The position numbers were made by a program, and so were the translations under genes. The notes below the pieces were generated by a model. It was not told the DNA's origin. It saw only the letters and a program-made list of their open reading frames with translations, and searched no databases. 64,000 nucleotides of DNA from Propionibacteriales bacterium. Its GTDB lineage: Bacteria > Actinomycetota > Actinomycetes > Propionibacteriales > Nocardioidaceae. The stretch is taken from NCBI GenBank assembly GCA_026392465.1, contig JAPLCA010000030.1:1-64000 (forward strand), given 5' to 3'. Shown here piece by piece: positions 1-64,000 of the stretch (position 1 is its first letter; the number at the start of each line of letters is the position of its first letter).

Positions 1-699
1 CCGCAGTTCGGCTACCGGTTCCTGGTCGATGAGGTCCGTGCAGCCGGGTTCGACGTCGCCGAGCGGACCGTCTGGAAGATCTGCTCCGAGAATATGTGGT
101 GGTCGTCCTTCGGCAAGAAGCGCGGCCGCAACACCAAGAAGGCCGGCCCGCCGGTCCACGATGACCACCTCAACCGGGTCTTCCTGGCCGGGAGGGAGAA
201 CCAGGTCTGGCTGACCGACATCTCCGAACACCCGACCGCGGAGGGAAAGGTCTATCTCTGCGCGGTCAAAGACACCTGGTCCAACCGGATCGTGGGCTAC
301 TCCATCAACGACCGCATGACCTCACACCTCGCCGTCCGAGCCCTGGAGAACGCGGTCGCGCGACGTGGTGACGTCGCAGGCTGCATCGTCCACTCCGATC
401 GAGGCAGCCAGTTCCGAAGCCGCCGCTTCATCACCGCGCTCGCCCGCCACGACATGGTCGGATCGATGGGGCGCGTCGGCGCAGCAGGCGACAACGCCGC
501 CATGGAATCCTTCTTCGCCCTGCTGCAGAAGAACGTCCTCAACACCCGCCACTGGACCACCCGCGAGCAGCTGCGCATCGCGATCGTCACCTGGATCGAA
601 CGGACCTACCACCGCCGCCGCAGACAAGCCGTCCTCGGCCGATTGACCCCCATCGAATGGGAGACCATCATGAACCAAACCGTCGCCCTGACGACCTAA
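1..699 (+). CDS. IS3-family transposase OrfB, 5'-truncated by the window edge
   Basis: The last 232 residues of a DDE integrase-fold (rve) transposase, the catalytic subunit that cuts and joins IS3 ends. The triad is visible: Asp in WLTDIS (about residue 73 of the visible part), Asp in VHSDRGSQF (about 133) and Glu in DNAAMESFF (about 169). The 35-residue gap between the second Asp and the Glu is the DD(35)E hallmark. The tail ends with the conserved [17 protein letters not shown] block. There is no internal stop, so the visible part looks intact. The frame enters from outside, where OrfA and the start of OrfB would be. The IS sits just upstream of the MarR/OhrR gene and may have separated it from former neighbours. 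Confidence 0.93.
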
Positions 700-733
700 C
701 CCCACCTGTCACCCATCGGTGCAGCAGTCCCCG
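1..733 (+). mobile_element. Insertion sequence, IS3 family, right-hand part
   Basis: The window opens inside an IS3-type element. The transposase frame is open from base 1 to a TAA at 697-699, followed by about 34 nt ending near TGCAGCAGTCCCC (721-733), which resembles the right terminal repeat of IS3-family elements. The left end lies outside the window, so neither the paired terminal repeat nor a target-site duplication can be checked. The right boundary at 733 is inferred. Confidence 0.55.
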
Positions 734-826
734 ACCGCCGCCAGCGCACCAGCATCCACCAACCCCCGCAGCCCACGCACCAGCAGGTCGAGACCTCCGC
801 ACGACCACGCGAACCCGTCCCGAATC

Positions 827-846
827 CATCGTGCACGATGTAGCAT
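827..846 (+). promoter_or_regulatory. Palindromic operator and -10 of the OhrR-type regulator
   Basis: A perfect 14-bp palindrome CATCGTGCACGATG (827-840) is followed at once by a TANNNT -10 hexamer TAGCAT (841-846), 6 nt before the ATG at 853. This places a self-operator against the -10 of an apparently leaderless promoter. That the regulator binds here is inferred from position and symmetry. Confidence 0.6.
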
Positions 847-852
847 CGGAGG

Positions 853-1290
853 ATGAGCACTCCCACGGTGTCCGACCTGCTCTGCTTCGACCTGTACTCG
901 ACGTCGCGACAGATGACGGCGGCCTACCGACCGCTGCTGGACGAGCACGACCTGACGTACCCGCAGTACCTGGTGCTGCTGGCGTTGTGGGAGCAGGACG
1001 GGCAGAGCGTGAAGGAGCTCGCGGCGCGGCTGCGGCTCGACTACGGCACCCTGTCGCCGCTCGTGAAGAGGCTCGAGGCGCACGGTCGGGTCACCCGGGC
1101 CCGCAACCCGCAGGACGAGCGCTCCACCCTGGTCACCCTGACGCCCGCCGGCGCCGCGCTGCGGCCCCTCGCCGACCGGCTCTACGAGCACGCAGCCGAC
1201 GTGCTCGAGATGGAGGAGTCCGACCTCGCCACCCTGCGACGCCTCATCGGCACGGTCCGCGACCGGCTCGCCGCCGCGCCCGTCGACTGA
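853..1290 (+). CDS. MarR/OhrR-family peroxide-sensing transcriptional regulator
   Basis: A 145-residue winged-helix repressor. The N-terminal block [20 protein letters not shown] and the following [14 protein letters not shown] are typical of the OhrR branch of MarR. Cys11 is where OhrR proteins carry the thiol that is oxidised by organic hydroperoxides. The recognition helix and wing follow (VKELAARL, about 55-62; [13 protein letters not shown], about 83-95). No ohr peroxidase gene lies in the window. The upstream neighbour is an IS element, so the usual partner may be elsewhere or lost. A palindrome plus -10 immediately upstream suggests autorepression. The OhrR role is inferred from motif similarity; a generic MarR is the alternative. 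Confidence 0.82.
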
Positions 1291-1365
1291 CCCCAGCCGC
1301 GCTCGCCGACCCGCCCTCGCCGACCCACACAGCGCGCGCCGCGACCGGCACGGCAGGATGGACGC

Positions 1366-2157
1366 GTGAGCGACCTCGCCGCCGACCCGTCCGTCCTGTC
1401 CGACGCCGACCTGGCGGTCCGCCTGGTCACCGAGGCCGTCGCGCTGGCCGCGCGCATGCGCGAGGGCAGCGACCTCGACGTCCGCAGCAAGACGTCGGTC
1501 TCCGACGTCGTCACCGCGGCCGACCACGCCGCCGAGGCGCTCGTCGTCGACACCCTGCGACGTCTGCGTCCCGAGGACGGACTGCTCGGGGAGGAGGGGA
1601 CCGACGAGCCCGGCACCTCGGGCCGCCGCTGGGTGATCGACCCGGTCGACGGCACCTACAACTTCGCCAGCGGATCCGACTACTGGTGCTCCGCCCTGGC
1701 GCTGCTCGACGGCGAGACGCTCGTGCTGGGCGCGGTGGCCCACGCCCGCGACGGCGTGCTCGTCGGCGGACCCGACCTGCCGACGACGTGGAACGGGACG
1801 CTCGTGGAGCGGATCCGCGACGTGGACGTGACCACCGTCGGCGCCGCCACCTACCTGCACCCCGGCAACGTGTCGGACGCCCACGTCCGCGAGCCGTTCC
1901 TGCGGGCCGCCGCGCTGCCCGCGACGCTGCGCATGCACGGCTCGGGCTCGATGGACCTGGTCGGCGTGGTCACCGGGCGGCTCGGGGCCTGGTTCCAGCA
2001 CAGCACCCCGGCCTGGGACTGGCTGCCCGGCGCCGCGCTCGTCCGCGGCGCGGGAGGCGCGGCCGAGCAGGTCGAGGTCGCCGGGCTGCGCTGGTCGCTC
2101 GCCGGGGGCGCGCAGGCCGTCGAGGCCCTGCGCACGGCGCTCGAGGAGGGCGCGTGA
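1366..2157 (+). CDS. Inositol monophosphatase family phosphatase
   Basis: A 263-residue Mg2+-dependent sugar/inositol phosphatase. Metal-binding motifs are present: GEEG (residues 75-78), [12 protein letters not shown] (89-100, the WxDPxDGTxNF signature) and a late WDW plus PGAAL in place of the usual WDxAAG. Such actinobacterial enzymes hydrolyse inositol-1-phosphate, histidinol phosphate or related phosphate esters; which one cannot be read from sequence. It starts with GTG at 1366. Its stop overlaps the start of the downstream LOG gene by GTGA, so the two are probably translationally coupled. Confidence 0.88.
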
Positions 2158-2753
2158 CCTCTGCGCTGGGCGCCGTCGCGGTGTTCTGCGGGTCCAGCCA
2201 CGGCAGCAGCCCGGCGTACGCCGAGGCGGCGGAGCACGTCGGACGCACGCTCGCCGAGCGGGGCACGACGGTCGTGTACGGCGGCGGCCGCGTCGGGCTG
2301 ATGGGGACCGTCGCGGACGCCGCGCTCGCGGCCGGCGGCACCGTCGTGGGCGTGATCCCCCGGTCGCTGCACGACCGCGAGCTCGCGCACACCGGCTGCA
2401 CGGAGCTGCACGTGGTCGACACGATGCACGAGCGCAAGGCCCTGATGGCCGACCTGGCCGACGCGTTCCTCGCCCTGCCGGGCGGTGCCGGCACCCTCGA
2501 GGAGGTCGCGGAGCAGTGGACGTGGGCGCAGCTCACGATCCACGCGAAGCGGTCGGGCTTCCTCGACGTCGAGGGGTTCTGGTCGCCGATGCGGGCCATG
2601 CTCGACCGCATGGTCGCCGACGGGTTCGTGCGCGAGGAGCAGCAGCACATCGTCACCATCGACGCCGACCTCGACGCGCTGCTCGACGTGCTCGCCTCGG
2701 CGCCGACGTGGACCGACAAGTGGGGCGGCACCCTGCCGTCGCCCACCCCGTGA
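2154..2753 (+). CDS. LOG-family (TIGR00730) Rossmann-fold protein
   Basis: A 199-residue lysine-decarboxylase-like/LOG protein. The hallmark motif PGGAGTLEE (about residues 109-117) and the upstream MHERKALM block are present, as in cytokinin riboside 5'-monophosphate phosphoribohydrolases, which release free base from nucleoside monophosphates. The N-terminal VAVFCGSS and GGGRVGLMG are the nucleotide-binding loops. The GTG at 2154 is chosen because it forms a GTGA overlap with the preceding stop and gives the family's usual N-terminus. In bacteria the physiological substrate is often unknown. Confidence 0.9.
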
Positions 2754-2760
2754 GCCGGCC

Positions 2761-3165
2761 GTGAGCGAGCGCCCGGTGATCGAGGTCGTCGCGGCGCTGG
2801 TCACGCGCGCGGACGGCCGGACCCTGCTCGTGCGCAAGCGCGGCACCGCACTCTTCATGAATCCCGGCGGCAAGCCCGAGGCGGGGGAGTCCCACGTCGA
2901 GGCGCTGACCCGCGAGCTCGACGAGGAGCTCGGCCTGGTCGTCGACCCGGCCCGCCTCGAGCCGCTCGGCACCATCCGGACCGTCGCCGCGAACGAGCCG
3001 GGCCACGACCTCGTCGCGCACTGCTTCCGCCTCCCCGTCGACGACCCCGCCCACGAGGTGGCCGCGGAGATCGAGGAGGCGCGCTGGGTCGACCCGCACG
3101 CCCCCGACGTCGCCCTGGCTCCGCTCGCGGCGGAGCACCTGCTCCCGCTGCTCACCAGCCGCTGA
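2761..3165 (+). CDS. Nudix hydrolase
   Basis: A 134-residue single-domain Nudix protein. The Nudix box is complete from GGKPEAGES through RELDEELGLV (about residues 36-60; pattern GX5EX7REUXEEXGU), giving the Mg2+ site for pyrophosphohydrolysis of a nucleoside-diphosphate-linked substrate. Short proteins of this type include 8-oxo-dGTPases and NADH/ADP-sugar hydrolases; specificity is not visible. It begins with GTG 7 nt after the LOG stop and is probably the last gene of the IMPase-LOG-Nudix operon. A convergent S4 gene follows after 7 nt. Confidence 0.88.
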   Translation: MSERPVIEVVAALVTRADGRTLLVRKRGTALFMNPGGKPEAGESHVEALTRELDEELGLVVDPARLEPLGTIRTVAANEPGHDLVAHCFRLPVDDPAHEVAAEIEEARWVDPHAPDVALAPLAAEHLLPLLTSR

Positions 3166-3172
3166 CGACCGC

Positions 3173-3541
3173 TCAACGACCGCGGAAGCGGTCCATCTCG
3201 CGACGCTCGCGCTTGGTCGGCCGGCCCGCTCCGCGGTCGCGACGGGGCATGGCGAGACGCTCCTCGCGCGGCGGGGGCGGTGGCGTGTGGTCGGTGAAGC
3301 ACTCGGCCGCCACGGACGCGCCCACGCGCTTGGTCAGCACGCGACGCACCTCGACGACCCGTGGGCCCCCGGGGGTGGTCGCCTCCATCCGGTCACCGAC
3401 GTGCACCGGCTGCGACGGCTTGGCCCGACGGCCGTTCACGTGCACCTGACCGCCCTTGCAGGCGGCGCTCGCCGCGGAGCGTGACGCGAACAGGCGCACG
3501 GACCAGACCCACACGTCGGCGCGCACGCTGCTCGGTTCCAC
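3173..3541 (-). CDS. S4-domain RNA-binding protein, Hsp15/RqcP type
   Basis: A 122-residue protein with an N-terminal S4 fold (about residues 7-70; RADVWVWSVRLFASRSAA, then GGQVHVNGRRAKPSQPV) and a basic Arg-rich tail ending in a KRERREMDRFRGR-like stretch. Proteins of this kind bind 23S rRNA or stalled 50S-peptidyl-tRNA complexes and recycle or stabilise them. It starts with GTG at 3541 and is divergent from a second S4 gene at 3580. The two genes share a symmetrical promoter region. Confidence 0.86.
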   Translation of the reverse strand: MEPSSVRADVWVWSVRLFASRSAASAACKGGQVHVNGRRAKPSQPVHVGDRMEATTPGGPRVVEVRRVLTKRVGASVAAECFTDHTPPPPPREERLAMPRRDRGAGRPTKRERREMDRFRGR

Positions 3542-3547
3542 CCGTCC

Positions 3548-3572
3548 ACCCTAGGCGCGCTCCGCCTAGGCT
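3548..3572. promoter_or_regulatory. Symmetrical bidirectional promoter between two S4-domain genes
   Basis: CCTAGGCG (3550-3557) and CGCCTAGG (3563-3570) are inverted around 5 nt. Each arm contributes a -10-like hexamer: TAGGCT on the plus strand (3567-3572), 7 nt before ATG 3580, and TAGGGT on the minus strand (3553-3548), about 6 nt before GTG 3541. Both genes would give leaderless transcripts from one short palindrome. Promoter function is inferred. Confidence 0.5.
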
Positions 3573-3579
3573 GGTCGTC

Positions 3580-3843
3580 ATGACAGGACCGGACCAGGTG
3601 GAGACCATCGCCATCACGAGCGACATGATCCGGCTGGGTCAGCTGCTCAAGTTCGCCGACGTCGCCGAGTCGGGCGCCCAGGCCGGTGCCCTCGTCGCGT
3701 CAGGCGACGTGCAGGTCGACGGCGAGGTCGAGACGCGTCGCGGACGTCAGCTCGGCGACGGTGCCGTCGTCACCGTGTCCCTCCCGGGCGGTGCGCGGGT
3801 GCTGCGCGTCGTGACCGGCGACGACGTCGACGTGCCCTGGTGA
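3580..3843 (+). CDS. Small S4-domain RNA-binding protein, YbcJ type
   Basis: An 87-residue single S4 domain: IRLGQLLKFADVAESGAQA followed by ASGDVQVDGEVETRRGRQL, the loop and strand pattern of YbcJ/YaaA-like ribosome-associated proteins. No other domain is present. The ATG at 3580 follows a TAGGCT -10 by 7 nt. The stop overlaps the downstream GTG by 4 nt. It is divergent from the Hsp15-like S4 gene, so two unrelated S4 proteins share one promoter region. Confidence 0.82.
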   Translation: MTGPDQVETIAITSDMIRLGQLLKFADVAESGAQAGALVASGDVQVDGEVETRRGRQLGDGAVVTVSLPGGARVLRVVTGDDVDVPW

Positions 3844-4652
3844 GCCGCGTCGTCGAGGTGGTCGCCGACCGGGACCGCCCGCACGCGGCCACCGTCCGCG
3901 TCGACGGCACCGAGCAGTCGTACGTCGACCTCGACGACCCGACCCACCTCGAGTTCGACTACGTGCGACGCATGGCCGACGTGATCGACACCGCCTGGCC
4001 GCAGGGCCTGCAGGTACGCACGCTGCACGTGGGCGGTGCGGGCATGACGCTGGCGCGCTACGTGGCCGCCACGCGCCCGCGCTCCCGCCAGCTCGTCCTC
4101 GAGCCCGACGCGGAGCTGACGGCGCTCGTGCGGGCCGAGCTGCCCCTGCCCGAGCGGAGCGGGATCCGCGTCCGCGCCGAGGACGGCCGTGCCGGCGTCG
4201 CGAGCCTGCGCGACGCCGCCTACGACCTCGTGGTCGTCGACGCGTTCGCCGGGGCCCGCGTGCCGTCGGACCTCGTGACCCGCGAGTGGTACGCGGACGT
4301 CGCGCGCGTGGCCGGACCGCAGGGCCTGGTCCTGCTGAACCTGGCCGACCGGGCGCCGTTCCCGTTCGTGCGCGACGCGCTGCGGGCCGTCGAGACCGCC
4401 CTGCCGCACGTCGTGGTCAGCGCTGAGCCGGCCACGCTCAAGGGTCGACGCCACGGCAACGTGCTCGTCGTCGCGTCCCGCGCGCCGGTCGACCCGGGGC
4501 CGCTCGCCCGGCGCGCCGCCGGCTCGATGTTCCCCTACCGCGTGCTCGACGCCGCCCAGGTGCGCGACCGCCTGGCCGGGGGGACGGCGTTCACCGACGC
4601 GCGGACCGAGGCGTCGCCCGCCCCGCCCGGTGGAGCGACCTTCTTCGGCTGA
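3840..4652 (+). CDS. Spermidine-synthase-like methyltransferase-fold protein
   Basis: A 270-residue protein with the Rossmann-like core of spermidine synthases: LHVGGAGMTLARYVAA (about residues 62-77, nucleotide-binding loop), VLEPDAELTALVR (acidic residue after strand 2) and DLVVVDAFAGARVPSDL (about 130-147). It has the fold but not a complete polyamine-synthase active site, so it is likely one of the many actinobacterial fused or stand-alone SpeE-like proteins of unknown substrate. GTG start, 4-nt overlap with the YbcJ-like gene. Convergent with the next gene. Confidence 0.78.
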   Translation: MSRVVEVVADRDRPHAATVRVDGTEQSYVDLDDPTHLEFDYVRRMADVIDTAWPQGLQVRTLHVGGAGMTLARYVAATRPRSRQLVLEPDAELTALVRAELPLPERSGIRVRAEDGRAGVASLRDAAYDLVVVDAFAGARVPSDLVTREWYADVARVAGPQGLVLLNLADRAPFPFVRDALRAVETALPHVVVSAEPATLKGRRHGNVLVVASRAPVDPGPLARRAAGSMFPYRVLDAAQVRDRLAGGTAFTDARTEASPAPPGGATFFG

Positions 4653-4655
4653 GGC

Positions 4656-5075
4656 TCAGACGAGCCGGTCGCGCCACCCGGCCGGGTCGGGCACCTGGAA
4701 GGCGGCCGCGTCGGCCAGACCGTCCAGCGACCACGTGACCACCAGCAGGTCCGCACCCGTCGAGCGCCCCAGGAAGGTCCGCGAGAGCGTCGCCGAGGTG
4801 ATCGCCTCGCGCGGCACCTCCACGTCGCGCCCGGCCACCAGCGGGACGAACGCGAGGTGCTCCCGCCCGAGCAGCAGCGAGCCGACGCCCCGCACCTGGG
4901 TCTGCCGGTCGGAGGCCACCGCGAACAGACCCGCCTGCTCGACCACCTCGGGCACGTAGCCGGCCACGCGCCGTCGGTGGCCGCGTCGCAGCAGCACGAC
5001 CCGCACGACACCGACGGCGACGAGCAGCAGCACGAGCCCGGCGACGAGCGCCAGGACCGTGAGCAGCGTGCCCAC
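4656..5075 (-). CDS. Membrane-anchored PH-like domain protein
   Basis: A 139-residue protein with one N-terminal transmembrane helix (about residues 4-28), then a basic stretch LLRRGHRRR and a beta-rich cytoplasmic domain (GSLLLGREHLAFVPL, VPREAITSATLSRTFLG) like small bacterial PH-like domains. No enzymatic motif. It starts 3 nt after the rocD stop on the same strand, so it is probably co-transcribed with ornithine aminotransferase. Function unknown. Confidence 0.7.
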   Translation of the reverse strand: MGTLLTVLALVAGLVLLLVAVGVVRVVLLRRGHRRRVAGYVPEVVEQAGLFAVASDRQTQVRGVGSLLLGREHLAFVPLVAGRDVEVPREAITSATLSRTFLGRSTGADLLVVTWSLDGLADAAAFQVPDPAGWRDRLV

Positions 5076-5078
5076 CGC

Positions 5079-6290
5079 TCAGACCTTCAGCGCACGCTCG
5101 AGCGCGTCGACCGCGTGGTCGATCTCGTCCCGCGTGATGACGAGCGGCGGCGCGATGCGCAGGGTCCGCTCGTGCGTCTCCTTGCACAGGACGCCCTCGT
5201 CGCGCAGGGCCATGGAGACCTCGCGTCCGGTGCGTCCGAGCGGGTCGAGGTCCACACCGGCCCACAGGCCGCGGCCGCGCACCGCGGCGACGCCCTGCCC
5301 GACGAGGGCCTCGAGCCGGTCGTGCAGGTGCCGGCCGAGGTCGGCGGACCGCTCCTGGAACTCGCCCGTGGACAGCAGACCGACGACGGCCCGGCCCACG
5401 GCGCAGGCCACCGGGTAGCCACCGAACGTGGAGCCGTGGGACCCCGGGCGGAGCACGCCGAGGACGTCGGCGCGGCCCACGACCGCCGAGACCGGGATGA
5501 TGCCGCCGCCGAGCGCCTTGCCCAGGGTGTACAGGTCGGCCCGCACGCCCTCGTGGTCGAGCGCGAAGAGCCGGCCGGTGCGGGCGAGGCCGGACTGGAT
5601 CTCGTCGGCGACCAGGAGCACGTCGTTCGCGGTGCACGCGTCGCGGACGTCGGACCAGAACCCGGCCGGTGGCACGACCACGCCGGCCTCGCCCTGGACC
5701 GGCTCCATGAGGACGGCCGCCGTGTTCGGGCCGATGGCGTCGCGCACGGCCTGCGCGTCGCCGTACGGGACGGTGACGAACCCCGGGGTGAAGGGTCCGT
5801 AGTTGTCGTGCGCGACCGGGTCGTCGGAGAAGGAGACGATCGTCGTCGTCCGGCCGTGGAAGTTGTGCGTGGCCACGATGATCTCGGCCGCGTCGAACGC
5901 GACCCCCTTGACCTCGTAGGCCCACTTGCGTGCCACCTTGATGGCGGACTCGACGGCCTCGGCCCCGGTGTTCATCGTCAGCACCATCTCGGTGCCGGTG
6001 AGCTCGGCCAGCTCGGCGCAGAACGCCCCGAACTGGTCGTTGTGGAAGGCGCGCGAGGTCAGGGTGAGCCGGTCGATCTGCTCGTGCGCGGCACGGACCA
6101 GGTCGGGGTGGCGGTGCCCGAAGTTGAGGGCGGAGTAGCCGGAGAGGAAGTCGAGGTAGCGGCGACCGTCGACGTCGGTCACCCACGCGCCCTCGGCCTC
6201 GGCGATGACGACCGGGAGCGGGTGGTAGTTGTGGGCACCCCACTGCTCGTCGAGCGCGATGATGCCGGCGGTCTGCTGCATGTCGGACAT
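5079..6290 (-). CDS. rocD: Ornithine aminotransferase
   Basis: A 403-residue class III PLP aminotransferase that converts ornithine plus 2-oxoglutarate into glutamate 5-semialdehyde and glutamate in arginine/proline breakdown. The motif series is complete: YLDFLSGYSALNFGHRHP near the N-terminus, MNTGAEAVESAIKVARKW, HNFHGRTTTIVSFS, LLVADEIQSGLARTGR and the PLP lysine in YTLGKALGGG. GSHGSTFGGYPVACAV matches ornithine transaminases. The ATG at 6290 is preferred over the GTG 9 nt upstream. No other arginine-catabolism gene is adjacent. Confidence 0.92.
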   Translation of the reverse strand: MSDMQQTAGIIALDEQWGAHNYHPLPVVIAEAEGAWVTDVDGRRYLDFLSGYSALNFGHRHPDLVRAAHEQIDRLTLTSRAFHNDQFGAFCAELAELTGTEMVLTMNTGAEAVESAIKVARKWAYEVKGVAFDAAEIIVATHNFHGRTTTIVSFSDDPVAHDNYGPFTPGFVTVPYGDAQAVRDAIGPNTAAVLMEPVQGEAGVVVPPAGFWSDVRDACTANDVLLVADEIQSGLARTGRLFALDHEGVRADLYTLGKALGGGIIPVSAVVGRADVLGVLRPGSHGSTFGGYPVACAVGRAVVGLLSTGEFQERSADLGRHLHDRLEALVGQGVAAVRGRGLWAGVDLDPLGRTGREVSMALRDEGVLCKETHERTLRIAPPLVITRDEIDHAVDALERALKV

Positions 6291-6348
6291 GGTTCCCACC
6301 GTAACGGCCGCCGCCAGGTCCGTGGTCCTTCCCGACTACCCTCGTGGG

Positions 6349-6855
6349 GTGACGACGCACAGCAGGACGGCGGCACGCGGGCTCGGCCCGCGGCTGGTGC
6401 GCCCTGCGCTCGTGGGCGTCGTGGTGGCCGCGTGCGCGACCTCCGCCCACGTCCTGGCCGGCGGAGACGTCCCGGTCGCGGCCGTCGCCGCCGTGGCGGC
6501 CGGTGCTGCTGCGGTGACCCGACTGGTCGGCGCCCGGCGGCTGACGTCCTCCCAGCTGCTCGGCCTGCTGGTGCTCGGCCAGGTCGCGGCGCACCTGCTC
6601 GCCACGCCGTCGGGGTCCCACGACACGAGGATGCTCGGAGCGCACGGCCTCGCGACGCTCGTGAGCCTGCTCGCGCTGCGTCACGCCGAGGACCTGTGGT
6701 GGCGCGCCGCCGACACCGTGCTCGGGCTCCTGCGCGTCCCGGGCGTCGTGGCACGGGTCAAGCCCGGCACGTGCGTCCTGCGGGCCGTGCTGGTGCGCGA
6801 CGGGAGGGACGCGGGCCGACGACCCGCGGGCCGGGCTCCGCCGCTGACGGCCTGA
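6349..6855 (+). CDS. Small membrane protein of the copper cluster
   Basis: A 168-residue hydrophobic protein with about four predicted helices (roughly residues 18-32, 38-58, 64-85, 95-110) and a basic, Arg/Pro-rich tail. The GTG at 6349 matches the start of hydrophobicity and coding bias. No Pfam-level motif is recognised. It lies just upstream of ycnI-copC-copD on the same strand, and small membrane proteins of this type recur there in actinobacteria, so a role in copper handling is plausible but inferred from position only. Confidence 0.65.
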   Translation: MTTHSRTAARGLGPRLVRPALVGVVVAACATSAHVLAGGDVPVAAVAAVAAGAAAVTRLVGARRLTSSQLLGLLVLGQVAAHLLATPSGSHDTRMLGAHGLATLVSLLALRHAEDLWWRAADTVLGLLRVPGVVARVKPGTCVLRAVLVRDGRDAGRRPAGRAPPLTA

Positions 6856-6892
6856 GCCCGTCCACCAGTCCCTCGCACCCGAAGGTCCCGTC

Positions 6893-7609
6893 ATGCCCAC
6901 CATCCGTCCGACCCGTCTCGCCGCCGTCGCGGCACTCACCCTCGCCACCGTGGCCGTCGCCGGCCCCGCCGTCGCCCACGTCGGTGTCTCCTCGCCCGAC
7001 GCCGCGCGCGACGGCTACGGCAAGATCGTCTTCCGCGTGCCCACCGAGTCCGACACGGCCGACACCACCAAGCTCGTCGTGACGCTGCCCGCCGACGCCC
7101 CGTTCCTGCACCTCACGGCCCAGACCAAGCCCGGCTGGACCATCACGACGCGCGAGGGCCGCCTGCCCGAGCCGGTCGAGGTCGACGGCACCGAGATCAC
7201 GCGGGCCGTCCGCACCGTCACGTGGACCGCGGACGGCGACGGCATCCCCCCGGGCGAGTTCGACGAGTTCGCGCTGTCGGGCGGTCCGTTCCCCGACGCC
7301 GACAGCATCCGGTTCGAGGCCGAGCAGACCTACTCCGACGGCGAGGTCGTCGACTGGGACCAGGTCCAGCAGGGCGACACCGAGCCCGACAAGCCCGCCC
7401 CCACGCTCAGCCTGCTGCCCTCCGGCGAGGGCGGCCACGCGCACGGCGGCTCCGCTGCGGGCCACGGCGCGGGCTCCCAGGACGCGGGGTCGCACGAGAC
7501 GGACGGGTCCGGCACCGACGTCCTGGGCCGGGTCCTCGGCGCAGCGGCCCTCGTGGTCGCGCTCGCCGCACTGCTGGCCGTCCTGCGACAGGATCGACGC
7601 CGTGCGTAG
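6893..7609 (+). CDS. YcnI-family copper-binding protein (DUF1775)
   Basis: A 238-residue exported protein. A Sec signal (about residues 1-28) ends at a VA-H site, so the mature chain starts with His (HVGVSSPDA), the N-terminal copper ligand of YcnI domains. The DUF1775 beta-sandwich covers about 29-165 (WTITTREGRLPEP, PPGEFDEFALSGGPFPDA). A His/Gly-rich linker (GGHAHGGSAAGHGAG) and one C-terminal helix with a positive tail (about 208-238) follow. It overlaps the copC start, suggesting translational coupling. Role: periplasmic or extracytoplasmic copper delivery. Confidence 0.9.
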   Translation: MPTIRPTRLAAVAALTLATVAVAGPAVAHVGVSSPDAARDGYGKIVFRVPTESDTADTTKLVVTLPADAPFLHLTAQTKPGWTITTREGRLPEPVEVDGTEITRAVRTVTWTADGDGIPPGEFDEFALSGGPFPDADSIRFEAEQTYSDGEVVDWDQVQQGDTEPDKPAPTLSLLPSGEGGHAHGGSAAGHGAGSQDAGSHETDGSGTDVLGRVLGAAALVVALAALLAVLRQDRRRA

Positions 7610-8126
7610 AGCCCTGGCCGTCCTGCTGCTCCTGCCCGTCGTCCTGGCGCCGGCCCTGGCCGCCGGCCCGGCGTCGGCGCACGCCGCCCTGGTGGGCACC
7701 GACCCCGGGGACGAGGCGGTCGTCGAGAAGGTGCCGGGCACGGTCACCCTGGAGTTCAACGAACCGGTCACGCGCTCGGAGCTCGTGCTCACCGCACCCG
7801 ACGGGAGCCGTGTGCCGCTCGCCGTGAGCGCCCGCGACCGCGAGGTCACGGGAAGGCTGCGCGACGGGACGGCCGACGGGCAGCGGGGCACCTACACGAT
7901 CGCCTACCGCGTCGTCTCCGCCGACGGCCACCCGATCGCGGGGGAGTCGACCTTCCGCACGACCGTCGGGCGCACCGTCGCGCAGGCTCCCCGTGAGGAC
8001 GACGCCTCGGAGTCCTTCATCCACCGCCACGCAGAGCACCTGTGGTGGGCCGTCGGCGGTGGCCTCGTGGCCGTCGCCCTGATCGTCTGGCCGCTCCTGC
8101 GCCGCCGGACCGAGGAGCACGCGTGA
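7602..8126 (+). CDS. copC: CopC-domain copper chaperone, membrane-anchored
   Basis: A 174-residue protein: signal peptide to about residue 26, then the CopC beta-barrel beginning with His (HAALVGTDP). The N-terminal amine and imidazole, with a second His in SADGHPIAGES, form the usual Cu(II) site. FNEPVTRSELVL is typical of the family. A C-terminal helix (about 145-165) plus RRR anchors it. GTG start overlaps the ycnI end by 8 nt, and its own stop overlaps copD by GTGA. It passes or buffers copper at the outer face of the membrane with CopD. Confidence 0.9.
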   Translation: MRRALAVLLLLPVVLAPALAAGPASAHAALVGTDPGDEAVVEKVPGTVTLEFNEPVTRSELVLTAPDGSRVPLAVSARDREVTGRLRDGTADGQRGTYTIAYRVVSADGHPIAGESTFRTTVGRTVAQAPREDDASESFIHRHAEHLWWAVGGGLVAVALIVWPLLRRRTEEHA

Positions 8127-10081
8127 GCGTCCTGCGCACCACCGTCGCCAGCTTCCTGGTCGCGTCCGCGGCCTGCGTGGCTGCGCTCAGCCTGGGCGGG
8201 GGAGCACCCCAGCAGGTCCCCGAGGGCCTGCCGGACCCCGGTCCGTTCGTGGGTTGGTCGCTGCCGCTCGCGTCGGTCGTCTCCGACGGTCTGCTCCTGG
8301 TGCTCGTCGGACTCCTCCTCGCGGTCGTCGCCCTGCTGCCGACGTCGGCCGACGACGTGCAGGGCCTGTCGGTCGACGCGGTCCGCGGTGCCGCCCGCGT
8401 CGCCGCCGCATGGTCGCTGCTCAGCATCGTGCTCTACGTCCTCACGGTCGCCGACGTGTTCGCTCGCCCCCTCGGCTCCCTGACGTTCCCGCTGCTCTCG
8501 GAGCTCGCCACGACCGCGACGGGCGGCGTCGTGCTGCTCCAGGTCGTCGTCGGCGCGCTGGCCTGGGCGGTGCTGCGCTGGACGATCGCCGTCCGACGCC
8601 TCGCGGTCGTGCTCGGGGTCGTCCTCGCCTCGCTCGTCCCGGTCGCCTTCTCCGGCCACTCGGCGTCGTCGGGGTCGCACGACCTCGCCGCGCTGAGCCT
8701 GCTGCTGCACCTCGTGGGCGTCTGCCTGTGGGTCGGCGGGCTCGTCGCCCTCACCTGGGTCGCCTGGCGCGGCAGCAAGCGGCTCGCCCCGGCGCTGCGC
8801 CGCTACTCGGTGCTCGCGCTCTGGGCATTCGTGGTCGTCGGGGTCTCCGGCGTGGTGAACGCCGCCGTGCGGCTGCGCAGCGTCAGCGACGTCGTCGCCA
8901 CCGGGTACGGACAGCTCGTCCTGGCCAAGGTCGTCGCGCTCGTCGCGCTCGGCTGGTTCGGCTGGGTCCAGCGCCGGCGGCTCGCCGACCGCGACGCCGG
9001 GTTCCTGCTGGTGGCGACGTCGGAGGTGCTGCTCATGGCCGCGACGGTCGGCCTGGCAGTCGCGCTGTCGCGCACGCCCACGCCGGTCGGGGACATCCTC
9101 ACCACGCCCGCACAGGAGCTGCTCGGCGGGCCCGTCCCGCCCGCGCCCGACGTGCTGCGCATGGCCCTCGGCTTCACCCCCAACGGGCTGGGGCTCACGA
9201 TCGTCGTGCTCGGGGCCGCCCTCTACGTGCGCGGGCTCCTGGTGCTGCGTCGTCGCGGTGACGCCTGGCCCGTCGGCCGCACCGTGGCCTGGTTCGTCGG
9301 CCTCCTCGTGGTGGCCTGGTCCACGATCGGCGGGCTCGGCGTCTACTCGCACGTGCTGTTCAGCGCGCACATGGTCTCGCACATGCTGCTGTCGATGGTC
9401 GCGCCGATCTTCCTCGTGCTCGGCGCGCCCGTGACGCTCGCGCTGCGCACCCTGCCCGGGCCGCGCCAGCCGGGGGACGTCTCGCCGCGGACCCTGCTGA
9501 CGTCGTTCCTCGCGTCCCGCTTCCTGCACGTGCTGACCCACCCGGTCGTGCCGCCGGTGCTCTTCGTCGGCAGCCTCTACGCGCTGTACTTCACACCGCT
9601 GTTCGGGTTCCTGATGCGCGAGCACTGGGGTCACACCGCGATGGAGCTGCACTTCCTGCTCGTCGGGTCGCTGTTCTACTACGTCATCATCGGCGTCGAC
9701 CCGTCACCGCGACGTCTCCCGCCGCTGGCCCGGTTCGGGATCATGCTCGTCACGCTGCCGTTCCACGCGTTCTTCTCGATCGCGATCATGTCGTCCGCAC
9801 GTGTCCTGGCGGAGCCGTACTGGACCACGATCGACCGGCCGTACCGGACCGACCTGCTCGCCGACCAGTACCTCGGGGGCAGCATCTCCTGGGCGCTGGG
9901 CGAGGTGCCCCTCGTGCTCGTCATGATCGCGCTGCTCTTCCAGTGGTTCCGCTCCGACCAGCGCGAGGCGCGACGGATCGACCGCGCCGCGGACCGCGAC
10001 GGCGACGCCGCCCTCGCCGCCTACAACGCCCGGCTCAAGGACCTCGCCGAGCACGGCAAGCGGCGCGACCCCGACGCCTGA
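8123..10081 (+). CDS. CopD-CtaG fusion: copper import / cytochrome oxidase assembly membrane protein
   Basis: A 652-residue polytopic protein. The first half (about residues 1-310) is CopD-like, with helices carrying HSASSGSHDLAALSLLLHLVGVCLWVGGL. The second half (about 350-620) is a caa3-type CtaG domain with HVLFSAHMVSHMLLSM and MREHWGHTAMELHFLLVGS, His-rich helices used for copper handling during oxidase assembly. Fusions of these two domains are known in actinobacteria. The GTG at 8123 overlaps the copC stop by 4 nt, so ycnI, copC and copD-ctaG form one coupled set, ended by a strong hairpin. Confidence 0.9.
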   Translation: MSVLRTTVASFLVASAACVAALSLGGGAPQQVPEGLPDPGPFVGWSLPLASVVSDGLLLVLVGLLLAVVALLPTSADDVQGLSVDAVRGAARVAAAWSLLSIVLYVLTVADVFARPLGSLTFPLLSELATTATGGVVLLQVVVGALAWAVLRWTIAVRRLAVVLGVVLASLVPVAFSGHSASSGSHDLAALSLLLHLVGVCLWVGGLVALTWVAWRGSKRLAPALRRYSVLALWAFVVVGVSGVVNAAVRLRSVSDVVATGYGQLVLAKVVALVALGWFGWVQRRRLADRDAGFLLVATSEVLLMAATVGLAVALSRTPTPVGDILTTPAQELLGGPVPPAPDVLRMALGFTPNGLGLTIVVLGAALYVRGLLVLRRRGDAWPVGRTVAWFVGLLVVAWSTIGGLGVYSHVLFSAHMVSHMLLSMVAPIFLVLGAPVTLALRTLPGPRQPGDVSPRTLLTSFLASRFLHVLTHPVVPPVLFVGSLYALYFTPLFGFLMREHWGHTAMELHFLLVGSLFYYVIIGVDPSPRRLPPLARFGIMLVTLPFHAFFSIAIMSSARVLAEPYWTTIDRPYRTDLLADQYLGGSISWALGEVPLVLVMIALLFQWFRSDQREARRIDRAADRDGDAALAAYNARLKDLAEHGKRRDPDA

Positions 10082-10086
10082 CGCAG

Positions 10087-10134
10087 CACGCACGAGGGCC
10101 CCGCACCATGGTCGGTGCGGGGCCCTCGTGCGTG
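10087..10134. terminator. Bidirectional hairpin terminator between copD-ctaG and sodA
   Basis: A perfect 21-bp stem (10087-10107 with 10114-10134) around a 6-nt loop ATGGTC. The stem core is GAGGGCCCCGCACC. It lies in the 68-nt gap between two convergent genes, so it can end both transcripts. No clear U-tract is seen, which is usual for high-GC actinobacteria. Confidence 0.85.
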
Positions 10135-10149
10135 GCGGGCCGCCGGGTC

Positions 10150-10767
10150 TCAGAAGAGGACCTGGCCGCCGCTCGTGGCCGCGGTGAACCGCTCCTGGGC
10201 GTCGGCCCAGTTGGCGATGTTCCAGAACGCCTTCACGTAGTCACCCTTGACGTTGAGGTAGTCGAGGTAGAAGGCGTGCTCCCACATGTCGAGCTGGGAG
10301 ATCGGGATCAGGGTCGCCGGGATGTTGGCCTGCTGGTCGTACAGCTGGACGATGACCAGCTTCTGACCCAGCGTGTCCCAGGCGGTGATCGCCCAGCCGG
10401 AGCCCTGGATGCCGAGGGCCGTCGCCTCGAACTGCGCACGGTAGGCGTCGAAGGAGCCGAAGTTGTCCTCGATCGCCGCGGCCAGCTCGCCGGTCGGCTT
10501 GTCGCCACCCTCGGGAGAGAGGTTCTTCCAGAAGATGGAGTGGTTGATGTGGCCGCCGAGGTTGAACGCGAGGTTCTTCTCCAGCAGGTTGATCGTGTCG
10601 TACGAGCCGTTGGCGCGGGACTCCTCGAGCTTCTCGAGGGCCGTGTTCAGGCCGTTGACGTAGTTCTGGTGGTGCTTGCTGTGGTGCAGCTCCATGATCT
10701 TGCCGGAGATGTGCGGATCCAGCGCACCGTAGTCGTAGGGCAGCTCGGGCAGGGTGTAGTCGGCCAC
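10150..10767 (-). CDS. sodA: Superoxide dismutase, Fe/Mn family
   Basis: A 205-residue cytoplasmic SOD that dismutates superoxide. Metal ligands are visible: the first His of [11 protein letters not shown] (about 28), His in [10 protein letters not shown] (about 80), and Asp and His of [25 protein letters not shown] and the Gln in LGIQGSGW are typical of Mn/Fe enzymes; which metal is used is not certain. The GTG at 10767 is chosen because AGGAGG lies 4 nt upstream and the protein then starts [13 protein letters not shown], the family's usual N-terminus. Confidence 0.93.
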
Positions 10768-10770
10768 GCG

Positions 10771-10778
10771 TCCTCCTA
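10771..10778 (-). promoter_or_regulatory. Strong Shine-Dalgarno of sodA
   Basis: On the minus strand TAGGAGGA precedes the GTG start of sodA by 3-4 nt. It fixes the start at 10767 rather than the longer in-frame possibility at 10791. Confidence 0.75.
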
Positions 10779-10952
10779 GGTCGGGGCACACACGGTGCCC
10801 ACGGATGTCGTTGCGGATCGTGCTCCCTCAGTCTGTCAGTCGCTCACCCGCACGCAAGACCGGCCCGCGATGCGGACGGCCCCGGCAGTCACCCGGCCCG
10901 TCGACGATGCCCTAGGCTGAGCGCGCGATGAAGGAGCTGCGAGAGGGTCGAC

Positions 10953-11528
10953 GTGGGTGAGGACAGGCTCGTCACGATCCCCAACCTGCTCAGCGTGGTC
11001 CGGATCGTGCTGCTGCCGGTGTTCCTGTGGCTCGTCCTCGGTCCGGAGCAGGACGTCCTTGCGCTGCTCGTGCTCGTCGTCTCCGGCGTCACCGACTACC
11101 TCGACGGCAAGCTCGCCCGCCGGCTGAACCAGACGTCGAAGATCGGCGCCATCCTCGATCCCGTCGCCGACCGGTTGTACATCCTCGCCGTGGTCGTCGG
11201 GCTCGCGCTGCGCGACATCATCCCCTGGTGGCTGGCCGTGCTGCTGCCGCTGCGCGACGTGTTCCTGTTCAGCCTCGTGCCGTTCCTGCGCACCCGCGGG
11301 TACAGCTCCCTCCCGGTGCACTTCCTCGGCAAGGCCGCCACGGCCGGTCTGCTCTACGCCTTCCCGCTGCTGCTCCTCGGCGACGGCTCGGGCACGGTGG
11401 CCGACCTCGCCGAGGTCTTCGGCTGGGCCTTCGCCATCTGGGGCGTCGGCCTCTACTGGTGGGGCGGGGTGCTCTACGCCTTCCAGGTGCGACGCCTGCT
11501 CGCCACGACCGAGCCCCTCGCTCGCTGA
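10953..11528 (+). CDS. pgsA: CDP-alcohol phosphatidyltransferase (PgsA-type)
   Basis: A 191-residue membrane enzyme that transfers a phosphatidyl group from CDP-diacylglycerol to an alcohol such as glycerol 3-phosphate. The CAPT motif is intact: DG-x2-AR-x8-G-x3-D-x3-D in YLDGKLARR, then G, D and D in KIGAILDPVADR (about residues 48-72). About six helices. It heads a block with the same order as M. tuberculosis Rv1822 (pgsA2) to Rv1832. GTG 10953 has a GAGAGG 6 nt upstream. A TAGGCT -10 is at 10913-10918. Confidence 0.88.
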   Translation: MGEDRLVTIPNLLSVVRIVLLPVFLWLVLGPEQDVLALLVLVVSGVTDYLDGKLARRLNQTSKIGAILDPVADRLYILAVVVGLALRDIIPWWLAVLLPLRDVFLFSLVPFLRTRGYSSLPVHFLGKAATAGLLYAFPLLLLGDGSGTVADLAEVFGWAFAIWGVGLYWWGGVLYAFQVRRLLATTEPLAR

Positions 11529-11536
11529 GGTCGGCC

Positions 11537-12355
11537 GTGGCTGTCGTCCGTCCTGCGGAGAGCCTGCTGGAGCAGGTCGCGGAGAACGCGCTCGACGACG
11601 ACTACTACGTCGTGCGGGCGGGGGAGCGGTACGGGCAGCGCCCGGTGGCCACGCCGGCCGTCGGCGTGGTGGTCGCGGTGCTCGCGGCCATGCTCACCGT
11701 GACCGCGGTCCAGACCCAGACCGAGCGCCCGGGGTCGGAGCTGGAGCGCCGCACGCTCGTGGCGGACGTCGCCGACCGGCGTGACGTCCTGGCGGCGCGC
11801 CAGGAGGCCGTCGGCGCGCTGCGCCAGCAGGTGGCGTCGCTGCGCGGCGGCACGGCCGCGGAGACCTCGACCGACGTCGCCACCGACACCGTGCTGGCCG
11901 GGGCACGAGCCCTGCGGGGGAGCGCGTTGGTGGTGACGATGGCGGGCAGCCCCGACGGTGCGCGGGCGGGCCGGGTCACCGCGCAGGACGTCGTCGCCGT
12001 GGTGAACGGTCTCTGGTACGCCGGTGCCGAGGCCGTGTCGGTCGGCGGGCAGCGGCTCGCCGAGACGTCCGCGATCTCCTCGCTCGACGGCGCGATCACC
12101 GTGAACTTCCGCCGCATCGAGGTGCCGGTGCGGATCGTGGCCCTCGGCGACGGCGCGGTGCTGCGCTCGCGTCTGCAGTCCAACCTCGCGGGACGCTACC
12201 TCCAGGAGCGTGCCGAGGACGCCGGCCTCTCGGTCGGCATGGCACCATCGGACGACGAGGTGGTGCCGTCGGCGCCCGAGCAACGGACCACGCTGCGCCG
12301 CGCGGAGCCTCTCCCGGCACCGGCGGACGGTCCACGAGGAGAGGGCAGACCGTGA
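11537..12355 (+). CDS. DUF881 protein, first copy (Rv1823-like)
   Basis: A 272-residue single-pass protein: cytoplasmic N-terminus (1-37), one helix (about 38-58), a coiled-coil-like region (about 60-105) and the DUF881 domain (about 110-245; GSALVVTMAGSPDG, DVVAVVNGLWYAGAEAVSVGGQR). A Pro-rich tail follows. DUF881 proteins flank sbp in most actinobacteria and are linked to envelope or division functions, without a known activity. GTG start; its stop overlaps sbp by 4 nt. Confidence 0.82.
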   Translation: MAVVRPAESLLEQVAENALDDDYYVVRAGERYGQRPVATPAVGVVVAVLAAMLTVTAVQTQTERPGSELERRTLVADVADRRDVLAARQEAVGALRQQVASLRGGTAAETSTDVATDTVLAGARALRGSALVVTMAGSPDGARAGRVTAQDVVAVVNGLWYAGAEAVSVGGQRLAETSAISSLDGAITVNFRRIEVPVRIVALGDGAVLRSRLQSNLAGRYLQERAEDAGLSVGMAPSDDEVVPSAPEQRTTLRRAEPLPAPADGPRGEGRP

Positions 12356-12684
12356 TCCCGGTGATCGGACTCGTCGTCGGCGTCGGCCTCGGGCTCTTCC
12401 TGCAGCCCGACGTGCCGCTCTGGCTGCAGCCGTACCTCCCGATCGCGATCGTCGCCGCGCTCGACGCCGTCGTCGGTGCGCTGCGGGCGCTCGGCGAGCG
12501 TCGCTTCGACGACCGGGTGTTCGTCGTCTCGTTCATCTCCAACGTCACCATCGCCGGGTTCATGGTCTTCCTCGGCGACCAGCTCGGCGTCGGCTCCCAG
12601 CTGTCGACCGGCGTCGTCGTCGTGCTGGGCATCCGCATCTTCGCCAACGCCGCCGCCATCCGCCGCAGGATCTTCCATGCCTGA
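12352..12684 (+). CDS. sbp: Small basic protein Sbp (DUF1290)
   Basis: A 110-residue membrane protein with three predicted helices (about residues 3-20, 28-46, 60-80) and a basic end (RIFANAAAIRRRIF), matching Sbp found next to division genes in Gram-positive bacteria. Length and motifs LGLFLQPDVPLWLQPYLPI and ALDAVVGALRA are family-typical. It sits between two DUF881 genes, overlapping both (GTGA upstream, 8 nt downstream). Molecular role unknown. Confidence 0.86.
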   Translation: MIPVIGLVVGVGLGLFLQPDVPLWLQPYLPIAIVAALDAVVGALRALGERRFDDRVFVVSFISNVTIAGFMVFLGDQLGVGSQLSTGVVVVLGIRIFANAAAIRRRIFHA

Positions 12685-13399
12685 CGCCGAGCGGCCGCAC
12701 CGGGCGGCGCCGTCCCGGCGCGCCGGGTCCCAGGTGCTGGTCGCGCTCCTCGTCGGCGGACTCGCCTTCGCCGTGACCGTGCAGGTGCGTCAGGACGACG
12801 CGACCGACTACGGGTCGCTGCGCGGCGTGGAGCTGGTCGAGCTGCTCAAGTCCGTCGACGTCGCCAACGAGCGGCTCGCCGGGCAGATCGACGAGCTCAC
12901 CGCGACGCGGGACCGGCTGCGTGCCTCCCGCGGCGACGCGGCGGAGGCCGAGGACGTCGCCCGCCAGCGTGCCGAGGAGCTGGCCGTGCTCGCCGGCTCG
13001 GTCGGCGCGACGGGGCCGGGCGTGCGGCTCACCGTCTCCGACCCGGACGGGCTCGTCGACGCGGGTCTGGTCCTAGACGTCCTGCAGGAGCTGCGCGAGG
13101 CGGGCGCGGAGGCGATCGTCGTGAACGACACCGCGCGGGTCGTCGCGCAGACGTACGTCCTGGACGACGAGCAGGGTCTGCGCATCGGCGGCCGCCAGGT
13201 CAGCAGCCCGTACGTGTTCGACGTCATCGGCGACCCCAGCACGCTCGAGGAGTCCATCACCTTCCGCGGCGGCGTGCGCGACCTGCTCCAGGCCCGCGGC
13301 GCCCAGGCCGCAGTGGACCGGCGCTCGACGATCACCATCACGGCCCTGGCTGACGTGCGCACCCCCGAGTACGCTCGTCCCGACGTCGGCACGCCCTGA
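12677..13399 (+). CDS. DUF881 protein, second copy (Rv1825-like)
   Basis: A 240-residue protein with a short basic N-terminus, one helix (about residues 18-36), a heptad-rich segment (about 50-100: LLKSVDVANERLAGQIDEL and following) and a DUF881 domain (about 110-230; GPGVRLTVSDPDG, LQELREAGAEAIVVNDTAR). The ATG at 12677 lies inside the sbp end. The two DUF881 proteins plus Sbp probably form one membrane assembly; this is inferred from conserved order. Confidence 0.82.
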   Translation: MPDAERPHRAAPSRRAGSQVLVALLVGGLAFAVTVQVRQDDATDYGSLRGVELVELLKSVDVANERLAGQIDELTATRDRLRASRGDAAEAEDVARQRAEELAVLAGSVGATGPGVRLTVSDPDGLVDAGLVLDVLQELREAGAEAIVVNDTARVVAQTYVLDDEQGLRIGGRQVSSPYVFDVIGDPSTLEESITFRGGVRDLLQARGAQAAVDRRSTITITALADVRTPEYARPDVGTP

Positions 13400-13452
13400 G
13401 CGACCGGCCGACCCCATCACCATCACCACCACCCACCGAGCAGGAGCGCCGC

Positions 13453-13830
13453 GTGATCCCAGAGGACCTGTACTACAGCGAAGAGCACGAGTGGGTGCGC
13501 ATGGAGGGCGACGTCCTCGTCGTCGGCATCACCGACTTCGCGCAGGACCAGCTCGGCGACATCGTCTACGTCGACCTGCCCGACGTCGGCGACGAGGTGC
13601 AGGCCGGGTCGGTCGTGGGTGAGCTGGAGTCGACCAAGTCGGTGAGCGACGTCTTCTGCCCGGTCAGCGGCGAGGTCGTGGCCCGCAACGAGAGCCTCGA
13701 CGGGGCCTCCGAGGTCATCAACTCCGACCCGTACGGCGAGGGCTGGCTGTTCAAGGTGCGAGCCTCCGAGGACGACGCCACCGCCGCGCTGCTCGGACCC
13801 GAGCAGTACACGGCTCTCGTCTCGTCCTGA
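13453..13830 (+). CDS. gcvH: Glycine cleavage system H protein
   Basis: A 125-residue lipoyl-carrier protein that shuttles the aminomethyl group between GcvP, GcvT and lipoamide dehydrogenase. The lipoylated lysine is Lys62 in GELESTKSVSDV. N-terminal YYSEEHEWVRMEGD and GDIVYVDLPDVGDEV are characteristic. GTG start with AGGAG about 8 nt upstream. gcvT is not in the window, and gcvP lies 2.7 kb downstream after garA, ftsR, DUF151 and a MerR gene, the same split arrangement as in mycobacteria. Confidence 0.95.
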   Translation: MIPEDLYYSEEHEWVRMEGDVLVVGITDFAQDQLGDIVYVDLPDVGDEVQAGSVVGELESTKSVSDVFCPVSGEVVARNESLDGASEVINSDPYGEGWLFKVRASEDDATAALLGPEQYTALVSS

Positions 13831-13970
13831 CGTCGGGCCGGACCCCCCGGCTGGACCTGGTGCGGGTGCTAGGTTGGTCACGTCGACCCTCGACCCCGGG
13901 GTGAGACCCTGCAGCACCCGTTCCAGCCGCCTCCACAGACCGCCTCTACAGCACAGCCAGGAGTGATCCG

Positions 13971-14405
13971 ATGACCTCGCCCGGTCCCGAGCACGGCAAC
14001 GTCCCGGACGAGACCACGCACATCCCGCTGATCGACGCCGACACCGAGGAGATGACCTCGGCCGACGTGGACGCGGTGGAGAACCTGCCCGCGGGCAGCG
14101 CGATGCTCCTCGTGCAGCGCGGTCCGGGTGCGGGGGCGCGGTTCCTGCTGGACACCGACACGGTGTCGGTCGGCCGGCACCCCGACAGCGACATCTTCCT
14201 CGACGACATCAGCGTCTCGCGCCGCCACGCGGTGTTCAGCCGCTCCGGCCGGGGCTACGTGGTCAGCGACCTGGGCAGCCTCAACGGCACCTACGTCAAC
14301 CGTGACCGCATCGACGGCGACATCGCGCTGGGTGGCGGCGACGAGGTCCAGATCGGCAAGTACCGGCTCATCTACTTCGCGGGCGCCCAGCGGGGCCAGG
14401 CGTGA
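13971..14405 (+). CDS. garA: FHA-domain regulator GarA/OdhI type
   Basis: A 144-residue protein with a flexible acidic N-terminus and an FHA domain (about residues 55-135; SVGRHPDSDIFLDDISVSRRHA, DLGSLNGTYVN). An ETT motif at residues 14-16 matches the Thr pair that PknG/PknB-type kinases phosphorylate in GarA/OdhI. The phosphorylated tail then folds onto the FHA domain and releases 2-oxoglutarate dehydrogenase. ATG 13971 follows GCCAGGAG by about 7 nt. The stop overlaps ftsR by GTGA. Confidence 0.93.
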   Translation: MTSPGPEHGNVPDETTHIPLIDADTEEMTSADVDAVENLPAGSAMLLVQRGPGAGARFLLDTDTVSVGRHPDSDIFLDDISVSRRHAVFSRSGRGYVVSDLGSLNGTYVNRDRIDGDIALGGGDEVQIGKYRLIYFAGAQRGQA

Positions 14406-15118
14406 CCCAGCCGCTGCCGGAGACGGCTCGGCTCGGGATCGGCAAGGTCCTCGCGGAGCTCCGTGAGGAGTTCCCGTCGCTGACCATCAGCAAGATCCGC
14501 TACCTCGAGCGGGAGGGTCTGCTCGAGCCGGAGCGCACGCCGTCGGGCTACCGCAAGTTCTCCTTCGACGACGTCGAGCGGCTGCGGTTCGTCCTGCGCC
14601 AGCAGAAGCGCTACTGGCCGCTCAGCGCGATCCGACAGGCGCTCGACGAGATGGACCGCGGCCTCGTCCCGCAGACCGACCTCGACGGCAACGTCCGGGT
14701 GCCGGAGGTCTCCAGCGACGCCGACGGCCTGCCGACGCCGGGTGCCTTCCTGGAGGGGCGCAGCCGGATGCGGCTGAGCCGCGAGGAGGTGCTGGAGAGC
14801 ACCGGCGCGAGCGAGAAGCTGCTCGCCCAGGTGGAGGAGCACGGCCTGCTCGAGCGTCGACCGGGCCAGCACGCGTACGACGGCGACGACCTCGTCGTGG
14901 TCGACGCAGTCGTCCGGCTGTCCGCGCTCGGCGTGGAGCCGCGTCACCTGCGCACGGTGCGCACGGCCGCGGAGCGTGAGTCCGACCTCCTCGGCCGCGC
15001 GGTGCCCGAGCGCCGTCGCCGCGAGGACAAGGCGGCCGCGGCGGAGCAGCTGGGGGAGCTGGCCGCCCTCCTCATGCGTCTGCACACGGTGCTCCTGCGG
15101 CACCGGCTCCGGGACTGA
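14402..15118 (+). CDS. ftsR: MerR-family regulator FtsR (Rv1828-like)
   Basis: A 238-residue DNA-binding protein with an N-terminal MerR winged helix (about residues 10-85; GIGKVLAELREEFPSLTISK, YLEREGLLEPERTPSGYRKF) and a long C-terminal effector-like region without metal cysteines. Position right after garA and length match Cg1631/FtsR and Rv1828, regulators of ftsZ-linked division genes. GTG start coupled to garA. It ends 2 nt before the DUF151 gene. Confidence 0.88.
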   Translation: MTQPLPETARLGIGKVLAELREEFPSLTISKIRYLEREGLLEPERTPSGYRKFSFDDVERLRFVLRQQKRYWPLSAIRQALDEMDRGLVPQTDLDGNVRVPEVSSDADGLPTPGAFLEGRSRMRLSREEVLESTGASEKLLAQVEEHGLLERRPGQHAYDGDDLVVVDAVVRLSALGVEPRHLRTVRTAAERESDLLGRAVPERRRREDKAAAAEQLGELAALLMRLHTVLLRHRLRD

Positions 15119-15120
15119 CC

Positions 15121-15582
15121 GTGCGCGAGCTCGACGTCCTCGGCGTACGGGTCGAGATGCCCACCAAGCAGCCGCTCGTGCTGCTGCGCGAGAGCGAGGG
15201 TGCCCGCTACCTCCCGATCTGGATCGGCGCGGTGGAGGCGTCGGCCATCGCCTTCGCCCAGCAGGACGAGGAGACCCCGCGTCCGCTGACCCACGTCCTC
15301 ATGCAGCGGATCGTCGAGGCGCTGGGTGACGAGCTCACCGAGATCCACATCGTCGACGTCGACGACGGCGTGTTCTTCGCCACCCTCGTGTTCGCGTCGG
15401 GGGCCACGGTCGACGCGCGTCCGTCCGACGCCATCGCGCTCGCGCTGCGGTGCGGCGCACGGATCCTCTGCGCGGAGGACGTGCTGGACGAGGCGGGCAT
15501 CGCGTCGACGCGCGAGGAGGACGAGCAGGTGGAGCGGTTCCGGGCGTTCCTCGACCACGTCGAGCCGGACGACTTCGCCTGA
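15121..15582 (+). CDS. DUF151 bifunctional nuclease family protein
   Basis: A 153-residue protein of the Rv1829/BFN family. The conserved block VLLRESEGARYLPIWIGAVEA with the following AFAQQDEETPRPLTHVLM, and later DARPSDAIALALRCGARI, cover nearly the whole chain. Some members show RNase and DNase activity; the in vivo role in actinobacteria is unsettled. GTG start, 2 nt after ftsR, so part of the garA-ftsR transcript. Confidence 0.88.
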   Translation: MRELDVLGVRVEMPTKQPLVLLRESEGARYLPIWIGAVEASAIAFAQQDEETPRPLTHVLMQRIVEALGDELTEIHIVDVDDGVFFATLVFASGATVDARPSDAIALALRCGARILCAEDVLDEAGIASTREEDEQVERFRAFLDHVEPDDFA

Positions 15583-15597
15583 GCGGGTCGTCGACAC

Positions 15598-15624
15598 CAA
15601 CCCTCAACCCTCACGCAAGGGTTG
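15598..15624. promoter_or_regulatory. CAACCCT direct and inverted repeat upstream of the second MerR gene
   Basis: CAACCCT occurs twice in tandem (15598-15604, 15605-15611), and an inverted copy AGGGTTG follows at 15618-15624 after 6 nt. The array lies 20 nt upstream of the -35 at 15644, a likely binding site for one of the two MerR proteins of this locus. Binding is inferred from symmetry and position. Confidence 0.55.
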
Positions 15625-15643
15625 CGACACGCCGTCGCAGTGA

Positions 15644-15672
15644 TTGACCGGAGTCCCCGCCGGGCCTACCGT
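15644..15672 (+). promoter_or_regulatory. SigA-type promoter of the second MerR gene
   Basis: TTGACC (15644-15649), a 17-nt spacer and TACCGT (15667-15672) give a good housekeeping promoter match. It places the start of transcription about 75 nt upstream of ATG 15755. Confidence 0.6.
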
Positions 15673-15754
15673 GAGAGCACTGCCGCACGCGAACACCGTT
15701 GTAGTTTCGCCGAGGTGGTCTTCCCCCTCACCCTTGTCTGGAAGGCGAGACCCG

Positions 15755-16345
15755 ATGATCGAGCGACGCGACGACGACACGACGGCCCTGGAGGCCGCCG
15801 AGGCCGCGGCGCAGGCCGGCGACCAAGGCCTGCTGTTCACCGACGACGTCGAGCCGCTCCCGCGCGACACGGGCTTCCGCGGTCCGACCGCCTGCAGCGC
15901 GGCCGGCATCACGTACCGCCAGCTCGACTACTGGGCCCGGACGAAGCTGGTCGAGCCGACCGTCCGCTCGGCGACGGGCTCGGGCACGCAGCGCCTGTAC
16001 TCCTTCAAGGACATCCTGCTGCTCAAGATCATCAAGCGGCTCCTCGACGCGGGCGTCTCGCTGCAGCAGATCCGCACCGCGGTGGAGCACCTGCGCGAGC
16101 GTGGCACCGACGACCTGACGCAGGTGACGCTCATGAGCGACGGCGCCAGCGTCTACGAGTGCCGCTCCGCCGACGAGGTCATCGACCTGCTGCAGGGCGG
16201 CCAGGGCGTCTTCGGCATCGCCATCGGCGGTGTCTGGAAGGAGATCGAGGGGTCGCTGCACGAGCTGCCCAGCGAGCGCTCGGTCGCGCCCGAGACCGCC
16301 GACGACGAGCTCTCGGCGCGTCGTCGCGCCCGACTGACCAGCTGA
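15755..16345 (+). CDS. MerR-family regulator (Rv1830/ResR-McdR-like)
   Basis: A 196-residue regulator with the MerR helix-turn-helix in the middle (about residues 44-112: [40 protein letters not shown]) and a short C-terminal module ([29 protein letters not shown]). Length, layout and position between the DUF151 gene and gcvP match Rv1830, a mycobacterial regulator of growth and division. It has its own promoter and an upstream inverted repeat, separating it from the garA operon. Confidence 0.85.
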
Positions 16346-16357
16346 CCGGCGCCACGC

Positions 16358-16366
16358 TGGTACCGT
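16358..16366 (+). promoter_or_regulatory. Extended -10 promoter upstream of the glycine riboswitch
   Basis: TGG followed by TACCGT (16361-16366) is an extended -10 about 18 nt before the riboswitch starts. No convincing -35 at 17 nt is seen. Confidence 0.4.
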
Positions 16367-16383
16367 AGGACCGCTGTCGACCA

Positions 16384-16480
16384 CGCGTGGGAGAGATCGC
16401 CCAGGCGGCGCCGAAGGGGCAATTCCTCCCCGGAACCTCTCAGGCACCACGGACCATGCGGACGAGGCCACCCTGGAGCG
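16384..16480 (+). promoter_or_regulatory. Glycine riboswitch in the gcvP leader
   Basis: The conserved glycine-aptamer blocks appear in order: GTGGGAGAG (16386-16394), GCGCCGAAGGGGCAA (16408-16422), CCTCTCAGGCA (16436-16446), GGACC (16451-16455) and CCTGGAG near the 3' end (16472-16478). GGAGAG and CTCTC can form P1. I see one clear aptamer, not a confident tandem pair. About 65 nt of expression platform follow, with AGGAGGGGAGGG at 16503-16514. In actinobacteria glycine binding normally switches gcv expression on. Confidence 0.88.
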
Positions 16481-16544
16481 CACGCCACCGTGCGGACGTG
16501 ACAGGAGGGGAGGGAAACCAGACCTCAATCCCTGGAGTCCCTGC

Positions 16545-19406
<2,862 letters not shown>

Positions 19407-19427
19407 GCCGTGGCCCGGCGCGCGGTC

Positions 19428-19670
19428 TCAGGCCGTGTCGCCGGGCAGCGGCGTGTCGTCCACCTGGATGTCGAACCGCATCCGCTTGCCGGTCACGGAC
19501 GTGACCGTGAGCGTCAGGCCGAAGCGGGTGTCGCCGTCGACGAGCGTGCAGCGCATGGTGCGGTCGACCTCGCCCACCAGACGTCCGGGACAGTCGATGC
19601 GGTCCGGCGCGCGGCCGTACTTCTCGCTCAGGCTGTCCATGACCTGCTGCTCGACCTGCCGCTCGGGCAT
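19428..19670 (-). pseudogene. DUF4333 protein lacking its signal/lipobox region
   Basis: About 80 residues of a DUF4333 domain: VEQQVMDSLSEKYG, IDCPGRLVGEVDRTMRCTLV and LTVTSVTGKRMRFDIQVDD. DUF4333 proteins are normally exported or lipoproteins with a signal sequence before the conserved VEQQV start. Here the frame upstream (RFGS, then RRGHRSP) has no signal or lipobox Cys, and homology stops at about 19680. The ATG at 19670 is the best remaining start but would leave a cytosolic fragment. The loss of the 5' end coincides with a truncated plus-strand frame beginning at the same point, which suggests a deletion scar. Confidence 0.6.
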
Positions 19671-19678
19671 GCTGCCGA

Positions 19679-19978
19679 ATCGGGGCGACCGGTGCCCACG
19701 TCGGGGGCGAGGTGTTCGCCGGCGCACGGATCGCCGGGGACCTCGAGGGCGGGCTCTTCGGCATCACCGCCCGTGGCACGGCCGAGGGCTGGGCCGGCGC
19801 GGGCGCCGGGGCCGACGGCGTGCTCGGCTACGATGACGGCGTCTTCCGGCTGAGCGGGTCCGGCGGAGCCGCCTGGGGGCTGGGTGGCAAGCTCGGGCTC
19901 GACCTCGAGGTCGACGTCCCGGAGCTCGTGGAGTCGCTCGACAGCGGGGTCACCGCCCTGCAGGAGCTGCTCCCGTGA
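19679..19978 (+). pseudogene. 5'-truncated fragment of a Gly/Ala-rich (WXG100/toxin-neighbourhood-like) protein
   Basis: The open frame reads ATGAHVGGEVFAGARIAG, EGGLFGITARGTAEGWAGAG and GGKLGLDLEVDVPELVESL, then stops at 19978. It has the look of the C-terminal end of a larger Gly/Ala-rich secreted or WXG100-associated protein, but I cannot name the family. There is no Shine-Dalgarno or natural N-terminus. The coding frame simply begins at about 19679, where the divergent DUF4333 gene also loses its 5' end. The downstream gene starts 46 nt later with its own ribosome-binding site. Confidence 0.5.
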
Positions 19979-20024
19979 CCATTCCCGCGACCGCCCGCGT
20001 GACCGCTCGAGGAGAGGACCGGCC

Positions 20025-20510
20025 GTGGCCCAGCTGCCCATCGACCTGACGTTGAGGCTGCCCGACCCCGCGTGGCTGGTGGCCGACCCCGCCGAGCTCG
20101 GCCTCCCCGGTGCGGCGTTCGCGGCCACCCGGCCCGAGCCCGGCGCCGTCTTCGCACCCCTGCTCACCGTGTCGGGCGGTCTGCGCGACGCCGCCGAGGA
20201 CGTGGCCGTGGTGGCCGACGAGTCCCTGGCCGTGTTCGCCGAGCAGGTCGAGGACGCCGAGGTCGTCGACCGGGTGACGTCGGGGACCCCGACGGCGCCC
20301 GGGGTCACCCAGGTGCTCGCCGGCCGGGCGCCGCTGCAGGGGCGTCAGCGTGAGGTGCGGCAGGCGCAGGTCGTGGCGACGGCTCCGACGAGGGACGCGG
20401 ACCGTCGCGCGGTCGTCGTCTTCACGCTGACCTGCCTCGCCGAGCAGCTCGCCATCCTCGGCCCCCAGCTCCAGTCGTTCGTGGCGTCGGCGCGCCCCGA
20501 GGGCGCCTGA
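20025..20510 (+). CDS. Conserved hypothetical protein
   Basis: A 161-residue soluble protein without recognised domain. It begins AQLPIDLTLRLPDPAWLVADP and holds a mixed alpha/beta region (VAVVADESLAVFAEQVEDAEVV, RRAVVVFTLTCLAEQLAILGP). The single Cys is not part of a motif. GTG 20025 has GGAGAGGA about 8 nt upstream. It follows the truncated Gly/Ala-rich fragment and probably belonged to the same operon. The pattern resembles small partner proteins encoded beside WXG100 or polymorphic-toxin genes; this is inference. Confidence 0.55.
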   Translation: MAQLPIDLTLRLPDPAWLVADPAELGLPGAAFAATRPEPGAVFAPLLTVSGGLRDAAEDVAVVADESLAVFAEQVEDAEVVDRVTSGTPTAPGVTQVLAGRAPLQGRQREVRQAQVVATAPTRDADRRAVVVFTLTCLAEQLAILGPQLQSFVASARPEGA

Positions 20511-20528
20511 GCGGTCGCCGCCCCCGCG

Positions 20529-21065
20529 TCAGCCCGGCGGGAGCACGCCGGTCAGCCAGAGCACCAGGACCACCAGTCCGCCGATGACGAGTCCGCCGAC
20601 CGCGATGCCGGCGAACACCAGCCCGACCAGCTCGGACGAACCGAGGGCCACGCGCAGACCCACCTGGCGCGCCGCGAGGGTGATGAGCTCGCGTCCCTCC
20701 TGGGGAGCGAAGCGCAGGTCGGCGACCTTGACGGGCATGCCGTGCTCGTCGAGCCCCCAGACCTTCTCGACCCCGAGCGCGATGGTGCGTCCCCGCTCGA
20801 CCGACGCGGAACCGGCCAGTGCCGGTGCTCCCGCGACCCAGTCGACACGGCGCACGACGTCGGTGATGGCGACGGCGTCACCGCGAGGTCGTACCTCGTG
20901 GATCACCGTCCGCTCGATCCCGGCCTGCCCGAGGACCGTCCGCCAGCGACGGTCGGCGAGGTCGAGCCGCAGGTCGAATCCGTCGTCGACGACGTCCACG
21001 ACGTACGGCGTGTCCTCGACCGCGTCCCGGACGGCCTGCAGGAGGAGGTCCATGGCGGGCGTCAT
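20529..21065 (-). CDS. Hypothetical protein with C-terminal membrane anchor
   Basis: A 178-residue protein: a soluble region (about residues 1-145; VVDVVDDGFDLRLDLADRRW, EVRPRGDAVAITDVVRRVDW) and one or two C-terminal helices (about 145-172, LVFAGIAVGGLVIGGLVVLV). It is convergent with the preceding gene, 18 nt apart. No known domain. Co-location with the damaged secretion-like genes suggests a membrane-associated accessory protein, but no function can be given. Confidence 0.6.
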   Translation of the reverse strand: MTPAMDLLLQAVRDAVEDTPYVVDVVDDGFDLRLDLADRRWRTVLGQAGIERTVIHEVRPRGDAVAITDVVRRVDWVAGAPALAGSASVERGRTIALGVEKVWGLDEHGMPVKVADLRFAPQEGRELITLAARQVGLRVALGSSELVGLVFAGIAVGGLVIGGLVVLVLWLTGVLPPG

Positions 21066-21092
21066 GCGCTGCTCCGGCTCATGGAGCCGATC

Positions 21093-21869
21093 CTAGGACG
21101 CCGTCGGCACCGACGCGGTCTGCCACCACGTGACCACGCGGTCCACGACCACGCCGGGGTGCTTCACCCAGCGCACGTGGTCCGTGCTGCCCCCGTCGGG
21201 CACGGCGTCGCGGGTGTAGACCCACCGGGTGACGGCGGCAGGGTCGAGGAACTGCTCCACGAAGCGCTTGTTGGCAGCGGACACCGCGTACGCGTCACCC
21301 TGCAGGTGCACGACGAGCGCGGGGGTGGTCACCGGCTCGCGCACCTCGAAGGGTGGGCCTCCCGTCCGGACGAAGCGCGCCCACTCGCGCATCAGCGTGC
21401 GCGCACCCGGTGCCCCGAAGGCCGGCTTCGGGAGGTGACCCAGCCCCTGCGTCACCAGTGGGATCGCCGACGCGAAGGCGAGCATGGGCAGGCCGCCGTA
21501 GGGGTAGAAGCGGTGGTGCGGGGTGGAGGCCCCCACCATCACCAGCCCGTCGGCGTGCACCGTGGTGTCGTCCCGCTGCTGGAGCCCGACCGCCAGCTGG
21601 GCGCCGAGGCTGTGTCCGAGCACCAGCACGGGGCGCGCGGGCTCGGCCCTGCGTGCAGCCCGGACTGCGTCGGCGAGGTCGTCGATCTCGTCGGCGTAGG
21701 ACCAGTCGTCCGCCCGCGACGCCGTCCGCCCGTCGGGCTCGAACCCACGCCGGCCGAGCGCCTGCGCCGACCAGCCGACGTCCTCGAACGCCGCCACCAG
21801 CGGTCGGTAGAAGCGGGACGGGACCGCCATGGCGGGGGAGACGAGGACGTGCGGGTTCACGTCGTCCAT
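21093..21869 (-). CDS. Alpha/beta hydrolase
   Basis: A 258-residue hydrolase. Nucleophile elbow GHSLG (about residues 85-89, Ser nucleophile), acidic residue near LQGDAYAV and a late His in STDHVRWVKHPGV. The N-terminal LVSPAMAVPSRFYRPLVAAF is the oxyanion-hole strand seen in serine aminopeptidase/lysophospholipase-like members. There is no signal peptide, so it is cytoplasmic. Substrate unknown. It lies 34 nt downstream of rskA on the same strand and could be expressed with the sigK-rskA pair. Confidence 0.78.
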   Translation of the reverse strand: MDDVNPHVLVSPAMAVPSRFYRPLVAAFEDVGWSAQALGRRGFEPDGRTASRADDWSYADEIDDLADAVRAARRAEPARPVLVLGHSLGAQLAVGLQQRDDTTVHADGLVMVGASTPHHRFYPYGGLPMLAFASAIPLVTQGLGHLPKPAFGAPGARTLMREWARFVRTGGPPFEVREPVTTPALVVHLQGDAYAVSAANKRFVEQFLDPAAVTRWVYTRDAVPDGGSTDHVRWVKHPGVVVDRVVTWWQTASVPTAS

Positions 21870-21903
21870 GGTCGCGCAGGTGTCCGGCGGGTCGGCCGAG
21901 GGG

Positions 21904-22608
21904 TCAGGCCGGCATCGCGGCGACCGGATCGGTCGTCGGGGCCGGCGAGCCGCCGTCGGGCTCGACCGTCACCGCGAAGGCGTCGCTGCCCGCGATGTCC
22001 TGGGCGTAGAGCATGCCGGCACCGCTGCCGAGCACGCCCAGCGACCGCGGCACACCGTCGTGCATCGCCCACACCTGGTAGACGTGCCCGTCGTCGAGCT
22101 GCTTGAGGTCCGAGCCCATCACGACGGCGGCGTCGTGCGAGGGGGACGCGACGACGCGCATGGTGCCGCCGGTGCGGACCTTCCCGTCGAGCATGGTCGC
22201 GTCGCCGGCCACCATGACCGCGCTGATCCGCGCGGAGTCGGCCTGCAGGTCGTCGGCTCTGTTGTGCTCGGAGACGTAGCCACCGATCGCACCGGCGGCC
22301 ACGAGGACGGACGCGGCGACCAGGAGCCGAGGACCGGCGCGGCGGATGCGGCCCCGCTGGGCGAGCGTCGTGACGACCGGGCGCTCCTGCGCGGTCGCGC
22401 TGACCTCGGACAGCAGACGCGCGCGGAGCGCGGGCGGCGGCGTGTCGGCCTCGGCCTCGGCGAGGCGCAGCGCCGTGAGGTGGAATCCGCGCAGCTCCTG
22501 GCGGCACTCGGCGCACTGGTCGAGGTGTCCCTCGAACCGGGCCCGCTCGTGCGGGTCGAGCGCGTCGAGTGCGTAGGGCGCGGCGAGGGTGTGCAGATCG
22601 TGCGTCAT
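21904..22608 (-). CDS. rskA: RskA-type anti-sigma factor
   Basis: A 234-residue membrane anti-sigma factor. The N-terminal zinc-binding anti-sigma motif is HLDQCAECRQEL (His-x3-Cys-x2-Cys, about residues 28-39). A helix at about 94-110 anchors it, and an extracytoplasmic RskA C-terminal domain follows (VYQVWAMHDGVPRSLGVLG). It would hold the adjacent ECF sigma factor inactive until cleaved by membrane proteases. Its start overlaps the sigK stop by 4 nt (ATGA), the usual coupled arrangement. Confidence 0.92.
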   Translation of the reverse strand: MTHDLHTLAAPYALDALDPHERARFEGHLDQCAECRQELRGFHLTALRLAEAEADTPPPALRARLLSEVSATAQERPVVTTLAQRGRIRRAGPRLLVAASVLVAAGAIGGYVSEHNRADDLQADSARISAVMVAGDATMLDGKVRTGGTMRVVASPSHDAAVVMGSDLKQLDDGHVYQVWAMHDGVPRSLGVLGSGAGMLYAQDIAGSDAFAVTVEPDGGSPAPTTDPVAAMPA

Positions 22609-23201
22609 GAGACCTCCACTCCCATGCAGTCACGCAGACGGACGAGTCCGTCGCGCATGCGCGTCTTGACGGTGGCAGGGTTGGCGCCGAGCACCTGTGC
22701 CACCTCGGCGTACGTGTATCCCTGGTAGTAGGCGAGGTTCACGGACTCGCGCTGCAGCTCGGTCAGGCCCTCGAGACAGCGCCGCACCTGCTCGTGCTCC
22801 AGACGGACGGTCACCGTCTCCAGCACCTGGTCGTGGTCGACGCCGGGCGACCAGTCATAGCTGTTCTCCCGGTTGGTCGCCGCCTGGTCGTGACGCACTG
22901 CGTCGACGGCCCGGCGGTGCGCCAGGGTGAGCACCCAGCTCTTGGCGGTCCCGCGGGCGGGATCGAACCTGGCGGCGGTCTGCCAGACCTGGAGGAACAC
23001 CTCCTGGGCCACCTCCTCGGCGCGCGCGGGGTCGCGGATGACGCGACGGGCCATGCCGAAGACCGTGGCACCGAGGGCGTCGTAGAGCGCCGCGAACGCG
23101 CTCTCGTCGCCGCGGGCGACGCGGACGAGCAGGTCGTCGGGGTCGACCGCGGGCGCGGTCTCCGGAACCGCGGCCAGGCGATCGGCTGCTGACTGGCTCA
23201 T
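22605..23201 (-). CDS. sigK: ECF RNA polymerase sigma factor, SigK type
   Basis: A 198-residue ECF sigma factor. Region 2 spans about residues 25-95 (ARGDESAFAALYDALGATVF, RDPARAEEVAQEVFLQVW, TLAHRRAVDAVRHDQA) and region 4 about 135-190 (LTELQRESVNLAYYQGYTYA, LGANPATVKTRMRDGLVRL). The pairing with a RskA-type zinc anti-sigma factor points to the SigK group. ATG 23201 is preferred over the upstream in-frame start at 23237 because AAGGAG precedes it by 6 nt. Confidence 0.92.
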   Translation of the reverse strand: MSQSAADRLAAVPETAPAVDPDDLLVRVARGDESAFAALYDALGATVFGMARRVIRDPARAEEVAQEVFLQVWQTAARFDPARGTAKSWVLTLAHRRAVDAVRHDQAATNRENSYDWSPGVDHDQVLETVTVRLEHEQVRRCLEGLTELQRESVNLAYYQGYTYAEVAQVLGANPATVKTRMRDGLVRLRDCMGVEVS

Positions 23202-23352
23202 GCGCGACTCCTTCCCGAACAAGCTTCTACGGGCCATTCGCGGCTGCCTCCGGGGTGGATGGGTCGAGCGGGGAAGAGTTCTCGGTCACATCCTAGGGAG
23301 CGCCTCCCATCCTCCGGCTGCAGCCTCAGGGCCGCTGTGTCACGGTGGCCAG

Positions 23353-24036
23353 ATGAGCGAGGAACCGCGCGAGCCGCGGCTGGACGTCATCCACCGTCCG
23401 GACCACCCGCGGGCCGTGGCGCTGGTCCTGCACGGCGGTCAGCAGCGCAGCACGCAGCCCGTGCGCAACCGCAACGCGAGCTGGTGGCGCATGCTGCTGG
23501 TCGCCAAGGCGCTTCGGCCGGTGGCCCGTCGCGAGCAGCTGGCCGTGCACCTCCTGCAGCACCGGGTGCGTGGCTGGAACGACGACCGCGACCCGTCGCC
23601 CGTGCGAGACGCCCGGTGGGCGCTCGACCGGCTGCGTGAGCAGCACGGCGACCTGCCGGTGGTCCTCGTCGGTCACTCGATGGGCGGACGCACCGCGTGC
23701 CGCACGGCGGACGACTCCTCGGTCGTCGGCGTCGTCGGCCTCGCGCCGTGGCTGCCCGCCGGCGAGCCGCACCGCGCGCTCGCCGGGCGGGCGCTGCACG
23801 TGCTGCACGGACCACACGACCGGTGGACCTCCGCCGCCCTGAGCCGGACCTTCGTCGAGCGCTGCCGTCCGATCGCGACGGAGGCGACGTGGACGGCGCT
23901 CCCGGGCGCGGGGCACTACATGCTGCGCCAGGTGTCGGCCTGGAACGGCTTCGTGGAAGACTCGACCCTGCGGATCCTCGGCGTCGACGCGCGGGAGGCC
24001 CGCGACACCGACGAGCCGACCAGAGGACCAGCCTGA
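23353..24036 (+). CDS. Alpha/beta hydrolase (dienelactone-hydrolase-like)
   Basis: A 227-residue serine hydrolase. LVLHGGQQRST marks the oxyanion strand, GHSMGGRTA (about residues 111-119) the nucleophile elbow, HGPHDRWTS the acidic loop, and ALPGAGHYMLRQ the catalytic His. Cytoplasmic. Divergent from sigK with a 151-nt gap that must hold both promoters. Two small membrane-protein genes follow on the same strand within 1-2 nt, so this is probably a three-gene operon. Substrate unknown. Confidence 0.78.
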   Translation: MSEEPREPRLDVIHRPDHPRAVALVLHGGQQRSTQPVRNRNASWWRMLLVAKALRPVARREQLAVHLLQHRVRGWNDDRDPSPVRDARWALDRLREQHGDLPVVLVGHSMGGRTACRTADDSSVVGVVGLAPWLPAGEPHRALAGRALHVLHGPHDRWTSAALSRTFVERCRPIATEATWTALPGAGHYMLRQVSAWNGFVEDSTLRILGVDAREARDTDEPTRGPA

Positions 24037-24037
24037 C

Positions 24038-24403
24038 GTGACCGACACGATCGCCTACGGCGTCGCCCTGCTGGCGCTGCTGGTGGCCGTGTTCGCGGCG
24101 ACGCACACCGTGCGGGACGCCCCGTTCGGGAACCCGCTCTTCTACGCGGTGTCGGTGCTGGAGCTGGTCCTGCTCGTCGTCATGGTCGGCGGCTTCGTGG
24201 CGCTCGCGCAGACCGACCGCGACGTCTCGGGCGGCCTGTACGTGTCGTACTGGCTCACGGTGGTGGTCCTGCCGCCGGCCGCGGTGCTGTGGGGGATCGC
24301 CGAGAAGAGCCGGTGGGGCACCGGCGTCGTCGTCGTGGCACTGCTCACCGTCGCCGCCCTGATGGTGCGGCTGCTCGGGATCTGGAAGGGGACCTATGTC
24401 TGA
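24038..24403 (+). CDS. Small four-helix membrane protein
   Basis: A 121-residue integral membrane protein with about four helices (residues 7-25, 36-58, 70-88, 96-115) and short loops. No motif that I recognise. It begins with GTG 1 nt after the hydrolase stop, and its end overlaps the next membrane-protein gene by 8 nt, so the two are coupled. Function unknown. Confidence 0.68.
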   Translation: MTDTIAYGVALLALLVAVFAATHTVRDAPFGNPLFYAVSVLELVLLVVMVGGFVALAQTDRDVSGGLYVSYWLTVVVLPPAAVLWGIAEKSRWGTGVVVVALLTVAALMVRLLGIWKGTYV

Positions 24404-24812
24404 GCACGCCTCCTCCGAGGACGCCGCCGCCGGCCGGACCTCGACCGGACCGGGCCGGGCGCTCGTGGCGGTCTACGCGGTCTTCGCGATCGCTGCGACG
24501 GCGCGCTCGGTCTACCAGCTGGTCGTCAAGGCCGACGAGGCGCCCGTGGCGTACGCCCTCTCGGCGCTCGCCGGCGTCGTCTACGTCCTCGCGACCTACG
24601 CTCTCGCCACCGACCGGCACCGCCTCGCCGTGGGAGCCGTGCTGTTCGAGCTGGTGGGCGTGCTCGGGGTCGGGCTGCTGACGCTCCTCGACGGCGGGCT
24701 GTTCCCGGACGCGACGGTGTGGTCGGACTTCGGCGCCGGGTACGGCTACGTGCCGCTCGTGCTGCCGTTCGTCGGGCTGTGGTGGCTGCACCGCACGCGC
24801 GGCCCGGCCTGA
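24396..24812 (+). CDS. Small integral membrane protein
   Basis: A 138-residue protein with a Ser/Thr-rich cytoplasmic N-terminus and four predicted helices (about residues 22-42, 52-70, 80-98, 112-130). The sequence VYAVFAIAATARSVYQLVVK, and later YGYVPLVLPFVGLWWLHRTR, match a widespread uncharacterised actinobacterial membrane family. It ends 4 nt before the convergent cysG stop. Function unknown. Confidence 0.7.
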   Translation: MSEHASSEDAAAGRTSTGPGRALVAVYAVFAIAATARSVYQLVVKADEAPVAYALSALAGVVYVLATYALATDRHRLAVGAVLFELVGVLGVGLLTLLDGGLFPDATVWSDFGAGYGYVPLVLPFVGLWWLHRTRGPA

Positions 24813-24816
24813 GTCG

Positions 24817-25998
24817 TCAGCGCCAGGCGGGGGAGAGGCGCACGACCTCGCCCACCACGGTGACGGCGGGGGAGCCCACGCCGACCTCGACGCAGCGGTC
24901 GGCGATCGTGGCCAGCGTGCCCACGGTGACCCGCTGGTCCGGGGTGCAGCCGCGCTCCACCACGGCGACGGGCGAGCTCTCGGGGTGTCCTGCGGCGACG
25001 AGGGTCGCCGCGCTCTGGGCGAGACGGCGCACACCCATCAGCATGACGATGGTGTGGTCCGGCGACGCGGGGAGGTCGCCGAGCTCGTCGTGCGCGGTGA
25101 CGACGCTGAAGCCGGTCGCGACGCCTCGGTGGGTCACGGGGATGCCGGCAGCCGCCGGGACGGCGATCGCGCTCGTGACGCCGGGGACGACCTCGACGGG
25201 CACCCCGGCCGCCTCGCAGGCCTGACGCTCCTCGCCGCCGCGCCCGAGCACGTACGGGTCGCCGCCCTTCAGCCGGACGACGAGCTTGCCCGCGAGGGCC
25301 CGGTCCACGAGGATCCGGTTGATCTCGTCCTGCGGCACCGGGTGGTGGTCGGGCAGCTTGCCGACGTCGACCACCTCCACGTCGGGCGCGAGCTCGTCGA
25401 GGGCGTCCAGCGGCGCGAGCCGGTCGACGACGACGACGTCGGCCTCGGCCAGCAGCCGTCGGCCGCGCGTCGTCAGCAGGTCGGCGTCACCCGGTCCGCC
25501 GCCCACCAGGGCGACCGATCCCTCGGGGTGGTGGGTCCGGTGCCGCAGCGGCAGGTCACCGGACTGCAGGGCCGCGGCGACGGCGTCGCGCAGCACCGAG
25601 GCGCGGCGCGCGTCGCCCCCGCCGCTCACCGCGACGTGCACGTCGTCGACGGACGCGACGGCCGGCATCCATGCCGTCGCGTGGTCGGGATCGCCACCCT
25701 TGAGGCACCAGACCCGCGCCTGCTCCGCGTCGGCGGCCACCTGGTCGTCGACCGCGCTGTCGGTGGCGGTCTGCACCAGCCAGGCACCGTCGAGGTCGCC
25801 GGTGCGGTACCCGCGCTCGAGCCAGGTCAGGCGGCCGAGGCCGGCGAGCTCCCGGATGCGGGCGCTCACCTCCGGGGCGACCACCACGACGTCCGCGTCG
25901 GCACCCAGCAGGGCGTGGACGCGGCGCGAGGCGACCGTGCCACCGCCGACCACCACGACGCGGCGGCCCTCAGGACGCAGGGTGAGGGGGAGAGGCAC
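24817..25998 (-). CDS. cysG: Siroheme synthase, CysG-type (dehydrogenase/ferrochelatase plus uroporphyrinogen-III methyltransferase)
   Basis: A 393-residue two-domain enzyme supplying siroheme for sulfite reductase. The N-terminal half (about 1-150) is the precorrin-2 dehydrogenase/ferrochelatase fold (VVVVGGGTVASRRVHALL, AVSGGGDARRASVLRD). The C-terminal half (about 160-393) is SUMT (VALVGGGPGDADLLTTRG, RLKGGDPYVLGRGGEE, GVTSAIAVPAAAGIPVTHRG). GTG 25998 starts 2 nt after the cysN stop. Last gene of cysH-cysD-cysN-cysG. Sulfite reductase itself is not in the window. Confidence 0.92.
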   Translation of the reverse strand: MPLPLTLRPEGRRVVVVGGGTVASRRVHALLGADADVVVVAPEVSARIRELAGLGRLTWLERGYRTGDLDGAWLVQTATDSAVDDQVAADAEQARVWCLKGGDPDHATAWMPAVASVDDVHVAVSGGGDARRASVLRDAVAAALQSGDLPLRHRTHHPEGSVALVGGGPGDADLLTTRGRRLLAEADVVVVDRLAPLDALDELAPDVEVVDVGKLPDHHPVPQDEINRILVDRALAGKLVVRLKGGDPYVLGRGGEERQACEAAGVPVEVVPGVTSAIAVPAAAGIPVTHRGVATGFSVVTAHDELGDLPASPDHTIVMLMGVRRLAQSAATLVAAGHPESSPVAVVERGCTPDQRVTVGTLATIADRCVEVGVGSPAVTVVGEVVRLSPAWR

Positions 25999-26000
25999 GC

Positions 26001-27308
26001 TCAGACCGTAGCGGTCGCGAGCAGCGCGTCGCCCACCATGCCCGCGGCGAGCGTCGTGCCGTCCTGGCCGTCGACCAGCAGGAACGAGCCGCCCGCGCGG
26101 GCGTGCAGGTACTCCTCGGCCGCGATGGGGGAGGCCAGACGCAGCGTGACGTGACCGATGTCGTTGAGCTCGAGGGAGTCCGCGGGCTCGAGCCTCGCGG
26201 CGTCGAGGTCGAGGCGTCCCTTGATCTCGGTCACCATCGCCTGCACGGTCCGGGTGCCGTGCTTGAGCAGCACCTTCGTGCGGCCCGCGAGCCGGTGGTC
26301 CGCGAGCCACGCGATCGTGCCCTCGACGTCCTGGGTGACCGCCGGGACGCTCCGCGAGGTCACAATCAGGTCACCGCGCGAGACGTCGACGTCGTCGGCC
26401 AACCGCAGCGTGACCGACTGGGGCGCGAACGCGACGTCGAGCTCGCCGTCGGCGGTGTCGATGCCCGCGACGGTGCTCGTGCGTCCGCTCGGCAGGACCG
26501 TGACGGGATCGCCCGGGCGCACGAGGCCGGACGCGATCTGCCCGGCGTAGCCGCGGTAGTCACGGTGCTCGTCGCCGGCCGCGGCCTGCGGGCGGATGAC
26601 CAGCTGCACGGGGAAGCGCAGCGGCTCGGAGTGCGGCTCGCCCGCCGGCGCGAGGGTCTCGAGGAACGTGAGGACGCTCGGCCCCTCGTACCAGGGCGTG
26701 CGGGCGGACGCCTCCACGACGTTGTCGCCGTCGAGGGCGGACACGGGGATGGTCGTCACGTCGGTCAGCCCGAGCGACGTGGCCACCCCGAGCACCTCGG
26801 ACGCGACCCGGTCGTACGTGGCCTCGTCGAAGTCGACCAGGTCGATCTTGTTGACCACGACGACGACGTGCGGCACCCGCAGCAGCGAGGCGACGGCGAG
26901 GTGGCGTCGGGTCTGCTCCTGCACGCCCTTGCGGGCGTCGACGAGCAGCACGATGACGTCGGCCGTGCTGGCCCCGGTGACGGTGTTGCGCGTGTACTGC
27001 ACGTGTCCGGGGCAGTCGGCGAGGATGAACGACCGCTCGGCGGTCGCGAAGTAGCGGTAGGCGACGTCGATCGTGATGCCCTGCTCCCGCTCGGACCGCA
27101 GCCCGTCGGTGAGCAGCGCGAGGTCGGCCGACGCGAGCCCCCGGTCGCGGCTGACCCGCTCGACCGCGTCGAACTGGTCGGCCAGCACCGACTTGGAGTC
27201 GTAGAGCAGGCGGCCGACGAGGGTGGACTTGCCGTCGTCGACGGAGCCGGCGGTGGCCAGCCTGAGCAGCGTCCTGGTGGGCGACGTCGTGGTGGGCAGC
27301 GTGGCCAT
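26001..27308 (-). CDS. cysN: Sulfate adenylyltransferase subunit 1 (GTPase)
   Basis: A 435-residue EF-Tu-like GTPase that drives APS formation by CysD. G1 GSVDDGKST (about residues 17-25), G2 region EREQGITIDVAYRYF, G3 DCPGH and G4 NKID are intact, followed by beta-barrel domains. The chain ends at about 435 with no fused CysC kinase. ATG 27308 overlaps the cysD stop by 1 nt (TGATG). No separate cysC lies nearby, which fits direct reduction of APS by the iron-sulfur CysH here. Confidence 0.95.
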   Translation of the reverse strand: MATLPTTTSPTRTLLRLATAGSVDDGKSTLVGRLLYDSKSVLADQFDAVERVSRDRGLASADLALLTDGLRSEREQGITIDVAYRYFATAERSFILADCPGHVQYTRNTVTGASTADVIVLLVDARKGVQEQTRRHLAVASLLRVPHVVVVVNKIDLVDFDEATYDRVASEVLGVATSLGLTDVTTIPVSALDGDNVVEASARTPWYEGPSVLTFLETLAPAGEPHSEPLRFPVQLVIRPQAAAGDEHRDYRGYAGQIASGLVRPGDPVTVLPSGRTSTVAGIDTADGELDVAFAPQSVTLRLADDVDVSRGDLIVTSRSVPAVTQDVEGTIAWLADHRLAGRTKVLLKHGTRTVQAMVTEIKGRLDLDAARLEPADSLELNDIGHVTLRLASPIAAEEYLHARAGGSFLLVDGQDGTTLAAGMVGDALLATATV

Positions 27309-28246
27309 CAGAAGTACCCCTCCTTCTTCCGGTCCTCCATGGCTGCCTCGGACGCGCGGTCGTCGGCACGGGTGGCGCCCCGCTCGGTCAGCCGCGTGGC
27401 CGCCACCTCCACGACGACGTCCTCGACCGTCGCGGCGTCGCTCTCGACTGCTCCGGTGCACGACATGTCGCCGACCGTGCGGTAGCGGACCAGGCGACGC
27501 TCGACGGACTCGCCGGGACGCGGCTGGGAGACCTCGGTGACCGCGACGAGCATGCCGTCGCGCTCGAACACGTCACGCTCGTGCGCGTAATACAGCGGGG
27601 GGAGCTCGATGCCCTCGGCGGCGATGTACTGCCACACGTCGAGCTCGGTCCAGTTGCTCAGCGGGAAGACCCGTACGTGCTCGCCGGGGCGGTGCCGGCC
27701 GTTGTAGAGGTTCCACAGCTCGGGCCGCTGGTTGCGCGGGTCCCACTGGCCGAACTCGTCGCGCAGGCTGAACACGCGCTCCTTGGCGCGGGCCTTCTCC
27801 TCATCACGTCGACCGCCACCGAAGACGGCGTCGAACTTGTGGTCGGTGATGCCGTCGAGCAGCGGCTGGGTCTGCAGCTGGTTGCGGGTGCCGTCGCTGC
27901 GCTCACGCAGCCGGCCGTCGTCGAGGTAGTCCTGCACGGACGCGACCACGAGCCGCAGGCCGAGCCGCTCGACGGTGGCGTCGCGGAACGCGAGCACCTC
28001 GGGGAAGTTGTGCCCGGTGTCGACGTGCATGACGGGGAAGGGCACCGGCGCGGGCCAGAAGGCCTTCGTCGCCAGGTGCAGCATCACCACGGAGTCCTTG
28101 CCGCCGGAGAACAGGAGCACGGGACGCTCGAACTCCGCAGCGACCTCGCGGATGATGTGGATCGCCTCCGACTCCAGCCAGGCGAGCTGGTCGAGCCGGT
28201 AGGTCGGGCGCTCGGCGGTGCCGGGCGCGTCGTCGACGACGGTCAT
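27308..28246 (-). CDS. cysD: Sulfate adenylyltransferase subunit 2
   Basis: A 312-residue ATP-sulfurylase subunit of the PP-loop family. It shows LESEAIHIIREVAAEFERP, the PP-loop SGGKDSVVMLHLA (about residues 47-59), MHVDTGHNFPEV, and RRDEEKARAKERVFSLRDEF. It adenylates sulfate together with CysN. ATG 28246 has AAGGA 5 nt upstream; an alternative GTG at 28282 would overlap the cysH stop by GTGA and add 12 residues. Either way it is tightly coupled to cysH and cysN. Confidence 0.95.
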   Translation of the reverse strand: MTVVDDAPGTAERPTYRLDQLAWLESEAIHIIREVAAEFERPVLLFSGGKDSVVMLHLATKAFWPAPVPFPVMHVDTGHNFPEVLAFRDATVERLGLRLVVASVQDYLDDGRLRERSDGTRNQLQTQPLLDGITDHKFDAVFGGGRRDEEKARAKERVFSLRDEFGQWDPRNQRPELWNLYNGRHRPGEHVRVFPLSNWTELDVWQYIAAEGIELPPLYYAHERDVFERDGMLVAVTEVSQPRPGESVERRLVRYRTVGDMSCTGAVESDAATVEDVVVEVAATRLTERGATRADDRASEAAMEDRKKEGYF

Positions 28247-28278
28247 GCGTTCCTTCTCGTTCGGGGTGAGGGTCTCGC

Positions 28279-29088
28279 TCACGTGTGCAGGCCGCACTCG
28301 GTCTTGTCCAGACCGGCCCAGCGACCCGCGCGGGGGTCCTCGCCGGGCGCGACGCGACGGGTGCACGGCGCGCAGCCGATCGACGGGTAGCCGTCCTTCA
28401 CGAGCGGGTTGACGACGACGTCGTGCTCCTCCGCGTAGGCGAGCAGCTCGTCGAAGGTCCAGGCGGCGAGGGGGTTGACCTTCACCAGGCCGTTCTTCTC
28501 ATCCCACGAGACCAGGGGCGTGTCGGCGCGGGTCGGGCCCTCGTCGCGGCGCACGCCGGTGATCCACACCTCGTAGCCGGCGAGTGTGCGGCTGAGCGGC
28601 TCGACCTTGCGCAGGTGGCAGCAGAGGCCGGGGTCGCGGGCGAAGAGGTCCTTGCCGTGCTCGGCGTCCTGCTCCGCGACGGTCTGCCGCGGCATCACGT
28701 CGACGATCGTGAGCTCCATCGAGGACTCGACGGCGTCGCGCGTGCCGATCGTCTCGGCGAAGTGGTACCCGGTCTCGAGGAAGAGCGTGTCGACCCACGG
28801 CAGGTGCCCCGCGACGACGTGGGGGAGCACGGCGTCGGCCATGGAGCACGCGACCGCCGTGCGGTAGCCGAACTCGTCCGCGACCCACGCCAGCACCTCG
28901 TCCGTGCTCGCGTCGGCGAGGCGCACGGCGGCCTCCTCGGCGACGGCGCGCAGCGTGTCCGCGTCGCGGCGGGGTCCGAGGACCGCGTCGCGGGTGCGGT
29001 GGTGCTCCTCGCGCGCGGCGTCGTGCGCGAGCTGGCGGTCCCGGCGCTCCGCGAGCGTCAGGCCGGAGGTGGGCAGGGTCTCGGGCAT
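28279..29088 (-). CDS. cysH: APS reductase (iron-sulfur CysH type)
   Basis: A 269-residue PP-loop reductase that turns adenylyl sulfate into sulfite. Two cysteine pairs (GLCCHLRKVEPL and GCAPCTRRV) bind a [4Fe-4S] cluster, the mark of APS-type reductases, and the C-terminal ECGLH motif carries the catalytic Cys. The substrate loops CSMADAVLPHVV and LFLETGYHFAET are present. First gene of the sulfate operon. The intergenic space upstream is 62 nt, with no S-box or other riboswitch visible. Confidence 0.94.
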   Translation of the reverse strand: MPETLPTSGLTLAERRDRQLAHDAAREEHHRTRDAVLGPRRDADTLRAVAEEAAVRLADASTDEVLAWVADEFGYRTAVACSMADAVLPHVVAGHLPWVDTLFLETGYHFAETIGTRDAVESSMELTIVDVMPRQTVAEQDAEHGKDLFARDPGLCCHLRKVEPLSRTLAGYEVWITGVRRDEGPTRADTPLVSWDEKNGLVKVNPLAAWTFDELLAYAEEHDVVVNPLVKDGYPSIGCAPCTRRVAPGEDPRAGRWAGLDKTECGLHT

Positions 29089-29150
29089 GGTTCAAGCGTA
29101 GGCGGGCATCCCGAAGAGTGGGCACGGCAGTCACATGATGGACAGGTCGG

Positions 29151-30398
29151 CTACGGCACGCGCTCCGGGGCACGCGACACGGCAGGAGCAGGTCTCTCCA
29201 TCGCGCGGAACCGGCGGTCGGCCAGAGGCGCCAGGGTCGCGACGAGGTAGAGCGTCCCGGCGGCGACGAGGGCGCCCTCGAGCCCCAGGACGGCCAGCAG
29301 ACCGCCTGCGACGAGACCGCCGAACGGCATGAGCGCCCACGCGACGGCCGTCGACAGCGACCCGACCCGACCGACCAGTCCACGCGGGATGCGCTCGTAG
29401 AACACGGCGCCCACGATGGGGTTCAGGAAGCCGGAGGCGAGCCCCGCGACCGCCATGACGACGACGGGCCACGCCGTCGAGCCCGTCCAGGCGAGGACGA
29501 CGAACCGGGGGAGCCCGCACACGAGGAAGGCCGTCACGTACACGGCGAACCGGGGCATCCGCTGCGCCCACGCGGCCGCCAGCAGCGAGCCGACGAGCGA
29601 CGTCGCCGCCATCACCGCGAGCAGCAGCCCGACGGCGGCGACCCCGGCGCCGCTGCGCTCGGCCCAGACCGGCAGCAGCACGGCCGTCAGGCCGACGTCG
29701 AGGAGGTTGGTGACGGCGATCATCGACGTCAGCGCCAGGATGACGGGGTCTCCGCGCAGGAACGTCCAGCCCTCCCGCAGCCGACGTCCGTACCGCTCGG
29801 GGCGACCTGCCGGCTCGGTCCGAGGCAGGAGGCGACCGGTTCCCGTCCCGAGCACCACGGCGGCGAGGGCGAGGCCGGCCGCGTTCGCCAGCAGGGCGTC
29901 GGCCGCTCCGACGAGGGCGACGAGCAGGGCGGCGAGCGCCGCACCGACGAGGCCGGCCGTGCGCTCGACGCCCGACGAGAGCCCGGTGACCCGCTCGAGC
30001 GGCACGTCCGCGACCTCGGCGACGGTCGGCGCGAGGCTTCGCCGCGCCGCGTCCGCCGGTCCGCGCAGCGCGCCGACGACCGCCACCAGCAGGAGGAGGA
30101 GCGGGAAGGGCAGGGCCCCGAGGTGGTGGAGCACGGGCACAGCACACACCACCGCGGCGCTGGCCGCGTCGCAGCCGACCGCAACCCGACGGGCTCCGAG
30201 GTGGTCGATCACGGGCCCGGCCAGGACCTTCGCGACCACGAGCGGAGCGAGCTCGGCGAACGCGACGAGCCCGGCCGCAGAGGGTGACCCGGTCGTCGTG
30301 AGCGCCAGCCACGGGATGGCGACGGCCGCCAGTCGCGTGCCGGTCAGGGCGAGCCCGTCGGCGACGAGCCACGCGACGAGCAGCCGACCCCTCCTCAT
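29151..30398 (-). CDS. MFS transporter
   Basis: A 415-residue permease with about 12 helices and the MFS loop pattern (GPVIDHLGARRVAVG between helices 2 and 3). Overall composition matches MFS drug/metabolite exporters of the MFS_3/EntS group. It begins 10 nt after the stop of an ArsR-type regulator on the same strand, so the two form a regulator-pump operon behind a 34-bp palindrome. Exported compound unknown. Confidence 0.86.
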   Translation of the reverse strand: MRRGRLLVAWLVADGLALTGTRLAAVAIPWLALTTTGSPSAAGLVAFAELAPLVVAKVLAGPVIDHLGARRVAVGCDAASAAVVCAVPVLHHLGALPFPLLLLLVAVVGALRGPADAARRSLAPTVAEVADVPLERVTGLSSGVERTAGLVGAALAALLVALVGAADALLANAAGLALAAVVLGTGTGRLLPRTEPAGRPERYGRRLREGWTFLRGDPVILALTSMIAVTNLLDVGLTAVLLPVWAERSGAGVAAVGLLLAVMAATSLVGSLLAAAWAQRMPRFAVYVTAFLVCGLPRFVVLAWTGSTAWPVVVMAVAGLASGFLNPIVGAVFYERIPRGLVGRVGSLSTAVAWALMPFGGLVAGGLLAVLGLEGALVAAGTLYLVATLAPLADRRFRAMERPAPAVSRAPERVP

Positions 30399-30408
30399 GC
30401 GTCGAGCC

Positions 30409-30969
30409 TCATGCGTCGGTCACGCTGCCGGGCCACGGATTCGCGTGGACGCGGACGCTGAACGGTCGCGCGTCGGGGTGGTCGTCGTCCTCCACGGCCG
30501 ACAGCAGGGCGACGAGCTGCTCGGTCAGCGCACGGGCCCGCTCCGGTCGCAGCCGCCGCACCCAGTCGCTGAGGGTCGAGGCCGCTCGCCACTCCTCGGG
30601 CAGCAGCGGGTACTCCTCGACGGCTCGCTGGAGCTGCTCGGCGTGCACGACGGCGACGGCCTGGCCGAACGCGTCGACCGCGGCGAGCTCGTCGGCGTCC
30701 CGAGGCGTGCTGGTCGACGTCGAGCGGTGCACGGCACGCCACCAGCGGGTCCGGGCGTCTCCGTCGCCCTCGGCCTCCTCGACGAACCCGTGCACGGCGA
30801 GCTGGCGCAGGTGGTAGGACGTCGCCCCCGACGAGGTGCCGGTCCGCGCGGCCAGGGTCGTGGCCGTCGCCGGCCCGTCGATCCGCAGCAGTCCCAGCAG
30901 GCGCAGCCGCAGGGGGTGGCTCAGGGCGCGGAGGGCGTGGGCGGACGGGACGACGGAAGGCTCGGTCAC
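30409..30969 (-). CDS. ArsR-family winged-helix transcriptional regulator
   Basis: A 186-residue regulator: N-terminal winged helix (about residues 8-80; ALSHPLRLRLLGLLRIDG, TSSGATSYHLRQLAVHGFVEE) and a C-terminal helical ligand domain (about 100-170) without obvious metal-binding Cys clusters. It is therefore more like the HTH_20 ArsR-type repressors of MFS pumps than the metal sensors. GTG 30969 is the first good start. A perfect 34-bp palindrome lies 15 nt upstream of it. Confidence 0.88.
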   Translation of the reverse strand: MTEPSVVPSAHALRALSHPLRLRLLGLLRIDGPATATTLAARTGTSSGATSYHLRQLAVHGFVEEAEGDGDARTRWWRAVHRSTSTSTPRDADELAAVDAFGQAVAVVHAEQLQRAVEEYPLLPEEWRAASTLSDWVRRLRPERARALTEQLVALLSAVEDDDHPDARPFSVRVHANPWPGSVTDA

Positions 30970-30983
30970 GGGACCAGCGTAGA

Positions 30984-31017
30984 TCGCCAAGAGATCTTTG
31001 CAAAGATCTCTTGGCGA
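30984..31017. promoter_or_regulatory. Perfect 34-bp palindromic operator
   Basis: TCGCCAAGAGATCTTTG (30984-31000) is followed without spacer by its exact reverse complement (31001-31017). Each half itself contains a near-palindrome around AGATCT, so two dimer sites may sit side by side. It is placed between the divergent ArsR regulator and the YrdC gene, in much lower GC than its surroundings. Likely operator of the ArsR-MFS unit, and perhaps also of the plus-strand gene. Confidence 0.8.
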
Positions 31018-31072
31018 ACTGTGCGGGTGTCGACGGGTGGGCATCGGGGCGTCGGGCTCGTAGGGTCGGGAC

Positions 31073-31693
31073 ATGGCCCGCTACCTCGAGATCCACCCGC
31101 AGAACCCGCAGAGCCGCGCCGTCGAGCAGGCGACCTCGATCCTGCGCGACGGCGGCCTCGTCGCGTACCCCACGGACTCGGGCTACGCGCTCGGCGCGGC
31201 TCCGGGCAACCAGGACGCCCTCGACCGGATCCGGAGCATCCGCAGGCTCGACGACAAGCACCACTTCACGCTCGTCTGCAAGGACTTCGCGCAGCTCGGG
31301 CAGCTCGTGCACCTCGACAACGCGATCTTCCGCGCGGTCAAGAACGCCACACCGGGGCCCTACACCTTCATCCTGCCGGGCACCCGCGAGGTGCCGCGAC
31401 GACTGCTCCACCCGAAGAAGAAGACCGTCGGCGTGCGCATCCCCGACCACGTCGTCGTCCGGGCACTTCTCGACTCCCTGGGGGAGCCGATCCTGTCGAG
31501 CACCCTCATCCTGCCCGGCGAGACCGAGCCGATGACGGAGGGCTGGCTGGTCAAGGAGGAGCTCGACCACCTCGTGGACGCCGTCGTCGAGTCGGGCGAG
31601 GTCGTGGCCGAGCCGACGACCGTCGTGGACTTCGTCGACGGCGTGCCGGAGGTCGTGCGCGAGGGCGCGGGCGACCCGGACCGCTTCCGGTGA
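31073..31693 (+). CDS. Sua5/YciO/YrdC-family protein
   Basis: A 206-residue YrdC-fold protein. The N-terminal block YPTDSGYALGAAPGNQDALD, the basic site SIRRLDDKHHFTLVCKDF and GPYTFILPGTREVPRRLL are typical of the YciO branch, related to threonylcarbamoyl-AMP synthases that make the tRNA t6A precursor. Because YciO-like members may not be the cell's main t6A enzyme, tRNA modification is possible but not certain. ATG 31073; the stop overlaps the next GTG by 4 nt. Confidence 0.86.
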   Translation: MARYLEIHPQNPQSRAVEQATSILRDGGLVAYPTDSGYALGAAPGNQDALDRIRSIRRLDDKHHFTLVCKDFAQLGQLVHLDNAIFRAVKNATPGPYTFILPGTREVPRRLLHPKKKTVGVRIPDHVVVRALLDSLGEPILSSTLILPGETEPMTEGWLVKEELDHLVDAVVESGEVVAEPTTVVDFVDGVPEVVREGAGDPDRFR

Positions 31694-32415
31694 GCCCGTC
31701 GGCCGCACCGGGAGCCACCTTCGTCCTGGTCCCCGGCGCCGGGGGCTCGCCGTGGTTCTGGAGCCGCGTGGTGCCGCTGCTCGAGGCGATCGGTCACCGG
31801 GCGGTCGCGGTCGACCTGCCGGGGGAGGACCCCGAGGTCGACCTGCAGGGCTACGTCGACCGGGTGGTGGAGGCCGTGCGTACCTCCCGCGGCCACGGTC
31901 CGGTGGTGCTGGTGGGCCAGTCCTTCGGCGGCTTCAGCGCGTCGGCAGCGGCCCTCGTCGAGCCCGTCGACCTGCTCGTGCTGCTGAACGCGATGGTCCC
32001 GCGGCCCGGGGAGTCGGGCGTGCAGTGGTGGCGCGCCGTCGGCCAGGCCGCAGCCCGGCGCGAGGCCGAGGCGGCCGCCGGACGCGACCCGTCGCGGCCG
32101 TTCGACGTGCTCGAGGTGTTCTTCCACGACGCGCCCGACGACGTGCTGGCCGAGGCCGCCGAGCACGACCGGCAGCAGACCGACCGCGCCTTCGGATCCC
32201 CGTGGCCGGGTGAGCGCTGGCCCGACGTGCCCACCCATGTGCTCGTCGCCGACGACGACCGGCTCTTCCCGCCGGGCCTGCAGGAGCGCGTGGCGCAGGA
32301 ACGGCTCGGTGTCACGCCGAGGTCGGTACCAGGGGGTCACCTGAACGCCCTGACCCGGCCCCAGAAGCTGGTCGACGCCCTGGTGGCCTGCCTCAGCGAC
32401 GCCGTGCCGAGCTGA
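31690..32415 (+). CDS. Alpha/beta hydrolase (salicylate-esterase-like)
   Basis: A 241-residue hydrolase. LVPGAGGSPWFWSRVVPLLE is the oxyanion loop, GQSFGG (about residues 76-81) the nucleophile elbow, ADDDRLFPP the acid, and VPGGHLNALTRP the catalytic His. This layout matches AB_hydrolase_6/MES-type esterases. GTG 31690 is coupled to the YrdC gene. Convergent with an MFS gene, whose last codons it overlaps by 23 bp. Substrate unknown. Confidence 0.8.
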   Translation: MSPSAAPGATFVLVPGAGGSPWFWSRVVPLLEAIGHRAVAVDLPGEDPEVDLQGYVDRVVEAVRTSRGHGPVVLVGQSFGGFSASAAALVEPVDLLVLLNAMVPRPGESGVQWWRAVGQAAARREAEAAAGRDPSRPFDVLEVFFHDAPDDVLAEAAEHDRQQTDRAFGSPWPGERWPDVPTHVLVADDDRLFPPGLQERVAQERLGVTPRSVPGGHLNALTRPQKLVDALVACLSDAVPS

Positions 32416-33565
32416 GCACCAGCGGTGCGGTCGCGGCCAGCAGCGCCGCGAGCAGGAGCATGGCGGGCGTCCCGGGCAGCCACGACAGCAGCAGCGTCCC
32501 CAGGTACGGTGCGGCGAAGCCGAGGTAGGTCAGGCTGTAGAAGACGGCCGTCACCGTGGCGAGGTCGGCCGGCCCCGCCACCTCCTCGACCGTGGCCAGG
32601 CCGGCGACGAGGATCCAGCCGTACGCGGCCCCGAGCCCCACGGCCGCCAGGACGGTGAGCGCGCCCCACCCCGTCAGCGACGCGAGCGTGGCCACGAGGA
32701 AGCCGACGACGCCGGCGCCCACGCCCAGCAGGACGGTGGTGCGCGGGGAGCGGCGACGACCGAGCGGCTGGACGAGGACACCGGTCCAGAGCGTCAGCGC
32801 CACGAGCGCTCCGCCCACGGCGACGTTCGGGCCGGGGACGGGGGCGACCTGCGGCACCGTCGCGAACGCCAGCGTCGCGCACCCGAAGACCCAGGGTGCG
32901 GTGAACAGCGTGCGTCGCACGAAGGCGGGGGAGCGCAGCGCGTGCACGACGCGACCCGTCTCGGCGTCGAGCGGGTCGTGGTGCGCGCGCACCGGCTCGG
33001 GCGCGTTCCAGGCGAACACGGCGACGAGCACCGTGAGGACGAGGTGCGGGACGTAGGGCAGCAGCAGGGGGTGCGGGAGCCACTGGGCCATCAGCCCGGT
33101 GACGAGCGGGCCCGTGCCGAAGCCGGCCGACAGCGCGATCGCCGCACGTCGTGCGCCCGTGCCGGCCGGTCCGGTCGAGAGCTCCTTGACCCAGGCGGTC
33201 CCGGGAGCGAACGCCGCGCCTGAGGCGACACCGGCGAGCAGGCGACCCAGCAGGAGCAGCAGGAGGCTGTGGCCACCGAGCAGCAGCACCACGGTGGCGA
33301 CGAAGGAGAGCACGAGCACCGGCCGCATGACGCGGCGTCGGCCGAGCCGGTCCGAGACGGGTGCGACGAGCAGCAGCGTCGGGATGAGCCCGACGGCGTA
33401 GGCCCCGAACAGCAGCGTCACCTCGGCGGCGGTCGCACCGTCCTCGACGCGGTAGACGGGCAGCAGGGCGGCGAACTGGTTGGCGCCCCAGCCGACCGCG
33501 AAGAGCGACAGCGCCGGCGCCGGCCACGACCGGGACGCACGCTGGACGGGTCCGGGAAGCAGCAC
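32393..33565 (-). CDS. MFS transporter
   Basis: A 390-residue protein with about 12 helices. The motif DRLGRRRVMRP follows helix 2, the classic MFS loop, and a second GRRRSPRT loop is at mid-protein. GTG 33565 is the only good start after the upstream stop. Its 3' end overlaps the convergent hydrolase gene by 23 bp. The DNA-glycosylase gene lies 26 nt upstream on the same strand, so co-transcription is possible. Substrate not predictable. Confidence 0.82.
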   Translation of the reverse strand: MLLPGPVQRASRSWPAPALSLFAVGWGANQFAALLPVYRVEDGATAAEVTLLFGAYAVGLIPTLLLVAPVSDRLGRRRVMRPVLVLSFVATVVLLLGGHSLLLLLLGRLLAGVASGAAFAPGTAWVKELSTGPAGTGARRAAIALSAGFGTGPLVTGLMAQWLPHPLLLPYVPHLVLTVLVAVFAWNAPEPVRAHHDPLDAETGRVVHALRSPAFVRRTLFTAPWVFGCATLAFATVPQVAPVPGPNVAVGGALVALTLWTGVLVQPLGRRRSPRTTVLLGVGAGVVGFLVATLASLTGWGALTVLAAVGLGAAYGWILVAGLATVEEVAGPADLATVTAVFYSLTYLGFAAPYLGTLLLSWLPGTPAMLLLAALLAATAPLVLSSARRR

Positions 33566-33591
33566 GCGCCCACTGTAGGAGCGGGCGACGG

Positions 33592-34506
33592 CTACCGCCC
33601 GCGGTGGTCGACGCGCGACATGCGGGACCCGCGTCGCTCGACCTGCACGTGCGGGCTGAGCTGCATGAGGCGCAGCGCGACGAACCGGTGCGGGCGGAAC
33701 GGTTCGAGCGCGGCGGCGACCTCGTCGTCGTGCTCGAGCCGTCGGCCGAGCAGCGCGGTGCCGACCGTGCTGGCCAGGTGGTAGTCGCCGAAGGGGACGG
33801 CGTCGGTGTCGCCGAATGCCCGCGAGCCGACCTCCGCTGCCGTCCACACCCCGATGCCGGGGATGCTGCGCAGGCCGCGGTACGCACCGAGAAGGTCGTG
33901 GGGGCCGAGACGCTCGAGCGCGTCCGCCATCCGGGTGGCGGCCTGTGCCGTGCGGTAGCGCTTCGGGTCGACCCCGCAGTGGTGCCACGCCCACGACGGC
34001 AGCGCCGCCCAGGCGGCACCGGTGAGGGGCACACGCATCCCCGCGGGCGCCGGGCCCGGCGCCGGCTCGCCGTGGCGGTGCAGCAGCTGGCGCCAGGACA
34101 GGAAGGCGTCGGCGCCGAGCACCTTCTGCTCGATGATCGCGGGCACCAGGGCGCCCACGACGTCGCCCGTGCACGGCACGCGGAGCCCCGGGAAGCGTCG
34201 GTGCGCGTCGGCGACGACGGGGTGGGCGAGGGGCAGGTCGTCGACGGGCAGCCCGACGAGCCGGGGCAGCGCCTCGGCCTGGTGCTCGGCGCCGGGGCCC
34301 CACGCCTGCAGGTGGACGGCTGAGGGTCCGACCTGGCGCAGCAGCGTGGTGGCTGGACCGTCGGGGGTGCGCACGACGCGCCAGTGGTCGTGGCCGACGC
34401 GTCGGTACGCCGGGTCGGCGGGCCCTCGGCGCAGGGTGGAGAGGGTGCGGCGGAGGTCGAGCGGCGCGCCGTCGTCGTGGATGCGTTGCGCCTCAGGCTC
34501 AGCCAC
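33592..34506 (-). CDS. DNA-3-methyladenine glycosylase-like HhH-GPD protein
   Basis: A 304-residue base-excision enzyme of the AlkA/HhH-GPD superfamily. The helix-hairpin-helix is LRSIPGIGVWTAAEVGSRAF, followed by the catalytic Asp in DAVPFGDYHLA. The N-terminal AlkA-like beta domain carries DHWRVVRTPDGPA. It would remove alkylated bases from DNA. GTG 34506 lies inside the end of the upstream DUF1992 gene (8-nt overlap), so translation is coupled. It lacks the [4Fe-4S] cysteines of MutY/Nth. Confidence 0.85.
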   Translation of the reverse strand: MAEPEAQRIHDDGAPLDLRRTLSTLRRGPADPAYRRVGHDHWRVVRTPDGPATTLLRQVGPSAVHLQAWGPGAEHQAEALPRLVGLPVDDLPLAHPVVADAHRRFPGLRVPCTGDVVGALVPAIIEQKVLGADAFLSWRQLLHRHGEPAPGPAPAGMRVPLTGAAWAALPSWAWHHCGVDPKRYRTAQAATRMADALERLGPHDLLGAYRGLRSIPGIGVWTAAEVGSRAFGDTDAVPFGDYHLASTVGTALLGRRLEHDDEVAAALEPFRPHRFVALRLMQLSPHVQVERRGSRMSRVDHRGR

Positions 34507-35047
34507 GGGGCGTCCGCCACTGCCACCAGCGTCGTCGCGGCGGCGGGGGAGACGTGCGCGCGGCGGCCCGTGCGCGCAGGCGCTCACGCCATGCGGCAAC
34601 CTCCTCCTCGACGTCGCGCAGGGGCGTGACGACGGGCGGTCCGCCCTGGAGCTGACGTCGGGCCTCGACGACCCGCCGGTTGAAGTCGGTCAGGAGGTCG
34701 CGGACGTGGGTCTCCGAGCCGGAGGTGTCGAGGAGGTCGTCGAGCTCGGCGTCCTCGCGTCGCAGCGCGAGCGCCGGCGGGAGGACGCCGGAGACGTTCT
34801 CGCGCTCCATCAGCTGCTTGAGCCACCAGTCGGGGTCGTGGCGGTAGACCCGCGCCGGGAGCGGCTTGCCCGCCAGCGGCAGGTCGTCGAACTCGCCGCG
34901 CGCGATCGCGGCCCGGACCTGTCCGTCGACGTAGAGGGTCTGGTCCTCGGGGCGGCGTCCGCGCTCGGGGCGCGACGGCGTCTCCTCGGGCGCGGGGTCG
35001 TCGCCGAGCCGGTAGTGCGCCGCCCGGCGGCGGGGGTCGTCGGCCAT
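34499..35047 (-). CDS. DUF1992 (DnaJ-homologue subfamily C-like) protein
   Basis: A 182-residue protein. The DUF1992 domain (about residues 35-110) shows VRAAIARGEFDDLPLAGKPL and the DPDWWLKQLMERENVSGVLP block; the basic C-terminus ends RRRWWQWRTPRG. The family is related to eukaryotic DNAJC28 but lacks a J-domain, and its role is unknown. ATG 35047 is fixed by AGGAGG 5 nt upstream. That Shine-Dalgarno is inside a long hairpin just after glpK. Confidence 0.82.
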   Translation of the reverse strand: MADDPRRRAAHYRLGDDPAPEETPSRPERGRRPEDQTLYVDGQVRAAIARGEFDDLPLAGKPLPARVYRHDPDWWLKQLMERENVSGVLPPALALRREDAELDDLLDTSGSETHVRDLLTDFNRRVVEARRQLQGGPPVVTPLRDVEEEVAAWRERLRARAAARTSPPPPRRRWWQWRTPRG

Positions 35048-35083
35048 CGTTCCTCCTGGCTCCACCGTAGCCAGGAGGAACGA
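35047..35083 (-). terminator. Hairpin after glpK that also pairs the DUF1992 Shine-Dalgarno
   Basis: A 15-bp stem (35047-35061 with 35069-35083) with a 7-nt loop. On the minus strand it lies 15 nt after the glpK stop, so it can terminate glpFK transcription. Its 3' arm contains AGGAGG and ends at the A of the DUF1992 ATG, so in a read-through mRNA the ribosome-binding site would be paired. The dual role is inferred. Confidence 0.65.
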
Positions 35084-35098
35084 CATCGGCCCCTCAGC

Positions 35099-36619
35099 TC
35101 AGTCGACGTCGTCGTCGACCCAGTCGAGGGTCTTGGTGACGGCCTTCTTCCAGCTGCGGTAGTACTTCTCGCGCTCGTCCTCGGACATCTGGGGCGTCCA
35201 CCGCTTGTCCTCGCCCCAGTTGGCGCGCAGGTCGTCCTCGTTCTGCCAGTAGTCGACGGCGAGCCCGGCGGCGTAGGCGGCGCCGAGCGCGGTGGTCTCG
35301 GCCACCTTGGGGCGTACGACGTCGACACCGAGGATGTCGGCCTGGAACTGCATGAGCGTCTCGTTGACGACCATGCCGCCGTCGACGCGCAGCTCGGCGA
35401 GCGGCACGCCGGAGTCGGCGTTCATGGCGTCGAGCACCTCGCGCGTCTGGTAGGCGGTGGACTCGAGCACGGCCCTGGCGATGTGGTTCTTGTTCACGTA
35501 GCGGGTCAGTCCCACGAGCGCGCCGCGTGCGTCGGGTCGCCAGTGCGGGGCGAACAGGCCGGAGAAGGCGGGGACGAAGTAGGCGCCGCCGTTGTCGTCG
35601 ACCTTGCGCGCGAGCTCCTCGATCTCCGGGGCGCTGGAGATGAGGCCGAGGTTGTCGCGGACCCACTGCACGAGCGATCCGGTGACGGCGATGGAGCCCT
35701 CGAGCGCGTACACCGTCGGCTGGTCGCCGATCTTGTAGCAGACGGTGGTGAGCAGACCGTTCTCCGACGGGACGGCCTCGGTGCCGGTGTTCAGGAGCAT
35801 GAAGTTGCCGGTGCCGTAGGTGTTCTTCGCCTCTCCCTTCGCCAGGCATGCCTGGCCGAAGGTCGCGGCCTGCTGGTCGCCGAGGATGCCGGCGACGGGG
35901 GTGCCGCGCAGGATGCCCGGCTTGCACTCGCCGTAGACCTCCGAGCTGGACCGGATCTCGGGCAGCATCGAGAGCGGGATGCCCATGTCGGCGGCGATCT
36001 GCTCGTCCCACTCGAGGGTCTCGAGGTTCATGAGCATGGTGCGCGAGGCGTTGGTGACGTCGGTGACGTGCACGCCGTCGTTCTCCGCCCCGCCGGTGAG
36101 GTTCCACAGCACCCAGGTGTCCATGGTCCCGAACAGCAGCTCGCCGGCCTCGGCACGCTCCTTGACGCCGTCGACGTTCTCGAGGATCCAGGTGACCTTG
36201 GGGCCGGCGAAGTAGGTGGCGAGCGGCAGGCCGACGGTCTCCTTGTAGCGGTCGGGGCCGGCGTCGCCGCCCAGCCGGTCGACGATCTTCTGGCTGCGCG
36301 TGTCCTGCCAGACGATCGCGTTGTACACGGGCTGGCCCGTGCTGCGGTCCCAGACGACGGCGGTCTCGCGCTGGTTGGTGATGCCGACGGCGGAGATGTT
36401 GCGGCTGTTGAAGTTCGCCTTCGCGAGCGCGCCACCGATGACCCGCCGGGTGTTCTCCCAGATCTCCAGCGCGTCGTGCTCCACCCAGCCCGCGCGGGGG
36501 AAGATCTGCTCGTGCTCGACCTGGTCGACCGCGACGACGGAGCCGCTGCGGTCGAAGATCATCGCGCGGGTGGAGGTCGTGCCCTGGTCGATCGCGAGGA
36601 CGTACGTGTTGTCGGCCAT
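35099..36619 (-). CDS. glpK: Glycerol kinase
   Basis: A 506-residue FGGY-family kinase that makes glycerol 3-phosphate. It shows [19 protein letters not shown] (phosphate loop 1), [20 protein letters not shown], the [12 protein letters not shown] block, and the FGGY signatures including [20 protein letters not shown] and [19 protein letters not shown]. Length is normal. It follows glpF by 46 nt on the same strand. With GlpF it forms the glycerol uptake pair; no glycerol-3-phosphate dehydrogenase gene is adjacent. Confidence 0.96.
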
Positions 36620-36665
36620 GCTCGGTTCTCGTTTCTGTGGTGCGGTCGGGTGGGGTTCGGTCAGG

Positions 36666-37388
36666 TCAGGCGTAGTTCGCGGCAGCGGCGAGCAGTCCTG
36701 CGAGGATGCCACCGACGACCGGTCCGACGACAGGGATCCAGGCGTAGGACCAGTTGCTGTCGCGCTTGCGGCGGATGGGCAGCACGGCGTGGGCGATGCG
36801 GGGCCCGAGGTCGCGCGCAGGGTTGATGGCGTAGCCGGTGGGGCCGCCGAGGCTCGCTCCGATGGCGACCACGAGCAGGGCAACGGCGAGCGGGCCGAGC
36901 CCGCTGGGCGTCTTGCCGAACGCGATGATGACGAACACGAGCACGAAGGTGCCGATCACCTCGGTCAGCAGGTTCGAGCTGGTGCGCGGGATCTGGGGCG
37001 CGGTGCAGAACACGCCGAGCTTGTCGTCGGGGTCGCTCTCCTCGGCGTCGAACTGGTCGCGGTAGGCGAGCCAGCAGAGCGCAGCCCCGAGGATCGCGCC
37101 GACCAGCTGCGCCGCGAGGTAGACCAGCACCTTCACCGCGGTGTCGCCGCCGAGGTCGTCTCCCGAGGCGACGAGGCCGAGGGTGACGGCCGGGTTGAGG
37201 TGGGCGCCGGACTGATAGGCCACGTACACGCCGGCGAAGACGGCGAGTCCCCAGCCGATCGTGATCATCAGCGGTCCGCCGCCGTGCCCGTTGGTCTTGG
37301 CGAGCACCACGTTGGCGACGACCCCGCACCCGAGCAGCAGCAACGTGGCCGTGCCCAGCAGCTCGGGCAGGAAGATCCCGGTGAGCAT
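36666..37388 (-). CDS. glpF: Glycerol facilitator, MIP/aquaporin family
   Basis: A 240-residue six-helix channel. The two half-helix motifs are [12 protein letters not shown] (about residue 64) and [11 protein letters not shown] (about 195). The Asp after the second NPAR is typical of glycerol-conducting aquaglyceroporins rather than water channels. Upstream partner of glpK. ATG 37388. About 100 nt separate it from the GNAT gene, which would hold the glpFK promoter. Confidence 0.93.
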
Positions 37389-37487
37389 GTTTCCCCCCGG
37401 GCCCGGCTCGTCGCCCGTCGTCCGCCCGGTGCGGACGTCCCTGGAAGGCCGAGCGTCGGACCCGCGATCAGGCTAGCGTGATGGTGG

Positions 37488-38021
37488 TCACACGGCGACG
37501 GCGGGTGAGGCTGCCGACGAGGACGCCGGTGTGGGCACCCAGAAGCGCTGCTCGCCCTCGTGGTTGATCCCGTCCGGCACGCCTCCGTTCTTCTCCACGA
37601 CGCGTCGGGAGGCGTGGTTGACGGGAGAGACCGTGAGGAGCGCGGGGGAGATGCCCAGGGCACCGGCCTTCACGAGTGCCTGGCGGAGCATCTCGGTGGC
37701 GTGTCCCTGGCCCTGCCACGGGCTGACCACGTGGTACCCGATGTGGCCGCCGCCCTGGTCGGCGATCAGGCGGTGCCGGATCACGAGGCTGCCGAGGTAG
37801 TACTCGCCGGAGACGAACCAGAACACCTCGGAGGGCACGCCCCATCGCTCGCGCACGCCGATGCGTTCCGCGACGAAGGCGTCGAAGTCGCGACTGGCGG
37901 CGGAGAGCCACTCCGCGCTGGCGCCACGGTGCCTCATGTCGGCCATCTCGCCGACCAGGTAGGTGGCACGCACGGCCGCCGTCGGCGCCACCAGGGTGGG
38001 CGGATCGGTGAGCGTGATCAT
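37488..38021 (-). CDS. GNAT family N-acetyltransferase (RimJ/RimL-like)
   Basis: A 177-residue acetyltransferase. The acetyl-CoA loop region is GGGHIGYHVVSPWQGQGHAT, with motif B in VSPVNHASRRVVEKNGGVPD, and an N-terminal half like RimJ/L-type enzymes. Substrate unknown (protein N-termini, antibiotics or amino acids are all possible). It lies 9 nt downstream of the DUF222-HNH gene on the same strand, so read-through from that gene is possible. Confidence 0.82.
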   Translation of the reverse strand: MITLTDPPTLVAPTAAVRATYLVGEMADMRHRGASAEWLSAASRDFDAFVAERIGVRERWGVPSEVFWFVSGEYYLGSLVIRHRLIADQGGGHIGYHVVSPWQGQGHATEMLRQALVKAGALGISPALLTVSPVNHASRRVVEKNGGVPDGINHEGEQRFWVPTPASSSAASPAVAV

Positions 38022-38030
38022 GAGGGCAGC

Positions 38031-39365
38031 CTACGGCGCGCGCGTCGCGCCCCTCCGTCGTCCGCCCCCTCGACGATGGTCCGCGATGCGGCGCGGGTCG
38101 AGGTGGTGGATCTCGACGAGCTGGAGGGTGCGGGGTCGCTGGGTCCAGGCGCGGGTGAACGCGGTGTCGGCGGGGATGGTGCGGGTGGGTAGGTGCCAGT
38201 GGGCGTTGCCGTGCTCGTCGTGGCTGACCGATAGTGCTCCTCGGGTCTTGAGTCCGTGGTGAGGCGGGCAGCGGTGGTGCAAGTTCGCCGCTTCGGTGGG
38301 TCCGCGTTGCTGCCCGGGTGGTTGTCCGGGTGGTGGGTCGGGGTCGTAGGGGATCTGGTGGTCCAGGTCGCAGGCGATGGCGGGGCGGGTGCAGCCGGGA
38401 ACGTCACACGTGCCGTCCACCAGGTTCAACGCCCTGCGGAGGGGCTGGGTGGGGAAGCGGCCGAGCTCGGTGATGTCGAGGATCCCGCCGTTCTCGTCGG
38501 TCAACAACCGCGAGAAGAGCGTCCCCTCTTGGGTGGCGAGCTCGGCGAGCAGGGCAGGGTCGAGGACGTGCTGCCCATCGGTGGAGACGCCCGGCTCGCT
38601 CGAGAGACCGAGCAGGGTGGCGAGGGAGACGGTGACGCCGAGGTGGAAGCGGCCCCGCCCTGACGTGGTGCTGGTGTCGTCCTTGCGCAGAAGGGTGTTC
38701 ACCAGGGCGTCGGCGCGGGCCTGCGCCAACGTCCGGGCGTCGTCCGGGCTCTGGCTGCGGGAGGCCTTCGCCGTCAGGGTCAGGTCACGATCGATCAGCA
38801 CCGCGTCGGTCGTGGGGATCAACGCCTGGAGCAGGCTCATCCCGTCATCCAGGGCGGTGATGGTGACGGTGCGGTCCGCTTGGGCGGCCGTGCGGCGCTC
38901 GGTGGCGTGGTCGGGTTCGACCCGGACGAGGAACCTGCGTAGCCAGCTCTTGAGCTGGCCGAGGGTGTGGGTGGTGGCGTAGGCGAGCACTTCCTCGTCC
39001 AGCCTGGTGATGTTCTCCGGCGCGTGGAGCTTCCAGGCGGTCGAGGCGATCTCGCGGGCTTTGGCTCGGTCGACCTCACCGGCCTGGTGCGCGGCCCACA
39101 CGGTGGGCAGGTCCATCACGAGGGTCCGGGTGGCCGAGACCAGGTTCGCGACCAGCCCCTGCGCGAGGTTGAGCTCTACGCCGATCTCGAGGATTGCGAC
39201 CTGCCGGGCGTCCTCCACCTGACGTGCGCTCAATCCTTGGGTGAGGGCGTCGGTGCGGCGGGTCTCGACGAACCGCAGCACCGCCCGCGCCTGCTCCGCC
39301 TCGGCAGCCCACACCCGACGCGACGCATCCATCGCGTCGGCCAGGAGGGTGTCGGTGGGGCTCAT
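38031..39365 (-). CDS. DUF222/HNH endonuclease (13E12-repeat family)
   Basis: A 444-residue protein: DUF222 helical domain (about residues 20-290; RVWAAEAEQARAVLRFVETR, LNLAQGLVANLVSAT) and a C-terminal HNH nuclease (CDVPGCTRPAIACDLDHQIPY, then AANLHHRCPPHHGLK) with two Cys pairs around the metal-binding HNH. Such genes occur in many copies in actinobacteria and resemble the REP13E12 family of mycobacteria, suspected selfish elements. A cluster of intergenic repeats begins about 90 nt upstream of its start. Confidence 0.88.
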   Translation of the reverse strand: MSPTDTLLADAMDASRRVWAAEAEQARAVLRFVETRRTDALTQGLSARQVEDARQVAILEIGVELNLAQGLVANLVSATRTLVMDLPTVWAAHQAGEVDRAKAREIASTAWKLHAPENITRLDEEVLAYATTHTLGQLKSWLRRFLVRVEPDHATERRTAAQADRTVTITALDDGMSLLQALIPTTDAVLIDRDLTLTAKASRSQSPDDARTLAQARADALVNTLLRKDDTSTTSGRGRFHLGVTVSLATLLGLSSEPGVSTDGQHVLDPALLAELATQEGTLFSRLLTDENGGILDITELGRFPTQPLRRALNLVDGTCDVPGCTRPAIACDLDHQIPYDPDPPPGQPPGQQRGPTEAANLHHRCPPHHGLKTRGALSVSHDEHGNAHWHLPTRTIPADTAFTRAWTQRPRTLQLVEIHHLDPRRIADHRRGGGRRRGATRAP

Positions 39366-39455
39366 AGTTCCAACCTAGGCACCCCCTCCGACACCACCCT
39401 CCAGCCCAGAAAACCCTTGTGGATGCTGGGGTTTCGGCGTGATTCACGCGGGACT

Positions 39456-39524
39456 GTTGCCGAGTGGTCTCGATACGCAGCCACGACGCTCCTTCGTCGC
39501 GCGTGACCGCTACTCGACCAGCGG
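39456..39524 (+). repeat. Intergenic repeat unit 1 (GTGGTCTCGATACG ... CTACTCGACCAGCGG)
   Basis: A 69-nt unit starting GTTGCCGAGTGGTCTCGATA and ending CTACTCGACCAGCGG, with an inner inverted CGACGC...GCGTCG-like core (CGACGCTCCTTCGTCGCG). The two ends are themselves imperfect inverted copies (TGGTCtCGA versus TCGACCA). The first of three units between the DUF222-HNH and EamA genes. Confidence 0.75.
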
Positions 39525-39531
39525 AACGTGT

Positions 39532-39615
39532 CGCTGGTCGAGTAGTCGACGCCGCTGGGGGCACCTCCCGCTTGCGGGGGCCGAAGGAGCAGGCGGCGAC
39601 GTATCGAGACCACTC
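39532..39615 (-). repeat. Intergenic repeat unit 2, inverted
   Basis: Same boundaries as unit 1 but reversed: it begins CGCTGGTCGAGTAG and ends GTATCGAGACCACTC. The interior differs (GGGGGCACCTCCCGCTTGCG and following), so only the ends are conserved. Units 1 and 2 face each other 7 nt apart and could form a large cruciform. Confidence 0.72.
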
Positions 39616-39649
39616 CAAGCGGTCGCTGGGGGCCGGTCCGCGCTGAACC

Positions 39650-39711
39650 GTTGCCGAGTGGTCTCGATACGTCCGAGCCTCGCAAGCTCGCCCGGACTAC
39701 TCGACCAGCGG
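39650..39711 (+). repeat. Intergenic repeat unit 3, overlapping the EamA stop codon
   Basis: A 62-nt unit GTTGCCGAGTGGTCTCGATA through CTACTCGACCAGCGG with an inner imperfect palindrome (GTCCGAGCCTCGCAAGCTCG). On the minus strand its CTGGTCGAGTAG end supplies the last residues and the TAG stop of the EamA transporter. Confidence 0.75.
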
Positions 39712-40653
39712 AGCGTGCCGGTGCTCGACCAGGAGCGGCCGTCGCCCGACCAGGCTTCCGGCGCGCGAGGGCGCGCGGCCGGACGCGTGGAAGAGCACGA
39801 TGCCGACCACGACGAGGACGAGGCCGGCGGCGAGCACGGGTCCGAGCGGCTCGCCCAGGAGGGGCGCCGCGACGGTCGCGGTGAGCACGGGACTCGACGC
39901 GCCTGCGACGGCACCGGCTCCGCTGCCGAGCTGGCGGACCGCCAGGGCGTAGCAGAGCGTGGACGCTATTCCCGTGCCGACACCGAGCAGCAGCACTGTG
40001 GCCAGCACCTCCGACGCGGCCGCCGTCCCGCCGAGCAGCGCGGACGGCCCGACCCCGAGCGCCACGGCGACCACCGCGCCGACGGTCGACCCAAGGCTGA
40101 CGAGGACGACCACGTCGAGCAGCCCGAGGGTCGTCCGGGCGAGGGCGAGTGTGTAGACGGCCCACAGCAGGCCGGCCGCGAGCAACGCGAGCACGCCGAC
40201 CGAGCCCCGGCCCGACGACATGGTGCTGGCGCTCACGGCGACTCCGCCCGTGATCAGCGCGAGCGCCACGACCCGACCCCGTGGGACGCCCTGCCGGCGC
40301 AGCACGAGGAGCGTGACGAACAGCGGCACGGTGCCGGGGACGAGCAGTCCGGTCAGCCCGGCGCTGGTGAGGTGGGCGCCGACGGCGAAGACCAGGAAGT
40401 GGGGGAGTCCACCGCCGAGCACCAGCGCCAGCGTGCCGACCCGCTCGTGCCGAGCGCGACGCAACGCCCCGGGGACCCAGGGAGCCAGCAGGACGAGGGG
40501 AGTGGCGAACCGGAGCAGGGCCACGTCGAGCGTCGTCAGGCCCGACGTCCCGAGCGCCCGGGTGGTGAGCGCGAAGGACGACCACAAGAGGATCGTGGCG
40601 AGCAGGGCGGCGGGGCCGGCCACGCCGCGTCCGGCCGGGACGGTTCTGGTCAT
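39697..40653 (-). CDS. EamA/DMT-family transporter
   Basis: A 318-residue exporter with ten predicted helices in two EamA repeats (LLATILLWSSFALTTRALG at the start; GTGIASTLCYALAVRQLGSG and GASSPVLTATVAAPLLGEPLG in the second). The last residues EHRHAPLVE do not fit a membrane-protein tail: they come from an intergenic repeat that also provides the TAG stop. Divergent from an Lrp/AsnC regulator 81 nt away, a common regulator-exporter layout for amino-acid efflux. Confidence 0.86.
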   Translation of the reverse strand: MTRTVPAGRGVAGPAALLATILLWSSFALTTRALGTSGLTTLDVALLRFATPLVLLAPWVPGALRRARHERVGTLALVLGGGLPHFLVFAVGAHLTSAGLTGLLVPGTVPLFVTLLVLRRQGVPRGRVVALALITGGVAVSASTMSSGRGSVGVLALLAAGLLWAVYTLALARTTLGLLDVVVLVSLGSTVGAVVAVALGVGPSALLGGTAAASEVLATVLLLGVGTGIASTLCYALAVRQLGSGAGAVAGASSPVLTATVAAPLLGEPLGPVLAAGLVLVVVGIVLFHASGRAPSRAGSLVGRRPLLVEHRHAPLVE

Positions 40654-40716
40654 GCCGCAACACTAGGGAGATCGCTGCGCCATTCGATTGCCTTTTCTGC
40701 TGTCGATGCTTCTCTC

Positions 40717-40735
40717 TGTGGCAGGATCTGCCACA
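40717..40735 (+). promoter_or_regulatory. Inverted repeat operator at the lrp start codon
   Basis: TGTGGCAG (40717-40724), GAT, CTGCCACA (40728-40735): perfect 8-bp arms whose last base is the A of the lrp ATG. Lrp/AsnC proteins often bind their own start region. Here binding would block initiation of lrp and lie close to the divergent EamA promoter. Function inferred. Confidence 0.6.
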
Positions 40736-41199
40736 TGAGTCGCTTCGACGCCATCGACCAGGCCATCCTGCACGAGCTGCAGGTGGACGGCCGCCTCACC
40801 AACCAGGAGCTCGCCGACCGCGTGGGCCTGTCGCCGTCGCCCTGCCTGCGCCGGGTGCGGGCACTGGAGTCCGCCGGCGTGATCAGCGGGTACCGGGCGG
40901 TGGTCGCCCAGCAGGAGGTGGGACTGAGCATCACCGCCTTCGTCAGGCTGCGGCTGTCGTCGCACGCGACCGACACCGTGGAGGCCGTCGAGGAGGAGCT
41001 GCGGGCTCTTCCTGAGGTGGTCGAGGCCTACGTCCTGGCCGGCGACCACGACTACCTCCTGAAGGTGGTCGCCGAGTCGTTCGCGAGCTACGAGCAGCTG
41101 CTGCGCGACCGGATCCGCGACATCCCGTCGCTCGCGTCGATCGAGACGACGTTCGCCTTCGGCACCACGAAGGAGCCGTCGCCCGTCCCGGTGCCGTAG
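40735..41199 (+). CDS. Lrp/AsnC family transcriptional regulator
   Basis: A 154-residue regulator: N-terminal HTH (about residues 4-50; IDQAILHELQVDGRLTNQEL, VGLSPSPCLRRVRALESAGV) and a C-terminal RAM effector domain (about 65-145; VVEAYVLAGDHDYLLKVV). It resembles the LrpB/LysM-like feast-famine regulators that sense amino acids and control exporters. ATG 40735 is the only good start and is overlapped by an inverted repeat. Likely controls the divergent EamA gene. Confidence 0.9.
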   Translation: MSRFDAIDQAILHELQVDGRLTNQELADRVGLSPSPCLRRVRALESAGVISGYRAVVAQQEVGLSITAFVRLRLSSHATDTVEAVEEELRALPEVVEAYVLAGDHDYLLKVVAESFASYEQLLRDRIRDIPSLASIETTFAFGTTKEPSPVPVP

Positions 41200-41292
41200 G
41201 GGAGAGGGGAGCGGGGCTGCTCGTCCCGCGACGACACCGGTGGCGCGTCTGGCGCCGAGCGGCGTGCTCGAGACGCGCCTAGGGTCGAGGAC

Positions 41293-42372
41293 ATGGGGGA
41301 GACGACGCGGACCGCTCTGGCCGCAGGAGCCACCGGCATCGCAGGCTCGGCACTGTGCCGGGAGCTGGTCGAACAGGGCTGGGAGGTGCTGGGGCTGTCG
41401 CGCAGCGGCCGCTCGCCCGCGGACGGGGTGCGCGGCGTCGCAGCCGACCTGACCGACGCGCAGTCGCTGAGCGACGCCCTCGCACCGCACGCGCCGACCC
41501 ACGTGTTCGTGACGGCCTGGATGCGTCAGGAGGACGAGACGGCGAACATCCGCGTCAACGGGCGCATGGTGCGCGACCTCCTCGCCGCCGTCACCCAGCC
41601 GGGCAGCGTTCGGCACGTCGCGCTGGTGACCGGACTCAAGCACTATCTCGGTCCGTTCGAGGCGTACGGGAAGGGGGAGGTGCCCGACACCCCCTTCCGC
41701 GAGGACGAGCCTCGCCTGCCGTACCCGAACTTCTACTACGCGCAGGAGGACGAGCTGTTCGCCGCGGCGGAACGGATGGGCTTCACGTGGTCCGTGCACC
41801 GGGCCCACACCGTGATCGGTGCCGCCGTGGGCAACGCGATGAACATGGGACAGACGCTCGCGGTCCAGGCCGCGATCTGTCGGGAGGAGGGGAGACCGAT
41901 GGTCTTCCCGGGGTCGCGGACCCAGTGGGACGGCCTCACCGACATGACGGACGCGGGTCTGCTCGCCGAGCACCTGGTCTGGGCGGCCACCACGCCGGCC
42001 GCTGCCGGCACGGCGTTCAACGTGGTCGACGGCGACGTCTTCCGCTGGCGGTGGCTGTGGCCCTTGCTGGCCGCGCGGCTGGGCGTCGACGCGGAGGGCT
42101 TCGACACCGAGCCGCGACCCCTGGAGGAGCAGATGGTCGACGCCGCCGCGACGTGGTCGAGGATCGCCGAGCGTGAGCGGCTCGTGGAGTCCGACGTGGA
42201 CCGCGTGGCCTCGTGGTGGCACACGGACGGTGACCTGGGCCGAGAGGTGGAGTGTCTCGCCGACATGACCCGGAGCCGCGTGCTCGGCTTCACGGGCTAC
42301 CGGCCCACGCTGCAGGCGTTCCTCGACCTGTTCGACCGTCTCGAGGAGGCACGGGTCGTCCCACGGCCGTGA
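41293..42372 (+). CDS. PRISE-type SDR (progesterone-5-beta-reductase-like)
   Basis: A 359-residue NAD(P)H-dependent reductase. GATGIAGSALCRELVEQGWE (about residues 12-31) is the Rossmann loop. VTGLKHYLGPFEAYGKG and NFYYAQEDELFAAAE match the iridoid-synthase/PRISE group, which places the catalytic Tyr in that YYxxED motif. Members reduce activated C=C bonds of enones. ATG 41293 follows TAGGGT (41280-41285) by 7 nt, suggesting leaderless expression. It has no functional neighbour. Confidence 0.84.
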   Translation: MGETTRTALAAGATGIAGSALCRELVEQGWEVLGLSRSGRSPADGVRGVAADLTDAQSLSDALAPHAPTHVFVTAWMRQEDETANIRVNGRMVRDLLAAVTQPGSVRHVALVTGLKHYLGPFEAYGKGEVPDTPFREDEPRLPYPNFYYAQEDELFAAAERMGFTWSVHRAHTVIGAAVGNAMNMGQTLAVQAAICREEGRPMVFPGSRTQWDGLTDMTDAGLLAEHLVWAATTPAAAGTAFNVVDGDVFRWRWLWPLLAARLGVDAEGFDTEPRPLEEQMVDAAATWSRIAERERLVESDVDRVASWWHTDGDLGREVECLADMTRSRVLGFTGYRPTLQAFLDLFDRLEEARVVPRP

Positions 42373-42378
42373 GCAGGG

Positions 42379-42558
42379 TCAGGACTGCGCCATGCAGACC
42401 GCACCCGCCAGCATGAGCGTGATCGACCCGGCCACGAGGACCGTCTCGGCACCGCCCCAGGCGCCGCCGTCCGTCAGGGCGAGTCGCGTCGCCGACCTGG
42501 CGAACGAGATCATGCCGGTCAGCATGACGGCGATGCCCAGCAGCTCCAGCAGCGACAT
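42379..42558 (-). CDS. Small two-helix membrane protein
   Basis: A 59-residue protein with two helices (about residues 5-22 and 36-55) joined by a short Gly-rich loop (DGGAWGGAE). Start at ATG 42558, with GAGAGGAG about 9 nt upstream. No homology recognised. It ends 6 nt from the convergent PRISE gene. Confidence 0.6.
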   Translation of the reverse strand: MSLLELLGIAVMLTGMISFARSATRLALTDGGAWGGAETVLVAGSITLMLAGAVCMAQS

Positions 42559-42772
42559 GGCGCACGCTCCTCTCGGGTCGCCCTGACGACCCGGTCCACG
42601 TGGCGGCTCGTCCGCACCCGTCCTCACAGGCTCACCCGTGACGGCCGCTCCTGCCGGACGAGTGGTGGGTGAACAGGTTCTGAACACCTACGGACCGCGT
42701 CGGGAAACCCATCGGAGGCGCCGCCGTCGACGGGGGTTGACCCGGCGTACGCACCCTGGAAGCCTGACCCCC

Positions 42773-43612
42773 GTGGCGAACGAGTCCCGTCTGGACCTCG
42801 TCGAGGGGCGCCGACGTCGTGCGTTGGCCACGTGCGTCGCGGGCGTCCCGCTGGCGTGGTTGGCGATGTTCCGCTCGGAGGATCTGGTGTCGTCCCGGAC
42901 CGTGCGGTTCACCACGAGCTGGGAGTCGGCAGCCGGACGGCTGGACGATCCGCAGCACCTGCGGCACATGTTCGCCGCGTACGGCGACGTCGCGGAGTAC
43001 ACGCGCCTGCTGTCGCGGACGATCGACGCGCAGACGGCGACGCGGGGGAGGACACGGGTGTCCGTCGACGTCGGCGAGATCGCGGGGGAGCACCCCGATC
43101 CGCGCGCGTGGGCCCGGGCGCTGGCGAAGGCGCTCGACGCGCTCGACGGACCGACGCCGACGCCCGCGCCGACTGCCAGATCGGAGGCCGTCGAGCCGGA
43201 GCTGACGGAGATCGACAAGATCAGACGACTGCGCCTCGCCGGCGACCTCGGGATCGGGGAGGCCCGATCACGCCTGCGGGAGCACGGCGGCGACCTGGCC
43301 GCGGCACTCGCCGCCGTCGAGGCGACCAAGAGCCACGACGAGCGCGCCAGGGATCGAGCCGGCGCCTTCCTCGCCAGTCTCGCCGATCCGCGACCGTCCG
43401 TCCCGTTGCCGCCGTGGCAGGTGCTACTCGAGGCCAGCGCCCTCGAGCTCGGCACGCCGTTCCCGCCGGCCGACGCACTGGTGGGCCCGTCCACGGCAGC
43501 CGACAGCGACATCCGGGTCCACGCCCGCCTGCTCGGCGAGGGCGTCGTGCCTGGCACCGTGAGCTGGGAGCCGGGCCAGCCCGTGAGCTGGGAGCCGGGC
43601 CAGCCGAGGTGA
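42773..43612 (+). CDS. Uncharacterised protein with C-terminal tandem duplication
   Basis: A 279-residue soluble protein with no recognised domain. The N-terminal part (about 1-115) is helical and Arg-rich (LVEGRRRRALATCVAGVPLA). A middle acidic-Pro linker (PTPTPAPTARSEAVEPELTE) leads to a helical segment (KIRRLRLAGDLGIGEARSRL, about 145-165) reminiscent of small UBA-like or ribosomal L7-type repeats; this is weak. The end carries two copies of VSWEPGQP from a 24-bp duplication. The GTG at 42773 is the first plausible start after the upstream noncoding stretch. Confidence 0.6.
   Translation: MANESRLDLVEGRRRRALATCVAGVPLAWLAMFRSEDLVSSRTVRFTTSWESAAGRLDDPQHLRHMFAAYGDVAEYTRLLSRTIDAQTATRGRTRVSVDVGEIAGEHPDPRAWARALAKALDALDGPTPTPAPTARSEAVEPELTEIDKIRRLRLAGDLGIGEARSRLREHGGDLAAALAAVEATKSHDERARDRAGAFLASLADPRPSVPLPPWQVLLEASALELGTPFPPADALVGPSTAADSDIRVHARLLGEGVVPGTVSWEPGQPVSWEPGQPR
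43559..43606 (+). repeat. 24-bp tandem duplication
   Basis: Two adjacent 24-nt copies (43559-43582 and 43583-43606) that differ at one base, encoding VSWEPGQP twice at the C-terminus of the preceding gene. Confidence 0.85.
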
Positions 43613-43634
43613 GGTGACGTGCGGTCTCGCACAG

Positions 43635-43670
43635 CGAGGCGCCCGGCCCCTGAGGGGACCGGGCGCCTCG
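43635..43670. terminator. Bidirectional hairpin terminator
   Basis: CGAGGCGCCCGG (43635-43646) pairs with CCGGGCGCCTCG (43659-43670), with an inner CCCC/GGGG, between two convergent genes. Strong GC stem, no clear U-tract. Confidence 0.75.
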
Positions 43671-43692
43671 GCGGATGACTTGCCGGTCAGGC

Positions 43693-44007
43693 TCAGTGGC
43701 AGTTCTTCACGCGCGACTGGCCGTTGCTGTGCTTCCACTGGAAGTTGCGGGTGCTGTGCCCGTCCCCGTGCCCCGTCGCGTAGTACGCCGAGGGGACGCT
43801 GTCGATCCTGATGTACTCGTTGGTCTGCACGGTGTAGCTCGTGACGCCGGCGTCGTTCCAGAACTGGATGTTCTCCGCGGCCTGGCACAGCTCGCCGTAG
43901 AGGGGCGTGTCACCGGCGGCGTGGGCCGCATTCTGCGCGACGCCGAGCGTGGCGGCCGTCACGGCCATCGTCGCGACCGCTGCCTTGGCGGCTTGACTGA
44001 TCTTCAT
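43693..44007 (-). CDS. Small secreted protein of unknown function
   Basis: A 104-residue preprotein. Sec signal with KISQAAKAAVA start and an AHA-A cleavage site at about residue 30 leaves a 74-residue mature protein with two cysteines (ELCQAAEN and VKNCH at the very end), possibly disulfide linked. It is rich in Tyr, His and Asn (SAYYATGHGDGHSTRNFQWK). No domain recognised. ATG 44007 with GAGAGGAG about 7 nt upstream. It stands alone, followed by a strong terminator. Confidence 0.72.
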   Translation of the reverse strand: MKISQAAKAAVATMAVTAATLGVAQNAAHAAGDTPLYGELCQAAENIQFWNDAGVTSYTVQTNEYIRIDSVPSAYYATGHGDGHSTRNFQWKHSNGQSRVKNCH

Positions 44008-44373
44008 GGTGCTCTCCTCTCGTCAGAGGTCGGCGCATGGTTGCGTCGGCCAACTGATCGCAGTACAGAGCGTGCCGGTGACCACCGTCAAGGAGACAGT
44101 CGACGTTGTGGGAAGAACGTACGGGTATCGGAGATGAAGGGCGGCGGCAGCGCCCTCGGAAGCGCTACCGCCGCCTCGGGCCCGCCTGACGCGAAGGAAC
44201 GACCGCCGACGTGCCCAGGTGAACCGTACGGCTCATGGCGAGCGACACGGGGGCGAAGTTGGACGATCTGCGCAGTACGCGGATGCGTCTCAGTAGTCGA
44301 CCGGCCGCAGGAGTGATCCACTACTTGACATAATGTGCATTATCGGATCGACATGAACGAGCCGAGAGGGGCG
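44008..44373. other. 366-bp gene-free region with a hairpin and an AT-rich inverted repeat
   Basis: No convincing gene. It holds a GC hairpin (GGCGGCGG...CCGCCGCC, 44140-44175) and, at 44325-44343, TTGACATAATGTGCATTAT, in which ATAATG-TG-CATTAT is a perfect inverted repeat in far lower GC than the surroundings. A 34-codon plus-strand frame from ATG 44353 runs into the antisense of the hydrolase and is probably not a gene. Confidence 0.6.
44330..44343. promoter_or_regulatory. AT-rich inverted repeat ATAATG-TG-CATTAT
   Basis: A 14-bp perfect inverted repeat preceded by TTGACA (44325-44330). It looks like an operator for a MarR/PadR/TetR-type repressor, but no regulator gene flanks it and no intact gene starts within 100 nt on the plus strand. 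Confidence 0.4.
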
Positions 44374-45174
44374 TCAAGAGCCCGCGCGCACCGCGGCGTC
44401 GTGACGGTGCACGTGGTCGTCCAGCAGCGCGCTCCACGCGCGGACGTCGTCGGGTGACGCGGCCACGACGAGCGAGCTCGACGGCCACAGGGCGTGCAGC
44501 GTCTCCGCGGTGCTCAGCGGGTGCGCCGGGTCGTCGGTCCAGGCCATCAGCTGCGTGGGCACGTCGAGCGTCGCCAGCGCCGCGGTCGGCGGAAGGTCGG
44601 AACGCGCAGCGCCCCGTAGGACCGTCGGAAGCAACGCCTCGGCGACGTCGGGCACCGTGTCGGGACGGCCGCGCGTCGCCGGCGGCGGGACGGCGTCGGC
44701 CGCCAGCGCGACGAACGCGTCGACGCCCGACGTCTCGACCAGCCGGGCCGCCGCCTCGTACTCGGCCGCCTTGGCACGCCGGGACGCCCAGGCCGTCGGC
44801 GGGATCATGAGCGTCAGCGACGCGAACCGGCCCGGATCCGCGAGGGCGGCGTGCAGCAGCGTGGCCGTTCCCATCGACCCCCCGAGACCGTGGACCTGCT
44901 CCCCCGGGAAGAATCTTTCGACCACGTGTTCGAGGTCGTCGGCGAGCCGGGGCCAGGTGTAGTCCTCCACGACCCGCCTGCCGGTGGACAGACCGTGACC
45001 ACGCGCGTCGTAGCGCAGCAGCCGCAGGCCGGGCACACGCGCCGCGACGTCGAGGCCGAGCACCGCGTCACGTCGCCGGCTCGAGGTCAGCCCGTGCAGC
45101 ACGACGACCGCCGGGCCGTCGTCGCCCTGCACGTCGACGTCCAGGACGGCTCCAGGCACGGTCACGGACGACAT
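44374..45174 (-). CDS. Alpha/beta hydrolase
   Basis: A 266-residue hydrolase: VVLHGLTSSRR oxyanion strand, GLGGSMGTATLL as the nucleophile region (GGSMG in place of the usual GxSxG order), TDDPAHPLS acidic loop. The end SPDDVRAWSALLDDHVHRHDA holds candidate His residues, but the canonical GH before helix 6 is not obvious, so the catalytic set may be altered. ATG 45174 has GAGGAG about 9 nt upstream. It diverges from the condensation-GNAT gene, 143 nt away. Confidence 0.75.
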   Translation of the reverse strand: MSSVTVPGAVLDVDVQGDDGPAVVVLHGLTSSRRRDAVLGLDVAARVPGLRLLRYDARGHGLSTGRRVVEDYTWPRLADDLEHVVERFFPGEQVHGLGGSMGTATLLHAALADPGRFASLTLMIPPTAWASRRAKAAEYEAAARLVETSGVDAFVALAADAVPPPATRGRPDTVPDVAEALLPTVLRGAARSDLPPTAALATLDVPTQLMAWTDDPAHPLSTAETLHALWPSSSLVVAASPDDVRAWSALLDDHVHRHDAAVRAGS

Positions 45175-45317
45175 GGCGGGCGGCTCCTCGGTCTCGGGAC
45201 CTCCCAGACTACGACCGCGGGGTGCCCGCACGGACCTCCGCGCGCCCGTTGTGAGCGACGAGACACGCAGACGCCGACGGGACGCGCGACGTCCGGGCCG
45301 GCCCTAGAGTGACGACC

Positions 45318-47063
45318 ATGCGGCTCACCCACGTGGCCCACCTGCGACTGCCGTTCGGTCGAGTGATGGGGTACGACCTCACTGTCGGCGCCACGGGCGA
45401 GCGCCTCCCGGTCTCCTTCGACCAGGAACGCCACGTCGGGCAGGGCGACCGTCCGGGCTCGTGGATGGCGATCACCGTCCGACTGCCCGACGTCGACCTC
45501 GACCGGCTCGCGGAGGCCTGGCTCGCCGTCGTGCGCAGGCACGGGACCCTGCACACCATCTTCTCCCTCGACGGCGACGGCGAGGTCGAGCTGCACGAGG
45601 TCGAGGTCGGGCCGGGGTCGTGGCGCGAGCACCCGATGGCGCCGGGCACGCGGCTCAGCGACGCGATCCGCGGTGTGCTGGACGAGCACTGCCGTCCGCT
45701 GTCCAGCCCGTCGCACCGCCTGTGCGTCGTGCAGTCGCACGACCGACCCACGGTCGTGATCGGGTCCGACCACGCCCACGTCGACATGTGGTCGCTGCTG
45801 GTGGTCGTGCGCGACCTCCTCCGCGAGCTCGGACACACCACCTCGGAGGTGCTCCCCCGCGCGTTCTCCAGCCACACCGAGTCGCTGCTCGGTCGCGAGC
45901 GTCCGCCGCAGGACGTGCGGGAGCGGTGGGCCGAGGTGCTCGGCGCCTGCGGCGACACCATGCCCCGCTTCCCCCTCCCCCTCGGCGACGTCGCGACACC
46001 CGTGCTCGAGCGGGTGGAGGTGCGTGACGTGCTCGACGTCGACGCGATGGCGTGGCTGGAGCGCGCCGCTCGCGCCCAGGGCGTCTCGACCCTCGCCCTC
46101 GTCACGTCGGTGATGACCCGGGTGACCCGGTCGCTGGCCGACGCGCCGTTCCGCGCCGTCTTCCCGGTCCACAGCCGCTACGAGGAGATCTGGCACGACG
46201 CGGTGGGCTGGTTCATCACGAACGCGGTCATCGACTCGCCCGATCCCGACCCGACCGCCTGCGCGGCGGCCGTGAAGGAGGCGATCCGGCTGGGGTCGTG
46301 GCCGCTCGCCGACGTCTTCGCCCCCTACGGGGGCATGCCCCAGTCCCCCGGCATGTTCGCGTTCTCCTGGCTCGACCTGCGCCGACTTCCGGTGCACGTC
46401 GACCACGTGGGACTCGAGGCGCAGTACGTCAGCGCTGCCGGCCGTACCGACGGGGTCATGGTGTGGTTCGTGCTCGACGAGGGCGGCGTGCACCTGCGCT
46501 GCCGCTACCCCGACACCGCCGAGGCACGGGCGTCGGTCGGGGGCTGGCTCGACGCGGTGGTCGACGGGGTGCGTCGCGCGGCGCGGGACGCCGGCACGAC
46601 CCTCGAGGTCGACGGCGAGCGTCTGCGCGTCGAACGGGCGGAGCGCACCGACGTGCCTGCGATCGTCGCGCTGCTCGCCGACGACCCGATCGGCGCGTCG
46701 CGCGAGCACGGCACCGCGTCGGTCTACCAGGAGGCGTTCGACGCCCTCGTGCGGGACCCGTCGCAGCTCGTGGTGGTGGTGCGCGACGGCGACGAGGTCG
46801 TGGCGACGGCGCAGCTCACCATCCTCCCCGGCCTGTCCCGCGGTGGGACGACCCGCATGCAGGTGGAGGGGGTCCGTGTGGCGCCCGGCTGGCGCAGCCG
46901 TGGGCTCGGCGGAGCCTTCATGGCGTGGGCGCACGAGCACGGCCGCGCCCGCGGCGCACGGCTCTCCCAGCTCACGAGCGACACGTCGCGCGACGCGGCG
47001 CACCGCTTCTACGAACGGCTCGGCTACGAGCCGAGCCACGTCGGCTTCAAGCGCCCGCTGTAG
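45318..47063 (+). CDS. Condensation-domain-like acyltransferase fused to a GNAT N-acetyltransferase
   Basis: A 581-residue two-domain protein. Residues about 1-430 have the NRPS condensation/PapA fold: an N-terminal RLPFGRVMGYDLTVG, then the catalytic motif SDHAHVDMWSL (HxxxD, about residues 151-161) and a late AFSWLDLRRLPVHVD. Residues about 435-581 form a GNAT domain (VEGVRVAPGWRSRGLGGAFM as the acetyl-CoA loop; DAAHRFYERLGYEPSH). No carrier-protein or adenylation gene is nearby. ATG 45318 follows TAGAGT (45305-45310) by 7 nt; GTG 45309 would add 3 residues. Its last 17 bp overlap the convergent UvrA-like gene. Confidence 0.83.
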   Translation: MRLTHVAHLRLPFGRVMGYDLTVGATGERLPVSFDQERHVGQGDRPGSWMAITVRLPDVDLDRLAEAWLAVVRRHGTLHTIFSLDGDGEVELHEVEVGPGSWREHPMAPGTRLSDAIRGVLDEHCRPLSSPSHRLCVVQSHDRPTVVIGSDHAHVDMWSLLVVVRDLLRELGHTTSEVLPRAFSSHTESLLGRERPPQDVRERWAEVLGACGDTMPRFPLPLGDVATPVLERVEVRDVLDVDAMAWLERAARAQGVSTLALVTSVMTRVTRSLADAPFRAVFPVHSRYEEIWHDAVGWFITNAVIDSPDPDPTACAAAVKEAIRLGSWPLADVFAPYGGMPQSPGMFAFSWLDLRRLPVHVDHVGLEAQYVSAAGRTDGVMVWFVLDEGGVHLRCRYPDTAEARASVGGWLDAVVDGVRRAARDAGTTLEVDGERLRVERAERTDVPAIVALLADDPIGASREHGTASVYQEAFDALVRDPSQLVVVVRDGDEVVATAQLTILPGLSRGGTTRMQVEGVRVAPGWRSRGLGGAFMAWAHEHGRARGARLSQLTSDTSRDAAHRFYERLGYEPSHVGFKRPL

Positions 47064-49413
47064 CCCCGACGTAGGCGGCGAGGTGCCGCGCCGTCGGGCC
47101 GCTGTCGGAGGCGACCAGCTCGGCGGGCGTGCCCTCGAAGACGACGCGTCCGCCGTCGTGCCCGGCGCCGGGACCGAGGTCGATGACCCAGTCGGCGTGC
47201 GCCATGACGGCCTGGTGGTGCTCGACGACCACCACCGACCGTCCCGCGTCGACGATGCGGTCGAGCAGGGCCAGCAGGTTGTCGACGTCGGCGAGGTGCA
47301 GTCCGGTGGTGGGCTCGTCGAGCACGAGCACCTCGGCCGACTCCGAGAGCTGCGCCGCCAGCCTGAGCCGCTGACGTTCGCCACCGGACAGCGACGACAG
47401 CGGCTGGCCGAGGGTCAAGTAGCCGAGCCCGACGTCGACGAGCCGGGCCACGATCCTCTGTGCCGCCGGCACGCGGGACTCCCCCTCGGCGAAGAAGACC
47501 GCCGCGTCGGCTGCCGACAGCTCGAGCACCTCGGCGATGTTCCTGCCGCCGAGCGTGTGCTCGAGCACCGACGGCTGGAAGCGTCGCCCCTCGCACTCCT
47601 CGCAGGGCGACTCGACGGTCGCCATGACGCCGAGCTCGGTGATGACCACGCCGACGCCGCCGCACGTCGTGCAGGCCCCCTCGGAGTTGGAGCTGAAGAG
47701 GGCCGGCTTCACCCCGTTGGCCTTCGCGAAGGCCTTCCGCACCGGTTCGAGCAGGCCGGTCCAGGTGGCCGGGTTGCTGCGCCGCGATCCCTTGACCGGC
47801 GACTGGTCGACGACCACCGCACCCTCGTGCGCCGCGATCGAGCCGTGCACCAGCGAGCTCTTCCCTGACCCGGCCACGCCCGTCACCGCGCAGAGCACAC
47901 CGAGCGGCACGTCGACGTCGACGTCGCGCAGGTTGTGGGTGGAGGCTCCGCGGACCTGCAGACGTCCGGTGGACGTGCGGACCTCCTCCTTCAAGGGCAC
48001 GTGGTCGTCGAGGTGGCGTCCGGTGAGGGTGCCGCTGGCCAGCAGCCCCGCGACGTCGCCCTCGAAGCAGACCGTCCCTCCCTCGGACCCGGCCCCTGGC
48101 CCGAGGTCAACGACGTGGTCGGCCACGCGGATGGTCTCGGGCTCGTGCTCCACGACGAGCACCGTGTTGCCCTTGTCGCGCAGCTGCAGCAGCAGCTGGT
48201 TCATCCGCTCGACGTCGTGCGGGTGGAGACCGATCGTCGGCTCGTCGAACACGTAGGTCACGTCGGTGAGGGACGACCCGAGGTGTCGGATCATCTTGGT
48301 GCGCTGTGCCTCTCCCCCGGACAACGAGCCGGCGGGACGGTCCAGGGACAGGTAGCCGAGGCCGATCTCGGTGAACGCGTCGAGGAGGTGCTGCAGGCCG
48401 GCGACGAGCGGCGCGACGGACGGCTCGTCGAGGTCACGCAGCCAGGTGGCCAGGTCGCTGACCTGCATCGCGCACAGGTCGGCGATGTTCTTCCCCGCGA
48501 TCCGTGCCGACAGGGCGCCCGCGGTGAGGCGGGTGCCGTCGCAGTCGGGGCACGTCGTGAACGTGACGGCGCGCTCGACGAAGCGCCGGACGTGCGGCTG
48601 CAACGCCTCGATGTCCTTGCTGAGCATCGACTTCTGCACCTTCGTGAGCACGCCCTCGTAGGTGAGGTTGACGCCGTCGACCCGGATCTTCTCCGGCTCC
48701 CCGCGCAGCAGCTTCTCGCGCTGGGCATCGGTGAGCCGGCCGACGGGCACGTCCATCGGCAGCCCTGCGCCGGAGAAGATGCGTCCGTACCAGCCGTCCA
48801 TGCTGTAGCCGGGCACCAGCAGCGCCCCCTCGGCGAGCGACTTCTCGGCGTCGTAGATCGCGGTGAGGTCGAAGTCGCTGACGGACCCCATCCCCTCGCA
48901 GCGCGGGCACATCCCGCCGAGGTAGACCTCCTTGCGCGCGACGCGCCTCTCCGTGCGCCCGCCCCGCTCCGTCGTCATGACACCGCTCGCCGTCCGCGTG
49001 GGCACGTTGAACGAGAACGCCGTGGGCGGACCCACGTACGGCTCGCCGATCCGGCTGAACAGGATCCGCAGCATGGTGCTCGCGTCGGTCGCGGTACCCA
49101 CCGTCGACCGCGGGTTCGCCCCCAGCCGCTCCTGGTCGACGATGATCGCCGCCGTGAGGCCGTCGAGGTGGTCGACGTCGGGACGCGACAACGAGGGCAT
49201 GAACCCCTGCAGGAACGCGCTGTACGTCTCGTTCACGAGCCGCTGCGACTCCGCCGCGACGGTCCCGAACACCAGCGAGCTCTTCCCCGACCCCGACACG
49301 CCCGTGAAGACCGTCAGCCGACGCTTGGGCAGGTCAACGCTCACGTCCTTCAGGTTGTTCTCCCGAGCCCCCTGCACGCGGATGACGTCGTGACGGTCAG
49401 CGGTGTGAGCCAT
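47047..49413 (-). CDS. UvrA-like ABC ATPase (UvrA2/DrrC type)
   Basis: A 788-residue tandem ABC protein, shorter than UvrA of nucleotide-excision repair (about 950). Walker A motifs: GVSGSGKSSLVFG (near residue 37) and GVAGSGKSSLVHG. Signature motifs: SLSGGEAQRTKM and SLSGGERQRLRL. Zinc-type Cys pairs CPRCEGMG, CPDCDGTR, CTTCGGVG and CEECEGRR are kept, but part of the UvrB-binding region is reduced. Such UvrA-like proteins accompany antibiotic clusters (DrrC) and remove DNA-bound drugs; here the linkage is to the condensation-GNAT gene, with which it is convergent and overlaps by 17 bp. Confidence 0.88.
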   Translation of the reverse strand: MAHTADRHDVIRVQGARENNLKDVSVDLPKRRLTVFTGVSGSGKSSLVFGTVAAESQRLVNETYSAFLQGFMPSLSRPDVDHLDGLTAAIIVDQERLGANPRSTVGTATDASTMLRILFSRIGEPYVGPPTAFSFNVPTRTASGVMTTERGGRTERRVARKEVYLGGMCPRCEGMGSVSDFDLTAIYDAEKSLAEGALLVPGYSMDGWYGRIFSGAGLPMDVPVGRLTDAQREKLLRGEPEKIRVDGVNLTYEGVLTKVQKSMLSKDIEALQPHVRRFVERAVTFTTCPDCDGTRLTAGALSARIAGKNIADLCAMQVSDLATWLRDLDEPSVAPLVAGLQHLLDAFTEIGLGYLSLDRPAGSLSGGEAQRTKMIRHLGSSLTDVTYVFDEPTIGLHPHDVERMNQLLLQLRDKGNTVLVVEHEPETIRVADHVVDLGPGAGSEGGTVCFEGDVAGLLASGTLTGRHLDDHVPLKEEVRTSTGRLQVRGASTHNLRDVDVDVPLGVLCAVTGVAGSGKSSLVHGSIAAHEGAVVVDQSPVKGSRRSNPATWTGLLEPVRKAFAKANGVKPALFSSNSEGACTTCGGVGVVITELGVMATVESPCEECEGRRFQPSVLEHTLGGRNIAEVLELSAADAAVFFAEGESRVPAAQRIVARLVDVGLGYLTLGQPLSSLSGGERQRLRLAAQLSESAEVLVLDEPTTGLHLADVDNLLALLDRIVDAGRSVVVVEHHQAVMAHADWVIDLGPGAGHDGGRVVFEGTPAELVASDSGPTARHLAAYVGATAGA

Positions 49414-49739
49414 GTCGCTCAGGCTAGCGGCGCGGGCGTGGCGGTTGGCGGGCTTGGGGAATGTGCCTGCTGCTGCGCAGCCTGCGGTGATCTCGACCCA
49501 CCACAGCGCTGCCTCGGCTTTCGCTGTGCCTGGTCTCCGAAAGGGGCCTCGACCGGGCGGCTGGGCGGGGGCCGGCTTCGGGTCTCGGGCTGTGGCTCGC
49601 GTGGGACGCAAGAATCTGCGTTCGTGCGCTGGGACTCCAAGGATGCTGCGTTTGCTACGGGATCCCGTCGTGAACGCAGAAGCGTTCGGTCTCGTTCGCG
49701 TGAATGCAGAATCTTGGGTGCCCTTTGCGTTGGGGAGAC

Positions 49740-49789
49740 GAAGGATTCTTCCTTCTCGTGGACCGTTCCACGAGAAGGAAGAATCCTTC
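49740..49789. repeat. 23-bp perfect hairpin with CCGT loop
   Basis: GAAGGATTCTTCCTTCTCGT and three more bases (49740-49762) pair perfectly with 49767-49789 around a 4-nt loop. Lower GC than the surroundings. Confidence 0.9.
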
Positions 49790-49807
49790 ACACCCCTCGC
49801 CCCCTCA

Positions 49808-49857
49808 GCGGTGGATCTGCCACCTGAACAGCGCCCGTACGGTGGCAGATCCACCGC
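49808..49857. repeat. 17-bp perfect hairpin with 16-nt loop
   Basis: GCGGTGGATCTGCCACC (49808-49824) pairs with GGTGGCAGATCCACCGC (49841-49857). The GTGGATCTGCCAC core is itself partly symmetric. Adjacent to the 23-bp hairpin. Confidence 0.9.
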
Positions 49858-50016
49858 CGGACCGCGCAAACGCAAAATCTTGGACGGATCTCGCGCAAAG
49901 GAAGAATCCTGCGTCACCCGAGGGTCCAGACCAGACCCCGCGACCCGAAGCCACCCCCGGACCCGCTGCCGGTCGAGGCCCTTTCGGAGACCACCCCCAG
50001 CGAAGGCCGAGGCAGT

Positions 50017-50139
50017 GCACCAGCAAGGACGAAACCCCCGGCGGTAGCGCACCAGCAAGGACGGGACACCCGCAGGCAGCGCACCAGCAACGACAGACCC
50101 GAGCGAGTATCGCAACAGCAGGGCGACACCCCATCCAGC
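50017..50139. repeat. About four tandem 28-32-bp units, GCACCAGCAAGGACG type
   Basis: Units start at 50017, 50049, 50081 and 50112. The first three begin GCACCAGCAA exactly and the fourth GCAACAGCAG; the tails diverge. Located between the inverted-repeat element and the doxX-like gene. Confidence 0.75.
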
Positions 50140-50175
50140 GCACGTCCACCCCCACCCACCTGACATCCTCGTCCG

Positions 50176-50598
50176 GTGACAGCACCTGCCTCCCTCCCCC
50201 GCCTCGTCGGTCGTCTGCTGCTCGGTGCGTTCCTCGTGCTGGCGGGGGTGGCGCACGTGGTGGCGCGGGAGGAGTTCCACGCCCAGGTGCCGTCGTGGTT
50301 CCCGGTGGACGCGGACGTGACGGTGCTCGCATCGGGTGCGGTCGAGGTCGCGCTGGGAGCGGCGGTGCTGCTCGCGCCTCGAGCCCGACGTCCGCTCGTG
50401 GGCTGGCTCGTCGCCGGCCTGTTCGTGGTCGTCTTCCCCGGGAACGTCGCACAGTACGTGGAGGGCGTCGACGCGTTCGGGCTCGACTCCGACGGCGCAC
50501 GGCTCACCCGGCTGTTCTTCCAGCCCCTTCTGGTCGTGTGGGCGCTGTGGAGCACCCGCGCCTGGCCTCGCCGGCGCGACGCGGAGGGACGGGCATGA
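50176..50598 (+). CDS. DoxX-family membrane protein
   Basis: A 140-residue protein with four predicted helices (about residues 10-30, 48-68, 73-95, 108-125), matching the DoxX/DoxX-like family in size and in LVGRLLLGAFLVLAGVAHVV and AVEVALGAAVLLAP. The role varies between quinol-oxidase subunit and redox-stress membrane protein; here unknown. GTG 50176. The stop overlaps the MFS start by ATGA. Confidence 0.82.
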   Translation: MTAPASLPRLVGRLLLGAFLVLAGVAHVVAREEFHAQVPSWFPVDADVTVLASGAVEVALGAAVLLAPRARRPLVGWLVAGLFVVVFPGNVAQYVEGVDAFGLDSDGARLTRLFFQPLLVVWALWSTRAWPRRRDAEGRA

Positions 50599-51758
50599 CG
50601 AGCACGCCGCTCGTCCGGGCACGCACCGCCGTCGCGGTCGTCTTCGCGGTGAACGGCTTCATGGTCGCGTCGTGGATGTCGCGGCTGCCGCTCGTGCGCG
50701 ACGAGCTCGGACTGACTCCCGGACGCCTGGGCCTGCTCCTGCTCGCCCTGTCGCTCGGGTCGCTGACGGGTCTGCCGGTGGCGGGACGGCTCGCCGAGCG
50801 CTTCGGCGTGCGAGCCGTGGTCACCGCGGGCGTCGTCGCCGTCGCTGCGGCCCAGGTGTGCGGCGCGCTCGCGGTCGAGCACGCCACCGCGCTGGCCGTG
50901 GCGCCGGCGCTCGTCGTCTTCGGCTTCGGGGTGGGCACGTGGGACGTCGCCATGAACCTGCACGGCGCCCGCGTCGAGCACGACCTCGGCCGCACGATCA
51001 TGCCGCGCTTCCACGCCGCCTTCAGCCTCGGCACGGTGCTGGGCGCCGGAGCCGGAGCTGCCGCGGCGGCCGCCGACCTGCCGCTCTGGGTGCACCTGGG
51101 ACTGGTCGCCGTCCCTGCCGTCGTGGTCGTCGTCTGGGTCGTCCGGGGGTTCCTGCCCGGCGAGGAGCCGGACGAGGACGACCACGCGCCGACGACCGGC
51201 TCCGCGTGGCTCGAGCCGCGCACCCTGCTGGTGGGGCTCATGGTGCTGGCACTCGCCCTCACCGAGGGCACGGCGAACGACTGGCTCACCGTCGCCCTCG
51301 TCGACGGGTACGACCTGCCCGACTGGGCGGGTGCGCTCGGCTTCGGGCTGTTCGTGACGGCCATGACGGCCGGGCGCGTCGTCGGCACCTCGGTGCTCGA
51401 CCGCTACGGACGCGTCGCGGTCCTGTGGTCGACGATGACGCTCGCGGGAGTCGGCGTGCTGCTGACCGTGCTCGCGGGCAACGTCGTCGTGGCGATGGTC
51501 GGGGTGGCACTGTGGGGCCTCGGCGCCTCGCTCGGCTTCCCCGTCGGGATGAGTGCCGCCGCCGACGACCCGCGCCGCGCCGCTGCGCGCGTGAGCGTCG
51601 TGTCGACCATCGGCTACACGGCGTTCCTCGCCGGTCCGCCGCTGATCGGCTTCGTGGCCGACCACGTCGGCACGCTCGACGCGCTGCTGGTCGTCGCGCT
51701 GCTCCTCGTGCCGTCGGCGCTGGTCGTCCCTGCTGCGCGCGAGGCTCGCCGGCCCTAG
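50595..51758 (+). CDS. MFS transporter
   Basis: A 387-residue permease with about 12 helices; GRLAERFGVRAVVTAG is the loop after helix 2, and VFGFGVGTWDVAMNLHGARV and MPRFHAAFSLGTVLGAG are typical of YbjJ/FucP-like sugar-type MFS members. A charged linker PGEEPDEDDHAPTTG separates the halves. ATG 50595 is coupled to doxX. Substrate unknown. Confidence 0.86.
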   Translation: MTSTPLVRARTAVAVVFAVNGFMVASWMSRLPLVRDELGLTPGRLGLLLLALSLGSLTGLPVAGRLAERFGVRAVVTAGVVAVAAAQVCGALAVEHATALAVAPALVVFGFGVGTWDVAMNLHGARVEHDLGRTIMPRFHAAFSLGTVLGAGAGAAAAAADLPLWVHLGLVAVPAVVVVVWVVRGFLPGEEPDEDDHAPTTGSAWLEPRTLLVGLMVLALALTEGTANDWLTVALVDGYDLPDWAGALGFGLFVTAMTAGRVVGTSVLDRYGRVAVLWSTMTLAGVGVLLTVLAGNVVVAMVGVALWGLGASLGFPVGMSAAADDPRRAAARVSVVSTIGYTAFLAGPPLIGFVADHVGTLDALLVVALLLVPSALVVPAAREARRP

Positions 51759-51767
51759 CGTGCGGTC

Positions 51768-52154
51768 ATGGGTACCGAGGAGGCCGCACGCGGCCAGGAC
51801 GACCGTTCCGTGTTCGACCGCTTCGTCGAGGCGACGCAGAGCTTCGTGTCGCGGGGGCCGTTCTTCCTGCTGTGCTCCGGCATCGTGCTGGCATGGCTGG
51901 TGAGCGTTCCGTTCTGGGCCGACCTCAAGGCGTGGCAGGTCGCGATCCACACCGTGGCGAGCGTGCAGTCGCTGTTCCTCCTCGCACTCCTGGAGAACGC
52001 CGGGCGCCGCGCCGAGGAGGCGTCGCAGGAGAAGCTCAACGTGCTCGCCGCGGCGATCGCCGACCTCATGGAGTCGCGGGCTCGCGACGACGAGCGGCTG
52101 ACCGAGTCGGTCACGCGGCTGCGGGAGGCCGTCGGGCTCGAGGACCGGCACTGA
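51768..52154 (+). CDS. Low-affinity iron permease family protein
   Basis: A 128-residue protein of the Iron_permease (PF04120-like) family: FDRFVEATQSFVSRGPFFLL, then two helices (about residues 30-50 and 58-78), NAGRRAEEASQEKLNVLAAA and an amphipathic tail. In yeast FET4 the related fold moves Fe(II), but the short bacterial forms are uncharacterised. It starts 9 nt after the MFS stop, so it probably shares its transcript. Confidence 0.82.
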   Translation: MGTEEAARGQDDRSVFDRFVEATQSFVSRGPFFLLCSGIVLAWLVSVPFWADLKAWQVAIHTVASVQSLFLLALLENAGRRAEEASQEKLNVLAAAIADLMESRARDDERLTESVTRLREAVGLEDRH

Positions 52155-52173
52155 ACCCGACGGCGCACCGGCG

Positions 52174-52968
52174 TCAGGCGAGCAGGAAGGTCCGCAGGGC
52201 CGACACGAACGCCTCCGGGCGCTCGGAGTGCACCCAGTGCCCTGCCCCCTTCACCGTGACCAGCCGGGTCCGGGGGAAGAGCCGACGCATGCGCTCGGCG
52301 TGCTGTGGCCCGACGTAGGCCGACCGCTCCCCCGCGAGCCAGAGCACGGGACGGTCGAAGGTCGCGTCGATCTCGGGGAACCCGCCGATCACGTCGAGAT
52401 CGCGACGCAGGAGGTCGAGGTTCGCCTGCCACCGGAAGCCGCCACCCTCCTCGGCGGGGACGCTGCGCAGGTTCTGCAGGAGGAAGCCACGGACGGTGTC
52501 GTTGTCGATGCGCTCGCGGAGCTGCTCGTCGGCGTCGCCGCGGCGCACGAGGGTCGTGAGGTCGAGGGACGCGAGGCTGTCGAGCAGGTGCACGAACTCG
52601 TCGGCGCCCTCGCTGCGGTCGGGGGCGATGTCGACGACGACGAGGCGGTCGACGAGCTCCGGGTGGCGCAGCGCCAGCACCATCGCGACCTTGCCGCCCA
52701 TGGAGTGGCCGACGACGTGCGTCCGCCCGGTGCCGACCCAGCGCTCCCGCAGGAACGCCGCGACCCGGTCGGCGACGTCGACGTAGTCGACGGTGTCGGT
52801 CCAGCGCGAGTGCCCGTGGTTCGGCAGGTCGACGAGCAGGGAGCGCAGCTCGGGCTGGAGCGCCTTGGCGGCCTGCGTGAAGTTGCGGCCCTGCCCGAAC
52901 AGCCCGTGCAGGAAGGCGACGCGCTCGCCGCTCTCCCCCACCTCGCGGGCGTAGATGGCGTCGCTCAC
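52174..52968 (-). CDS. Alpha/beta hydrolase, YbfF-type esterase
   Basis: A 264-residue hydrolase with FLHGLFGQGRNF (oxyanion loop), DLPNHGHSRWT, nucleophile elbow GHSMGGKVAM (about residues 90-99), acidic residue in LAGERSAYVGPQH region and catalytic His in KGAGHWVHSERP. This is the YbfF/bromoperoxidase-like pattern. GTG 52968 follows a minus-strand TAGGCT -10 by 6 nt, so probably leaderless. Substrate unknown. Confidence 0.85.
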   Translation of the reverse strand: MSDAIYAREVGESGERVAFLHGLFGQGRNFTQAAKALQPELRSLLVDLPNHGHSRWTDTVDYVDVADRVAAFLRERWVGTGRTHVVGHSMGGKVAMVLALRHPELVDRLVVVDIAPDRSEGADEFVHLLDSLASLDLTTLVRRGDADEQLRERIDNDTVRGFLLQNLRSVPAEEGGGFRWQANLDLLRRDLDVIGGFPEIDATFDRPVLWLAGERSAYVGPQHAERMRRLFPRTRLVTVKGAGHWVHSERPEAFVSALRTFLLA

Positions 52969-53009
52969 GTGACCAGCCTAGGACCGCGCCCGTAGGGCCC
53001 CCGAGCGGG

Positions 53010-53903
53010 TCAGGCCAGGGCGCGCAGGACCGCCTCGGCCATCACCTGCATCCAGTGCCGCGCCTGGCCGAGGTCGCGGGGGTCGAGGAAGTAGTGGTCC
53101 TGGCCGGGCACCACGTGGTGCTCGACGGCGACACCCGCGTCGGACAGCCGATGCGCGTAGGCGTCGCCCTCGGCGCGCAGCGCGTCGTGCTGGGCGGTCA
53201 GCACGAGCGCGGGCGGCAGGCCGGACAGGTCGTCGGCGAGCAGCGGCGAGGCGTACGGCTCGGTGCGTCGCTCCGCGTCCTTGAAGTACGTCGCCCGGAC
53301 GAGCCCGACGAGGCGTTCGTCGATCATGGGCCGCGGGACCGTCGCCGGCTTGACCGTGGTCGAGACGTCGAGCGACGGGACGCCGAGCAGCTGCAGCCGC
53401 ACCGGCGGCTCGCCGGCGTCACGTGCCTGCAGGCAGGCCGACGCGGCCAGGTTGCCGCCGGCGCTGAACCCGCCGACGACGACGCGCGTGCCGTCGACGT
53501 CCCGCTCGTGGCCGTGCTCCTGGACCCATCGCAGCACGTCGTGGGCCTGCTCCTGCGCCACCGGGTAGCGGTGGCGCGGGGCCACGTCGTAGTCGACGTT
53601 CACGACGACCGCGCCGGTCGTCGCGACCACCCAGCGGGCGAAGAAGTCGTCCATCGCGGCGTGCCGCATGAGGAACGCGCCGCCGTGCAGGTGCACGTAC
53701 ACCCCCGGCGTGGTCGGCGTGGCCCTGCGGCCGGGTCGAGGTCGGTACACGAAGCACCGCACGCGGCCGTGACGGGTCGGCACCGACCAGGTGGTCGGGT
53801 CGTCGACCTCGTCGCGCACGAGCTGCAGCGCGTCGCCGTAGCGCACCGTCATCGGGGCGGTGAGGTTCATCAGCAGCGCGGTCGCGTCGGCGTAGAGGCC
53901 CAT
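53010..53903 (-). CDS. Alpha/beta hydrolase, hormone-sensitive-lipase type
   Basis: A 297-residue esterase/lipase. YVHLHGGAFLMRHAAMDDFF carries the HGG oxyanion motif. Nucleophile elbow GGFSAGGNLA (about residues 140-149), acid in LTAQHDALRAEG, and His in PGQDHYFLDPRD. Family IV carboxylesterase. No signal peptide. Divergent from the MBL-fold gene with a 67-nt gap. Confidence 0.88.
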   Translation of the reverse strand: MGLYADATALLMNLTAPMTVRYGDALQLVRDEVDDPTTWSVPTRHGRVRCFVYRPRPGRRATPTTPGVYVHLHGGAFLMRHAAMDDFFARWVVATTGAVVVNVDYDVAPRHRYPVAQEQAHDVLRWVQEHGHERDVDGTRVVVGGFSAGGNLAASACLQARDAGEPPVRLQLLGVPSLDVSTTVKPATVPRPMIDERLVGLVRATYFKDAERRTEPYASPLLADDLSGLPPALVLTAQHDALRAEGDAYAHRLSDAGVAVEHHVVPGQDHYFLDPRDLGQARHWMQVMAEAVLRALA

Positions 53904-53970
53904 GACCGTCGTTCGTGGCCAGGTGGTGGACGGATGGGCGGACCGCGAGCGGCGCAGGCATGATGGAGGG

Positions 53971-54630
53971 GTGAGGATCACCCGACTCGGGCACGCCGCC
54001 CTGCTCCTGGAGACCGAACAGGCCCGCGTGCTCGTCGACCCCGGCGCCTTCAGCCTCGACGACGCGTTCACCGCGCGCGACCTGGACGCCGTCGTCGTCA
54101 CGCACCAGCACCCCGACCACCTGCACCCGGACCGCGCACGCGAGGTCGTCGAGGCGAACCCGCAGGCGCTCTTCGTCGCCGACCCCGAGACGGCGGAGCA
54201 GCAGGGAGAGCCGTGGCAGGGCCACCGGGCGGGCCACGTGACGGAGGTCGGCGACCTCACGCTGACCGGCGTGGGCGAGCGGCACGCCGTCATCCTCCCG
54301 GCGCTGCCGGTCGTCGCGAACGTCGGTCTGCTCGTGGAGGGACCGTCGGTCGACGGGGGCCGCGTGCGCCTGTTCCACCCCGGCGACTCCTACGCGTCGA
54401 TCCCCGAGGGTGTCGACGTCCTCGCCCTCCCCCTCAGCGCGCCGTGGGCCCGGATCGCCGACACCGTCGAGTTCCTGCAGACGGTGGCGCCGTCGAGCCT
54501 GCTGCCGATCCACGACGCGACCATCTCCGACGTCGCCTACGGCGTGTACTGGAACCACGTCGTGAACTTCGGTGGGGTCGATCCCGACCGCGCCCACCGG
54601 CTGACGCCCGGCCAGAGCCTCGACGTCTGA
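53971..54630 (+). CDS. Metallo-beta-lactamase-fold hydrolase (UlaG-like)
   Basis: A 219-residue MBL-fold protein. RITRLGHAALLLETEQARVL at the start and THQHPDHLHPDR (about residues 44-55, HxHxDH-like zinc site, here HQHPDH) are family-typical; further metal ligands are His in GHRAGHV/GERHAV and Asp in FHPGDSY. It belongs to the beta-lactamase_3/UlaG group, metal-dependent hydrolases of diverse phosphoesters or lactones. GTG 53971. The next gene begins 1 nt after its stop. Confidence 0.86.
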   Translation: MRITRLGHAALLLETEQARVLVDPGAFSLDDAFTARDLDAVVVTHQHPDHLHPDRAREVVEANPQALFVADPETAEQQGEPWQGHRAGHVTEVGDLTLTGVGERHAVILPALPVVANVGLLVEGPSVDGGRVRLFHPGDSYASIPEGVDVLALPLSAPWARIADTVEFLQTVAPSSLLPIHDATISDVAYGVYWNHVVNFGGVDPDRAHRLTPGQSLDV

Positions 54631-54631
54631 G

Positions 54632-55601
54632 GTGGAGCACCCCCTCCTGCGGGCCGCGACGGTCCCGCTCATGCTGCTGGTCGGCGCCCTCATCACCCTG
54701 CAGTCCCGGGTCAACGGATCGCTCGCCGGCCAGCTCGGGGAGGGTCTGCGGGCGGGCGCCCTGGCCGCGGTCGTCAGCTTCGGCAGCGGGCTGCTCCTGC
54801 TGAGCGTCGTCGTGCTGTCGCACCCACGCCGCCGCGCCGGCCTGCGCCGCGTCCTCGACGCGCTGCGCGACCCCGCCGCCGGCGGCGACCGGCCGCGGCT
54901 GCGGCCCGTGCACCTGCTCGGCGGGCTGGGCGGGGCGTTCTTCGTGGCGTCCCAGGGCATCGCCGTCGGCGTCATCGGCGTGGCCCTGTTCATCGTCGCG
55001 TTCACGGCGGGTCAGTCGGTGGCGTCGCTCGTGGTCGACCACGTGGGCCTCGGTCCGGGCGGGCACGAGCCCGTGTCGCGGCCGAGGGCCGTGGCGGCCC
55101 TGTTCGCGGTGGCCGCCGTCACCGTCAAGGTCCTCGGCGACCTCGACGGCAGCCACCTGGGGCTGTCGCTGCTGCTCGCCTCGCTCGCCCTCGTGGCGGG
55201 ATGCCTCCAGGCGGTGCAGCAGGCCTTCAACGGCAAGATCTCCGCCATCGGCGGGCCGCTGGTGACCACCTGGAACAACTTCCTGGTCGGCACGTCGGCG
55301 CTCGTCGTGCTGCTCCTCGTCAGCCTCCTCGTGCCGGGGGGACGTCGACGGGTTCCCCACGCAGTGGTGGTACTACGTCGGCGGTGTACTCGGCATCGGC
55401 TTCATCGCCATCTCCGCGGTCACGGTGCAGATCCACGGCGTGCTGGTGCTCGGGCTCTGCTCGATCGCCGGCCAGGTCGTCGCGGCGGAGGTCATCGAGG
55501 TGCTCGACCCCTCCGTCGAGGTGTCGTGGCTGGGGCTGCTGGGCGGTCTGCTGGCCGTCGTCGGCGTGGTCGTCGCGCTCGCGACACGGCGCCGCACCTG
55601 A
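54632..55601 (+). pseudogene. DMT (DUF606/YdcZ-like) permease interrupted by a one-base frameshift
   Basis: Frame 1 encodes the first four-fifths of a ten-helix DUF606-type transporter (LMLLVGALITLQSRVNGSLA, FFVASQGIAVGVIGVALFIV, AVQQAFNGKISAIGGPLVTT). At a run of six G (55336-55341) the reading frame is lost. In the neighbouring frame the rest of the protein continues perfectly (FPTQWWYYVGGVLGIGFIA, VLGLCSIAGQVVAAEVIEVL) to TGA at 55599-55601. Removing one G restores a full-length protein. Either a recent mutation or a sequencing/homopolymer error. Confidence 0.85.
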
Positions 55602-55610
55602 CCGCTTGTC

Positions 55611-55633
55611 CTATCTCACTTGTGAGATAGCCT
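55611..55633 (+). promoter_or_regulatory. Palindromic operator overlapping the -10 of the HTH-MurA gene
   Basis: CTATCTCAC (55611-55619), TT, GTGAGATAG (55622-55630): perfect 9-bp arms. The -10-like hexamer TAGCCT (55628-55633) overlaps the right arm and ends 6 nt before GTG 55640, so the transcript is probably leaderless. The most likely binder is the XRE domain encoded immediately downstream. Confidence 0.65.
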
Positions 55634-55639
55634 GGTCGG

Positions 55640-57175
55640 GTGAGCGCACGCGACGACTACCTGGCCCGTATCGGCACCCTCATCCGCGACGCCCGTCAGC
55701 ACAGTGGACTGACGCAGTCAGAGCTGGCGACGGAGCTGCGGACCAGCCAGAGCGCGGTGAACCGCATCGAGAAGGGCCAGCAGAACCTGACGCTGGAGAT
55801 GATCGCCCGGATCGGCACCGCCCTCGACTCCGAGATCGTGAGCGTCGGCACGTCCGGCCCCAGCCACCTGCGGGTCAAGGGCGGCACGCAGCTGTCGGGC
55901 GCGATCGACGTGAAGTCGAGCAAGAACGCCGGGGTCGCGCTGCTGTGCGCCTCGCTGCTGAACGAGGGCACCACGATCCTGCGCAAGGTCGCGCGGATCG
56001 AGGAGGTCAACCGGCTGCTCGAGGTGCTGTCGTCTATCGGCGTCCGCACCCGCTGGCTCGGCGACGATGGCGACCTCGAGCTGGTCGTCCCCGCCCAGCT
56101 CGACCTCGCCGCCATGGACGAGACCGCGGCCCGACGCACCCGCAGCATCATCATGTTCCTCGGCCCCCTGATGCACAGGGTCGACCAGTTCGAGCTGCCC
56201 TACGCGGGAGGCTGCGACCTCGGCACCCGCACCGTCGAGCCGCACATGACGGCGCTGCGCCCCTTCGGGCTGAAGGTCGTCGCGACCGAGGGCAGCTACC
56301 ACGTCGACGCCGCCCGCGGCGTCGGTCCGGAGCGGCCGATCGTGCTCACCGAGCGCGGCGACACCGTGACCGAGAACGCGCTGCTCGCGGCCGCGCGGTA
56401 CGACGGGGTCACCGTCATCCGCAACGCGAGCCCGAACTACATGGTGCAGGACCTCTGCTTCTTCCTGGAGAAGCTCGGCGTCGGCATCGAGGGCATCGGC
56501 ACGACGACGCTGCGCGTGACCGGCAAGCCGCGGATCAACACCGACGTCGACTACGCGCCGAGCGAGGACCCGATCGAGGCGATGAGCCTCATCGCCGCCG
56601 CCATCGTCACCCAGTCGAGCATCACGGTGCGCCGCGTGCCCATCGAGTTCATGGAGATCGAGCTGGCGCTGCTGGAGGAGATGGGCTTCCGCTACGACCG
56701 CAGCACCGAGTACGCGGCCGAGAACGGCCAGACCCGTCTGGTGGACATCACGACGTACCCCTCGGAGCTGCGGGCACCCATCGACAAGGTGCACCCGATG
56801 CCCTTCCCGGGGCTCAACATCGACAACCTGCCGTTCTTCGCGGTCATCGCGGCGACCGCGCAGGGCCAGACGCTGCTGCACGACTGGGTCTACGAGAACC
56901 GCGCGATCTACCTGACCGAGCTGAACAAGCTCGGCGCCCGCGTCAAGCTGCTCGACCCCCACCGCGTGCTGGTCGACGGTCCGACGCACTGGAGCGGCAC
57001 CGAGATCGTGTGCCCGCCCGCGCTGCGGCCCGCCGTCGTCATCCTGCTCGCCATGCTGGCGGCGAAGGGCACGTCGGTGCTGCGCAGCGTCTACGTGATC
57101 AACCGCGGCTACGAGGACCTCGCCGAGCGCCTCAACGCCCTGGGCGCCCAGATCGAGACCTTCCGCGACATCTGA
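55640..57175 (+). CDS. XRE-HTH/MurA-like (UDP-GlcNAc enolpyruvyltransferase) fusion
   Basis: A 511-residue fusion. Residues about 6-65 are an XRE/Cro HTH (LIRDARQHSGLTQSELATEL, SQSAVNRIEKGQQNLTLEM). Residues about 72-511 are an EPSP/MurA domain (HLRVKGGTQLSGAIDVKSSK). The MurA lysine (Lys95, SSKNAGVAL) and the catalytic loop cysteine (Cys192, AGGCDLGTRT) are kept, as are NIDNLPFFAVIAATAQGQ and a final RGYEDLAERLNALGA. The usual FPTDxQAQ motif is replaced by YAPSEDPIEAMS, so substrate handling may differ from MurA of peptidoglycan synthesis. It may be a regulator sensing a cell-wall precursor, or an enzyme with self-regulation. Confidence 0.88.
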   Translation: MSARDDYLARIGTLIRDARQHSGLTQSELATELRTSQSAVNRIEKGQQNLTLEMIARIGTALDSEIVSVGTSGPSHLRVKGGTQLSGAIDVKSSKNAGVALLCASLLNEGTTILRKVARIEEVNRLLEVLSSIGVRTRWLGDDGDLELVVPAQLDLAAMDETAARRTRSIIMFLGPLMHRVDQFELPYAGGCDLGTRTVEPHMTALRPFGLKVVATEGSYHVDAARGVGPERPIVLTERGDTVTENALLAAARYDGVTVIRNASPNYMVQDLCFFLEKLGVGIEGIGTTTLRVTGKPRINTDVDYAPSEDPIEAMSLIAAAIVTQSSITVRRVPIEFMEIELALLEEMGFRYDRSTEYAAENGQTRLVDITTYPSELRAPIDKVHPMPFPGLNIDNLPFFAVIAATAQGQTLLHDWVYENRAIYLTELNKLGARVKLLDPHRVLVDGPTHWSGTEIVCPPALRPAVVILLAMLAAKGTSVLRSVYVINRGYEDLAERLNALGAQIETFRDI

Positions 57176-57239
57176 CCGTCGTCGCCGGGGCCGCGCGGCG
57201 CACCCGACACTGGCCCCGTGGCGGGCTAGCGTGGTCGGC

Positions 57240-58025
57240 GTGTCCCCGCACCCCTACCTCGACGCGCCTCTCCCCCTCGCGCTCGCGCACCGCGGAGGCG
57301 CCGGACTCCCGGTGAACGACGGCATCGAGAACACCCTGACGGCGTTCCGCAACGCCGTGGGCCTCGGGTACGTCTTCCTGGAGACCGACGTCCACGTCTC
57401 GGCCGACGGCGTCGTGTACGCGTTCCACGACGAGCACCTCGGGCGTATGACCGGTGTCGAGACGCCGATCGCGGCGCTGACGTCGGCCGAGATCGACCGC
57501 GTGCCCATCGCCGGCCGCGAGCCGGTGCCCCGTCTCGCCGACCTCCTCGCGTCGCTGCCCGACGCCCGGTTCAACATCGACGTCAAGGCCGACGGAGCCG
57601 TGGAGGCGACCGTGCGGGTCGTGCAGGAGGCCGGGGCGCAGGCGCGGGTGTGCCTGGCGTCGTTCTCCGGGGCCCGCCTCGGCCGGCTCCGCGCGCTGTG
57701 CCCCGACGCGGCCCGTTCGGGCGGCCCGCTCGAGATCGCCGCGCTCAAGCTCGGCCCGACCCGGTGGCTCCGGCGGCTCGCGGCACGTCGCGGCGTGCAC
57801 TGCGTGCAGGTGCCCGTGCGACGCGGACCGGTCACCGTCGTCACGCCGCGCTTCGTCCGGCGCGCGCACGAGACCGGCCTGCAGGTCCACGTCTGGACCG
57901 TCGATGACCCCGCGGAGATGAGAACGTTGCTCGAGATCGGCGTCGACGGGATCGTCACCGACCGGCCCGACGTCCTGCGCGACGTCCTGGAGGAACGAGG
58001 AAGCTGGCCCGATGAGCATCGCTGA
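57240..58025 (+). CDS. Glycerophosphodiester phosphodiesterase
   Basis: A 261-residue GDPD TIM-barrel enzyme hydrolysing glycerophosphodiesters to glycerol 3-phosphate and an alcohol. Catalytic motif ALAHRGGAGLPVNDGIENT (His-Arg...Glu-Asn) near the N-terminus, ETDVHVSADGVVYAFHDEHL with metal Glu/Asp and second His, NIDVKAD, and VHVWTVDDPAEM near the end. No signal peptide, so cytoplasmic. GTG 57240 follows TAGCGT (57227-57232) by 7 nt. Overlaps the MFS gene start by 14 nt. Confidence 0.9.
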   Translation: MSPHPYLDAPLPLALAHRGGAGLPVNDGIENTLTAFRNAVGLGYVFLETDVHVSADGVVYAFHDEHLGRMTGVETPIAALTSAEIDRVPIAGREPVPRLADLLASLPDARFNIDVKADGAVEATVRVVQEAGAQARVCLASFSGARLGRLRALCPDAARSGGPLEIAALKLGPTRWLRRLAARRGVHCVQVPVRRGPVTVVTPRFVRRAHETGLQVHVWTVDDPAEMRTLLEIGVDGIVTDRPDVLRDVLEERGSWPDEHR

Positions 58026-59337
58026 GCCGGGCGACGCCGTCGCCCACCGCACCCGGACCGGACAGGTCGTCGCCTGGTCGCTCTGGGACTGGGGGTCCGC
58101 GGCCTTCAACGCCGTCATCGTCACGTTCGTCTTCTCGGTCTACCTCACCGACAGCGTCGGCAAGGGCCTGCCGGGCCCGGTCTCGCCGAGCACCTGGCTC
58201 GCGTGGTCCATCGCCGCCGCGTCGCTCGTCATCGCCGTGCTCGCGCCCGTCCTCGGCCAACGCTCCGACGGCGGCGGGCGCCGCAAGCGCTCGCTCGCGC
58301 TGCTCACCGGCGCCGTCGTCACCTGCATGGCGCTGATGTTCTTCGTCAAGGACGACTACCACCACCTGTGGCTGGGCCTGCTGCTCCTGGCGGTCGGCAC
58401 GGTGCTGTTCGAGCTGGCGCAGGTGCCGTACTTCGCGATGCTGCGGCAGGTGTCCACGCCCGCGACGGTGGGCCGGGTCTCCGGCATCGGCTGGGGGTTC
58501 GGCTACCTCGGCGGCATCGTCCTCCTGCTCGTGGTGTTCCTCGGCTTCATCAGCGGTGACGGCGGCCTGCTGGGCGTGTCGACCGACGAGGGACTCAACA
58601 TCCGCGTCGTCGCGGTCGTCTCGGCCGCCTGGTTCCTCGTCTTCGCCCTCCCCGTGCTGCTCGCCGTCCCGGAGCTTCCGGCGGAGGCGAGCCCGCTCCC
58701 CCGTGCCGGCTTCGTGGAGTCCTACCGGGTGCTGTTCGCCGAGCTGCGCGCCATGTGGCGCGACGACCGCGTGACGCTGCAGTTCCTGCTCGCGAGCGCC
58801 CTGTTCCGCGACGGCCTGGCGGGCGTGTTCACCTTCGGCGGCGTGATCGCCGTGTCCGTGTACGGGTTCACCAGCGACACCGTCATCTACTTCGCGATCG
58901 CCGCGAACGTCGCGGCGGCGGGCGGTGCCATCGTCGCGGGACGGCTCGACGACCGGCTCGGCCCGCGCCGCGTCATCGTGTTCTCGCTGGTGTCGCTGAT
59001 CGTGGTCGGCGTGGTGCTCGTCTTCGTCCACGGCACGGCCGGGTTCTGGGTCTTCGGCCTGCTCCTGTGCCTGTTCGTCGGTCCGGCGCAGTCGGCGTCC
59101 CGCACCTACCTCGCACGGCTCACCGCCCCGGGCAAGGAGGGCCAGAACTTCGGTCTCTACGCGATGACCGGGCGAGCGGCGTCGTTCCTCGCGCCGACGT
59201 TCTTCGGTCTCTTCGCCTTCGTCGGCGGGGACGACCGGTGGGGCATCCTCGGGCTCATCCTCGTGCTCGGTCTGGGCCTCGTCGCCCTGCTGCTCGTGCC
59301 GGCCCTGCTGCGCGACAAGGCACTCGAGATGCGCTGA
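58012..59337 (+). CDS. MFS transporter, UMF1/Atg22-like
   Basis: A 441-residue 12-helix transporter. The N-terminal WSLWDWGSAAFNAVIVTFVF and the absence of the usual loop-2 motif, with FELAQVPYFAMLRQVSTPAT, fit the UMF1/vacuole-effluxer (YxiO) group. LVPALLRDKALEMR ends it. ATG 58012 lies inside the GDPD end (14-nt overlap), so translation is coupled. It might export products linked to GDPD, but this is inference. Confidence 0.87.
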   Translation: MSIAEPGDAVAHRTRTGQVVAWSLWDWGSAAFNAVIVTFVFSVYLTDSVGKGLPGPVSPSTWLAWSIAAASLVIAVLAPVLGQRSDGGGRRKRSLALLTGAVVTCMALMFFVKDDYHHLWLGLLLLAVGTVLFELAQVPYFAMLRQVSTPATVGRVSGIGWGFGYLGGIVLLLVVFLGFISGDGGLLGVSTDEGLNIRVVAVVSAAWFLVFALPVLLAVPELPAEASPLPRAGFVESYRVLFAELRAMWRDDRVTLQFLLASALFRDGLAGVFTFGGVIAVSVYGFTSDTVIYFAIAANVAAAGGAIVAGRLDDRLGPRRVIVFSLVSLIVVGVVLVFVHGTAGFWVFGLLLCLFVGPAQSASRTYLARLTAPGKEGQNFGLYAMTGRAASFLAPTFFGLFAFVGGDDRWGILGLILVLGLGLVALLLVPALLRDKALEMR

Positions 59338-59349
59338 CCCGCTCCTCAG

Positions 59350-59376
59350 GGGAATCTCAAGGGGGTGACCTACGTT
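59350..59376 (+). promoter_or_regulatory. SigR/SigH-type promoter of rbpA
   Basis: GGGAAT (59350-59355), an 18-nt spacer and GTT (59374-59376, in ACGTTG) match the GGGAAT-N18-GTT consensus of thiol-stress SigR/SigH sigma factors, 23 nt before the rbpA ATG. In Streptomyces rbpA is a known member of the SigR regulon, so the match is expected and supports the call. Confidence 0.75.
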
Positions 59377-59399
59377 GTCACCTACGAGAGGAGTGACCC

Positions 59400-59774
59400 A
59401 TGGCTGAACGAGCACTGCGGGGGGCCCGGCTGGGCGCCCAGAGCTTCGAGGACGAGCGCGGGGTCGAGATGGCCCCTCGTCAGGAGATCGAGTACGTCTG
59501 CGACGACGGGCACAGCTTCCTGGTCGTGATGTCCGACGAGGCCGAGATCCCCTACGAGTGGGAGGACCCGAAGACGGGTCGTATCGGCCGCCTTCGCGAC
59601 GGCACCGCGCCGGAGAAGAAGGAGGAGAAGGCAGCACGCACCCACTGGGACATGCTGCTGGAGCGCCGCTCGGAGACCGAGCTGGAGGAGATCCTCACCG
59701 AGCGCCTGGAGCTGCTGCGCTCCGGCGAGATCGGCCCGCCCCACCTGCACCGCCGCAAGAAGAAGTCCGCCTGA
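59400..59774 (+). CDS. rbpA: RNA polymerase-binding protein RbpA
   Basis: A 124-residue activator that binds the principal sigma factor and stabilises open promoter complexes. It has an N-terminal RALRGARLGAQSFEDERGVE, central core EYVCDDGHSFLVVMSDEAEI, a basic linker and a C-terminal sigma-interaction helix THWDMLLERRSETELEEILT. Only one Cys (VCDDGH) is present; the usual WEC cysteine is replaced (YEWEDP), so no full zinc site is expected. ATG has GAGAGGAG about 7 nt upstream. A SigR-type promoter precedes it. Confidence 0.95.
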   Translation: MAERALRGARLGAQSFEDERGVEMAPRQEIEYVCDDGHSFLVVMSDEAEIPYEWEDPKTGRIGRLRDGTAPEKKEEKAARTHWDMLLERRSETELEEILTERLELLRSGEIGPPHLHRRKKKSA

Positions 59775-59775
59775 C

Positions 59776-60585
59776 TCAGCGGGGCTCGCGCCCCGCGTCG
59801 GTCGACGACCCGAGACCCCGGCCCGGCGCCGGGGTCTCGCCGTGTCCGGGGGCGATCCGGCGTGCGCGGCGGCGGTGGCCCGGGACGAGCCGCGCCAGGC
59901 CCCACAGCGTGACGCGCCAGAGCGCCTCCCGGACGATCGAGGAGCTCATCTTCGACGTGCCGAGCTCCCGCTCGACGAACGTCACCGGCACCTCCACGAC
60001 CCGCAGGCCCGCCTCGTGGACGCGGCGGGTCATGTCGATCTGGAAGCAGTAGCCCTGCGACGCCACACCCGCGACGTCGATACGACGCAGCGTGTCGGAG
60101 CGGAACGCGCGGAACCCGGCCGTCGCGTCGTGCACGGGCAGCCCGAGCGCGAGCCGTGCGTAGAGCGTGCCCCCACGGGAGATCAGCCGTCGGTACCACG
60201 GCCAGTTGACGACGGAGCCGCCGGCGACCCAGCGCGACCCGATGACGAGGTCGGCCGTCCGGGCGGCCTCGACGAGCGAGTCGAGCTCCTCCGGCAGGTG
60301 GGAGCCGTCGGCGTCCATCTCGACGAGCACGTCGTACCCGCGCTGCAGGCCCCAGGCGAAGCCGGCCCGGTACGCGACGCCGAGGCCGGCCTTGCCGCTG
60401 CGGTGCATCACGTGGACCCCAGGGTCCGTCGCCGCCACCTGCTCGGCGAGGTCGCCCGTGCCGTCGGGCGACGCGTCGTCGACCACGAGCACGTCGGCGT
60501 CGGGCACCGACGTGCGCAGACGCTGCAGCACCCCCGGGAGGCTGTCCGCCTCCTCGTAGGTCGGCATGACGACCAGGACCCTCAC
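59776..60585 (-). CDS. ppm1: Polyprenol monophosphomannose synthase (GT2)
   Basis: A 269-residue GT2 enzyme moving mannose from GDP-mannose to polyprenol phosphate. LVVMPTYEEADSLPGVLQRL, VVDDASPDGTGDLA, the DADGSH motif (about residues 90-95) and TAGFRAFRSDTLRRID are DPM1-typical. A basic tail follows (RRRARRIAPGHGE). Overlaps the lnt stop by 4 nt. In mycobacteria the two activities are fused in one Ppm1; here they are separate, coupled genes. The end of the gene hosts the rbpA terminator. Confidence 0.93.
   Translation of the reverse strand: MRVLVVMPTYEEADSLPGVLQRLRTSVPDADVLVVDDASPDGTGDLAEQVAATDPGVHVMHRSGKAGLGVAYRAGFAWGLQRGYDVLVEMDADGSHLPEELDSLVEAARTADLVIGSRWVAGGSVVNWPWYRRLISRGGTLYARLALGLPVHDATAGFRAFRSDTLRRIDVAGVASQGYCFQIDMTRRVHEAGLRVVEVPVTFVERELGTSKMSSSIVREALWRVTLWGLARLVPGHRRRARRIAPGHGETPAPGRGLGSSTDAGREPR
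59779..59839. terminator. Two hairpins after rbpA, inside the 3' end of ppm1
   Basis: GCGGGGC/GCCCCGC (59779-59785 with 59790-59796) and CGAGACCCCGGC/GCCGGGGTCTCG (59811-59822 with 59828-59839, 5-nt loop). The stronger second hairpin lies within the coding sequence of the convergent ppm1 gene and can stop rbpA transcription. Confidence 0.7.
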
Positions 60586-62081
60586 CCGTGCTCCCTCCGA
60601 CGCGACCGGCGCAGGTCACGCGCTCCGAGGACCCAGCCTAGGAGACCGAGGGTCACCAGCGCGACGGCCGGCCAGCGTCCGGCGCGCGTCGCGGGGGTCT
60701 GGCCCGTCGCGGTGCCGACGTCGGCGACGAGCGTCGCAGGCTGCTCCCGCGGCGCCTCGGCCACGACGCGACCGCTCGCGTCGATGATGCCGCTGATGCC
60801 GTTCGTGGACGGCACGACGACCCAGCGTCCGGTCTCGATGGCCCGCAGGCGCGAGATCTTGAACTGCTGGTCGGGCTGCGACGTCCCGGTGAAGCTCGCG
60901 TTGCTGGTCTGCACGACGAGCACCTCGGCGCCGCCGCGCACGGCCTGCTCCACGACGCCGTCGTAGGCGATGTCCCAGCAGATGGTGTCGCCGACGACGA
61001 CCGAGCCGGCCCGCAGGTCGCCGGCGCGTCGACCGGGCAGCATGTCGCGCGGGATGTCGCGGTCGACGCGTGGCACGAGGTCGCCCAGCTCGCGCCGGAA
61101 CGGCACGTACTCGCCGTACGGCACCAGCTTGCGCTTCACGTACACCTCGCCGGGGCCGTCGCCGTCCCAGACGATGCCGGCGTTGTAGGCGGTGCGGTCG
61201 GAGAGGCCGTCGAGGATCGCGCCGACGAGGATCGGCGCACCGAGCTGCTGCACGAGCGACTGGATCCGACCGGCCAGGACCGGGTCGGTGAACGGGTCGA
61301 CGTCGAGCGCGTTCTCGGGCCAGACGACGAGGTCCGGGGCGCGCTCGGTGCCGGCCGACACCGCGTCGGCGTAGCGCTGCGTCTCGGCGAGGTGCAGGGC
61401 ACCGATCTCGCCCCGCGGCCAGGTGAGGAAGGCCCCGGGCGTGTCGCCCTGGATCGCCGCGATCCTGCGCTCCGGCCCGCCGCCGGCGAGACCGGACGGG
61501 AGGAACAGGCCGGCCACGACCACCGCCACGACGACGCCGACGGCCAGCGACCGCCGGGCGATCCCGGCGCCGGCGAGCACGACGAGCATCGCCGCGAGCA
61601 GGAAGAGCAGCGCCGACGTGCCGGGCATGCCGACGAGGCGCGCGTAAGGGGCCAGCGGGGTATCGACCGCGGTGTGGGCCAGCCTGCCCCAGGGGAACCC
61701 GCTGAACGGGAACCCGCTGCGCACCTGCTCCCCGAGCACCCACGCAGCAGCACCCCAGAGCGGCCAGCCCGGCAACCGCAAGGCGGCTCGCAGTGGCACG
61801 GCGATGACGGCGAGCATCACGACCTGTGCCGCGACCAGGGCGACGTAGGCACCGCTGCTCACCGCGTTCATCCACCAGATGAGCGGACCCATGAAGGCCG
61901 TGCCGTACAGCGCGCCTGAGAGCAGCACCGCCGCGACGCGCGCGTCACGCTGGCGGCGCAGCACCCACACGAGGAGCGCGACGCCGACGATCATGGCGTA
62001 GGGCACCGACCACGGGTCGAACGCGGCCGCGCTGAGCAGTCCCGCGACCGCGGAGCACGGCGCCGCCAGCCACCACCTCAC
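60582..62081 (-). CDS. lnt: Apolipoprotein N-acyltransferase
   Basis: A 499-residue membrane enzyme that N-acylates lipoproteins at their N-terminal Cys. About six N-terminal helices (residues 5-200) precede a periplasmic-type nitrilase domain with the catalytic triad: Glu in VVWPENALDV, Lys in VKRKLVPYGEYVPFR, Cys in GDTICWDIAYDG. GTG 62081 starts 13 nt after the M24 peptidase stop. Coupled to ppm1, whose product feeds lipoprotein mannosylation in actinobacteria. Confidence 0.92.
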   Translation of the reverse strand: MRWWLAAPCSAVAGLLSAAAFDPWSVPYAMIVGVALLVWVLRRQRDARVAAVLLSGALYGTAFMGPLIWWMNAVSSGAYVALVAAQVVMLAVIAVPLRAALRLPGWPLWGAAAWVLGEQVRSGFPFSGFPWGRLAHTAVDTPLAPYARLVGMPGTSALLFLLAAMLVVLAGAGIARRSLAVGVVVAVVVAGLFLPSGLAGGGPERRIAAIQGDTPGAFLTWPRGEIGALHLAETQRYADAVSAGTERAPDLVVWPENALDVDPFTDPVLAGRIQSLVQQLGAPILVGAILDGLSDRTAYNAGIVWDGDGPGEVYVKRKLVPYGEYVPFRRELGDLVPRVDRDIPRDMLPGRRAGDLRAGSVVVGDTICWDIAYDGVVEQAVRGGAEVLVVQTSNASFTGTSQPDQQFKISRLRAIETGRWVVVPSTNGISGIIDASGRVVAEAPREQPATLVADVGTATGQTPATRAGRWPAVALVTLGLLGWVLGARDLRRSRRREHG

Positions 62082-62094
62082 GGCCGGTGCCGGG

Positions 62095-64000
<1,906 letters not shown>

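Follow-up and report, generated by a model that had tools for sequence, protein, structure and literature searches.

Trigger enzymes such as PutA, BirA, NadR, and PepA are enzymes with a DNA-binding domain that represses, and PutA acts at a single target region, the spacer between putA and putP, as set out in the available part of PMC8249747. In BzdR, an N-terminal DNA-binding domain is joined to a shikimate-kinase-like domain whose enzyme activity has been lost (PMC3602430, sections available). HipB of E. coli represents a further point of reference, with the operator CTATCCCCTTAAGGGGATAG, given as a 21-bp oligonucleotide, and the consensus TATCCN8GGATA (PMC3376134, in part).

In Streptomyces, the available text of four papers describes MurA2 as one of the two MurA proteins of S. 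coelicolor (PMC12161575), its gene as a footprinted target of BldM-WhiI with the motif TGnnCCGnnCGGGTGA (PMC4125116) and as SigB-dependent (PMC8346170), and murA2 overexpression as not reproducing the whiI overexpression phenotype (PMC11005364). The same portions mention neither a helix-turn-helix (HTH) domain nor autoregulation of murA2. Similarly, a literature search returned no description of an HTH-MurA fusion or of its autoregulation, a result that is not proof of absence, and no mention of either was seen in PMC12565409, which was checked for the motif. In many soil actinobacteria, we find the first enzyme of cell-wall synthesis fused to a DNA-binding domain, through which it appears to regulate the gene that encodes it.

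The HTH-MurA fusion and its active site

The window, that is, the whole stretch of 64,000 nucleotides that was analyzed, comes from an Aeromicrobium genome and contains the fusion gene and its encoded domains at the following positions:

55640..57175, + strand: xre-murA fusion gene (GTG start, 511 amino acids), with its start codon 6 nt past the −10 element
55682..55831, + strand: XRE helix-turn-helix domain, residues 15-64 (Pfam HTH_3)
55835..55855, + strand: linker of residues 66-72, probably flexible (pLDDT below 50 in the AlphaFold2 model)
55865..57163, + strand: MurA domain, residues 76-508 (NF006873 match, residue mapping to E. coli MurA, and MurA structure matches)

The first-pass annotation, made from the sequence alone, had proposed an XRE domain fused to a full MurA fold, and both halves exceed their Pfam cut-offs: HTH_3 scores 45.3 bits over residues 15-64 (cut-off 23), HTH_31 also passes with 39.9 (cut-off 27), and EPSP_synthase reaches 153.5 bits over residues 79-498 (cut-off 22.8). 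Among the NCBIfam models, the fusion passes NF006873 (UDP-GlcNAc 1-carboxyvinyltransferase; residues 76-508, 317.9 against 297) and misses the stricter MurA equivalog TIGR01072 (300.4 against 392.7). The AlphaFold2 model (mean pLDDT 85.9) consists of four N-terminal helices (residues 3-22, 26-33, 37-44, and 52-62), the low-confidence linker, and the MurA body; by its position, the recognition helix would correspond approximately to residues 37-44. When the model was searched against the PDB, ranks 1-41 of the 50 matches listed were MurA structures, with TM-scores of 0.87-0.92 by target length. The best solved relative of the HTH is C.AhdI (E 6.6e-6), and HipB is also present (E 0.002-0.006).

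A Pfam scan of six neighbouring genes identified, among others, a metallo-beta-lactamase-fold protein, a YdcZ-type transporter, a GDPD, an MFS protein, and RbpA. By Pfam, therefore, none of the immediate neighbours is another cell-wall gene, as had been stated; on the strand opposite to the fusion gene, 59776-60585 encodes a family-2 glycosyltransferase. No HipA partner was found among the six genes scanned.

For the comparison of active sites, E. coli MurA was mapped at 43 positions onto 121 fusions, comprising the window protein and those of 120 loci. These loci combine 40 of 42 genus positions (G022 and G030 lie outside the set) with the best 80 of 575 relatives; G029 and G032-G035, where the gene is truncated or close to the end of a contig, and G039, where it was not found, were left out. 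Eighteen of the 43 tabulated positions are identical in all 121 fusions. Eleven residues, to which we assign catalytic or ligand-binding roles, are kept in 121/121, as follows (E. coli residue first, window residue second): K22=K95, N23=N96, R91=R168, C115=C192, R120=R197, H125=H202, D231=D310, D305=D395, R331=R421, R371=R463, and R397=R489. This mapping confirms that Lys95 and Cys192 are kept, as had been claimed from the window sequence.

A second detail of the same annotation, that the FPTDxQAQ motif is altered to YAPSEDPIEAMS, had to be rejected. YAPSEDPIEAMS aligns with the VLPDRIETG region of E. coli MurA and contains Asp310, the counterpart of Asp231; the FPTD loop corresponds to GLNIDN at residues 391-396, in which Asp395 matches E. 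coli Asp305 and is identical in 121/121 fusions.

Other positions differ from the canonical enzyme. E188, E190, V163, and G164, of which we take the last two to be nucleotide-site loop residues, are kept in 9/9 canonical actinobacterial MurAs and changed in 121/121 fusions, with a one-residue gap in the alignment at the place of V163/G164, and the window protein has RTVEPH in place of the RPVDLH segment. Because of these changes, the nucleotide site is probably not identical to the canonical one. Despite them, the fusion is probably an active enzyme, as the eleven kept residues indicate.

The two parts of the protein also differ in their degree of conservation. In the alignment of fusions, 224 of 436 columns are invariant in the MurA part versus 20 of 75 in the HTH part. 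The MurA part of the window protein is 77-86% identical to those of other genera and 90% within the genus; the corresponding values for the HTH are 75-79% and 85%, and its identity across genera suggests that this domain is also under selection.

Occurrence of the fusion and of canonical MurA

Among the best 80 of 575 relatives, the fusion occurs in Aeromicrobium (identity up to 92%), Mumia, Nocardioides, Brachybacterium, Kribbella, Actinopolymorpha, Kitasatospora, and Streptomyces, the Streptomyces proteins being 76-78% identical to that of the window. The plasmid matches listed (15 of 92 records and 60 of 114) include four that covered the HTH, two of them true fusions by identity, in Nonomuraea gerenzanensis (76%) and Streptomyces sp. 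BHT-5-2. The plasmid matches from Methylobacterium, a 429-residue open reading frame, and from Paenibacillus, where an annotated murB lies beside murA, are ordinary MurAs and not fusions. The 10 phage matches listed, of 41, cover only the MurA part, at no more than 31.5% identity, and no HTH-MurA fusion from outside Actinobacteria was found among the matches listed.

In sequence, the MurA part is distant from canonical enzymes, with 27.4% identity to E. coli MurA and 29.5-34.5% to nine aligned actinobacterial canonical MurAs. In a tree of 38 MurA domains, the 28 fusions included, out of 121, are grouped together by a branch supported at 100/100; this tree has low support at 12 of its 35 inner branches and a long E. 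coli row.

The window genome (3.69 Mb, 99.97% complete) encodes just two PF00275 proteins, the fusion and AroA, the latter scoring 349 bits on PF00275 and only 27 on the MurA model. With completeness of at least 90% required, 39 genus genomes could be compared, and no MurA above the TIGR01072 cut-off was found in any of them. Across 196 sampled genomes of the family, also at least 90% complete, 191 contain the fusion (E up to 1e-100) and 167 have no MurA above that cut-off. The fusion is the only MurA found in 162 of the 196, absence of a second one meaning none at E up to 1e-60, a threshold that short fragments would escape. Canonical MurA occurs in 29, each also with the fusion, and the five genomes with neither have fragmented assemblies (170-540 contigs). 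The absence of canonical MurA here is unusual, since 354 of 396 genomes in a phylum-wide sample have a MurA above the TIGR01072 cut-off. MurB is present in 13/13 genus genomes checked, which indicates that this pathway step is needed in the genus; by elimination, we infer that the fusion must supply UDP-GlcNAc enolpyruvate where it is the sole MurA.

Among 35 named genomes drawn from the best 80 of 575 relatives, 15 also have canonical MurA above the cut-off, namely those of Streptomyces (7), Brachybacterium (4), Kribbella (2), Kitasatospora (1), and Actinopolymorpha (1). The other 20 belong to Nocardioides (12), Aeromicrobium (6), Mumia (1), and a Nocardioidaceae bin (1), and all 12 named Nocardioides genomes checked have the fusion form alone. 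Aeromicrobium and the checked Nocardioides rely on the fusion form alone. XRE-MurA fusions, which had been expected to exist in databases, do occur both within the family and in several other actinobacterial genera, and the question of a second canonical murA has two answers: absent from the window genome, present in 15 of the 35 named genomes.

These counts bear on what the MurA domain does. The first-pass annotation had offered either a sensing regulator or a moonlighting enzyme, and of the two, our data favour the active enzyme, because the fusion is the sole MurA found here and in 162 of 196 family genomes and because the eleven residues are kept. We consider it very improbable that the protein is a dedicated regulator whose MurA domain is a mere sensor, after the manner of BzdR, in which an enzyme domain was recruited and inactivated. 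The divergence of the nucleotide-site positions would fit such a history; the invariance of the eleven key residues in 121/121 fusions does not, nor does the lack of any other MurA found in the genomes just counted.

The predicted operator and promoter of the fusion gene

Immediately upstream of the fusion gene, the following elements were located:

55606..55611, + strand: putative −35 element TTGTCC, read from the sequence, 16 nt ahead of the −10 element and abutting the operator
55611..55630, no strand: operator, a perfect 20-bp palindrome CTATCTCACTTGTGAGATAG, with the core TATCTCA-N4-TGAGATA at 55612-55629
55628..55633, + strand: −10 element TAGCCT (TANNNT), its TA coinciding with the final two bases of the operator core

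The palindrome, CTATCTCAC-TT-GTGAGATAG, is the sole match in the 64 kb at up to 3 mismatches, and only 1 of 100 shuffled sequences contained any palindrome match. In the whole 3.69-Mb genome, no site but the one at this promoter matches TATCTCA-N4-TGAGATA with fewer than 3 mismatches. Three further matches exist, all with 3 mismatches, and a reversed-pattern control gave 2 forward matches versus 4; an additional regulon was rejected because these extra matches all have 3 mismatches and are near the control level.

The site follows the fusion gene. Taking as the operator of each locus the best match between approximately 120 bases upstream and 40 downstream of the inferred start, we found that 115 of the 120 loci differ from the core at no more than 1 of its 14 positions (no mismatch in 58, one in 57, two in 4, and three in 1). 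The 120 loci, in which some genomes are counted twice, reduce to 111 unique contexts; in these, the information content is 1.6-2.0 bits at core columns 1-6 and 12-17 and no higher than 0.8 at the 25 upstream bases, and the two arms are equally conserved. One Aeromicrobium locus, L077, shows a compensated change on both arms (TATCGCA..TGCGATA), while uncompensated changes occur in 5, 9, and 7 of the 111 contexts at pairs 2, 3, and 6.

Genome-wide scans led to the same picture. A site with at most 1 mismatch is present in 44 of 49 genus genomes, exactly one copy in 42, and in 27 of the 29 named other-genus genomes scanned (from the 35 tested for canonical MurA), exactly one in 26; in every genome with any match, the site lies at the fusion gene (44/44 and 27/27). 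The reversed pattern matched in 1 of 49 and 0 of 29 genomes, respectively, and extra sites with 1 mismatch occur solely in G013, G030, and G467. The single-site genomes of other genera include Streptomyces genomes of 7.6-10.5 Mb. Of the five genus genomes without such a site, G009 and G048 carry 2-mismatch versions in place (L048 and L050), and a third is G022, which is probably the named Aeromicrobium whose gene is L077. The remaining two are incomplete: in G033, just the C-terminal end of the gene was found, and G039 gave no fusion match. In other genera, the two genomes missed have sites with 2 mismatches (Brachybacterium EE-P12) and 3 mismatches (Actinopolymorpha). The palindrome, whose absence upstream of orthologues would have spoken against an operator, is thus conserved in the eight genera named above, usually once per genome, and we regard it as a predicted operator, usually the only good copy in the genome, on the fusion's own promoter.

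The perfect palindrome had been described as overlapping the −10 directly in front of the gene; it does so in the window, and a TANNNT −10 overlaps the operator end in the same register in 119 of 120 loci, with column +21 being T in 110 of 111 contexts. At least 26 of the 47 Aeromicrobium loci have a TTG word where the putative −35 stands; a strict sigma-70 scan of 55500-57300 found no promoter. In the window, TTGTCC (55606) is followed by a 16-nt spacer, TAGCCT (55628), 6 nt, and the GTG, a spacing that we take to be that of a leaderless actinobacterial promoter. With the start codon only 6 nt after the −10, the fusion mRNA is probably leaderless. In 108 of the 111 contexts, the start codon follows the operator at 10-11 nt, a count that includes 26 with an in-frame GTG or TTG 2 nt past the operator and an ATG at 11 nt.

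One could suppose that the palindrome is due to chance or to plain promoter conservation, since the right operator end doubles as the TA of the −10. The probability of this is, in our view, negligible: the left arm is equally conserved, which the −10 does not explain, and the genome scans, with a sole site below 3 mismatches in 3.69 Mb, together with the conservation across loci, refute it.

The gene neighbours change between genera, while the operator stays with the fusion gene. For instance, a GDPD gene lies within approximately 4 kb of the fusion gene in 45 of the 47 Aeromicrobium loci and all 13 from Nocardioides, and in none of the 48 Streptomyces, 2 Kribbella, and 4 Brachybacterium loci. 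Binding of the fusion to its own promoter is the simplest reading of the sequence data.

Alternatively, the palindrome may belong to another regulator, the fused HTH doing something else or nothing, which we judge to be improbable. XRE proteins are common, and the available text of PMC4125116 reports that BldM-WhiI binds this promoter in Streptomyces. However, the motif TGnnCCGnnCGGGTGA differs from the operator, which tracks the fusion gene across genera as the neighbours do not and is rare elsewhere in the genomes; furthermore, a foreign repressor with this single target would be less economical than an HTH on the gene product itself. In 35 of the 48 Streptomyces loci, a near match to the BldM-WhiI motif (at most 3 of 12 mismatches) is placed 12-16 bp upstream of the operator; an equally good one, anywhere in the 120 bp upstream, is found in only 3 of the 47 Aeromicrobium loci and 2 of the 13 from Nocardioides. 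The BldM-WhiI site is thus a separate neighbouring element. In principle, another XRE protein could bind the operator.

Predicted self-regulation and its relation to described systems

We consider it highly likely that the fusion is catalytically active as MurA and, through its XRE domain, represses the leaderless promoter of its own gene, as a trigger enzyme with a single target. The fused HTH would bind TATCTCA-N4-TGAGATA as a dimer, and because the operator fills the −35/−10 spacer and overlaps the −10, protein bound there should exclude RNA polymerase and block transcription. The gene would be shut when MurA is in excess and opened when it is scarce; it may also open when MurA is substrate-bound, closed, or inhibitor-bound. 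As its own promoter is essentially the protein's only target, such an arrangement would form a homeostatic circuit. The original proposal is partly supported: strongly for self-regulation via the palindrome, while the data favour an active enzyme over a mere regulator.

Several observations were counted against this explanation: the missed TIGR01072 cut-off, the nucleotide-site changes, the smaller number of invariant HTH columns, the uncompensated operator changes, and the further inputs reported for the Streptomyces gene.

A ligand-gated form of the circuit, in which UDP-GlcNAc, PEP, or product closes MurA and thereby releases or tightens the HTH so that transcription follows precursor supply, has in our estimate slightly less than an even chance. 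It is a refinement of single-target autorepression and not opposed to it. The architecture is that of the trigger enzymes PutA and BirA, as presented in the available part of PMC8249747, and the low-confidence, probably flexible linker at residues 66-72 lies between the two domains. The residues to which we assign ligand binding are kept. Nevertheless, no sequence feature indicates coupling, and plain concentration-dependent autorepression accounts equally well for the data.

More tentatively, the sole and presumably essential MurA of Aeromicrobium and many members of its family could serve as a one-protein feedback device whose catalytic state sets its affinity for the single operator, so that blocked enzyme leads to more murA transcription. 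The catalytic states concerned would be UDP-GlcNAc/PEP-bound, product-bound, or fosfomycin-trapped. If so, the cell would read wall-precursor demand through the enzyme itself.

For autorepression by the fusion in its plain form, the prediction is concise: one protein, one 18-bp site, one gene. A group of actinobacteria, Streptomyces among them, seems to have made transcriptional feedback a part of MurA itself, and the prediction adds a testable input to the studied murA2 promoter of Streptomyces, beside the BldM-WhiI site.

Streptomyces MurA2 is very probably the orthologue of the window protein, with which the S. violaceoruber fusion (L124) shares both the HTH-MurA architecture and the operator. 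We take SCO5998, sven5810, and vnz_28735 to be murA2, that is, the Streptomyces copy of the fusion gene. Unlike Aeromicrobium, the 7 Streptomyces genomes checked also keep canonical MurA. Other inputs exist in Streptomyces, as the reported BldM-WhiI target site and SigB dependence indicate, and the promoter is printed in the available part of PMC8346170 without the operator.

Canonical MurA, as defined by TIGR01072, shares with the fusions the fold and the eleven catalytic or ligand residues; unlike it, the fusions form a separate group and carry an extra XRE domain. BzdR likewise has a DNA-binding domain, presumably of the XRE type, N-terminal to a small-molecule enzyme domain, which is of another fold. 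NF006015, which we take to stand for BzdR, scores 27.9 bits on the fusion, far below its cut-off of 204, and only over residues 3-68, that is, the HTH. HipB-type XRE autoregulators resemble the fusion in HTH family and in the 20-bp operator frame CTATC...GATAG; the window and HipB operators agree at 13 of 20 bases, a figure that stands without a chance comparison, and the HipB-type model TIGR03070 is missed (48.3 against 71.65). HipB binds four sites according to the available part of PMC3376134, whereas one site was found for the fusion.

The fusion resembles the trigger enzymes in placing a DNA-binding domain on an enzyme that is intact at the sequence level, and differs from them in being a cell-wall enzyme with an XRE domain whose own promoter is apparently its sole target. 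The fusion would thus represent a trigger enzyme at an essential step of cell-wall synthesis, with an unusually clean one-site prediction.

Two MurA types and their distribution

Mapping of residues on E. coli MurA placed Cys at the Cys115 position in all 121 fusions of an XRE helix-turn-helix to MurA, whereas 3 of the 9 canonical MurAs, which lack the XRE domain, carry Asp there (sequences L196, L197 and L198, from Kribbella and Actinopolymorpha). Since this residue is linked to fosfomycin sensitivity, the two MurA types might differ in their response to the drug within one cell. Among family genomes, including those with the genus labels g240, g246, g248, g251, g255 and g256, both types occur together in some genera; in other genera, a search of the sampled genomes found no canonical MurA. 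This patchy distribution implies that the canonical gene was lost or gained several times.

The Brachybacterium fusions (loci L084 and L087-L089) lie near those of Aeromicrobium in a tree whose forks are weakly supported there, and they share 81-84% identity with the window's fusion. Because the genera belong to different orders, this closeness points to possible horizontal transfer.

Upstream neighbour and Streptomyces promoter

54632-55630, YdcZ-type transporter gene with an apparent frameshift (change around 55335-55345)

This upstream neighbour of the fusion gene reads CCGGGGGGACG around 55335-55345, against the one-base-shorter CCGGGGCACG in two close relatives (L062 and L063); the gene thus appears frameshifted, through either a sequencing error or pseudogene formation.

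At 35 of 48 Streptomyces loci (among L102-L156), a site resembling that of BldM-WhiI, a reported regulator of Streptomyces murA2, lies ~12-16 bp upstream of the presumed auto-operator, an adjacency that suggests a single promoter combining developmental activation with self-repression.
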